A stretch of 35,738 bases of DNA from Methylobacter sp. (GTDB taxonomy: Bacteria > Pseudomonadota > Gammaproteobacteria > Methylococcales > Methylomonadaceae). Location: positions 1 to 35,738 of the forward strand of contig JAURVK010000050.1 of NCBI GenBank assembly GCA_030655535.1, read 5' to 3'. The translations under genes and the position numbers were made by a program. How positions within the stretch are numbered: position 1 is the first letter of the stretch; the number at the start of each line of letters is the position of its first letter. Shown one piece after another: positions 1 through 35,738 of this stretch. A model generated the notes under the pieces. That model made no database searches. It had not been told where the DNA came from and worked only from the letters and a program-made list of their open reading frames with translations.

Positions 1-80
1 AGCATTATAATTATGTGTAGTTGCGGTCGGCCCTAAGCGACATCGCTCATGGGCCGATCGACAAGGTAAATATTCAAATA

Positions 81-136
81 CACATAGTTCGGTTCTACAC
101 ATAGGGGTCGCTATGTGTAGATTAACATAGCGACCC
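81..136. repeat. Overlapping inverted repeats, two competing hairpins
   Basis: Positions 105-116 and 125-136 form a perfect 12 bp stem with an 8 nt loop. Positions 95-104 and 111-120 form a perfect 10 bp stem (CTACACATAG/CTATGTGTAG) that shares bases with the first, so only one of the two can fold at a time. Related TATGTGTAG/CACATAG words lie at 12-20 and 81-87. No gene is visible in 1-152. The arrangement resembles the end of a mobile or REP-like element just beyond a damaged gene, but the family is not recognised. Confidence 0.7.
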
Positions 137-152
137 AAAGCAGCCTTACATT

Positions 153-682
153 TCAAAAGCAACCCTGCTTCAGCATCGTCTCAAACTGTGCAATTGGTAT
201 CGGCTTGCTGAACAGGCAGCCTTGATAGTTAGCGCAGTCATGGTGTCTTCGATGTTCTTTACCAATAAACCTTCAGTCAGCTCCAACTTGAGCAACATCG
301 GATCGATGGCATGATACTGAATGGTCGCCAGCACTTGCGCCATGAAATTGGCTTGGAAAAACTGTTTGGCACTGACATTGACCGACAGCACGAGGCCGCA
401 GGTCAGCGGTGATTGTTGCCAGGCCTTGAGCTGGGCGCACGCTGCCTCCAGCACCCATTGTCCAATGGGCAGAATCAAACCGGTTTCTTCCGCCAGTGGA
501 ATGAATTCCGACGGAGACATCAGACCAGGCTCAGGATGTAGCCAGCGGATCAAGGCCTCCGCACCCGATGCGCGATGAGCACTATCGACCTGAAGTTGGT
601 AATACAGCTCAAATTGCCGGCTCGCAAGAGCTTTACGACGCTCATCTTCCAGTGAAAATCGGGCCGTGATGGCCTCCTGCAT
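153..682 (-). pseudogene. EAL (c-di-GMP phosphodiesterase) domain remnant, cut off from the GGDEF gene and internally deleted
   Basis: This is the former C-terminal half of the PAS-GGDEF gene that ends at 683. It reads on directly from that gene's TAG stop in the same frame, beginning with MQEAITARFSLEDE, the usual GGDEF-to-EAL linker. The start of an EAL domain is present: FELYYQLQVD, AEALIRW with the signature EAL, and LKLELTEGLLVKNIED. At about 235 the frame jumps. The normal frame ends 18 codons after this, but another frame gives NYQGCLFSKPIPIAQFETMLKQGCF and a stop at 153, which is the expected extreme C-terminus of an EAL protein. The central part, including the metal-binding DDFGTGYS region, is missing, so an internal deletion with frameshift has occurred. 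Phosphodiesterase activity is not expected. Independent translation from the ATG at 682 is possible but unlikely to give a folded protein. Confidence 0.85.
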
Positions 683-2155
683 CTACGGGACGAAGAAACG
701 AAGGGCATTGCGGCCTGACGTTTTGGCCTGATACATCGCCATATCAGCATTTTTCAGCAGTTCGCCTATAGTTCGTTCGTGACCGCTGAACAAAGTTGCG
801 CCAATACTGGGCGTACTGCTGTAATCGTGCGTAGCAAGCTTGTAGGGCTGATTGAGGATAGTGCGAATTTTGTTGCCAGCGATTTCAGCCTGTTTTGTCG
901 CTTTAAGGGGCTGTTCGCTCAAATCCAGCAACATCACCACGAATTCATCGCCACCCAGTCGAGCCACGGTATCGCCCTCACGGACACAAGAGCTCAGGCG
1001 TTCGGCTACCTGCTGCAGTAGCAAGTCCCCCATGTCATGACCCAGGGTATCGTTAAGGATTTTGAAATTATCCAGATCGATAAACAGCAGCGCCCCTTTT
1101 CGGCCACTGCGCTGGCTAGCGGCGAGTGCCGGTTTTAATCGATCCTGAAGCAGCCGCCGATTTGGCAGCCGGGTGAGCGGATCATAGAACGCCAGGCGTT
1201 CGATTTCCTCGGCAGCCGCCTTTCTAAGGGTGATATCCGTATGGGTACCCACGTAATGGGTCACGATTCCATTGGAGCCTTTCACCGCGGCAATGGTGAG
1301 ATAGTCAGGATAAATTTCGCCATTTTTGCGCCGATTCCAGATTTCACCTTCCCATGTGCCTGTATTGACGATGTTTTCCCATAGGGCGGCATAAAAGTCT
1401 TGATTCTGTCGGCCTGAATGGAATAGACGAGGATTCTTGCCAATCACTTCCTCCGCTGAGTAACCGGTCATGCCAATAAATGCTCTATTTACCCGAAGGA
1501 TGTTGTTGTTAGCATCGGTGACCATCATGCCTTGCTGGGATTCAAAGACCGTGGCGGCGATGCGGAGCTGATGATCGGCTTGTTTGCGTTCGCTAATGTC
1601 GCGGGTGATGGCGAGGTGCACTACATTACCATTGGCCTCTTTCATGGGTACGGCATGGGTATTCAACCAGCGGCGCCCGCCCTTGAGACCTATTACCTCA
1701 TATTCCATTTGTATGGCGTCGCCGACAAGCACGCGTTTGTGTAATTCGGTGAAGGCATTACGATATTCGGGCGCGATTACCTCTAGTATTGAACAGCCAA
1801 CAACCTGCTCTTGGCTGTCTGCCTCAAGCATCTTCAGTCCGGCAGGGTTCGTCTGCACCAAACGCCCTTCGGCATCAACGATCTCGATACATTCAGGTTC
1901 GTTCTCGATGATGGCGCGCAGGCGGGATTCGCTATCGGCAAGCCGGATCTCAACCTGCTTACGCTCGGTAATATCTTCTTTAAGCGCTTCGCTCTGCTGT
2001 ATCAGCATCAACTGGGTTGCCTTGAGTTCCTGCGCCATCCGGTCAAACATCTGTCGCAGCCTTTCCGCCTGATGCAACCCCTCCTCCAGCAGCTTGTTCT
2101 TCCGTTCAAGAGCCTTAATCTTTCGCTGCAATTCAAGCTGACTGTCAGCCACCAT
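683..2155 (-). CDS. PAS-PAS-GGDEF diguanylate cyclase (truncated GGDEF-EAL protein)
   Basis: Predicted diguanylate cyclase, making c-di-GMP from two GTP in the cytoplasm. The chosen start at 2155 (MVADSQLELQRKIKALERK) overlaps the upstream ODP gene by 11 bp, suggesting translational coupling; a longer frame to 2257 would lie wholly inside that gene. From this start the protein is 490 aa. An N-terminal coiled coil of about 75 residues is followed by two PAS domains, each ending in a typical PAC segment (ITRDISERK, VGTHTDITLRK). A GGDEF domain follows, with an intact GGDEF at about residues 401-405. An RxxD inhibitory I-site (REGD) sits five residues before it, so product inhibition is probable. 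The protein ends in RFFVP and TAG exactly where relatives run on into an EAL domain, and the EAL sequence follows in frame. One reading is a bifunctional enzyme turned into a cyclase only. No haem- or flavin-binding residues were identified in the PAS domains. Confidence 0.85.
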   Translation of the reverse strand: MVADSQLELQRKIKALERKNKLLEEGLHQAERLRQMFDRMAQELKATQLMLIQQSEALKEDITERKQVEIRLADSESRLRAIIENEPECIEIVDAEGRLVQTNPAGLKMLEADSQEQVVGCSILEVIAPEYRNAFTELHKRVLVGDAIQMEYEVIGLKGGRRWLNTHAVPMKEANGNVVHLAITRDISERKQADHQLRIAATVFESQQGMMVTDANNNILRVNRAFIGMTGYSAEEVIGKNPRLFHSGRQNQDFYAALWENIVNTGTWEGEIWNRRKNGEIYPDYLTIAAVKGSNGIVTHYVGTHTDITLRKAAAEEIERLAFYDPLTRLPNRRLLQDRLKPALAASQRSGRKGALLFIDLDNFKILNDTLGHDMGDLLLQQVAERLSSCVREGDTVARLGGDEFVVMLLDLSEQPLKATKQAEIAGNKIRTILNQPYKLATHDYSSTPSIGATLFSGHERTIGELLKNADMAMYQAKTSGRNALRFFVP

Positions 2156-2945
2156 ACTTATTTTCCATGTCCGCATAAATGATGTCGGTGCCGCAGCGTA
2201 AGTTGCGCAGATAATCGAGAGCGGCCGCCACATGCTGCGGTCCAATAATCGAGCCATGCTGCGTCAAGATGGCCTCAATGGCGAAATTTTCGATGCGTCT
2301 GACGAACCCCCTGGCGGCAAGATTGGAAGCCATGTAGTCCAAGTGGAACAGATTCATTTTCTGGATGTGCTCTTCGAATGAATTCACCGTCAGGGTCCAG
2401 TCCAGATCCAGCGCAGCCCAGATGTCTCCTGAAAACAGGTAGCGCGCCTGGGTGTCGTAGGTCACGAAGGCGCCGGGAAAATGAAGGAACGGGGCTTCGA
2501 CGAATTTCAGGCAGGCTCCGGAAGGAAGGGCATAGACTGGGTTTTCAGTCACATCGTAATACGGGTAATCAGAGCGCCCGTAATGCGGCAGCAACACCTG
2601 GGTGCGCGGAGTGGTGAACACCCGCATGGACGGATTGACATCGAGCCAGTCCGTCATGGAGGCGGCCACATCGGGATCCTGATGGCAGAGCACCATGCCG
2701 CTGACTTTTTCAGGCGGCATGATTTGCGCGACCCGCTGCCTCACCTGGGAAAAATACTGCTTGCTGCCGGGATCAACCAGAATTGCCTCATGCTGATCCA
2801 CGATCAGATAAGTATTGCAGCGGAAGGCGGTTTCGTCAGTAATCCCCAGCCAGAATATGCTGTGGCCATTCGCGGCGTAGAGGATGGTCGGAAAATCCAT
2901 GTCCATATTGACGCTGGAAAGATCATTGGCTGTAATTATGTTCAT
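2145..2945 (-). CDS. ODP-family metallo-beta-lactamase-fold di-iron protein
   Basis: A 266 aa stand-alone beta-lactamase-fold domain like that of flavodiiron proteins but without the flavodoxin part. The start at 2945 is preceded by a good AGGAG. Metal ligands are visible: H88-Q-D90-P-D92, H155 in FLHFPGAF, D174 in LFSGDIW and H230 in TQHGSIIGP. The aspartate in the HxDxD motif and the FPGAF loop fit the ODP/flavodiiron subgroup rather than hydrolases. Members of this family bind iron and oxygen and have been proposed as oxygen or redox sensors feeding signalling systems. Its downstream partner here, overlapping by 11 bp, is a PAS-GGDEF cyclase, so control of c-di-GMP by oxygen is a reasonable inference. 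A histidine-kinase tail lies 25 bp upstream on the same strand, suggesting a once larger signalling operon. Confidence 0.85.
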   Translation of the reverse strand: MNIITANDLSSVNMDMDFPTILYAANGHSIFWLGITDETAFRCNTYLIVDQHEAILVDPGSKQYFSQVRQRVAQIMPPEKVSGMVLCHQDPDVAASMTDWLDVNPSMRVFTTPRTQVLLPHYGRSDYPYYDVTENPVYALPSGACLKFVEAPFLHFPGAFVTYDTQARYLFSGDIWAALDLDWTLTVNSFEEHIQKMNLFHLDYMASNLAARGFVRRIENFAIEAILTQHGSIIGPQHVAAALDYLRNLRCGTDIIYADMENKYGG

Positions 2946-2970
2946 ATCAACTTCTCCTAATGGATGCCGA

Positions 2971-3057
2971 TTATGTCGGCAAAATAACGGTAAAAGATGT
3001 CCCTTTGCCTAGTTCGCTTTTCGATTCATTGCGGACGTCTAACGTTGTGAAAAGTAT
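2971..3057 (-). pseudogene. Histidine kinase C-terminal remnant (HATPase G2 box)
   Basis: Reading the minus strand from about 3050 down to the TAA at 2971-2973 gives NESKSELGKGTSFTVILPT and stop. SELGKGTxFTVxLP is the standard final motif of the HATPase_c domain of sensor histidine kinases. Only about 20-28 codons are recognisable; an in-frame TAA at 3058-3060 closes the frame upstream. The rest of the kinase is absent. Its place just before the ODP gene suggests kinase, ODP and GGDEF-EAL once formed one operon. Confidence 0.65.
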
Positions 3058-3064
3058 TTAATAC

Positions 3065-3086
3065 AAGCGTGTGCAACGCTTTTTTT
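3065..3086 (+). terminator. Short hairpin with T-tract
   Basis: AAGCGT (3065-3070) pairs with ACGCTT (3076-3081) around a 5 nt loop, and a run of T follows on the plus strand. It has the form of a small intrinsic terminator, but no plus-strand gene is visible upstream, so its role is doubtful. Confidence 0.3.
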
Positions 3087-3137
3087 ACCCCGTCGTTTAG
3101 CACCATAGCTTTAATTATCATGTTCTTTTATTCCTTT

Positions 3138-3409
3138 GTAACTACTCAGTAGTTAGAAAAATGGAACGCAGATGACGCTGATAAATAGGATAAACGCGGA
3201 TAACTCGAAAAAAATCTTATTTGATCTTAATGGTCAGCGTCGCCTACAGGGACAGATATTTGCTCCTGCATGACTCTACTACACGCCATCCATGGCGTTA
3301 TGCAATATCTGCATTCGCCACATTCATGTGGATTATGTAGGTGCTTAGCGTGAGCAGGAGCGGAAGCTGCATCTGCGTTCTATTATTATATTGATGGCTG
3401 AGTAGTTAC
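3138..3409. repeat. MITE-like foldback element with nested inverted repeats
   Basis: The outer 12-mers GTAACTACTCAG (3138-3149) and CTGAGTAGTTAC (3398-3409) are perfect inverted repeats. Inside them GAACGCAGATG (3164-3174) is matched by CATCTGCGTTC (3370-3380), and GCTCCTGC is mirrored by GCAGGAGC nearer the centre. Positions 3139-3155 are also a local palindrome (8 bp arms around one base). The element carries no convincing coding sequence. It lies at the point where the DUF4145-like reading frame loses its C-terminus, so it probably inserted into that gene. No transposase or clear target duplication was seen. Confidence 0.65.
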
Positions 3410-3810
3410 ATTCCTTTTTAATTATTTCTTTGGGGCCATCTTTGACGTTGAGTTCAGCGCACAAGCCTTCAACAAGCGCCCTTAGTCCAGCGGCACTCAA
3501 TGTAACTGCGTCATTGTTAAAACAGCCGATTGTCTTTCTATAAATTCGTCTGAGATTAGAGGGGACATTCCAGAAGTCTTTATGGGAAGTGTAAATTTTG
3601 TGCGTTTTGGAAATAAGAGTACCGTGCTCCCGTCTTCCCACTAATTTGATGCCCAGTCAACTGAAAATGCACCGCCATATTCATCAGAGGCCGAATAATC
3701 CAGTGATTGGATAACTTGATGCGAGTATCTCTCCTGCATTCAATGCACAAAGCTTGAATGAAATTACCTTTCGTTTTGTTGCCTTCGTATTTTTCAGTAA
3801 ATTTTCCCAT
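3410..3810 (-). pseudogene. DUF4145-like protein, frameshifted and truncated
   Basis: Three pieces in different frames add up to one degraded gene. It opens at 3810 with MGKFTEKYEGNKTKGNFIQALCIECRRDTR, where CIECRRDT is a zinc-ribbon-like start. A change of frame then gives HQVIQSLDYSASDEYGGAF. The last piece is HKDFWNVPSNLRRIYRKTIGCFNNDAVTLSAAGLRALVEGLCAELNV, which resembles the helical core of DUF4145 proteins (R..lE.lc). An in-frame stop lies in the second piece. The C-terminal portion is lost where the foldback element begins. DUF4145 proteins are often found with restriction or defence genes; their function is poorly known. The family call rests on memory of the core motif. Confidence 0.6.
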
Positions 3811-4064
3811 GTAAGTCCCTTTAAACGGCGTATCTTACCAAAATAGATCGAGGTAACCTACGAATTCAGTTACTGTCAGCTAATGGCCGATACCGGACAA
3901 TAACCAACGTCTATTTCTTGTCGATAACGTAAGTTCGTCGATTTACCTTTAAAAAAATCAACAGCTTTTAGATGGGCCTGGGTTTTTACAATCATTTCAA
4001 ATTTGAAAAATATAACCGCTTTTGCATTGCTCTACCTTTGGTATACGTGACGCAACTTTAGAGA
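3811..4064. other. Non-coding gap, nothing recognised
   Basis: About 250 bp of AT-rich sequence between the DUF4145-like remnant and the trkA terminator. No persuasive reading frame, RNA gene or strong hairpin was found. It may hold the promoter of the remnant gene. Confidence 0.4.
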
Positions 4065-4087
4065 AAATAATCGGTTCGTGCGAGCCG
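4065..4087 (-). terminator. Probable terminator of the trkH-trkA operon
   Basis: On the minus strand CGGCTCG (4087-4081) pairs with CGAACCG (4078-4072), followed by a T-rich run, about 14 bp past the trkA stop. The stem is 7 bp with one G-T pair and a 2 nt loop, so in practice the loop would be larger. Position and orientation fit an intrinsic terminator. Confidence 0.45.
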
Positions 4088-4100
4088 CCAAAGTATGTCT

Positions 4101-4757
4101 TTACATGGCTTTGCCATTGGACCATTTTTCATGTAATTGCTCATATTCGTCAATCGTTGTCACAACCACAACTTCATCGTCTTTTTTAAGTTTGGTATCC
4201 TCGTCGGTTGGCTGAAAAACGTTATCCCGATAAAGAAATATCACTCGGGAGTGTTTCGGTAAATCCAGGTCGCCGACCGATCCTTCGCAGGTTTCGTCGG
4301 CGATAAAACTGAACAACCGGACATTGCCCCGGATGATCGCAGACAGCTCCAGAATATTTCTTCCGGCAGCGATATTGGCTAAATAGCGGGCATTGTTAAG
4401 CGTAGGAATAATGGTATCGTTCAGTCCCAGTTCTATGCAAATGTGCTCGAACTCAAAATCTTCGATCCGGGTGATGACCCGTTTAATCCCCAACGAACGC
4501 GCCACCAGGCTGGCGATAATATTGGCTTCATCGCTCTTGGTCAGACAAAACAGGATGTCGATAGAGTTGGGGTCGGTCTCTTTCAGAATGGCCGGTTTAC
4601 TGCCATTGCCATGCATAAACACGCAATCGATTTTTTCTATCAGCTCATCGATTACCGCTTTGTCTTTTTCGATAATAATGACTTCATGGCCTGCTTGCAG
4701 CAGCAATTCTGCGGTCGCTATCGCCAGCGAAGATGCGCCAATAAATACAATTTTCAA
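4101..4757 (-). CDS. trkA: TrkA-family K+ transport regulatory subunit (RCK protein)
   Basis: Cytoplasmic nucleotide-binding subunit that gates the TrkH potassium channel. The chosen start is a TTG at 4757 (reads LKIVFIGASSLAIATAEL), two bases after the trkH stop. GGGGAG lies 7-12 bases upstream, inside the end of trkH. The open frame runs back to 4916 but overlaps trkH and is not protein-like there. The product is 218 aa, the size of a single-repeat KtrA-type subunit and about half of E. coli TrkA. A Rossmann TrkA-N domain has the dinucleotide loop GASSLA (a degenerate GxGxxG) and an acidic residue ending strand 2 (IIIEKD). A TrkA-C domain occupies the last ~80 residues (RGNVRLFSF...DDEVVVVTTIDE). 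It is cotranscribed with trkH and probably translationally coupled to it. Confidence 0.88.
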   Translation of the reverse strand: MKIVFIGASSLAIATAELLLQAGHEVIIIEKDKAVIDELIEKIDCVFMHGNGSKPAILKETDPNSIDILFCLTKSDEANIIASLVARSLGIKRVITRIEDFEFEHICIELGLNDTIIPTLNNARYLANIAAGRNILELSAIIRGNVRLFSFIADETCEGSVGDLDLPKHSRVIFLYRDNVFQPTDEDTKLKKDDEVVVVTTIDEYEQLHEKWSNGKAM

Positions 4758-4759
4758 GA

Positions 4760-6226
4760 TTAACTCCCCACCTTGATCCAGGTGCGCGGATAAAGAAATA
4801 CCAAAAAAGCCAAAAATTCGACCCGCCCCAGCAGCATGTCGACAATCAACACGACTTTCAGTCCCGGTTCCAGTTCGGTTCGGGTAATTCCGGCCGACAA
4901 GCCGGTTGTCGAACAAGCCGAAACAACTTCAAACAAGGCATTCAGCGGATCGTAACCGGCCATCAGGAAGGGCAGCCAGGAACATAGCACGGTGCCCATG
5001 AAGATTAAGATCAGCATTAAAGCCTTTTCTATTTCGTCGTATTCCAGTTTGTCGTTACTCAAATGCCGTTCCAGGACGGCATGAGCGGGCAGCGCGGTGC
5101 GCTGAATAAAAAACTGTAACAATCGCAGTACAATCAGTAAACGCAGGATTTTTATACCGCCCGCAGTCGAGCCTATAGACCCGCCGACCAGCATCGAAAA
5201 AATCAGGCTCAGTTTGGAGCCATTATCCAAAGCGACCGCATCGACATTGGTAAATCCTGTGGTGGTTTGAGCAGACAGTCCCATAATCACGGCGTGTTTA
5301 AGTCTCAATAAGACGTTTGCGTCGCTTTCTCCAGAACAAAAAAACAGCAAGCCGATCACTAATATCGATAGCACCAACAAGGCCCGTATCTCCAGATTGA
5401 ATGACAATTCCTGGATACCGTTTTGGACAAACCGGTAATAGAACGGCAAGGAAACGGCTCCCAGTACGCCGCACAACACGATCATGAACTGGATAGACCA
5501 TGGCTCGATAGCCGTAAGACTTGAATCGTAAATGGAGAATCCGCCTGTCGATACGCCGCTCAATGCGTGCGTCACAGCGCTTAATGGCGGGACGCCGGCC
5601 ATTGATAACAGGCTGATGGCAAACACGGTCAGTGCGCAATAGATAGCGAGCAATTTAACCGAATGCGCACGCGCATTGCCTAAAATATCCCGACTATCGC
5701 CGATGTCGCCCATTGCCAGACGCCGGGCGGCAAGACCTTTATCCAGAAATAACAAACCGACTGAAAAAACAATGATGCCCAAGCCGCCGTACCATTGCAT
5801 CCAGGAACGGGCGAATAGAAATCCGGCTGAATGCCGCTGTATTTGACTCATCGTGCTCAAACCGGTCGTCGTCACCGCCGAGACTGCTTCAAAAAAAGCG
5901 TCGATGTCGCTCAAGCCTTCACCGATAAAAGGAATACAGTCCGATGCAGCAGACAGGAAAAAAGACAGTGCGGAAATCACCATCACTTCATTATTCGTGA
6001 TGCCTTCAGGTGCCTGAATCCGGGATAACGGCAGACAGATGGCGCTGAGTACCGTCAAGGTAATTAACTGGTTAATCATAAACGCCCAGTCGCCGTTCAG
6101 CCAAGCGACTGAAATAGGGACTAATCTCAAGGCAATGACGACAAGGCCGATGCGAGCGAGATAACGGGTTAAGACCCGATAGCGCACCGGCTGGGCCAGT
6201 GCATGGGAAACATTGGAAAAACGCAT
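4760..6226 (-). CDS. trkH: TrkH-family potassium uptake channel
   Basis: Inner-membrane K+ translocating subunit, 488 aa, the normal TrkH size, with about ten hydrophobic helices. The four pore-loop repeats of the Trk/Ktr/HKT family are visible: VTTTGLST (about residue 140), SGVSTGGFS (about 225), AQTTTGFTN (about 320) and ACSTTGLSAG (about 440). Each carries the conserved pore glycine. The start MRFSNVSHALAQP at 6226 follows a weak GGGAG. The stop nearly touches the trkA start, giving a two-gene operon in which the membrane channel and its regulator are made together. No promoter was identified with certainty; the upstream gap is occupied by a repeat element. Confidence 0.93.
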   Translation of the reverse strand: MRFSNVSHALAQPVRYRVLTRYLARIGLVVIALRLVPISVAWLNGDWAFMINQLITLTVLSAICLPLSRIQAPEGITNNEVMVISALSFFLSAASDCIPFIGEGLSDIDAFFEAVSAVTTTGLSTMSQIQRHSAGFLFARSWMQWYGGLGIIVFSVGLLFLDKGLAARRLAMGDIGDSRDILGNARAHSVKLLAIYCALTVFAISLLSMAGVPPLSAVTHALSGVSTGGFSIYDSSLTAIEPWSIQFMIVLCGVLGAVSLPFYYRFVQNGIQELSFNLEIRALLVLSILVIGLLFFCSGESDANVLLRLKHAVIMGLSAQTTTGFTNVDAVALDNGSKLSLIFSMLVGGSIGSTAGGIKILRLLIVLRLLQFFIQRTALPAHAVLERHLSNDKLEYDEIEKALMLILIFMGTVLCSWLPFLMAGYDPLNALFEVVSACSTTGLSAGITRTELEPGLKVVLIVDMLLGRVEFLAFLVFLYPRTWIKVGS

Positions 6227-6304
6227 GTCAAGCTTGCTCCCGGATAAATGATGGTCTTAATTTAGCACTATTTGGGTATTCACCTATAAGAAATGAAATC
6301 AGTA

Positions 6305-6557
6305 ACTGATGTTACGCATTGTCCACGAAAAGCACGAAAGCCACGAAAAAATGTAAAGCACTCTATTTCTCGACTGACGGTGTAATGCCGAATTATTCAT
6401 TCATATCATATCAAGGTGACTGGAACCGGCATTCATGCCGGCATGTCGATACTAGCCAAGGTTCCTTGTAATCAGGATGCATTTTCGACATGCTTCTATG
6501 TCCCCCGTTTGTTTTTCGTGGACTACGATTTTTTATAGGTACGCGCGTAACATCAGT
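6305..6557. repeat. Second foldback (MITE-like) element with nested inverted repeats
   Basis: ACTGATGTTACGC (6305-6317) and GCGTAACATCAGT (6545-6557) are perfect 13 bp inverted repeats. GTCCACGAAAA (6321-6331) is matched by TTTTCGTGGAC (6513-6523), and GCATGTCGA (6441-6449) by TCGACATGC (6485-6493). A tight local hairpin CCGGCAT-TC-ATGCCGG lies at 6426-6441. The CACGAA words at 6325-6346 are the same type as the repeat at 28904. It is non-coding; a 66-codon minus-strand frame inside it looks like chance. It fills most of the 513 bp between trkH and the channel gene. Confidence 0.7.
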
Positions 6558-6739
6558 CAGTAAGGCAGATTCGCCGATAGGGGGGCTGTTAAAAGAGTTC
6601 ATTTTTAGCATAAATCCAAGAAATAACCACGAAGAACGGTGTCGCTAAATTAAGAGGCTGTTTTTGCTTGCTTGGGAACCGGCAAAAACAGTTTACAATG
6701 TCCGAGTATATTCATTACCTGTTGAACCCTGTATTACCT

Positions 6740-9700
6740 ATGAAAATCATTAATTTCCCTATTACTAGATCAAAGATTCATCTCTTGCTGTTTTTACTAT
6801 TTATTATCACTTTGGCTTCAACCGGGGCGTGGGCTAAAACCATTGCGGCGGATGCCGGACAAAAAAGCGCAACGTTTGAAATCAATAAAGACACGCTAAA
6901 GGCCAGAATCGACGCTATCAATTCCCGGGAAGGTATTGATGAGGCGACAAAATCCAAGTTGTTGTTTATTTATCAGACGGCCGAAGATAATTTAGGCAAT
7001 ACCGAAAAGTTTAAAGCGCAGACTGCTGAATTTAAGACGGCTATCAAACAAGCGTCCGAGCAAACTAAAAAGCTGCAAAAAGAAATCGAGCATGTGCTGC
7101 TAAAAGTATCCAAGCAAAAACCGGAGAATTTTAATCAGATACCGGTTGAGGAACTTGAGCAGCGGCTTATTATTGAGAAAGGGAAAATCAGTAATCTGGA
7201 CGAGCAGTTAAAGAAATTTGAAAATGAACTGACAGTACAAAACAGCCGCCCACAGTTGATCCGCGAAGAAATGCTGGCCGCACAACAAAGTTTGGCTGCG
7301 GCACAGAAAAAGCTGGGAATTCCTGTCAATAAAGTCGATGCAAAATTGGAAGATGAAGCCAGGCAGGTGGAGCTGAAAACCTTGATTGATGCACGCACTG
7401 CCGAGTTAAAAATGCTTGATGTCGAAGCTATCAGTAATCCGGTCAGGGTCGAATTACTGAAAACCCAGTCTCGGTTACTGGATATACAAAAGACGGCGCT
7501 AACTCCAGTTGTTGCTGCAATCGAAAGCCTTACTTTCGATCTGCGTCAGCAAGAGGCGAAACAGATACAGGACGCACTCAGTCAAGCAGAAAAAGAAGTT
7601 TCCGATAAGCATGTTCTTATCCAGGAAAGTACGCGGGAAAATATTCAATACAGCCGGGATTTACAGAACATCACGGCCAAGATTGAACAATACAGCGAAC
7701 AAAAAACCAGGGTAGATACACAAGCCAGTGAAATTGAAACCGACTTTAAAAGCGCCGAAAAGAAAATCAGTTTGGCGGGTTTAAGTCCGGCGTTAGGCAA
7801 AATACTGCGCGAGCAGCGGCGTAATTTACCGGTTCAGGATGCATTTGAACAGCAGTCTCAGACTATTCAGAACGAAATTGCTTTGAGCAGTCTGGCGCAG
7901 TTTAAAGTCGAAGATAAACTGAAACGGCTGATGGATATTGACGCAGATCTGAAGGACATGATGAGCCTACAGGTTGATCAAGCTTTGCCTGTCGAGCAAC
8001 GCATGATGATACAGGCTGAGTTACGGGTGTTGCTGAACAATCAGAAAGAGTTGCTCAACAAGCTGTCCGTTGCCTACGGCACGTATTTGCGTGCGTTGGG
8101 CGATTTCGATTTTGCCCGGCAACAAATGATCACCCAGGCCGGTAAGTTTGCGATTTATCTGGATGAGCGTTTGTTGTGGGTGCCTAGTTCCGAGCCAATT
8201 AGCTTGGGATATATAGCTGATTTGTATCATTCCACGCAATGGCTGTTGTCGCCGTTTAACTGGATGGCGGTGATTAAAGATTCGGTTAAGTTGGCTTTTC
8301 AGCATCTATTTTTGATCTTTGTTGCGGTCGTGTTTTTTGTTGGTTTGCTGTTGTCTAAAAATTGGGCGAAGTTACAATTAGCGGCTATATCCGGCAAGGT
8401 TGAAAAAATTTATACCGATAATTTTTATTACACCTTAAAAGCCTTGATTTATAACTTAATACTGGTATTGCCGCTGCCGTTACTTTTTAACTATGTAGGC
8501 TGGTTTTTAAGTAGAGATGTTCAAGTTGACGATTTCACTAAATCCGTCGGTGACGGATTGCAGGGCGGGGCATTGACGATGTTTTTTCTGCAATTTTTCT
8601 ATCGCCTGTTTACAGTCGATGGCATAGCGCGCAAACATTTTCAATGGCAAGAAACATCAGTTAGTTTTTTGCGCATGCAGATCGGCTGGATCCGTTTTAT
8701 TGCAGTACCGGGGATGTTTATTATCAGCAGCACCAGTGCATCAAAATTTTCGGTACACAGCGACAGTATCGGCCGTCTGGCGCTGGTTATTATCATGATT
8801 GCCATGGCGATTTTTGCGGGGCGGGTATTAAAACCTTCGACCGGCTTATTGCAAGGTTATATCAATAATAATCCTGGAGGGTGGATAGCTAGGCTGTGCT
8901 ATGCGTGGTATTTCGCAGTCATCAGCATACCGTTGGTTATCATCGGTTTTGCGGTCGCCGGCTATTATTTAAGTGCATTGGAGTTGCAACAAAAATTCAT
9001 TATCACCCTACGGCTGATTTTCCTGACTATTATCATTCATGCGATGGTGATTCGCTGGTTAACGCTGGTTAACAGGCAATTGGCTATTGCTAATGCCAGA
9101 CAGAAACGTAAGACTGTGGCGATTGCCGAGAAGCATCTGGCTGGATCGGAAGATCCGGTGTTGCCGGTTGACGAACAACAAATCGATATTCCTAAAATAA
9201 ACGCCCAAACCATAAAGCTGTTGAATGTTTTTATCGGTTTTACGCTGGTGATCGGTTTTTGGCTGATCTGGAGAAATATCCTGCCGGCCTTTTCATTTTT
9301 GGAACAAATTGTGCTCTGGCAGCATCTGGTTAATATCGATAATCAGGAGAGTTATCAGCCGGTAACCCTGATCAATCTGTTGCTGGCCGGTTTGTATGCT
9401 TTTATTGTCGTGGTCTCGATACGAAATTTTCCCGGCGTGATGGAATTATTGGTGTTCAGACGCTTGTCGATAGAGACAGGCGGTCGTTATGCGGTTAATC
9501 AGCTGGCTAAATATGTGTTGTTTTCTATAGGCTTTATTTGCGTGGCAAACGAGCTGGGCGGCAGCTGGTCCCAAGTGCAGTGGTTGGTTGCAGCACTCAG
9601 TGTCGGCTTGGGTTTCGGCTTGCAGGAAATTTTCGCCAATATGGTATCGGGTATTATTCTGCTGTTCGAACGCCCGATACGGGTCGGCGATACCGTTACC

Positions 9701-10189
9701 ATCGGCGATGTCAGCGGTAAAGTCAGTCGTATTCAAATGCGGGCAACAACATTAATCGACTGGGATCAAAAAGAACTGATTGTGCCGAATAAAACCTTTA
9801 TCACCAGCCAGCTGGTAAACTGGACATTGAGCGATGCCACCACCCGCTTGGTGATTCCGGTCGGTATTGCCTACGGTTCCAATGTCGAGCTGGCGCATAA
9901 GGTCATGATCGATACGATAAAAGCGATGCCGCTGGTGCTGGACGACCCAGAACCGAGTGTATTATTCGTCGGTTTTGGCGATAGCTCGTTGGATTTTTCT
10001 ATCCGTGTTTTTGTCGGTGAATTGGCAAACCGACTACCGACCACGCATGACTTACACTTTCGCCTTGAAAAGGCCTTCCGCGAGCATAAAATAAAAATCC
10101 CATTTCCGCAACGGGACATTCATGTTCGTTCTGTCGTGCGTGAAAACGGTGAGATGAATCATGATGTGCAGCAAATTATCGGCGGATAG
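6740..10189 (+). CDS. Large MscS-family mechanosensitive channel (MscK/MscM type)
   Basis: Inner-membrane tension-gated channel that releases solutes on hypo-osmotic shock. The open frame begins at 6668, but 6740 gives a clean signal peptide (MKIINFPITRSKIHLLLFLLF, then ASTGAWA before KTIAADAG). No strong ribosome-binding site decides between the ATGs. From 6740 it is 1149 aa, close to MscK (KefA) and MscM (YjeP). A periplasmic coiled-coil region of about 450 residues, rich in Lys, Glu and Gln, comes first. Several membrane helices follow from about residue 520. At the C-terminus is the MscS core: pore helix ALSVGLGFGLQEIFANMVSG (about 950), the beta domain FERPIRVGDTVTIGDVSG, then IPFPQRDIHV near the end. 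MscK itself responds to K+, which would suit the neighbouring but divergent trkHA operon, though this is inference. The frame is intact throughout. Confidence 0.92.
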   Translation: MKIINFPITRSKIHLLLFLLFIITLASTGAWAKTIAADAGQKSATFEINKDTLKARIDAINSREGIDEATKSKLLFIYQTAEDNLGNTEKFKAQTAEFKTAIKQASEQTKKLQKEIEHVLLKVSKQKPENFNQIPVEELEQRLIIEKGKISNLDEQLKKFENELTVQNSRPQLIREEMLAAQQSLAAAQKKLGIPVNKVDAKLEDEARQVELKTLIDARTAELKMLDVEAISNPVRVELLKTQSRLLDIQKTALTPVVAAIESLTFDLRQQEAKQIQDALSQAEKEVSDKHVLIQESTRENIQYSRDLQNITAKIEQYSEQKTRVDTQASEIETDFKSAEKKISLAGLSPALGKILREQRRNLPVQDAFEQQSQTIQNEIALSSLAQFKVEDKLKRLMDIDADLKDMMSLQVDQALPVEQRMMIQAELRVLLNNQKELLNKLSVAYGTYLRALGDFDFARQQMITQAGKFAIYLDERLLWVPSSEPISLGYIADLYHSTQWLLSPFNWMAVIKDSVKLAFQHLFLIFVAVVFFVGLLLSKNWAKLQLAAISGKVEKIYTDNFYYTLKALIYNLILVLPLPLLFNYVGWFLSRDVQVDDFTKSVGDGLQGGALTMFFLQFFYRLFTVDGIARKHFQWQETSVSFLRMQIGWIRFIAVPGMFIISSTSASKFSVHSDSIGRLALVIIMIAMAIFAGRVLKPSTGLLQGYINNNPGGWIARLCYAWYFAVISIPLVIIGFAVAGYYLSALELQQKFIITLRLIFLTIIIHAMVIRWLTLVNRQLAIANARQKRKTVAIAEKHLAGSEDPVLPVDEQQIDIPKINAQTIKLLNVFIGFTLVIGFWLIWRNILPAFSFLEQIVLWQHLVNIDNQESYQPVTLINLLLAGLYAFIVVVSIRNFPGVMELLVFRRLSIETGGRYAVNQLAKYVLFSIGFICVANELGGSWSQVQWLVAALSVGLGFGLQEIFANMVSGIILLFERPIRVGDTVTIGDVSGKVSRIQMRATTLIDWDQKELIVPNKTFITSQLVNWTLSDATTRLVIPVGIAYGSNVELAHKVMIDTIKAMPLVLDDPEPSVLFVGFGDSSLDFSIRVFVGELANRLPTTHDLHFRLEKAFREHKIKIPFPQRDIHVRSVVRENGEMNHDVQQIIGG

Positions 10190-10301
10190 CCAAGCATTAA
10201 ATTCCCGGCATGCAATGCTTATTAACCCTCTTGGAAACCGGTATTCAAAAGCATTTCTTAGTTGAATCGGTGTTGTTCGCCAGACGTAAACGAGTTCATT
10301 G

Positions 10302-10397
10302 GTGCGCATTCTGGTTGTTGAGGATGAAAAGAAAACGACTGCCTATTTTCAAAAAGGCTTGGCCGAGCAAGGCTTTGTCGTCGATGTTGGATTGTAA
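10302..10397 (+). pseudogene. OmpR/CusR-type response regulator, N-terminal scrap
   Basis: From the GTG at 10302 the frame reads [19 protein letters not shown] and on through [11 protein letters not shown] to a TAA at 10395-10397. This matches the beginning of OmpR-family receiver domains of the CusR/CopR kind ([19 protein letters not shown]). The rest of the receiver and the DNA-binding domain are absent. Only 31 codons remain, so it is a remnant. Confidence 0.7.
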
Positions 10398-10504
10398 ATA
10401 TGAAGATGGCTCCCTATTATTCGCTTTTTTCGTCAATCTGAGGGAAGCGTGATGAAGCCTGACATATACGGGATTGGTTACAAAATAACTATTTCTCTGT
10501 AATC

Positions 10505-10666
10505 CGACCGGGTTTAAAGAACAGCGCAGATATTCATCCTTTGATGTTGGCAAGCCAGCAAGGTCATAGTGATGTGATCCGCTTTTTGATCGATCGGAAT
10601 CTATTAAGTGCAAAGAAAGCAAGTAGAAATGCTGTTGCTAAAAATAGGGGGGGGCGCAATAATTAA
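10505..10666 (+). pseudogene. Ankyrin-repeat protein fragment
   Basis: The frame includes ADIHPLMLASQQGHSDVIRF and then LIDRN, a good single ankyrin repeat (TPLMLAxxxGHxDVxxxLL), and runs to a TAA at 10664. There is no start codon with a ribosome-binding site and no further repeat upstream, so this is a leftover of a longer gene. A run of eight G lies at 10647-10654 in its tail. Together with the response-regulator scrap this makes 10.2-10.7 kb a graveyard of broken genes. Confidence 0.6.
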
Positions 10667-10805
10667 CGCGATCTGGATGCTGTAACTTAGGAGTGGCCGT
10701 TCAAATAAAACGAATTTCTCGTCTGAAGAGTTTTTTTAAGCTCATCAGTATTTAGCCTTGGCTTGCTATATTTACAAAAGCCATAAGTGGGTGACTAAAT
10801 ATGAG

Positions 10806-10839
10806 CTTGGCCCAAAAGTCGATAGACTTTCGGGCCAAG
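10806..10839 (-). terminator. Strong hairpin downstream of the cold-shock gene
   Basis: CTTGGCCCAAAAGTC (10806-10820) pairs with GACTTTCGGGCCAAG (10825-10839) over 15 positions with one mismatch and a 4 nt loop. It lies 12 bp past the stop of the minus-strand cold-shock gene. The following sequence is AT-rich rather than a pure T run, so it is probably a terminator or an mRNA-stabilising 3' hairpin. Confidence 0.65.
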
Positions 10840-10851
10840 TATATGAGTTTG

Positions 10852-11061
10852 TTACGCTGGGGTTACATTCTCGGCTTGAGGACCTTTTTGGCCTTGAGTT
10901 ACTTCCATAGTAACTTTTTGGCCTTCTCTTAAGGTCTTGCGGCCTGCGCCGTTAATTGCACTGTGATGAACAAAAACATCTTTGCCACCTTCTTGCTCAA
11001 TAAATCCAAAACCTTTTTCATCATTGAACCACTTAACGGTACCTACAACTTGCTCTGACAT
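10852..11061 (-). CDS. CspA-family cold-shock protein
   Basis: A single cold-shock (OB-fold) domain of 69 aa, the family's usual length, binding single-stranded RNA/DNA and melting RNA structure. RNP1 (KGFGFIEQ) and RNP2 (DVFVHHSAI) are intact, and it starts with the typical [16 protein letters not shown]. An AAGAG lies a few bases before the ATG. It is a monocistronic unit with a promoter candidate about 90 bp upstream and a strong hairpin after the stop. The leader of about 85 nt is shorter than that of cold-induced E. coli cspA, so cold induction cannot be claimed. Confidence 0.95.
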
Positions 11062-11152
11062 ATCACACTCTTACTTAAAAAATTGCCAATTTTTGTTGGC
11101 TTACAAATCCCAGCTTCATAAATAAAGCCGGCTCAAACTCTAACTGGGGCAG

Positions 11153-11182
11153 ATAATAGCACTAAATATATAAGCAGGGCAA
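11153..11182 (-). promoter_or_regulatory. Sigma-70-like promoter candidate for the cold-shock gene
   Basis: On the minus strand TTGCCC (11182-11177) and TATTAT (11158-11153) are 18 bp apart, with an AT-rich spacer. Transcription would begin near 11145, giving a leader of about 85 nt. No other sequence in this 213 bp gap fits as well. Confidence 0.45.
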
Positions 11183-11274
11183 AATATTTTAACTAGGCTC
11201 AAAGATAATTCTATCAGGGTTATAATGCCGGTATTAAAAAAGCTTTAAGGGGTGTTTGTTTACCTTAATTCGGG

Positions 11275-11763
11275 TTATGGTTGGGGTATAAGTTGTTGGT
11301 AATTACCTCGATAATATAAAAGAGGTTCTCCTTCGCGGCACACGCAGTCTTGTACTTCGCCGATTATAATCCAGTGAGTGCCCGCGTGAACTTCTTCTAT
11401 GACTTTGCATTCCAGAGACATGAGGCTGTTATCCAGAATGGGTACGCCGGTAATGCCCGCTGTCCATGGCGTGTTTTCAAACCGTTGCTGTTGGCTGCTG
11501 CCCCCGGCAAATTGATTGGAAACGTCTTGTTGAGTTGAACTTAAAATATTGACAGAAAAATGCTGGCTTTGTTTAATTCCCGTGCCGGTATCGGCAGATT
11601 CATTTAGGCAAACCAATATTTGAGGTGGATTAATTGAAACGCTTGAAAAGGCGGTTACTGTCATGCCCTGAATGCCGAACTTTTCAGAATGTGTCGTAAC
11701 AACGGTGACGCCGCTGGCCCATAGTTGCATCGCTTTTTTAAAATCATCAACATCAACAGTCAT
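11275..11763 (-). CDS. Flavin reductase-like (FMN-binding split-barrel) protein
   Basis: A 162 aa protein of the flavin reductase domain family (HpaC/RutF-like), which reduces FMN or FAD with NAD(P)H to supply a monooxygenase. The pattern FKKAMQLWASGVTVVTT, then GMTVTAFSSVSINPPQILVCLN, is the usual flavin-binding start. FSVNILSSTQQDVSNQFAG and GTHWIIIGEVQD follow, then PLLYYRGNYQQL at the end. The ATG at 11763 is preceded by GGGGGA. No partner oxygenase lies nearby, so the substrate pathway is unknown. It stands alone between the cold-shock gene and the MotB-like gene, all on the minus strand. Confidence 0.88.
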   Translation of the reverse strand: MTVDVDDFKKAMQLWASGVTVVTTHSEKFGIQGMTVTAFSSVSINPPQILVCLNESADTGTGIKQSQHFSVNILSSTQQDVSNQFAGGSSQQQRFENTPWTAGITGVPILDNSLMSLECKVIEEVHAGTHWIIIGEVQDCVCREGEPLLYYRGNYQQLIPQP

Positions 11764-11931
11764 TAATTCCCCCGGTTATTTGTTATAAAGATGCCGCCTT
11801 CTTTTTGATTTAAAAGAGATAAGAAGCGGGCGTTTTTTAAGGTTGTACCGGCTTTATGATACAGCACCGGCGCATACATGTTAAATAATCGGGGGATTGG
11901 TTGTTCTATATTTTTAGGGAAGAAATTGGAT

Positions 11932-12855
11932 TTATTGTTCTGAGAATTTGATTAAAATATTGACGCGCCGGTTTTTTTCTCTGCCTTCCGGTGTTGAATT
12001 ATCGGCAATGGGCATGGTGTCTGCGTAAGTGATGGCTCGCAAACGGCTGCTGTCTAATTGTTGCGAGACCAGGAAGTGTAAAACACTGGTGGCTCTGGAA
12101 GAACCCAGTTCCCAGTTTGAAGGGAATTTGGCGGTTTTAATGGGGATGTTGTCTGTGTGCCCTTCAATCAGGATCAGGCCAACCGATTGTTTTAATAAAG
12201 GAGTCAGGCGCTTTATTAAGGCTTCGCCTGGAACGGTTAGATCTGCCTCTGAAGATTTAAACAATACTTTGTCTTGAATCTCAAGCTGCGCATAGCCATG
12301 AGTCACTTTTATGTTGACGGTTTTATTAAGACCAAATTCATTAATGGCTTTTGTTAACTGTTGCTGCAATTTGTTTTCGTCTGTTGGCTTGACGGTTGCC
12401 TGTTGGGTGTTAATCGGCTGGGGAATGGGCTTTGTTACGACTTCATCGGCGCTTTTAATTTCCGGCGTATTGACAGGAGCGGGAGCAATGCTGTTGTTTT
12501 CTTTGGGTTCGGTTTTTATCTCGACGTTATTTTCGATGGGTACGAGGGCTTGAACGGGTTTGTTTTCCGCAACAACGGGGGGAGGGCAGGTTACGATAGC
12601 CGGTACAACAACCGGGGGACATATTACCGCAGGTATTTTATTAGGCTTAATTGCTCGCGGTTGATTGGCGGCTGCTTGTTGCTGTTCCGTGTTTAAGTCG
12701 CTTAATGTAATCAGCGTGATAACCAGCATGACGATCAGCACAAATACATCCAGATAGGTTAATAGCCAATTTTGTGAGTTGTGCGTGCCCGGTTGGCTAA
12801 GCAGATCCTCTAGGGACAGGGAGGACTGTAATTTCGACAATGAATATTTGCTCAT
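11932..12855 (-). CDS. MotB/OmpA-domain stator-like protein
   Basis: A 307 aa inner-membrane protein with one N-terminal transmembrane helix (residues about 29-51). This helix holds an aspartate, D36 in LLTYLDVFVLIV, at the place of the ion-carrying Asp of MotB. A long Pro/Lys/Glu-rich linker follows, then an OmpA-like peptidoglycan-binding domain from about residue 190 (LILIEGHTDNIPI, SSRATSVLHFLVSQQLD, REKNRRVNILI). This is the B half of a proton or sodium-driven stator and is encoded 62 bp after the MotA-like gene. No other flagellar gene is in the window, so it may serve the flagellum from a distant locus or a non-flagellar machine. The linker carries paired Cys-Pro-Pro motifs (CPP twice), which is unusual. 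Confidence 0.8.
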   Translation of the reverse strand: MSKYSLSKLQSSLSLEDLLSQPGTHNSQNWLLTYLDVFVLIVMLVITLITLSDLNTEQQQAAANQPRAIKPNKIPAVICPPVVVPAIVTCPPPVVAENKPVQALVPIENNVEIKTEPKENNSIAPAPVNTPEIKSADEVVTKPIPQPINTQQATVKPTDENKLQQQLTKAINEFGLNKTVNIKVTHGYAQLEIQDKVLFKSSEADLTVPGEALIKRLTPLLKQSVGLILIEGHTDNIPIKTAKFPSNWELGSSRATSVLHFLVSQQLDSSRLRAITYADTMPIADNSTPEGREKNRRVNILIKFSEQ

Positions 12856-12917
12856 TTTGCAGGACTTAGTCGGTTTGTGAGAGTCATGTAGGCTGGGGTT
12901 GGTTCCTTTGAGCTTCT

Positions 12918-13730
12918 TTAGTCTTTTAATTCATCGTCATAGTGCTTGATGAATGATTTGAGCGTTTCTCGGACAAATGAGGGACTGCGACGAGCTGCTA
13001 TCAGCGTAATGCCTTCCATGATCATGCTCATAATCATAATGCGCTGTTCAGTGCGCCGTTCGAGTTTTATGGCAATAGGATTGAAGATAAGATTGGCCAT
13101 GATGAGGCCGTAAAAGGTGGTAATCAGCGCAATGCCCATGTTGTAGCTTATGCCTGCTATATCTTTAAGTTCAATGATTTGCAGCATATTTATCATGCCT
13201 ACCAGAGTGCCTAGCATGCCAAACGCGGGAGAATAAGCGGCTAGACTGTAAAATATATTAGCTTCGGCTTTTTCTTTGGCTCTCAGGCGGGCAATGCGCC
13301 ATTTAAGTAACGACAAGATGTCTTCTACCGGGGTGTTGTCTACGATAAGCTGGAAGCCGGTTTTTAAATAGGGATTGTTGATGCCGTCGATGATGTTTTC
13401 TATTGCAGGCGTGTCTTTGTTAAACCACATTTGAGCAACGGCGGCAATTTCGTTAGCTTCTCTTTGGGGATTTAGGTCTTCATAAAAGAAAATAAGTTTT
13501 GCCGATTTCAATCCATGTCTAATGTCTCTTAAAGGATAGCTTAAAAAGATAGCGGCAATCGTGCCGCCTATGACAATCACAAGTCCGGTCAAGTTGATAA
13601 AAGAAAGCGGATCATTTGCAGCAATTATAATAATAAACAGGATGAGAATAATGCTTAGAAAAATACCTGCGGCTGTTGACGGGTTAACTTTTTTCGGAAA
13701 TGTTTTTATTGATGATTTGTCGAATTTCAT
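12918..13730 (-). CDS. MotA/TolQ/ExbB-family proton channel protein (MotA-like)
   Basis: A 270 aa integral membrane protein, the size of MotA/PomA, with two hydrophobic helices near the N-terminus (about 22-66). A cytoplasmic loop with conserved charges comes next (REANEIAAVAQMW). Two C-terminal helices follow, the first with the family signature SPAFGMLGTLVGMINML (about 168-184) and the second with NMGIALITTFYGLIMANLIFNPIA. It pairs with the MotB-like protein to form a stator channel that turns ion flow into work. The frame starts at 13730; no clear ribosome-binding site is visible. The two genes have the usual motA-motB order. Confidence 0.85.
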   Translation of the reverse strand: MKFDKSSIKTFPKKVNPSTAAGIFLSIILILFIIIIAANDPLSFINLTGLVIVIGGTIAAIFLSYPLRDIRHGLKSAKLIFFYEDLNPQREANEIAAVAQMWFNKDTPAIENIIDGINNPYLKTGFQLIVDNTPVEDILSLLKWRIARLRAKEKAEANIFYSLAAYSPAFGMLGTLVGMINMLQIIELKDIAGISYNMGIALITTFYGLIMANLIFNPIAIKLERRTEQRIMIMSMIMEGITLIAARRSPSFVRETLKSFIKHYDDELKD

Positions 13731-13898
13731 TTTGTAATAATATCAAGACATGTTGGTTGTGTAGATGTTGATGGCTTAACGCATTGCAAAATCATATTAC
13801 ATCAATGAAGGTAAATCTACTTATGTATAAAGATGGACATGTAATGTATTATTGATGCTTTTTGAATGCATGTGGCTAGCTGTTTTATAGTTAGTTGA

Positions 13899-14108
13899 AA
13901 AAGAGTAACGACTGGGACTAGTGCTCAGCGATTCCGTATGAATGTAACAATGCGCCGCCAGCTGCGGTTGCAGAACTCTGACCACAGTTCCCCTACCGGC
14001 CATTCTATAGCCACCTGGAGACACTTCAATTTCTTGGGCGAATATGATTTTTCAGACGAGAAACTACAGGATTCTGTGGAAATTCACCCCCCCAAAAACA
14101 CAGCCTAA
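13899..14108 (+). pseudogene. Probable transposase C-terminal remnant
   Basis: An open frame without a credible start runs from 13899 to the TAA at 14106-14108 and includes SPTGHSIATWRHFNFLGEYDF, then SDEKLQDSVEIHPPKNTA. The W-HxNxxGEYDFS pattern just before a stop resembles the ends of Tn3-family transposases. Family assignment is from memory and not firm. It sits immediately upstream of the defence island, where a mobile-element scar would be expected. The rest of 13731-14244 shows nothing else recognisable. Confidence 0.4.
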
Positions 14109-14244
14109 TCTAAGGTAAAGTTTGGAAAGAATAAAATTAGCTTAAAATAGGGCTGCAAAAGGGTTTGCAATAAATCCTACGGTGCGTTAAGTACCTTTAT
14201 GCAGAATAACCCAAATTTCTATGGAAGAAATTTTGAGCCTTTTA

Positions 14245-14273
14245 TTGATTAACACCCATATATAAAGTATAAG
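14245..14273 (+). promoter_or_regulatory. Sigma-70 promoter candidate for the RHH/ParE operon
   Basis: TTGATT (14245-14250) and TATAAG (14268-14273) are separated by exactly 17 bp of AT-rich sequence, about 39 bp before the antitoxin ATG. It is the best promoter match upstream of the island. Such promoters are normally repressed by the antitoxin-toxin complex. Confidence 0.5.
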
Positions 14274-14311
14274 CTACGATTACAAGTGAACCACAATAAA
14301 CCGGAGTAGCA

Positions 14312-14572
14312 ATGATGGCAACTGAAGCATTTACTATTAGAGCTGAAACAAACATCGTGCATAAGCTAGACGACCTAGCTGGATCATTAGATAGATCCCG
14401 TAATTATTTAGTCAATCAAGCCATCAAGGAATATCTGGAAACTCACGCTTGGCAGGTGGAGAAAATAACCCAAGGCATAGCAGCCGCTGACCGTGACGAA
14501 TTGATTGCGCATGATGATGTTATGCGTGAAATGGAAGACCTGATTGAGCGCAAAGCGAAAGTTCACGCGTGA
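14312..14572 (+). CDS. Ribbon-helix-helix (CopG/ParD-like) antitoxin
   Basis: An 86 aa antitoxin. The N-terminal MATEAFTIRAETNIVHKLDDLAGSLDRSRNYLVNQAIKEYLE is a typical ribbon-helix-helix DNA-binding fold: a short strand, then helix-turn-helix with SRNYLVNQAI. The acidic C-terminal helix (MREMEDLIERKAKV) is the expected toxin-wrapping part. GGAG lies seven bases before the first ATG at 14312; the adjacent ATG at 14315 is an alternative. Its stop overlaps the toxin start by four bases. It would neutralise the toxin and repress its own promoter. Confidence 0.88.
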   Translation: MMATEAFTIRAETNIVHKLDDLAGSLDRSRNYLVNQAIKEYLETHAWQVEKITQGIAAADRDELIAHDDVMREMEDLIERKAKVHA

Positions 14573-14853
14573 AGATTGTTTGGACCGAACCCTCCCGGCA
14601 GGATTTACGCGACATCTTCGAATTCATTGCCGAAGATAACGCCAAAGCAGCTCGTTCGTTGTTGGCTGAGATCAAGGAGCGCGTCTGTGTGTTGGTAAAT
14701 GAGCCGCAATTAGGCCGTGTCGGTAGGGTCGAGGGAACACGCGAGCTAGTTTTGACTGGAACCCACTACATCCTTCCTTACCGGGTGAAAGATCAACAAA
14801 TACAGATTTTGTCTGTTTTTCATGCGTCACGACAATGGCCTAAAAGTTTTTAA
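14569..14853 (+). CDS. ParE/RelE-superfamily toxin
   Basis: A 94 aa toxin starting at a GTG within the GTGA overlap with the antitoxin stop. The fold markers are KIVWTEPSRQDLRDIFEFIAEDN at the start, EPQLGRVGRVEGTRELVL in the middle and HYILPYRVKDQQIQILSVFHASRQWP at the end, the usual RelE/ParE pattern. The middle segment with GRxGRxxGTRELV fits the RelE/ParE plasmid-stabilisation group. Whether it cuts ribosome-bound mRNA (RelE) or inhibits gyrase (ParE) cannot be told; the RHH antitoxin partner favours ParE. It appears complete. Confidence 0.88.
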   Translation: MKIVWTEPSRQDLRDIFEFIAEDNAKAARSLLAEIKERVCVLVNEPQLGRVGRVEGTRELVLTGTHYILPYRVKDQQIQILSVFHASRQWPKSF

Positions 14854-14879
14854 TCTGTTAGGGATTAGCTAATAAAAGC

Positions 14880-17800
14880 ATGGAAATAATCGACAACATC
14901 AATCACCTATTAGGTGAGAATCTTAAACGGACCATCAAGTCGAATGCCAAGCTTAAAATTGCCGCATCCAGTTTTTCGATATACGCATTTGCTGCATTAA
15001 AGCGTGAGCTTGAACGAGTTGAATCTCTAGAGTTCATTTTCACTTCGCCGACTTTCGTGCCCAATGAGGTCACGGACAAAATCAAAAAAGAACGCCGCGA
15101 GTTTCATATTCCTAAAGCCGAACGGGAACGTAACTTTTACGGCAGTGATTTCGAAATCCAGCTCAAGAATAAACTGACGCAACGGGCTATCGCCAAAGAA
15201 TGCGCAGACTGGATGCGCCCAAAGCCATTTTCCGCTCTAATCGTGGTAAAGCGTCAATGCAGCAATTTGCCTGTGTACAAGGCAAGGAGTCCGATGCGGT
15301 TTACCTGCCGTTGCATGGATTTACTGCGGTCGGTCTTGGCTACCAGCAGGGTGACGCGGTATCGAATCTGGTCCATAAAATGGACGAGCCGACCATCACT
15401 CCAACTTACTTGAATCTCTTCGATCAAATCTGGAATGATACCGAGAAGTTGGAAGACGTGACCGCCCGCCTTTGTGATCATATCGCCTCGGTTTATCAGG
15501 AAAACTCGCCAGAGCGTATCTATTTTCTGATGCTCTACAACATATTTAATGAGTTCCTTGAAGACCTGAACGAAGACGTGCTGCCCAATGATCGCACCGG
15601 TTATCAGGACAGCCTGATTTGGCAAAAGCTCTTTAATTTCCAGAGAGACGCGGCTACCGGCATCATCAACAAATTGGAAACCTATAGCGGCTGTATTCTT
15701 GCTGACAGTGTGGGTTTGGGGAAAACTTTTACCGCTCTTGCGGTTGTTAAATATTACGAGCTGCGCAATCGATCTGTTTTAGTGCTTTGCCCCAAAAAAC
15801 TGGCGGACAACTGGTTGAACTATAACCGCAATCTAAAAACCAATATTTTTGCCAAAGACCGCTTCAATTACGACGTGCTTTGCCACACCGACCTGCAAAG
15901 AACCAGCGGCGAATCTTTTGGCACACCGCTGAATCGCATCAACTGGGGTAATTACGATTTGGTTGTCATCGACGAGTCGCATAACTTCCGCAACAACGAC
16001 GCCTTCAAAGACCGGGAAACGCGCTATCAAAAGTTGATGAATGCCGTTATCAAGGAAGGCGTTAAAACCAAAGTGCTGATGCTCTCGGCCACGCCAGTCA
16101 ACAACCGCTTTAATGACCTGCGCAATCAGCTTGCGCTTGCCTACGAAGGAGATTCAGAAAACCTGAGCAAAAAGCTAAAAACTAATAAAAACATCGATGA
16201 GATCTTCCGCAAAGCCCAAGCGAGCTTCAATTCATGGTCTAACTTGCCGCCTGAAGAGCGCACGGCCAAAGCTATTTTAGGCGCCTTGGACTTTGATTTC
16301 TTCGAGCTGCTGGATAGCGTCACCATTGCCAGGTCGCGCAAACATATCGAAACCTTTTACGACACCCAAGAAATCGGCAAATTTCCCGAGCGCCGTAAAC
16401 CGCTTTCATTTCATTGTCCGCTGACAAGCAGAACGGACATACTGGGGTTTAATGAAATTTTTGCACAACTGTCTTTGTTGCAATTGGCCGTCTATGCGCC
16501 TATCAGCTACATCCTGCCCAGTCGGCTGGCTAAATATGAAGAGCAATATGACACTCAGGTAAGCGGAGGCAAAGGCAAACTTAAACAGGCGGATCGCGGA
16601 AAAAGCCTACAGGCGTTAATGACAATCAACCTTCTCAATCGTCTTGAAAGTTCCATCCAGGCTTTCCGGCCGACCCTGCAAAAACTCAAAGACAAACATC
16701 TCGGCACGCTCTTAAAGATCAGTGATTATAAGAAAAACGGCAAGGATATTCGCTTTGCCGACCTTGCTGCCGCCTACGAAAATGCCGAACCCGACGAAGA
16801 CGATTTCCCCGAGCCGGACGATGTCAAGATCGGCGGCAAGATACAAATTAGCTTATCCGACATGGATTTGCCCTCATGGGAACACGCCCTTCAGGCCGAT
16901 CTTTTTGTCATTGACGCTCTTTTAGCGGAAATGACAAAAATCAAACCCGCTGAAGATGCCAAACTTCAGCATCTAAAAGCCCAAATCGACAACAAGCTGG
17001 CTGCGCCCATCAATCCGGGCAACAAGAAGATTCTGATTTTCACTGCGTTTGCCGATACCGCCAATTATCTGTATGAGCATATTGCCGACAGTCTGCTGCA
17101 AAGTCATCAGTTGCACACCGGCAAAGTTACCGGCAGTGATAGCCCAAAATCCACGCTCAAACAACGTTATGATTTCCAATCGCTGCTGACGCTGTTTTCC
17201 CCACGGTCAAAAGAAAAAGCCGCTATTTTTCCGAATGAGCCGGGTGAGATTGATATTCTTATCGGCACGGATTGCATCTCCGAAGGCCAAAACCTCCAGG
17301 ATTGCGACTACCTGATCAATTACGATATTCACTGGAATCCCGTGCGCATTATTCAGCGTTTCGGGCGTATTGACCGTATTGGCTCGCAGAATGCCAGCAT
17401 TCAACTGGTCAATTATTGGCCGGATATTACCCTCGACGAATACATCAACCTCAAAGAGCGTGTCGAAAACCGTATGGTGATTGCCGATGTCACCGCGACC
17501 GGAGATGACAACGTGCTAAGCGCTCAATCAAATGATGTGTCTTATCGTAGAGAGCAACTAAGGCGCTTGCAGGAAGAAGTTATTGAAATGGAAGATCTCA
17601 AAACCGGCGTCTCCATTACTGACCTTGGCCTCAATGATTTTCGTATGGATTTGCTCAACTATGTAAAAGCCAATGGCGACATGGATGGCGTACCCAGTGG
17701 CATGCATGCCGTGGTGCCCGCCGCTCCAGAGCGGGGCTTATTGCCGGGTGTTATTTTCACCTTGCGTAATCGTAACCAAGGCGTCAACGTCAACCAACAA

Positions 17801-18160
17801 AACCGCCTGCATCCGTATTATCTGGTTTATATCAGTCAGAATGGCGATGTCATTACCAACCATACTGAAGTCAAACGTTTGCTCGACTTAGTGCGCAGTG
17901 CTTGCAAAGGCCAAAATCAGCCTATCCCTGATGTCTGCCAGCTTTTTAATCAGAACACCGCAGACGGTCGCAACATGCTGGTCTATTCCGATTTACTCGG
18001 CAAGGCCATTCGTTCGATGATCGATGTGCAAGAAGATAAAGACCTCGACAGCCTGTTTAGCGGCGGTCGTACCACGGCGCTGGTTAACACCATTGCCGGA
18101 CTGGATGACTTTGAGCTTATCGCTTTTCTTGTAATTCAGTCCGATAGGCAGGATAAATGA
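14880..18160 (+). pseudogene. SNF2-type helicase with PLD-like N-terminus, broken by one frameshift
   Basis: A gene for a protein of about 1090 aa split into two frames. The first begins MEIIDNINHLLGENLKRTIK and runs through KNKLTQRAIAKECADWM. Near 15219 the sense moves to the second frame (KAIFRSNRGKASMQQFAC), as if one base were lost after ATGCGC. The second frame carries a full helicase core: Walker A DSVGLGKT (15704-15727), DESH (from 15971), LMLSATPVNN, then a C-terminal helicase half with TDCISEGQNLQDCDYLINYD and QRFGRIDRIGS. The N-terminal 300 residues resemble the PLD-like part of such helicases, but no intact HKD motif was seen. It heads the defence operon and overlaps the DUF4391 gene by ATGA. 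The second frame could be started internally and still give a helicase without its N-terminal part. Confidence 0.85.
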
Positions 18161-18808
18161 GCCACGCGCTGTTTCACTTTCCAAAACAAGCCGCTTTTGA
18201 GCGTGTATTACCAAAAAGTAAAATCTATGAGCATTCTAGCCGTGCGTGAGCAATTTATTGCTCAGGTAGACAAAATTATTTGGCAATACAAATTAGCGCC
18301 TGAAACGGTGAATCTACCTGCTCGTCCCGATGTGCCGGAAATTCAGGTTTTTACCATTGCGCTAAAAACACCGGAACTTAGCGATGAAGTTTTACGCTGT
18401 ATCGACCAGGTCATTCCATTTCCGATTTTTTACCAACTTACTTTTGAAGGACGTATTAAAACAAAAGCTGCCTACAAACGACCCAACGAGGCTGACGCCA
18501 GCAAATGGGTTATTGATGGCTATTTTGAAACCGACTGGCAAGCTGACGATACCGAACGCACAGAACTCCCAGTTGCCCTTGACATGGCCGGATTGTATGA
18601 ACACCTGTTAAGACGGCTGTTACCGCTGCCGCCCCGCACAGGTGAAACTCTTAAAGCCCAAATCGAACGCCTTGGACAAATACGCAGCAAACAACACGAA
18701 TACCGTAAAATGGAAGCTCGACTTCAGAAAGAACTGCAATTTAACCGCAAAGTGGAACTCAATAGCCAATTGCGCCAACTGAAGCATGAATTGGCACAGC
18801 TTATATAA
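18157..18808 (+). pseudogene. DUF4391 protein, frameshifted near its start
   Basis: The ATG at 18157 overlaps the helicase stop (ATGA) and gives MSHALFHFPKQAAFERVLPK, then SKIYEHS, the expected DUF4391 beginning. That frame stops at 18247-18249. Sense continues one frame over from about 18239 (AVREQFIAQVDKIIWQYKL, then APETVNLPARP), to LKHELAQLI at 18808. The shift falls between 18235 and 18239 and equals one extra base or two lost bases. The rest is intact: PFPIFYQLTFEGRIKTKAAY, WVIDGYFETDW, LYEHLLRRLLPLPPR and a charged C-terminal coiled coil. DUF4391 proteins are, to my knowledge, regularly encoded beside such helicases and type III-like Mod/Res genes; their activity is not established. 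A late start at about 18197 would give a nearly complete protein lacking the first 25 or so native residues. Confidence 0.8.
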
Positions 18809-18831
18809 GCCAAGCTACACAAGGAATCCAG

Positions 18832-19944
18832 ATGAATCAATTACCCACAATACCGCCACCACTGCCGATCACCCAGCTCGATTGGCAAAAGCTCATGCCT
18901 ATGATCAGCCGTGCCAATGCCGCTTTAGGTCGTTATGACGGGCTATTACGCTCCTTGCCGAATGCAGCGGTTTTGTTATCGCCCATCACCACCAACGAAG
19001 CGGTGTTATCGTCACGGATAGAAGGCACCCAAGCCACGCTGGAAGAAGTCATCCAACAAGATGCGGGTATTGCAACGCCGCCGGAACGCTATGCAGACCT
19101 TGAAGAAGTGCGTAACTATCGCGATGCCTTATTTTTAGCCGAACAAGCCCTTGAGCACCGCCGCTTATCGCTATCGCTCATTAAAGAAATTCATCAGCGG
19201 CTTATGCAAGGCGTGCGTGGGGAAAATAAAACACCGGGGCAATTCAGGATTGATCAAAACTGGATAGGTCGCCCTGGTTGCACGATGGAAAATGCGCGTT
19301 TTATACCGCCCAACCCTATGGTTTTGCCGCAAGCGTTAGAGGCATGGGAGCGATATTTCTCAGATACCGAAGAAGACCCGGTATTACAGATTGCCGTGGT
19401 TCATGCCCAATTTGAAATACTGCACCCGTTTAAGGATGGCAACGGACGTATCGGGCGCATGTTGATCCCACTATTGCTATTTCAGCGCGATCTGCTATCG
19501 CGTCCGATGTTTTATTTATCCGAATACCTGGAAGCGCATCGTGAAAGGTATTACGATCAACTGCTGTTAATTACAGAAACCGGTGATTGGCAAGGCTGGA
19601 TAGAGTTTTTTACCCAAGCCGTGATTACCCAGGCAGACGCCAACCTTGAAAAAGCACAGCAGATTCTGGCGCTTTATAATCAACTAAAGCCGCAATTCAT
19701 TGATGCAACGCATTCGCAATATGCTGTACCGGCATTGGATGCCTTTTTTAGAAAGCCCATTATTAATTCGACCGATTTTGCAAGTTTATCGGGTATCGAA
19801 ACCCGTCCGACATCCAATGACATATTAAAAAAATTAGTCGAGCGCGACCTGATCCAACTATTCCGCGCCGGTTCGGGCAGTAGTCCCGCCATTTACATGT
19901 TAAGTCAATTACTTAACATCGCCGAAGGCCGTCAAGTGTTCTAG
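18832..19944 (+). CDS. Fic-domain protein (class II, N-terminal autoinhibitory motif)
   Basis: A 370 aa Fic protein, predicted to transfer AMP (or another nucleotide moiety) from a nucleotide to protein hydroxyls. The catalytic motif HPFKDGNGRIGR starts at H198 and is complete. The inhibitory helix motif (S/T)xxxE(G/N) is present as S60-SRI-E64-G65, so activity is probably self-restrained. The Fic_N region (residues 1-80) and a C-terminal winged-helix-like segment (FRKPIINSTDFASLSGIETRPTSNDILKKL) follow the common three-domain plan. It lies between DUF4391 and mod, in the same direction, with its own AAGGAAT ribosome-binding site. It is one of the few undamaged genes in the island. Class II Fic proteins often have no separate antitoxin, consistent with the neighbours here. 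Confidence 0.92.
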   Translation: MNQLPTIPPPLPITQLDWQKLMPMISRANAALGRYDGLLRSLPNAAVLLSPITTNEAVLSSRIEGTQATLEEVIQQDAGIATPPERYADLEEVRNYRDALFLAEQALEHRRLSLSLIKEIHQRLMQGVRGENKTPGQFRIDQNWIGRPGCTMENARFIPPNPMVLPQALEAWERYFSDTEEDPVLQIAVVHAQFEILHPFKDGNGRIGRMLIPLLLFQRDLLSRPMFYLSEYLEAHRERYYDQLLLITETGDWQGWIEFFTQAVITQADANLEKAQQILALYNQLKPQFIDATHSQYAVPALDAFFRKPIINSTDFASLSGIETRPTSNDILKKLVERDLIQLFRAGSGSSPAIYMLSQLLNIAEGRQVF

Positions 19945-19957
19945 TTCACTTTGTGTA

Positions 19958-19997
19958 AGGTCTACTTAACACAAAGTAGTTTGTGTAAAGTAGACCT
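19958..19997. repeat. 40 bp near-perfect hairpin between fic and mod
   Basis: Positions 19958-19975 pair with 19980-19997 over 18 bp with one mismatch and a 4 nt loop (GTAG). The word TTTGTGTAA occurs twice in direct orientation (from 19950 and from 19980), giving half-site spacing like an operator. No T-tract follows, so termination is unlikely; autoregulation by a DNA-binding protein of the island (RhuM-like or the Fic winged helix) is possible. Confidence 0.7.
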
Positions 19998-20038
19998 AAT
20001 ACTAAGAGCAATGAGTAAAAAGTGGAAAAATAACTGTT

Positions 20039-21938
20039 ATGGAACACCCTGAACAAGATATGAAACTCAAACTGCACAGCCTCGATTTTACGCAAGCCAA
20101 TATCGCCAAGCTGGCCGAACTGTTCCCCAACTGCGTGACTGAGACCCGCGAGGCGGATGGAACCTTGAAAAAAGCCATCGACTTCGACCAACTGCGTCAA
20201 GAGCTGTCTACGTCCGTTGTTGACGGGCCGAAAGAGCGTTATCAGCTTAATTGGCCGGGCAAGCGCGAAGCCTTATTAACCGCCAACGCACCGATTGCGA
20301 AAACCTTGCGTCCATGTCGTGAAGAAAGCGTGGATTTTGACGCTACGCAAAACCTGTTTATCGAAGGCGATAACCTGGATGCGCTCAAATTGTTGCAGGA
20401 AACTTATCTGGGTAAGGTCAAGATGATTTATATCGACTCGCCGTACAACACCGGTAATGATTTTATATATGAGGATGATTTTGCCGAAGATAGCGAAATC
20501 TATTTGCAGCGATCTAATCAAAAAGACGAAGCGGGAAATCGTTTAGTCGCAAACAATGAATCGAATGGGCGCTTTCATTCAGACTGGTTAAGTATGATTT
20601 ACTCACGCCTGAAACTGGCACGGATACTGTTGCGAGATGATGGAGTTATTTTTATTTCAATTGATGATGGTGAAGTTTCGAATCTTAGAAAGCTTTGTGA
20701 TGAGATTTTTGGGGAGGATAATTTTGCTGCACAGATTATCTGGAAAAAACGAAGCACTCCACCAAATGATAAAGTGATTGCCGCTCAACATGACTACATT
20801 CTCGTGTACACAAAAAGTTCTATCAACGGATTGAACTTGCGGAAAAGATCAGATGTACAAGTTGCCCGATACAAGAATCCAGACAGTCATTCTAAGGGTC
20901 CTTGGACCGCAGGCGATTTAATGGCTAACGTTAAAGGAGGTCGTTATGCGTCATCCCTCTATTTTCCAATAGTTAACCCTCGAACAGGTCAAGAGCATTA
21001 CCCATCTTCTAATGGAAATTGGAGATTCAATGATGCTCGAATATAAAGAATTGATAGCTAATGATGAAATATATTTTGGTGAAAATGACGAAGGTCGACC
21101 TAAGCTAAAACGATTTTTATCTCAAGTTAAGGAAGGCATTACATGGACTACTCTATGGGATTTTGTACCGCTTAATACTGCGGCTTCTAGCGAGATGGCA
21201 CAAATATTTGGCAACCTTACTACATTTGAAAATCCAAAACCTGTTGGTTTAATAAGTCATATTTTAGAAGTGGGTGGTTCAAATGATGCGGTTATCCTTG
21301 ACTTCTTCTCAGGCTCCGCCACCACTGCCCACGCCGTCATGCAGCTTAATGCTGAAGACGGTGGTAAGCGCAAATTCATCATGGTGCAACTGCCTGAAAG
21401 CTGCGGCGAAAAAAGTGAAGCCTACAAAGCTGGCTACAAAACTATCGCCGAGATCGGCAAAGAACGCATTCGCCGCGCAGGTAAAAAGATCAAAGCAGAA
21501 AACGCCGATAAAGAAGGCATAGACCAATTGGACATTGGTTTCCGGGTACTGAAAATCGACAGCTCCAACATGAAGGATGTTTACTACACACCTGATGCTG
21601 TGCAACAACGCAACCTTTTTGACCAGATCGACAATATCCGCGAAGACCGCACCCCTGAAGATTTGCTATTTCATGTGCTGCTGGATTGGGGCGTCGATTT
21701 AACGCTGCCTATCACTCAGGAAACTATCGCAGGTAAAATCGTGCTGTTTGTTGATGACAACGCGCTGGCCGCTTGTTTCGATGCCGACATTAACGAGGCT
21801 TTTGTTAAAGAACTAGCTGCCCGTCATCCGCTGCGGGTGGTATTCCGCGATGCCGGTTTTGTCAGCGATAGCGTGAAGATCAACATCGAGCAAATCTTCA
21901 AGCTCATTTCGCCCAGCACTGAAATTAAAACACTTTAG
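20039..21938 (+). pseudogene. Type III-like DNA methyltransferase (Mod), broken by one frameshift
   Basis: Adenine/cytosine-N4 methylase of the beta class, seen in type III restriction-modification. The first frame (20039-21046) carries the catalytic motif IV as YIDSPYNTGNDF (D133-S-P-Y136), preceded by NLFIEGDNLDALKLLQETYLG. At about 21035 the sense shifts one frame: NGNWRFND continues as LEYKELIANDEIYFGENDEG. The second frame (to 21938) carries motif I, the SAM-binding DFFSGSATTAHAV, then the Mod C-terminal region (GFRVLKIDSSNMKDVYY). The order IV before I fits the beta class. About 630 codons in total is a normal Mod length. Neither fragment alone holds both motifs, so methylation is expected to be lost unless frameshifting or fragment complementation occurs. 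The start at 20039 lacks a strong ribosome-binding site; an ATG at 20060 is possible. Confidence 0.88.
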
Positions 21939-22001
21939 AGCAATGATAGAAAAGCATGCTGTAAGTTGTACCGCGTACTTTATCCCTTGTGAGTGGATAT
22001 T

Positions 22002-23027
22002 ATGAACAAAGACCTGACAAATTCTTCTATTGATCGACAAAACATTCTGAATAATCCCTATGCCCTTGCTGAAATTGAGAAGGCTGCTGGGATTCAGGGT
22101 ATTCCCTTCGAGGGCAAGACTGTTCTGCTTAAGGAGCAGGTGGCTGCTTTTTTTGAGGTCACGATTAGAACCATTGAAAATTACCTGGAACAACATGCTT
22201 CTGAACTGGCAAAAAATGGTTATGTAGTATTGAAGGGTAAGCGACTGAAATCATTAAAGGAAGCGATCCAAGCTATGGATGTTCCCGAAACTGATTTCGG
22301 GAACATCGCGAAGACCCCTCAATTGGGGGTTTTTGACTTCCGTGCTTTTCTTAACCTAGCTATGCTGGTTTCAGAAAGTGATCGGGCAAAGTTATTGCGT
22401 CAGGCGATTCTGGATATTGTCATCGACACTATTAACCAGCGTACCGGCGGCGGCACTAAGTATATTAACCAGCGTGATGAAGACTTTCTGCACTCTGCTT
22501 TCAGCGAAGAAAACTATCGTAAAGAGTTTACCGATGCCTTGAAAGATTGCGTTGAAATGGGCAATTTTAAATATGCCGTGTACACCAACAAAATTTACGT
22601 CAGCATTTTCCGTGAGGATGCAAAGGAGTACCGGAAAATACTAAAACTTGAAGACAAGGATCATGTTCGTCCCACTCTTTATTCGGAAGTGTTGGATCTG
22701 ATTGCCTCTTACGAATGCGGATTCGCTGATCTTCTCCAGCAGGAAGCTAAAACAAAAGGCCGCAAGCTCAAACCATCGGAAGTCGATATTTTATTTAAAA
22801 GCTTTGAGTCTCAGAGCCACTGGAAACCGCTCATTGAAAAAGCAAGAATGAAAATGGCCAGCCGCGATCTTGCGTTTAGAGATGCTTTGCATCACCAGTT
22901 AAAAGAATATGTTACCCCGCTACAACGGGATGAGTTTGAACGGTTTATTGGTGAACGAAGCCAAGAATTGGCTGAACGTTTGGTAGAGGCCAAGGATGTC
23001 ATGAAGCGTCTTAAGGATCGTGACTAA
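22002..23027 (+). CDS. RhuM-like DNA-binding protein, probable partner of the Doc toxin
   Basis: A 341 aa protein. The ATG at 22002 is chosen over an in-frame GTG at 21993 because GAGTGG lies upstream at suitable distance. Near residue 40 is a helix-turn-helix-like segment (LLKEQVAAFFEVTIRTIENYLEQH) like that of RhuM proteins. The middle has FDFRAFLNLAMLVSESDRAKLLRQAILD and GGGTKYINQRDEDFL. The C-terminus is helical and charged. It overlaps the doc start by one base (TAATG), the classic antitoxin-toxin layout, so it is probably the antitoxin and repressor for that toxin. Much larger than Phd, it belongs to a separate antitoxin type. The RhuM label is by resemblance only. No damage is visible. 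Confidence 0.65.
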   Translation: MNKDLTNSSIDRQNILNNPYALAEIEKAAGIQGIPFEGKTVLLKEQVAAFFEVTIRTIENYLEQHASELAKNGYVVLKGKRLKSLKEAIQAMDVPETDFGNIAKTPQLGVFDFRAFLNLAMLVSESDRAKLLRQAILDIVIDTINQRTGGGTKYINQRDEDFLHSAFSEENYRKEFTDALKDCVEMGNFKYAVYTNKIYVSIFREDAKEYRKILKLEDKDHVRPTLYSEVLDLIASYECGFADLLQQEAKTKGRKLKPSEVDILFKSFESQSHWKPLIEKARMKMASRDLAFRDALHHQLKEYVTPLQRDEFERFIGERSQELAERLVEAKDVMKRLKDRD

Positions 23028-23476
23028 TGGCAGTCATTTATCTGACCATTGAACAGGCAGTTGATACTCACCAGAAAACGGTAGAAGTAAGTGGCGGCGG
23101 CACGCTTGAGCATCTCGATTTAGGTAAACTGGAAAGCGCGTTGGAACATATCCAGAACGATGTTTACTACCCGACTTTTGAAGACAAACTTACCCACCTG
23201 TTTTTTAGCGCCAATAAATTCCACTGTTTTGCCGACGGCAATAAACGCATAGCTATTACGTTATGCGCGGAAATGCTGCTTTTTAATGGTTATCTGTATT
23301 GTGTCAGTCGGTTTTTACATGAGATGGAAAACATCAGTTATCACGTCGCTGCTGGAAGCATTGATAAGGATTTATTGCACGAGATCATAACGGCCTTTCT
23401 TGCCGAAGAAATGGGTGATGAGGGATTAAAACTGAAAATTGTTAACGCCATGTCTGGGAACGATAATGAAGCTTAA
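23027..23476 (+). CDS. doc: Doc-type (death-on-curing, Fic fold) toxin
   Basis: A 149 aa toxin of the Fic/Doc superfamily. The active-site motif H66-CFAD-GNK-R74 (HCFADGNKRIA) matches the Doc pattern HxFx(D/N)GNK. Doc of phage P1 phosphorylates EF-Tu and halts translation; the lysine in GNK, as here, marks that kinase-like subgroup. The usual Doc start YLTIEQAVDTHQKTVEVSGGG is present. It begins at the overlapping ATG after the RhuM-like gene and overlaps the res start by 11 bp, so the toxin is placed inside a restriction operon. The gene is complete. Confidence 0.88.
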   Translation: MAVIYLTIEQAVDTHQKTVEVSGGGTLEHLDLGKLESALEHIQNDVYYPTFEDKLTHLFFSANKFHCFADGNKRIAITLCAEMLLFNGYLYCVSRFLHEMENISYHVAAGSIDKDLLHEIITAFLAEEMGDEGLKLKIVNAMSGNDNEA

Positions 23477-24673
23477 GTTTAAGAAACAGGCCTACCAAAC
23501 CAACGCCGTTGAAGCCGTGGCGAATTGCTTTGCCGGACAGCCCCCAATTAATGGAGTTAAATACCGCGTCGATCCTGGTCGCTCGAAAACAGGCGAACAG
23601 CAAACCAGCTTGGATGATTCTGGCTTTAGAAATAATGATGTTGTTCTTACATCAGCGCAATTATTGGAAAATATTCATGCCGTTCAACGCCACCAAAATC
23701 TACCGCTTTCTACGGCTCAGGTTAACGATAAAAAAACCGGTTGCCCTATCAATCTTGATATTGAGGTGGAGACCGCACCGGCAAGACTTATTGCTATATC
23801 AAAACGGTGTTTGAGCTGAACAAACGTTATGGCTGGAGCAAGTTTATCGTGGTCGTGCCCAGTATTGCGATACGCGAAGGCGTGTATAAATCGCTGGAAA
23901 TCACCGCCGAACACTTTTTGGAAGACTACGGTAAAAAGATACGGTTTTTTATTTATAACTCCAAGCAATTGCATAACTTGGAAAGCTTTTCCTCCGATGC
24001 GGGGATCAATGTGATGGTGATCAACGTGCAGGCTTTCAATGCCACCGGTAAGGATGCCCGCCGTATCAATGAAGAGCTGGATGAGTTTCAATCCCGCCGC
24101 CCGATTGATGTCATCAAGAGCAATCGCCCCATTTTGATGCTCGATGAACCCCAAAAGATGGAAGGGGCGAAAACGCTTGAATCCTTTAAGGGCTTCAATC
24201 CCCTGATGATTTTGCGTTACTCAGCCACGCACAAAACCGAACACAATAAAATTCATCGCCTTGACGCGCTGGACGCTTACAATCAGAAGTTGGTGAAAGA
24301 AATATCCGCGCGCGGTATTTCAGTTAAAGGGCTTTCGGGCACCAACGCCTATTTGTATCTGGGCGGGGTTGAAATATCAACCAGTAAACCGCCTGTTGTC
24401 GGTGTGGAGCTGGAAATAAAACAAAAATCCGGCATTAAACGGGTACTGCGCAAATTAGGCAAAGGCGACAATTTGTTCGTGTTATCCGGTGGACTGGATC
24501 AGTATAAAGACTTTGTGGTATCAGATATTAATGCCCATACCAATACCTTGAGCTTTACCAATGGGGTAGAACTTAGGGTCGGGGGTTCGCCAGCAGTCGC
24601 CTTGATTTATTTGGCGGAAGTCATTCGTCAAAGGCGGTCGGGGTTTTCTGTGCCAAAGCTTCCTTTAAGTTAA
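23466..24673 (+). pseudogene. Type III-like restriction helicase subunit (Res), frameshifted in Walker A and C-terminally truncated
   Basis: The ATG at 23466 gives MKLKFKKQAYQTNAVEAVAN, a type III Res beginning. At about 23775 one base is missing: the sequence reads GAGACCGCACCGGCAAGACT where GAG ACC GGC ACC GGC AAG ACT (ETGTGKT) is expected. Sense then continues one frame over as [20 protein letters not shown]. Later motifs are intact: [11 protein letters not shown] (DExx box) and LRYSATH (motif III). Similarity ends after [13 protein letters not shown] near 24585, and about 30 unrelated residues run to the TAA. Normal Res proteins are roughly 900-1000 aa with the second helicase half and a PD-(D/E)XK nuclease at the C-terminus; both are absent. 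Restriction by this subunit is not possible. Confidence 0.85.
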
Positions 24674-24683
24674 GGGGGTCTGA

Positions 24684-25000
24684 ATAATTACGATGGATGT
24701 TAACATGCCGGTGTTGAAGGTAAGCGTTACTTGTGTTCTGAAGTTGCCAATAATCTTGCTTTTCAGGGTTTTCCTGGAAGTAACGAATCGCCGTTCTCAA
24801 TACTTTCTCCGCGAGAAGCGGAAGTGGTGACGTTAATTCTTCAGGGACAAGCGATCAAAGAAATGTCGGCAATACTGAAATTGAGTGACAAGACGGTAAA
24901 TACTTATCGCTATCGTCTTTACGGTAAGTTGCATGTAAAAAATGATGTCGAATTGATTCGCCTGGCGATTAAGTTCGGCTATATTCCGATGGTGTTTTGA
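24684..25000 (+). pseudogene. GacA/UvrY-like response regulator lacking most of its receiver
   Basis: The C-terminal LuxR-type DNA-binding domain is complete: SILSPREAEVVTLILQGQAI, then SDKTVNTYRYRLYGKLHVKNDVELIRLAIKFGY, which closely fits GacA/UvrY. Upstream, a different frame from 24684 reads IITMDVNMP, the segment around the phosphoacceptor aspartate, and a missing base at about 24711 would restore MDVNMPGVEG. The next residues are already GKRYLCSEVANN, which normally lie about 80 residues later. So the front of the receiver is gone, an internal piece is deleted and the join is out of frame. A TTG at 24731 could start a receiverless 89 aa protein. The break coincides with the end of the defence island. 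Confidence 0.72.
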
Positions 25001-25009
25001 TTTAGTGAT

Positions 25010-25041
25010 TCAGGTTTACGCGTTAACTTGCGGAAACCTGA
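25010..25041. terminator. Weak bidirectional terminator candidate
   Basis: TCAGGTTT (25010-25017) pairs with AAACCTGA (25034-25041) across a 16 nt loop, between the convergent ends of the regulator remnant and the first mtdB gene. T-tracts are poor, so the call rests on position and stem only. Confidence 0.35.
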
Positions 25042-25049
25042 TTGTTATT

Positions 25050-25973
25050 CTAGTTTACGAGAGTATTAAATTGCATTTCTCTGGCTTTGTTGAACGCATA
25101 TCTGAAGTCTATAAATAAAGGCTGTTCGGCCCCCAGCATCGCTTTTAATAATTCATGCTGCAGTTGAAACTTAACATTGCCAATCGCTAAAGAACCAATA
25201 CCTACTGCGCCTTGCGCATTTATTGCGTGGATCAGCGGTGCGCCGGAATCATTGTTGTTGATGCCCTCTATTCCGGAAGGCGGAACAGCATTAACATCGG
25301 CAGCGACTTTCAGTTGGGTCGCCTTTTTAAGAATGTCGGCATTTAAAACCTGGATGCCCGCTTTGGCGGTACAAAAGATAATATCGGTATTGCTCGCCAA
25401 TTGGACTTTATCGGCTTCGGATTTGGCCAAGGCTCCTTTGAGCGTACAGTTAAAGCGGCGGTTGTAGGCTTTAGCAACATCCACGGCCGTCTCAATTGAC
25501 AAATGGTCGGTTAATGTCACATCGGCACCGGCTAATGAGGCAATAATACCCGTAGCGATACCTACCGGACCTGTTCCGCCAAAAATCACCACCGAGCATC
25601 CTTTCAGTTCCTTGTTGTGTTTTGCTTTGAGTTCTTTTTCCGCGCAAGTCACTAATGCCGCAGCGGTGGTGAAAGCGCCGCTGGGGTCGGCAAAAACAGA
25701 GACTTCAAAAGGCGAAACCATCGCTTGTTTGCTGGTGTTTAGCATGTCCATGGCCAAGCCTAAATCGCGGCCGCCGATAAAAATTCCGGTACGTTTAACA
25801 CCCGATGGACTGCGGGAGAAAACGGCATCTTGAGTCAGTCCATACACGCTATCCAGCTTGACATTGCTATACGGAATCAGCACGTCAAACCCCGCATCCA
25901 GAGCCATGTTAATGTCGAATGGGCTATTGTTCGGCATGGGGTCAAACATATGAAGAATGCTACGCTTCGCCAT
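25050..25973 (-). CDS. mtdB: Methylene-tetrahydromethanopterin dehydrogenase paralogue (MtdB family), downstream copy
   Basis: Oxidises methylene-H4MPT to methenyl-H4MPT with NAD(P)+ in the cytoplasmic formaldehyde oxidation route of methylotrophs. It is 307 aa, the family size. Family segments shared with the neighbouring copy are FNMALDAG/INMALDAG, QDAVFSRSP, RTGIFIGGRD, VSVFADPSGAFTTAA, FGGTGPVG (132-138), VAADVNAVPPSGI and IGNVKF. It differs from the other copy at the end of the second Rossmann strand: VTLTDHLS here, with an aspartate at 156, against VKLIGRQLDK there. An acidic residue there usually favours NAD+ over NADP+. GGAAC lies before the ATG. It follows the second copy by 43 bp on the same strand, so the two form a tandem-duplicate operon. 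Which copy carries the main flux is unknown. Confidence 0.82.
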   Translation of the reverse strand: MAKRSILHMFDPMPNNSPFDINMALDAGFDVLIPYSNVKLDSVYGLTQDAVFSRSPSGVKRTGIFIGGRDLGLAMDMLNTSKQAMVSPFEVSVFADPSGAFTTAAALVTCAEKELKAKHNKELKGCSVVIFGGTGPVGIATGIIASLAGADVTLTDHLSIETAVDVAKAYNRRFNCTLKGALAKSEADKVQLASNTDIIFCTAKAGIQVLNADILKKATQLKVAADVNAVPPSGIEGINNNDSGAPLIHAINAQGAVGIGSLAIGNVKFQLQHELLKAMLGAEQPLFIDFRYAFNKAREMQFNTLVN

Positions 25974-26016
25974 TAGAGTTCCTTTTTTTTATGCAGGTTA
26001 ATCCGAAAGTTTAAAC

Positions 26017-26925
26017 TCAAGAGCTTGACTTAATATATTCTCTTGCGGTTTCAAAAGCATGCTCGAAATGCAGGTAAACGGGCTTATCGCTACTGATCAT
26101 TTTTTTCAGCATCATGATTTGGGTCTGGTATTTAATATTGCCGATTGCCATAGCGCCCAAGCCGACTGCACCACTGTTCGATCCTTCAATGGGGGTACCG
26201 TTATGGAAGGCATCAATACCTGCGATACCTGATGGTGGTACCGCATTGACATCGGCAGCAACTTTGAGTTGCGGCGCTGAAGCGATAAGTTCGGCGCTTA
26301 ATAATTCAATGCCTGCGGCGCCGGTTGCAAAGACCGCATCGGCAGTTTTAATGTATTCGGCTTTATCAGTGTCTGCGCCGGCTTCAATGGTGATTTTACC
26401 TTCGCCGAATTCATTGTTGCACATATCGGCAATGGCTTGGGCTTTGTCCAGTTGACGACCAATGAGTTTCACCTGCGCTCCGTTTTGAGCGGCAATCACT
26501 GCGACCACCTGACCTACAGGGCCGGTTCCGCCTAGAACGAGAATATTTTTTCCTTCCAGAGTGGTGTCGAATTTAAGTCTTAATTCGCGCTCGACTGCCG
26601 CAACCATGCCGGCGGCGGTGGTAAATGCGCCGCTGGGGTCGGCGAAGACGGAAACTTGGAAAGGAGGGAACATAGAACGTTTGGCCATTTTTAGCATGTC
26701 CATCGCCTGCTTGGTATCACGTCCGCCAATGAATATACCGGTGCGTTTCAAGTTCTTGGGGCTGCGGGAAAAAATGGCATCCTGCACTAAGCCTTGAACT
26801 TCGCTGGGTTCAACATTGATATAGGGTAATGCGGAAACCCAGCCTGCATCCAATGCCATATTGAAATCACACGGGCTGAGATTTTTAGCGGTGGTTAGCA
26901 TGTGTAAAATAAATGGTTTTTCCAT
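26017..26925 (-). CDS. mtdB: Methylene-tetrahydromethanopterin dehydrogenase (MtdB), upstream copy
   Basis: A 302 aa member of the same family and the first gene of the pair. It has the nucleotide loop LGGTGPVG (131-138) followed by VKLIGRQLDKAQAIADMCN. The GRxLDKAQAxAD segment is the form I recall in characterised MtdA/MtdB enzymes, and R157 could bind the NADP+ phosphate. Other family blocks are AGAAGIELLSAELI-like TGAAGIELL, VAADVNAVPPSGIAGID and GLGAMAIGNIKYQ. AAAGGAAA precedes the ATG, the same leader type as the other copy. It is transcribed away from the 5-formyl-THF cyclo-ligase gene, with about 150 bp between the two starts for divergent promoters. H4MPT-linked enzymes outside archaea point strongly to a methylotroph. 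Confidence 0.88.
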   Translation of the reverse strand: MEKPFILHMLTTAKNLSPCDFNMALDAGWVSALPYINVEPSEVQGLVQDAIFSRSPKNLKRTGIFIGGRDTKQAMDMLKMAKRSMFPPFQVSVFADPSGAFTTAAGMVAAVERELRLKFDTTLEGKNILVLGGTGPVGQVVAVIAAQNGAQVKLIGRQLDKAQAIADMCNNEFGEGKITIEAGADTDKAEYIKTADAVFATGAAGIELLSAELIASAPQLKVAADVNAVPPSGIAGIDAFHNGTPIEGSNSGAVGLGAMAIGNIKYQTQIMMLKKMISSDKPVYLHFEHAFETAREYIKSSS

Positions 26926-27076
26926 GAGGTTTCCTTTATGTTTTTATCCGACAAGTATAAAAGAAAAAGCCCCAGAATAAAAATGCGCTTGCCTATTCGA
27001 GTTTTGAACCGGTGATGAATCTGTGTATTATCGGGCTAATTTTATGTTTTCCAGGGTGCAACATTATGGGGTGCAG

Positions 27077-27685
27077 ATGAGTGATCTGAAAAAACGGCAA
27101 CGTAGCAAAGCTAAGGCTGCGCGCAATCAGCAAATCGATAAAGAGGCTGTTAGCCGGATTATTTGCGATCGATTTATAGCGCATCCTGTTTACCGGCAGG
27201 CCGAAACGGTGATGTGGTATAGCCACTGTCGCTCGGAAGCAAGAACTCAAGCGGCATTGTTGCGCGAACTGGCGACCGATAAGCGCATAGTTATCCCTTA
27301 CTGCACTAAAGATCAGCAGGGGCATAATAAGCTGGGTTTATGGCGGCTGGAAGATGTTGCCGAACTGGTGCCGGGCATGTGGGGAATTTTAGAACCGCCT
27401 AAGCAACGATGGGGCGAGGCGGGGAAAGCAATCGCCGTTGAACAGCTCGATTGCGTATTGGTGCCGGGCGTGGCTTTTGATCGACATGGCGGGCGCTTGG
27501 GTAATGGCGGAGGGTATTACGACCGCTTATTGAAGTGTGTCAGAGCCGATACGGTATTGATAGGGGGTTGTTTTGAGTCTCAGCTGGTTGAGCAAGTCGT
27601 TATGGAGGCTCATGATGTGGCTATGGATATTGTCATAACGGAAAAAGCGCTTTATGCCGGTAAAGGACGGCAGTTTTTAAGCTGA
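27077..27685 (+). CDS. 5-formyltetrahydrofolate cyclo-ligase
   Basis: ATP-dependent conversion of 5-formyl-THF to 5,10-methenyl-THF, salvaging a dead-end folate form. The frame is open from 27023, but the ATG at 27077 (MSDLKKRQRSKAKAARNQQI) with GGGG six bases upstream gives the normal 202 aa. Motifs: MWYSHCRSEART, KRIVIPYCTKDQQG, ELVPGMWGILEPP, CVLVPGVAFDRHGGRLGNGGGYYDR (substrate and ATP binding). Its stop overlaps the nspC start (TGATG). The neighbouring H4MPT dehydrogenases are in the other C1-carrier pathway, so the locus groups folate and pterin C1 functions. Confidence 0.92.
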   Translation: MSDLKKRQRSKAKAARNQQIDKEAVSRIICDRFIAHPVYRQAETVMWYSHCRSEARTQAALLRELATDKRIVIPYCTKDQQGHNKLGLWRLEDVAELVPGMWGILEPPKQRWGEAGKAIAVEQLDCVLVPGVAFDRHGGRLGNGGGYYDRLLKCVRADTVLIGGCFESQLVEQVVMEAHDVAMDIVITEKALYAGKGRQFLS

Positions 27686-28827
27686 TGGATTTTCAACTAT
27701 TGAAAGACAGTGTTTATTCCACGCCGGCTTTTGTTGTCGATGAACTAGAAGTGACCAGGACGTTGGAAATTTTAACCGAGCTGAAAAATCGGTGCGGCTG
27801 CAAGGTTTTATATTCGATTAAAGCCTTGCCTTTTTCCGCCGTCATGGACATGGCGAAACCCTGGGTTGATGGTTTCTCGGTCAGTTCCTTATTCGAAGCG
27901 CGGCTGGCCGACGAGGTTTTATCCGGGCAGGGCAGTATTCATTTGACTACGCCCGGCATAAGGCCGGAGGAACTGGACGAGCTAAGTTCGCTGTGTTCGC
28001 ACATCAGCTTTAATTCGTTGCCTCAATATCGGCGGTATTCTGAAACGGCCGGAGCGCAGTCCTCAATCGGCTTAAGAGTTAATCCAAAATTGTCTTTTCT
28101 GAGTGATCGGCGATTCGATCCTTGTCGGCAGCATTCAAAGCTGGGTATGGCTATTGATGAATTGAGCCGGTCGATTTGTCTTGATCAAATTCGGGGGCTG
28201 CATATTCATAACGTTTTTTCAGCAACCGATTTTACCCCGTTAATTAAAACGATCGACAAACTTCAGCAGTATTTGGGGATAGGATTGGCTGAGCTTGAAT
28301 GGTTGAACATCGGCGGCGGCTATTTGTTTGGTCAAATTGAAGATCATCGACCCTTTATCGAGTTGGTCAATAAGCTGAAACAGGATTATGCCATTGAGGT
28401 TTATATTGAACCGGGCAAAGCGCTGGTTGGCCAGGCAGGGCATCTGGTGGCGACGGTGCTGGATAGCTTTGACAGCGACGGTGTCACCGTCGTCATATTG
28501 GATACTTCAGTTAATCATAATCCCGAGGTATTCGAATATCAGCGTCAGCCTGAATTGCACGAACATCACCCTGATGGACAATACACCGCTATTTTGGCGG
28601 GCTGTACCTGTTTGGCCGGTGATGTATTCGGACAATATCGTTTTAAAGAACCGTTGGCAGTAGGGGATAAAGTGGTCTTTAAACATGTCGGTGCTTACAC
28701 CCTGATTAAGGCAAACCGTTTTAATGGCTACAACCTGCCGGATATTTACCTGAGCAATTCCCTACGGGTAAAAAAATTGAAACATTACGATTATCAGGAT
28801 TATCGTCGGCAATGGCTGGTTGATTAA
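27685..28827 (+). CDS. nspC: Carboxynorspermidine/carboxyspermidine decarboxylase
   Basis: PLP-dependent decarboxylase, last step of the alternative polyamine pathway giving norspermidine or spermidine. At 380 aa it has the family length and fold III alanine-racemase-like plan. K46 in VLYSIKALP is the PLP lysine. WVDGFSVSSLFEARLADEVL, GLRVNPKLSFL, KLGMAIDEL, HIHNVFSATDF, WLNIGGGYLF (phosphate loop), IEPGKALVGQAGHLVATVLD and AGCTCLAGDVFGQY (active-site Cys/Asp region) all fit. It is translationally coupled to the cyclo-ligase by a one-base overlap. The partner carboxynorspermidine dehydrogenase is not in the window. Confidence 0.93.
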   Translation: MDFQLLKDSVYSTPAFVVDELEVTRTLEILTELKNRCGCKVLYSIKALPFSAVMDMAKPWVDGFSVSSLFEARLADEVLSGQGSIHLTTPGIRPEELDELSSLCSHISFNSLPQYRRYSETAGAQSSIGLRVNPKLSFLSDRRFDPCRQHSKLGMAIDELSRSICLDQIRGLHIHNVFSATDFTPLIKTIDKLQQYLGIGLAELEWLNIGGGYLFGQIEDHRPFIELVNKLKQDYAIEVYIEPGKALVGQAGHLVATVLDSFDSDGVTVVILDTSVNHNPEVFEYQRQPELHEHHPDGQYTAILAGCTCLAGDVFGQYRFKEPLAVGDKVVFKHVGAYTLIKANRFNGYNLPDIYLSNSLRVKKLKHYDYQDYRRQWLVD

Positions 28828-28903
28828 GGTTCAGAGTAATGAGTGGTTCAGCGCTCGTTAAGGCGTACGCCGGTACATTTTCTGGAGCCAACTTTAAGAA
28901 CTA

Positions 28904-28975
28904 TCACCACGAAGACACGGAGGACATGAAGTTTTTACCTTGGTTTTCTTCGTGTCCTTCGTGTCTTCGTGGTGA
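28904..28975. repeat. CACGAAG-type dispersed repeat, long hairpin
   Basis: A 28 bp stem (28904-28931 with 28948-28975) is interrupted only by two G-T type differences, with a 16 nt loop. Its arms are made of CCACGAAGACACG-like words. Single CACGAA words of the same kind occur at 6321-6346 and near 6627. This and the next repeat fill the 334 bp gap between nspC and the oxidoreductase; no gene is seen there. Confidence 0.85.
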
Positions 28976-29043
28976 ATGACGGTATATCAGTTGTGCGAGT
29001 GTAGGCTTTACCTTGGATTTTCTTACTGGTTTTTTTTAAGTTA

Positions 29044-29130
29044 CAAAGCAAGCTTTGAACTTCGGTATCTATTGCGTTTGGAGTCCAAAGCTTGCTTTGG
29101 TCGTTCAGTTGTAGGTACGCATCGCGTACC
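29044..29130. repeat. Two REP-like hairpins upstream of the oxidoreductase
   Basis: CAAAGCAAGCTTTG (29044-29057) and CAAAGCTTGCTTTG (29086-29099) are perfect 14 bp inverted repeats. Just beyond, GGTACGC-ATC-GCGTACC (29114-29130) is a 7 bp stem with 3 nt loop preceded by GTA. Small GC-rich hairpins of this kind are typical substrates of REP-associated transposases, one of which is present as a fragment at 35578. Confidence 0.7.
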
Positions 29131-29161
29131 TTTAGTCCAATTTACAAAAAAGGCAAAAAAC

Positions 29162-30154
29162 ATGAAAGCAATAATGATGACAGCCATCGGCAATCCCGAT
29201 GTCCTGGAATTACACGATATTGACGAGCCGGAAATATCCACGGCAACCCAGATCAAAGTCCGGCTTAAAGCCGCCGGCGTCAACCCTGTCGATACTAAAA
29301 TCAGGCGTAACGGCTTGCTTTATGATAATCCGCTGCCTGCGGTATTGGGTTGTGACGGAGCCGGAGAGGTTATCGAAATCGGCAGTGCGGTCAGTCAATT
29401 TAAACCGGGCGATAAAGTCTGGTTTTGCCACGGTGGGCTAGGCCGCGAACAGGGTAATTACGCCGAAGTTACGGTAATAGATCAACGCTGGGCGAGTTTG
29501 ATGCCGGAAACCGGTTCATTTAGCGAGGCCGCCGCCTTGCCGCTGGTGTTGATTACCGCGTGGGGCGCTTTGTTCGATCGCGGCGGATTGCAATCCGGAC
29601 AAACGGTACTGATTCATGCCGGAGCAGGCGGCGTAGGGCATGCGGCGATACAATTGGCGAAATTAAAAGGTGCCCGAGTGATTACCACGGTGAGTTCCGG
29701 GCAAAAGGCCGAATTTGTCAAAGCGATGGGCGCGGATGAAGCGATAATTTATACCCAAAACGGTTTTGCCGATGCGGTCAATAAACTGACCGACAGCAAA
29801 GGCGCTGACCTGGTTTTCGATACCGTGGGCGCTGAGGTATTTAAACAAAGCATCCCAGTGACCGCGCATTTCGGCCATCTGGTGACCTTGCTCGATCCGG
29901 GCGAATCGAGTCTGGCTGAAGCCCGAATACGTAATTTATCGATAGGCTTTGAGCTGATGTTAACGCCGATGCTCAGAGATTTGGCTGAGGCAAGAGACAA
30001 GCACGTTGAAATTTTAAAGCAATGCGCGCAATGGATTGATAAAGGGTTTTTAAAGACGCATATCAGCAAACAGTTACCGCTGGAAGAGGCCGCAATAGCG
30101 CATCAATTGATAGAAGCCGGGCATAGTACCGGGAAGATTGTGTTGACTGTATAG
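29162..30154 (+). CDS. Zinc-independent quinone oxidoreductase (MDR superfamily)
   Basis: A 330 aa medium-chain dehydrogenase/reductase of the NADPH:quinone reductase branch. The frame is open from 28976 but the first 62 codons translate repeat DNA. The ATG at 29162 (MKAIMMTAIGNPDVLELHDI) after AAAAGG is the family start. Domains: GroES-like N-terminus with GVNPVDTKIRRNG and LGCDGAGEVIEIG, then a Rossmann domain with the NADPH loop LIHAGAGGVGHAAIQLAK (about residues 143-160). It ends with the HLIEAGHSTGKIVL-like tail AHQLIEAGHSTGKIVLTV. No structural-zinc cysteine cluster is present. The physiological substrate is unknown. Confidence 0.9.
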   Translation: MKAIMMTAIGNPDVLELHDIDEPEISTATQIKVRLKAAGVNPVDTKIRRNGLLYDNPLPAVLGCDGAGEVIEIGSAVSQFKPGDKVWFCHGGLGREQGNYAEVTVIDQRWASLMPETGSFSEAAALPLVLITAWGALFDRGGLQSGQTVLIHAGAGGVGHAAIQLAKLKGARVITTVSSGQKAEFVKAMGADEAIIYTQNGFADAVNKLTDSKGADLVFDTVGAEVFKQSIPVTAHFGHLVTLLDPGESSLAEARIRNLSIGFELMLTPMLRDLAEARDKHVEILKQCAQWIDKGFLKTHISKQLPLEEAAIAHQLIEAGHSTGKIVLTV

Positions 30155-30162
30155 CAGCACGC

Positions 30163-30199
30163 GTTGGGTTACGGCGCAAAAAGATGCGCCTAACCCAAC
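30163..30199. repeat. GTTGGGTTA...TAACCCAAC intergenic hairpin
   Basis: Positions 30163-30178 pair with 30185-30199 over 15 bp with one bulged C and a 6 nt loop. A related, decayed version (TTGGGTT...CAACCTACG) lies at 35311-35337. This is a widespread bacterial intergenic repeat type. It may also end oxidoreductase transcription. A TATAAT at 30217-30222, 36 bp before mrcB, could be a -10 box, but no matching -35 was found. Confidence 0.8.
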
Positions 30200-30257
30200 C
30201 TACGACACTATTTATGTATAATAGCGAACGTTAATAAAACAAATGTTGTAAGAGGTT

Positions 30258-32603
30258 ATGGCAGAAAAAACCAGAAAACGTAGCTCGGGTAGATACGATA
30301 AGAAAAAAACGGCTCCTAAAAAATCAGGTTCTCATTGGATTAGAAATTCATTTCTGGTTTTTGTGGCCGGATTTGCATTTATTTTGGCGAGTTATCTGGG
30401 TTACCTTGATCACAACGTGCGCACCCAATTTGAAGGTAAACGCTGGGCTATTCCGGCGCGGGTTTATGCCAGTCCGGTAGAGCTTTATGCCGGTTATAAG
30501 CTGACTGGTGCAGAGCTTGAAGCGTTATTGCAGGCGCTACATTATCGGCTGGACGTCCATTTGTCTTCGGAAGGCACGTATTTTAAAAGCGGCTCACAAG
30601 TCAGTGTAAAAACCAGGAAGTTTACCTTCTGGGATCAAGTTCAACCTAGCAGCGTGATACGGGTGAATTTTAACGTATCCGGCATCGCCAACATCGTTGA
30701 TGCAGCGCAGAACCAAGATCTCGCTATTGTGCGCTTGGATCCCGTACAAATCGGCAGCTTATACCCCAGGATCAAAGAAGACCGGATTTTAATTAAATTG
30801 GAAGAAGCCCCTGATGCGCTTATTAAAGGCTTGCTGGCTTCAGAAGACCGGGATTTTTATCAGCATATCGGTATTTCATTTAAAGGCATTGCCAGGGCGA
30901 TTTGGATGAATGTGCTTGCCGGTCATACCGTGCAAGGCGGCAGCACTATTACCCAGCAGCTGGTTAAAAACTTTTACTTGACCTCTGAACGCAGTTTGAC
31001 GCGGAAAGTAAAAGAAGCGCTTATGGCGCTGATTTTGGAGTACCGCTACAGCAAAGATGAGATCCTGGAGGCTTATTTAAATGAAATATATCTGGGGCAG
31101 GATGGCGGCAGCGCGGTGCATGGCTTTGGCCTGGCCAGTGAGTTTTATTTCGGCAGTTCTTTAAAGGACTTGCATCTGGAACATGTGGCTTCGTTGATTG
31201 CCTTGGTCCGCGGGCCGTCTGAGTACGACCCGAGACGTTATCCCGATCGTGCTGTACTACGGCGCAATTTAGTGTTGGGAGAGATGGAAGCGGAAGGCTA
31301 TATTACTGAAGAGCAGGCAGTCAAGGCGAAAGCGAAGGCTTTAAATGTGATCGCCAATACCCACCGTTCAAGCAATCGTTATCCCGGTTTTCTCGATTTG
31401 GTCAAGCGGCAATTAAGACAGGAATACAAAGAGGAAGATTTAACGTCTGAAGGACTCAGGATTTTTACCACACTGGATACTCGGGTTCAGGATGCGCTGG
31501 AGGATACGCTGTCTAAAAAGCTAAATCAGCTTGAAAAACTGCCTAAAGCTAACGACCTTGAAGCCGCTGCTGTGGTCACCCATAGAGACGGCGGCGAGAT
31601 AGCTGCGTTGATGAGCGGTCGCGATGTATCCAGCGCGGGATTTAATCGTGCCCTGGATGCGGTCAGGCCGATAGGCTCGTTAATCAAGCCGGTGGTCTAT
31701 TTGACGGCGTTGGAATATCCGGACAAGTACACCATAACGACACCGGTCAGCGATACAGCCATTTTGGTTAAGGGCTCGCGTGGCAATGATTGGAGTCCTA
31801 AAAACTATGATCACAGGGAGCATGGCACCGTGAGCTTTCATTCGGCACTGGCGCATTCATATAACCTGGCTACGGTTCGGATAGGGATGGATATTGGGGT
31901 AGCCAGAGTCGTTAAGACATTGCGCAGTATGGGTATCACCCGGGCGATTGATTTGTTCCCGTCATTCCTGCTCGGAGCTGCGAGTTTAACGCCGATGGAA
32001 GTCACTCAAATTTATCAAACGCTGGCCGGTGACGGTTTTTCAACGCCGATAAAAGGCATCAGGGCGGTGGTTGCGGCAGACGGTACACGCTTACAAAGTT
32101 ATCCGTTTACGGTGAGGCAAGTGCTTGATCCGTCGGTAACGTATATCGTCAATACCATGTTGCAGGAAGTGATGCATGAAGGTACAGGACGCTCGGCGTA
32201 TTCCGCTTTTCCGGCAGACTATGGGTTGATCGGCAAAACCGGTACGACTAACGATTCAAAAGACAGCTGGTTTGCCGGTTACACCGGTGATTATTTGGCT
32301 GTGGTCTGGATTGGCCGGGACGATAACAAACCGGCCGGGTTAACCGGGGCAACCGGTGCTTTGCAAGTTTGGACATCGTTAATGAAGCAGATTTCAAACC
32401 AGCCGGTGAACCTGATTCCGCCGGACAATATTAAGACGGCTTGGATCGATCCGGTTAACGGCTTGTTGGCGAATGAAAATTGCGTGGGAGCGAAGGCGTA
32501 TCCATTCATTGCCGGTTCAGCGCCGGAAGAGTATTCATCGTGTGTGGATTCGCCCGTTAATCAATTTGAAACCTTGATTAACGATTGGTTACCGAATAAT
32601 TGA
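30258..32603 (+). CDS. mrcB: Penicillin-binding protein 1B (bifunctional transglycosylase/transpeptidase)
   Basis: Class A PBP of 781 aa that polymerises and crosslinks peptidoglycan in the periplasm. A short basic cytoplasmic tail (KTRKRSSGRYDKKK) precedes one membrane helix (about residues 29-48). The UB2H domain follows (YASPVELYAGYKLTGAELEALLQALHYR), where LpoB docks in E. coli. The GT51 domain has the catalytic E196 in SEDRDFYQHIG and GGSTITQQLVKN. The transpeptidase domain has S474-LIK, S534-YN and K660-TG. The UB2H domain distinguishes it from PBP1A. AAGAGG precedes the ATG. lolA follows at once, so the envelope genes are probably cotranscribed. Confidence 0.95.
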   Translation: MAEKTRKRSSGRYDKKKTAPKKSGSHWIRNSFLVFVAGFAFILASYLGYLDHNVRTQFEGKRWAIPARVYASPVELYAGYKLTGAELEALLQALHYRLDVHLSSEGTYFKSGSQVSVKTRKFTFWDQVQPSSVIRVNFNVSGIANIVDAAQNQDLAIVRLDPVQIGSLYPRIKEDRILIKLEEAPDALIKGLLASEDRDFYQHIGISFKGIARAIWMNVLAGHTVQGGSTITQQLVKNFYLTSERSLTRKVKEALMALILEYRYSKDEILEAYLNEIYLGQDGGSAVHGFGLASEFYFGSSLKDLHLEHVASLIALVRGPSEYDPRRYPDRAVLRRNLVLGEMEAEGYITEEQAVKAKAKALNVIANTHRSSNRYPGFLDLVKRQLRQEYKEEDLTSEGLRIFTTLDTRVQDALEDTLSKKLNQLEKLPKANDLEAAAVVTHRDGGEIAALMSGRDVSSAGFNRALDAVRPIGSLIKPVVYLTALEYPDKYTITTPVSDTAILVKGSRGNDWSPKNYDHREHGTVSFHSALAHSYNLATVRIGMDIGVARVVKTLRSMGITRAIDLFPSFLLGAASLTPMEVTQIYQTLAGDGFSTPIKGIRAVVAADGTRLQSYPFTVRQVLDPSVTYIVNTMLQEVMHEGTGRSAYSAFPADYGLIGKTGTTNDSKDSWFAGYTGDYLAVVWIGRDDNKPAGLTGATGALQVWTSLMKQISNQPVNLIPPDNIKTAWIDPVNGLLANENCVGAKAYPFIAGSAPEEYSSCVDSPVNQFETLINDWLPNN

Positions 32604-32614
32604 CAAGGGTATTT

Positions 32615-33241
32615 ATGAAAAAAATTACAATTTTCGCCGGTTTGCTAGCAATGTTGCTTTTTAATGGTTCGGGCTACGCAGAAGATAAACCTGTCCGGCA
32701 GTTGAAAGCATTTTTAAAGAATACAAAATCGCTGACCGCCGATTTCAAACAGGTATTGATTAATGAAGCAGGAAACCCTACTCAAACCAGTTATGGCGTT
32801 TTTTATCTGCAACGTCCGGGGAAGTTCCGCTGGGATTATGTAAAACCCTTTCAACAACAGATTGTTTCTACGACCGGAAAGGTCTGGTTTTATGATACCG
32901 ATCTGGAACAGGTCACCGTTAAAAAACTCGATGAGTCTATGGGGTCAACACCGGCATTGCTGTTAAGCGGCGAAATTTCCCTGGAGGATAATTACACCAT
33001 GGAACAGCAGGGTGTCGATGGCGACTTGATGTGGGTAAAATTAGTCCCTAAAAGTCAGGAAAGCAGTTTTAAATATGTGCTGATCGGTTTGGATAAGGAT
33101 TCGTTGGGCGGCATGGAGTTGAGCGACAATTTCGGTCAGCTGACGCGTATTTATTTTTCCAATGTTATTTTGAATCCGCCGTTAAAACAGACACTGTTCG
33201 AGTTTAAAGCGCCCAAGGGTGTCGATGTTTTTTCTGATTGA
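32615..33241 (+). CDS. lolA: Outer-membrane lipoprotein carrier protein LolA
   Basis: Periplasmic chaperone that takes lipoproteins from LolCDE to LolB at the outer membrane. The start MKKITIFAGLLAMLLFNGSGYA gives a signal peptide cut before EDKPVRQ. A TTG at 32600, overlapping mrcB, is a less likely start. The product is 208 aa, the normal size. Family segments: SLTADFKQVLINEAG, YGVFYLQRPGKFRWDYVKPFQQQIVS, GKVWFYDTDLEQVTVKKLD. The conserved FRWDY-type strand lines the lipid-binding cavity. It lies 11 bp after the mrcB stop. Confidence 0.93.
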   Translation: MKKITIFAGLLAMLLFNGSGYAEDKPVRQLKAFLKNTKSLTADFKQVLINEAGNPTQTSYGVFYLQRPGKFRWDYVKPFQQQIVSTTGKVWFYDTDLEQVTVKKLDESMGSTPALLLSGEISLEDNYTMEQQGVDGDLMWVKLVPKSQESSFKYVLIGLDKDSLGGMELSDNFGQLTRIYFSNVILNPPLKQTLFEFKAPKGVDVFSD

Positions 33242-33270
33242 TAAGGGGCAGGTAAAAGACTCAAGGTACA

Positions 33271-33292
33271 AGGGACAAGGCGCTTTGTCCCT
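33271..33292. repeat. AGGGACAA/TTGTCCCT hairpin just before rarA
   Basis: A perfect 8 bp stem (33271-33278 with 33285-33292) with a 6 nt loop ends seven bases before the rarA ATG. It therefore occupies the place of the ribosome-binding site, and GGGACAAGG is the only purine-rich stretch there. It could lower rarA translation when folded, or be one more dispersed repeat. Confidence 0.6.
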
Positions 33293-33298
33293 GCTCTT

Positions 33299-34606
33299 AT
33301 GATATTCGATGATTTGACCAAACCCTTGGCCGACAGGATGCGGCCAACAGAGCTTGCCGATTATGTCGGGCAGCAACATATTCTGAAGCCCGGCAAGCCG
33401 CTCTACGAAGCTATTGCATCGGGGCGCTTGCACTCGATGATTTTCTGGGGGCCGCCCGGCACCGGTAAAACCACGCTGGCGCGAATCATTGCCCAGCATT
33501 CCGATGCCGAGTTTATGCCGATTTCGGCGGTTTTATCCGGCGTCAAGGAAATCAGGGCGGCGGTTAGCGATGCCAAAAAAATCCAGCTGGAACAACTCAG
33601 GCGCACCATCTTATTTGTCGATGAAGTGCATCGCTTTAACAAATCGCAACAGGATGCTTTCCTGCCGCATGTCGAAGACGGCACGGTTTATTTTGTCGGT
33701 GCGACCACCGAAAATCCGTCTTTTGCGCTGAACAACGCGTTATTGTCGCGGGCGCGGGTTTATGTGCTTAACGCATTAACAGCCGATGATTTATTGGCGG
33801 TGATCGATAAGGCCCTGACCGATAAGGTGCGCGGCTTGGGCGGCCTGGCTATCGAAATGGCCGATGATATAAAACAGCAGTTCGCTCAGGCGGCTGACGG
33901 CGATGCCCGAAGACTGCTCAACTTGCTTGAAATTGCCGTAGAACTGGCCGCCGCCAAGGGCGGACAGGCGGTTAATGAAGCCATTGCCAAAGAAGTACTG
34001 TCAGGCGGCGTACGACGCTTCGATAATCAGGGCGAAGAATTTTACAACCAGATTTCGGCGTTGCATAAATCGGTGCGCGGCAGTTCGCCCGATGCCTCGC
34101 TGTACTGGCTGTGCCGGATGATGGATGGCGGTTGCGATTTATCTTATCTGGCTAGGCGCATCGTCAGGATGGCCTCCGAAGATATAGGCAATGCCGATCC
34201 GAGAGCCTTGCAGATTTGCATCAACGCCTGGGAAGCTCAGGAGCGCTTAGGCAGCCCGGAAGGCGAACTGGCACTGGCGCAAGCCGTCGTCTATCTGGCC
34301 TGTGCGCCGAAAAGCAATGCCGTTTATATGGCGTATAACGCGGCGATGGCCGATGCCAGACAAAGCGGCAGTTTGGGTGTGCCGGTACATTTACGAAATG
34401 CGCCGACCAAGCTGATGAAATCGCTGGATTACGGCAAGGAATACCGCTATGCCCATAACGAACCGGAAGCCTACGCGGCCGGAGAAAACTATTTTCCAGA
34501 GGCGTTGACCGGCAGGCAATATTACCAGCCGGTAGACAGAGGTCTGGAAATCAAGATCAAGGAAAAATTAAAGCATTTGAAGGAATTGGATAGGAAAGCC
34601 ACCTAA
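33299..34606 (+). CDS. rarA: Replication-associated recombination protein A (RarA/MgsA AAA+ ATPase)
   Basis: A 435 aa AAA+ ATPase of the clamp-loader clade that acts at stalled replication forks with SSB and RecA. Walker A GPPGTGKTT (about residues 51-59), Walker B LFVDEVHRFNKSQQDAFLPHVEDG, sensor 1 GATTENPSFALNNALLSRARV and the arginine finger region are all present. The C-terminal tetramerisation part (SVRGSSPDASLYWLCRMMDGG, LARRIVRMASEDIGNADP, GVPVHLRNAPTKLMKSLDYG) is complete. The start MIFDDLTKPLADRMRPTELADYVGQ is the family's. A lolA-rarA neighbourhood is common in gammaproteobacteria. Confidence 0.96.
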   Translation: MIFDDLTKPLADRMRPTELADYVGQQHILKPGKPLYEAIASGRLHSMIFWGPPGTGKTTLARIIAQHSDAEFMPISAVLSGVKEIRAAVSDAKKIQLEQLRRTILFVDEVHRFNKSQQDAFLPHVEDGTVYFVGATTENPSFALNNALLSRARVYVLNALTADDLLAVIDKALTDKVRGLGGLAIEMADDIKQQFAQAADGDARRLLNLLEIAVELAAAKGGQAVNEAIAKEVLSGGVRRFDNQGEEFYNQISALHKSVRGSSPDASLYWLCRMMDGGCDLSYLARRIVRMASEDIGNADPRALQICINAWEAQERLGSPEGELALAQAVVYLACAPKSNAVYMAYNAAMADARQSGSLGVPVHLRNAPTKLMKSLDYGKEYRYAHNEPEAYAAGENYFPEALTGRQYYQPVDRGLEIKIKEKLKHLKELDRKAT

Positions 34607-34685
34607 CCAAACTACTTGTTGCTAAGCAAAGTATCCGATGCTACAGTCGCATTATATTTATGTATAACTAACAAGAGGCATGGTC

Positions 34686-34943
34686 ATGTACACAACACGT
34701 CTTCGCAAAGTTGGCGGCTCAATTATGATGGCCGTTCCACCTGCATTTCTCGATATGTTGCATATAGGGGCCGGTACTACGGTCGGCGTTGAGATTGATC
34801 ATGGCAGGTTGGTGGTCGAACCCCAATTGCGGCCGCGCTACACCCTTGACGAGTTGTTGGCGCAGTGTAACACTTCCGCACCGATGAGCGATGAAGAGCA
34901 CGCCTGGTTAGATTCCGGCCCGGTCGGTAACGAGCTACTGTAA
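34686..34943 (+). CDS. mazE: MazE-like (AbrB/SpoVT fold) antitoxin
   Basis: An 85 aa antitoxin with the swapped-hairpin AbrB-type DNA-binding start (MYTTRLRKVGGSIMMAVPPAFLDMLHIGAGTTVGVEIDHGRLVVEP) and an acidic C-terminal tail that would thread through the toxin. Two in-frame ATGs lie at 34680 and 34686. The AGAGG is only one base from the first and seven from the second, so the second is preferred. A TATAAC at 34663-34668 may be a -10 box; no -35 is clear. The stop directly abuts the toxin ATG. Confidence 0.85.
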   Translation: MYTTRLRKVGGSIMMAVPPAFLDMLHIGAGTTVGVEIDHGRLVVEPQLRPRYTLDELLAQCNTSAPMSDEEHAWLDSGPVGNELL

Positions 34944-35276
34944 ATGGAGCGGGGCGACATATATCTGGTTTCACTCGATCCGACTTCAGGACGTGAGCAG
35001 CAAGGAACCCGCCCGGTGTTGGTTGTTTCGCCCATTGCTTTTAATCGCGCAACCCATACGCCGGTAGTTCTGCCTATTACTGGGGGCGGAAATCATGCCC
35101 GTACCAGTGGCTTTGCGGTGACGTTGATGGGGGCAGGCACGAATACGACGGGCGTTATCCGGTGCGATCAGCCGCGAGCTATCGACTTAAGCGCCCGCCA
35201 CGCCAAGAAGCTGGAAAGTGTGCCGGAATCTATTATGGATGAAGTGCTGGCACGGTTGGCCGTAATCTTCAAGTAG
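34944..35276 (+). CDS. mazF: MazF/PemK-family endoribonuclease toxin
   Basis: A 110 aa toxin predicted to cut mRNA (and possibly rRNA/tRNA) at short sequence motifs. Family signature: MERGDIYLVSLDPTSGREQQGTRPVLVVSP at the N-terminus, with the catalytic Arg in GTRPVLV. VVLPITGG, then TTGVIRCDQPRAIDLSARHAKKLESVP, holds the second conserved segment including the Thr/Ser site. The length is normal and the frame intact. It is translated directly after mazE without a gap. Confidence 0.93.
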   Translation: MERGDIYLVSLDPTSGREQQGTRPVLVVSPIAFNRATHTPVVLPITGGGNHARTSGFAVTLMGAGTNTTGVIRCDQPRAIDLSARHAKKLESVPESIMDEVLARLAVIFK

Positions 35277-35368
35277 AGCCTACAAATATTTTGTTCGGAT
35301 AAGGCGAATGTTGGGTTGGAACAGCATCAACCTACGTTGCTAACGCGCTGGAATAAACAGGGGAGACC

Positions 35369-35551
35369 ATGAAAACATTAACCATTCAAGTTGAAGATTC
35401 TTTGTATGATGCGTTATTGGAAATATTAGAAAACTTGCCGAAACATAAAATCAAAATACAAGAAACGGATAGCGACAACCATCTCGATTTTGAGCAAGCG
35501 ATGGACTATGCACTGGATAAAAATAAAGAGCTGTATAAACGGCTGTCCTAA
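35369..35551 (+). CDS. Small antitoxin, partner of a truncated Doc
   Basis: A 60 aa acidic protein (MKTLTIQVEDSLYDALLEIL, then FEQAMDYALDKNKELYKRLS) with a good AGGGGAG site. The ending VLKKNxELYxRL-like DKNKELYKRLS is typical of small antitoxins encoded just before Doc-type toxins. The stop overlaps the next ATG (TAATG), where only a 19-codon toxin stub follows. It appears to be an orphan antitoxin, which could still act on related toxins. Confidence 0.65.
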   Translation: MKTLTIQVEDSLYDALLEILENLPKHKIKIQETDSDNHLDFEQAMDYALDKNKELYKRLS

Positions 35552-35610
35552 TGCAATTATTAACGCTGGAACAGGTTTTAATGAATCAAGGGGTCAGCCA
35601 GCTTGATTAG
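35551..35610 (+). pseudogene. Truncated Doc-like toxin start
   Basis: From the overlapping ATG the frame reads MQLLTLEQVLMNQGVSQLD and stops. LTLEQVL is the usual beginning of Doc toxins, after which homology ends, at the point where the REP-transposase stub begins on the other strand. The toxin is therefore lost. The identification depends on about ten residues plus context. Confidence 0.45.
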
Positions 35611-35730
35611 TGTATAACTCACTTTTTCAATATGATTGACCAGTAAACGCGATTGTGAATGGCGTTCCAGCAAGTTAACCGTAAAAAAGTAAGTCCCACC
35701 CGGAACCCGATTACGTCGATAATTAGACAT
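35578..35730 (-). pseudogene. REP-associated tyrosine transposase (RAYT), N-terminal stub
   Basis: The minus strand from the ATG at 35730 reads MSNYRRNRVPGGTYFFTVNL, then LERHSQSRLLVNHI, the standard start of RAYT/TnpA_REP proteins (RRxxxPGGTYFFTVxL). After HI the similarity ends and the frame closes at 35578 with 50 codons. The HUH histidines and catalytic tyrosine are missing. The join between this stub and the doc stub marks a deletion or rearrangement. RAYTs mobilise REP hairpins of the kind seen at 29044-29130. Confidence 0.8.
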
Positions 35731-35738
35731 TATTTTTT

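What the first reader, a model, noticed from the sequence alone, without database searches (positions are those of the whole stretch)
14312..24673. Composite defence operon: SNF2 helicase, DUF4391, Fic, Mod, RhuM-like/Doc, Res
Two Fic-fold modification enzymes (a class II Fic and a Doc with its own DNA-binding partner) are embedded, same strand and partly overlapping, within what reads as a type III-like restriction-modification operon with an extra helicase and DUF4391. Overlaps (helicase/DUF4391 ATGA, RhuM-like/doc TAATG, doc/res 11 bp) argue for one coordinated system rather than random neighbours. A plausible design is restriction as first line, with Fic or Doc as an abortive backup released when restriction is inhibited.
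Basis: partly seen in the sequence, partly recalled or inferred. Interest (0 to 1): 0.8.

Follow-up and report, generated by a model that had tools for sequence, protein, structure and literature searches.

The report
Swappable toxin cassettes inside restriction operon
A bacterial DNA-cutting defence operon carries two toxin-like gene cassettes in slots where its relatives carry other genes or none, and in this genome the cutting machinery looks broken while the cassettes look intact.

Summary
The genes are real and the stated overlaps are exact. The host operon is an SNF2-type helicase, DUF4391, type III Mod and Res. SoFic sits between DUF4391 and Mod; a DNA-binding-protein/Doc pair matching PADLOC's PDC-M59A/B sits between Mod and Res. 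All four host genes are broken here and Res lacks its endonuclease; SoFic, M59A, M59B and an upstream RHH/ParE pair are open.

The four-gene core is in 70 of 80 helicase loci. 40 of these 70 hold extra genes between core genes, often of defence or toxin type. SoFic occurs in 2 of 70, M59A in 2 of 70, both together in none. A closely related operon in Methylobacter KS41 has a PIN-domain gene and a ParE-like gene in the two slots instead. They are not random neighbours: M59AB lies between the specificity/methylase gene and the nuclease gene of a restriction operon in 6 of 7 readable genomes (window included), type I and type III. This is a new member of the published 'embedded defence' pattern.

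The parts
13894..24715 (.). defence island as a whole, inserted between motA and a response-regulator gene
   Evidence: blastn: window homology to same-genus L150 stops at 13893 and resumes at 24716 while L150 has only 381 bp between; L149 and L151 agree within about 150 bp
14312..14572 (+). ribbon-helix-helix antitoxin-like gene
   Evidence: PF01402; 93% identical in L036
14569..14853 (+). ParE-like toxin gene
   Evidence: PF05016 5e-18; 72% identical in L036
14880..18160 (+). SNF2-type helicase, core gene 1, broken (ORFs 14880-15413 and 15200-18160)
   Evidence: PADLOC C3a139 HKD+Snf2; frame switch seen with intact relatives by tblastn
18157..18808 (+). DUF4391 gene, core gene 2, broken near its 5' end
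   Evidence: PF14335 4e-50; two frames in tblastn with L029/L039
18832..19944 (+). SoFic, class II Fic, open frame; cargo of slot DUF4391|Mod
   Evidence: PDLC03963 366 bits; motifs; SoFic chains among PDB relatives
20039..21938 (+). type III Mod, core gene 3, broken (ORFs 20039-21046 and 21012-21938)
   Evidence: PDLC03634 MTase_III positions 3-326 and 327-620 of 621 in two frames
22002..23027 (+). PDC-M59A, DNA-binding-like partner of Doc, open frame; cargo of slot Mod|Res
   Evidence: PDLC04717 348 bits; alignment A5 and model pLDDT 89
23027..23476 (+). PDC-M59B, Doc-type Fic protein, open frame
   Evidence: PF02661, PDLC04718, HCFADGNKR
23466..24582 (+). type III Res remnant, core gene 4: frame switch at the Walker A region and no endonuclease domain
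   Evidence: PDLC03647 positions 1-366 of 989; homology ends at 24582; RE_endonuc at ~916-1027 in L039/L062
24716..25000 (+). 3' remnant of the response-regulator gene cut by the island
   Evidence: 89-aa ORF; open frames of 222-223 aa beside motA in L149, L150, L151

Best explanation
The locus is a mobile type III restriction-modification operon with two extra core genes (SNF2-type helicase, DUF4391) that acts as a carrier. Between its core genes are recurrent slots into which self-contained defence or toxin cassettes are exchanged by recombination, probably through the conserved flanking genes. Here slot DUF4391|Mod holds SoFic and slot Mod|Res holds the M59A/Doc pair. Each cassette is expected to act on its own and to be co-expressed with the operon: SoFic is an autoinhibited AMPylase that stops the cell when infection relieves inhibition, and Doc is a host-protein-modifying toxin held by its DNA-binding partner M59A. 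Shown: conserved core, slots, cassette differences between close relatives, intact motifs, broken core genes, insertion site. Inferred: the recombination route, co-transcription, toxin activity, phage trigger, independence of action, and that the cassettes still work after the restriction part decayed.
For: 70 of 80 helicase loci carry all four core genes. 40 of 70 have at least one extra ORF of 100 aa or more: Mod|Res 35, DUF4391|Mod 15, hel|DUF4391 9. 51 of 74 such ORFs match one of 20 labelled families, all 51 on the operon's strand. Representatives over all fetched operons are AlbA_2/HATPase, RhuM (PDC-S05), Bro-N (PDC-S13), AAA_21+DUF4276 (HEC-01), OLD, GmrSD, YhcG (PDC-S02), Abi_2, SIR2+HerA and others. 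Close operons differ by whole cassettes: window/L036, L060/L064, L061/L066, L065/L077, with 82-91% nucleotide identity on either side of the Mod|Res cassette. Mod|Res content changes at least 30 times on a 71-helicase tree; shuffled labels give mean 34.9. M59AB occurs in type III Mod|Res and type I HsdS|HsdR positions. Core genes broken, cassettes open; empty site in 3 of 3 relatives examined.
Against: No expression, toxicity or phage data. Content is slightly more clustered on the tree than random (4 of 500 shuffles at or below 30), so some inheritance exists. 30 of 70 operons have no extra ORF of this size. The largest family (AlbA_2/HATPase, 14 ORFs) has only weak PADLOC matches, 9 labelled ORFs belong to families with no known defence role (23S rRNA IVP-like, DUF2130, DUF2779), and 23 of 74 are unlabelled. 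The 100-aa limit misses small toxin-antitoxin genes. Core genes show strong purifying selection against L036 (dN/dS 0.02-0.10), so their breakage is recent or partly an artefact of a draft assembly (179 contigs, 87.8% complete). Five lesions sparing the shorter cassette genes is not significant by itself (hand estimate about 0.16). A flanking GGDEF/EAL gene may also be interrupted. The 80 loci are the best-scoring of 585 in a capped list, not a random sample.
Confidence: 0.68

Rival explanations
1. One integrated layered system: restriction is the first line and Fic or Doc is a guarded abortive backup released when restriction is inhibited, as described for PrrC and its type I RM system.
For: M59AB is inside an RM operon in 6 of 7 readable genomes. 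L162 and L163 carry a zeta-like gene in slot DUF4391|Mod plus M59AB after Mod, and L035 carries M59AB plus a Fic between HsdS and HsdR. M59B overlaps the nuclease gene in the window and L162 and, by my reading of the junction letters, in L181 and L161. PrrC precedent read in PMC3710099.
Against: 66 of 70 complete relatives lack both, and none of the 70 has both. Whole cassettes differ between operons whose helicase genes are 85-92% identical. M59AB also occurs in satellite phages and prophages with no RM gene found nearby. In the window the restriction part is broken.
Confidence: 0.12
2. The cassettes are mainly addiction modules that keep the RM island from being lost; defence is secondary.
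For: RHH/ParE leads the operon in the window and L036, and L036 has a PIN-domain gene and a ParE-like gene, each behind a small ORF, in the two slots. Core broken but toxin modules open. Small toxin-antitoxin genes are undercounted by my 100-aa limit.
Against: Among the 51 labelled slot ORFs the named families are mostly not classical toxin-antitoxin pairs. SoFic has published anti-phage activity (PMC12249575, passages and section 5 read).
Confidence: 0.17
3. Unrelated genes dropped by chance into a decaying island.
For: Core genes broken, flanking response regulator truncated, another toxin-antitoxin gene pair nearby.
Against: The same slots are filled in 40 of 70 other operons, and all 51 labelled occupants lie on the operon's strand. 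M59AB recurs next to restriction nuclease genes of two RM types.
Confidence: 0.03

Closest known systems
Embedded defence genes / 'guilt-by-embedding' candidates (Payne et al. 2024 preprint; PADLOC-DB v2 PDC and HEC models)
   Same: Defence genes lying between core genes of another defence system; both M59 genes match PDC models, and SoFic and several slot genes have PADLOC models.
   Different: The preprint was not read; only passages of citing papers were. Whether this helicase-DUF4391-Mod-Res host is listed there is unknown.
DarTG2 between hsdS and hsdR with RptR (PMC12255303); TgvAB in a type I RM operon (PMC11411939)
   Same: Toxin or defence pair inside an RM operon, DarTG2 just before hsdR; passages read, and section 11 of PMC11411939.
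   Different: Type I hosts; different cargo; those operons are active and tested.
RM operons with DOC, RhuM or PrrC (Anantharaman et al. 2013, PMC3710099)
   Same: Similar gene company, and a multi-level defence scheme was proposed there; passages read.
   Different: The spellings 'type III R-M' and 'type-III' do not occur in it; here cassettes are seen to differ between close operons.
SoFic anti-phage Fic with AS1 antitoxin (PMC12249575, passages and section 5 read)
   Same: Class II Fic, full-length model match; SoFic chains among its PDB relatives.
   Different: No ORF of AS1's 47 aa on the + strand before Mod; the one gap ORF has 33 aa.
SNF2/HKD helicase systems (DISARM DrmD, Hma, PLD-helicase)
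   Same: Partial helicase similarity.
   Different: Best specific model is C3a139; DrmD NCBIfam score 145.8 against a cut-off of 610.

Membership tests
Type III restriction-modification | Mod with amino-methyltransferase motifs | tested here: met
   PF01555 in both pieces, DSPY and FFSGSAT motifs, but the gene is split into two frames
Type III restriction-modification | Res with helicase and endonuclease domain | tested here: not met
   Window Res covers profile 1-366 of 989; L039 and L062 have RE_endonuc at ~916-1027. It is a remnant of such an enzyme
SoFic | Full-length match, Fic motif HPFx(D/E)GNGR-type and N-terminal inhibitory motif | tested here: met
   Profile 7-358 of 361; HPFKDGNGR, SSRIEG
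SoFic | AS1 antitoxin downstream (described for E. coli H397) | tested here: inconclusive
   Only a 33-aa + strand ORF in the gap; no AS1 sequence was compared
PDC-M59 (PADLOC) | M59A and M59B side by side | tested here: met
   348 bits (profile 2-334 of 338) and 129 bits (5-147 of 159), adjacent genes
RhuM (PF13310) | Virulence_RhuM domain | tested here: not met
   No Pfam hit for M59A; hhalign 10.6%, 28 columns
Phd/Doc toxin-antitoxin | Doc active-site motif | tested here: met
   HCFADGNKR; TIGR01550 37.4 bits, just below its cut-off of 38.65
Phd/Doc toxin-antitoxin | Small Phd antitoxin partner | tested here: not met
   The partner gene codes for a 341-aa protein without Pfam hit
Embedded defence cassette | Gene between core genes of a multi-gene defence system, with other cargo or none at that place in relatives | tested here: met
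DISARM | DrmD over its curated cut-off | tested here: not met
   145.8 against 610 bits
RM-guarded toxin (PrrC-like) | Toxin held inactive by the RM complex and released when it is inhibited | not testable with these tools
   Needs protein and phage experiments

The most novel reading that the evidence does not exclude
M59A is a DNA-end or lesion sensor and M59AB is a restriction-triggered abortive switch: the neighbouring nuclease subunit cuts phage DNA, M59A binds the ends and lets go of Doc, which arrests the cell if cutting is heavy. This would explain why the pair sits before the nuclease gene in both type I and type III operons. The only structural hint is a weak Foldseek match of the M59A model to DdrC, a Deinococcus DNA-damage protein (three DdrC chains rank 1-3; best E 0.004, probability 1.00, TM 0.28 on the query and 0.42 on the target). 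DdrC binds DNA without sequence specificity and circularises linear DNA (PMC5436757, abstract read). No sequence match supports it.
Probability: 0.06. Interest if true: 0.75.

Novelty: new member of a known kind. Interest (0 to 1): 0.4.

Why it matters
It shows, at nucleotide resolution, operons whose helicase and Res genes are 85-92% identical but whose cassettes between core genes are entirely different. It also shows one candidate pair (M59AB) using the place before the nuclease gene in two unrelated restriction types. This predicts where unknown defence genes will be found, and sets up a clean test of whether embedding means cooperation or only shared transport. The principle itself is published.

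Tried and rejected
RhuM identity of M59A: rejected. DISARM membership of the helicase: rejected; Hma only a weaker partial match. HKD nuclease motif: an HxK search in the first 260 residues of three intact relatives found nothing, so the 'HKD' in the PADLOC name is not confirmed here. DUF4391 function: a confident model of a relative (pLDDT 94.5) has no PDB match with E below 0.04. Source of the 133 bp between Res and the response regulator: no second copy in the genome. Inverted repeat after SoFic: single copy, not pursued. Promoter scan: fewer sites than in shuffles, uninformative. Further Fic genes: a motif search over 134 candidate slot ORFs not already labelled as core, SoFic or M59 found none. 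An HsdM fragment beside M59A in L033 that I saw by eye was not confirmed by Pfam, so L033 is counted as not embedded. In one search the helicase row was out of frame and is void; one search replaces it.

Absence in print: DUF4391 is named in 1 paper of the library; a search for four PDC names found 5 papers, none with PDC-M59; a search for type III RM with SNF2 helicase and phospholipase D gave 17 papers, 8 listed, of which I read passages of one. The Payne preprint is not held and was not read.
Full report
WHAT IS THERE. The window is contig C156 of a 2.76 Mb draft genome in 179 contigs, 87.8% complete. On the + strand from 14312 come RHH and ParE (toxin-antitoxin), an SNF2-type helicase, DUF4391, SoFic, type III Mod, PDC-M59A, PDC-M59B (Doc-type) and a Res remnant. 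SoFic has HPFKDGNGR and an N-terminal SSRIEG motif, and Doc has HCFADGNKR (motif patterns recalled, the three Fic classes as in PMC12249575).

STATE OF THE GENES. tblastn with intact relatives shows the homology of helicase, DUF4391, Mod and Res each switching frame once in the window. For Mod the switch falls in a variable region and is placed only between 20973 and 21043 by its ORF limits. Homology of Res ends at 24582, about one third of the protein; the endonuclease domain of two relatives lies at about residues 916-1027. SoFic, M59A, M59B, RHH and ParE are open and match their models over nearly full length. The core genes still differ from L036 mainly by silent changes (dN/dS 0.02 to 0.10 in six stretches), so the damage is recent or partly an assembly error. 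Seven neighbouring genes align with a same-genus genome (L149) over all or nearly all of their length, which speaks against a uniform error rate, but a GGDEF/EAL pair at 170-2257 may also be interrupted. With about 7 kb of core and 3.1 kb of cassette and toxin-antitoxin genes, five lesions all in the core is not significant by itself (hand estimate about 0.16).

WHERE IT SITS. In 3 of 3 relatives examined (two of the same genus, one of the same family; picked from the best of 61 genomes searched) motB-motA is followed directly by a full-length response-regulator gene and a methylene-tetrahydromethanopterin dehydrogenase gene. In the window the island 13894-24715 replaces 381 bp of L150 there, including the 5' part of the regulator. 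None of the loci L021-L115, L036 included, matches the window by blastn outside the island, so the operon sits elsewhere in them.

THE CORE OPERON. DUF4391 was found in 15 of 369 genomes of the class, window included, 13 over the cut-off. I fetched 12 regions besides the window. Of these 12, 10 hold helicase, DUF4391 and Mod; 8 of them hold Res too, 7 in the window's order and L028 in another; L029 and L030 end near contig ends; L027 lacks the helicase at a contig start; L032 has only DUF4391 fragments. None of the 12 has SoFic or M59 in the stretch fetched. 70 of the 80 have helicase, DUF4391, Mod and Res in this order; the other 10 lack one or more of them in the stretch held, several because the contig ends. 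'Complete' means that all four classes were detected; frames were not checked for all 70.

THE SLOTS. 40 of 70 have at least one extra ORF of 100 aa or more between core genes: 35 in Mod|Res, 15 in DUF4391|Mod, 9 in hel|DUF4391, 1 between two Mod genes; 30 have none; 15 have two or more slots filled. Of 74 extra ORFs, 51 matched one of 20 labelled families. Of the 51, 14 are AlbA_2/HATPase (only weak PADLOC matches), 5 RhuM, 5 Bro-N, and 9 belong to families with no known defence role (IVP-like, DUF2130, DUF2779); the other 18 include AAA_21 with DUF4276, GmrSD, Abi_2, YhcG, OLD, SIR2 with HerA, UvrD, SoFic and M59. Operons outside the 70 gave AbiH-like, KilA-N and PDC-M61B with HEC-07 genes. 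Small toxin-antitoxin genes are undercounted by the 100-aa limit. SoFic is in 2 of 70 (L051, L091) and M59A in 2 of 70 (L062, and L066 as a partial gene), all in Mod|Res. No locus of the 70 has both, and none has SoFic in DUF4391|Mod as the window does.

CASSETTE DIFFERENCES BETWEEN CLOSE RELATIVES. Methylobacter KS41 (L036) shares the RHH/ParE pair, helicase, DUF4391, Mod ends and Res with the window at 76 to 93% nucleotide identity (helicase 85%, Res 86%). Its Mod has lost its middle and its Res is also in two frames. In DUF4391|Mod it has a PIN-domain gene, and in Mod|Res a ParE-like gene (just over its cut-off), each behind a small ORF without Pfam hit, instead of SoFic and M59AB; homology breaks at window 18816/20063 and 21937/23460. 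Other close pairs also differ by cassettes: L060/L064 (AlbA_2 or RhuM), L061/L066 (DUF2779 and AlbA_2, or M59A), L065/L077 (none or RhuM). On a tree of 71 helicases the Mod|Res content needs at least 30 changes; shuffled labels give mean 34.9, s.d. 1.4, and 4 of 500 are at or below 30. So turnover is high, with a little inheritance.

M59AB. M59A was found in 4 of 369 genomes of the class and 11 of 398 of the phylum; two genomes are in both lists. Five of the phylum matches are fragments or weak and were dropped. Eight distinct genomes have a near full-length match. One contig (G578) is too short to read. Of the other seven, window included, six have the pair inside a restriction operon: after Mod and before Res in the window, L162 and L163 (in L163 a RhuM gene follows M59B), and between HsdS and HsdR in L034, L035 and L161. 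HsdR (L034, L035) and HsdS (L034) were confirmed by Pfam; HsdM and the L035 HsdS are named by eye, and L161 by similarity to these. In L033 the pair lies beside a GmrSD gene (Pfam), an IS21-like element and integrases (by eye). L162 and L163 have open core genes plus a zeta-like gene in DUF4391|Mod (Pfam match tested in L162 only). L035 has M59AB, a Fic and a RhuM piece together. Elsewhere: 1 plasmid record, after Mod and Res beside phage genes; 4 phage records, all Streptococcus satellite phages, one looked at; a partial DNA match in 1 of 5426 E. coli genomes, near phage genes; 17 viral contig loci, 6 of them with an RM gene directly beside the pair by my reference set (L173 and L174 are one record, L168 is the Ilyobacter prophage again, L176 and L183 are weak or partial), the rest without one directly beside.

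HOW IT PROBABLY WORKS. SoFic proteins are reported to give abortive infection by AMPylation (PMC12249575, passages and section 5 read). P1 Doc inactivates EF-Tu (recalled). M59A is predicted to have HTH-like elements near the N terminus and a helical body and is the likely partner that holds Doc (inferred from the pairing and the TAATG overlap). The M59A model weakly resembles DdrC. I expect each cassette to act alone. The recurring place before the nuclease gene leaves room for a functional link, kept as the novel case. DUF4391 remains without an assigned role.

KNOWN OR NEW. PADLOC's PDC models come from the guilt-by-embedding study (PMC12988326 and PMC10855318, passages read). RM operons with DOC and RhuM and a multi-level scheme were described in 2013 (PMC3710099, passages read). 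DarTG2 and TgvAB are tested examples in type I operons (PMC12255303, passages; PMC11411939, passages and section 11). This locus is a further, decayed example in a type III operon.

Noticed in passing
window 34680-34943 and 34944-35276: A second small toxin-antitoxin pair: the downstream gene matches PemK/MazF; the upstream 87-aa ORF is its likely antitoxin (not tested).
   Followed up: no
window 170-2257, minus strand: A PAS-GGDEF gene and a partial EAL gene lie in the same frame separated by a stop, perhaps one interrupted GGDEF-EAL gene.
   Followed up: partly
window 19946-19997: An inverted repeat (GTCTACTT...AAGTAGAC) directly after SoFic; its left part has a single copy in the genome; possible operator.
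   Followed up: partly
L060/L064, L061/L066, L065/L077 (Mod genes): The middle of Mod, presumably its target-recognition part, also diverges between operons whose helicase genes are 85-92% identical.
   Followed up: no
L148 4995-6452 and L177-L179: M59AB in a Streptococcus satellite phage and similar elements, near the integrase; M59A is annotated there as 'CiaB protein'.
   Followed up: partly
L036 8695-8931: An integrase-like C-terminal fragment (by eye) just upstream of the Methylobacter KS41 operon, a hint that it came with an integrative element.
   Followed up: no
L093, L094, L100: Two Mod genes in a row in three actinobacterial operons.
   Followed up: no
L161 10366-11636: A DUF1828 gene and a DUF6978-like gene (just below its cut-off) also sit between HsdS and M59A in this type I operon.
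   Followed up: no
L051 138-1622 and L082 8288-9388: Distant SoFic-like ORFs (24-25% identical) upstream of the helicase, outside the slots.
   Followed up: no
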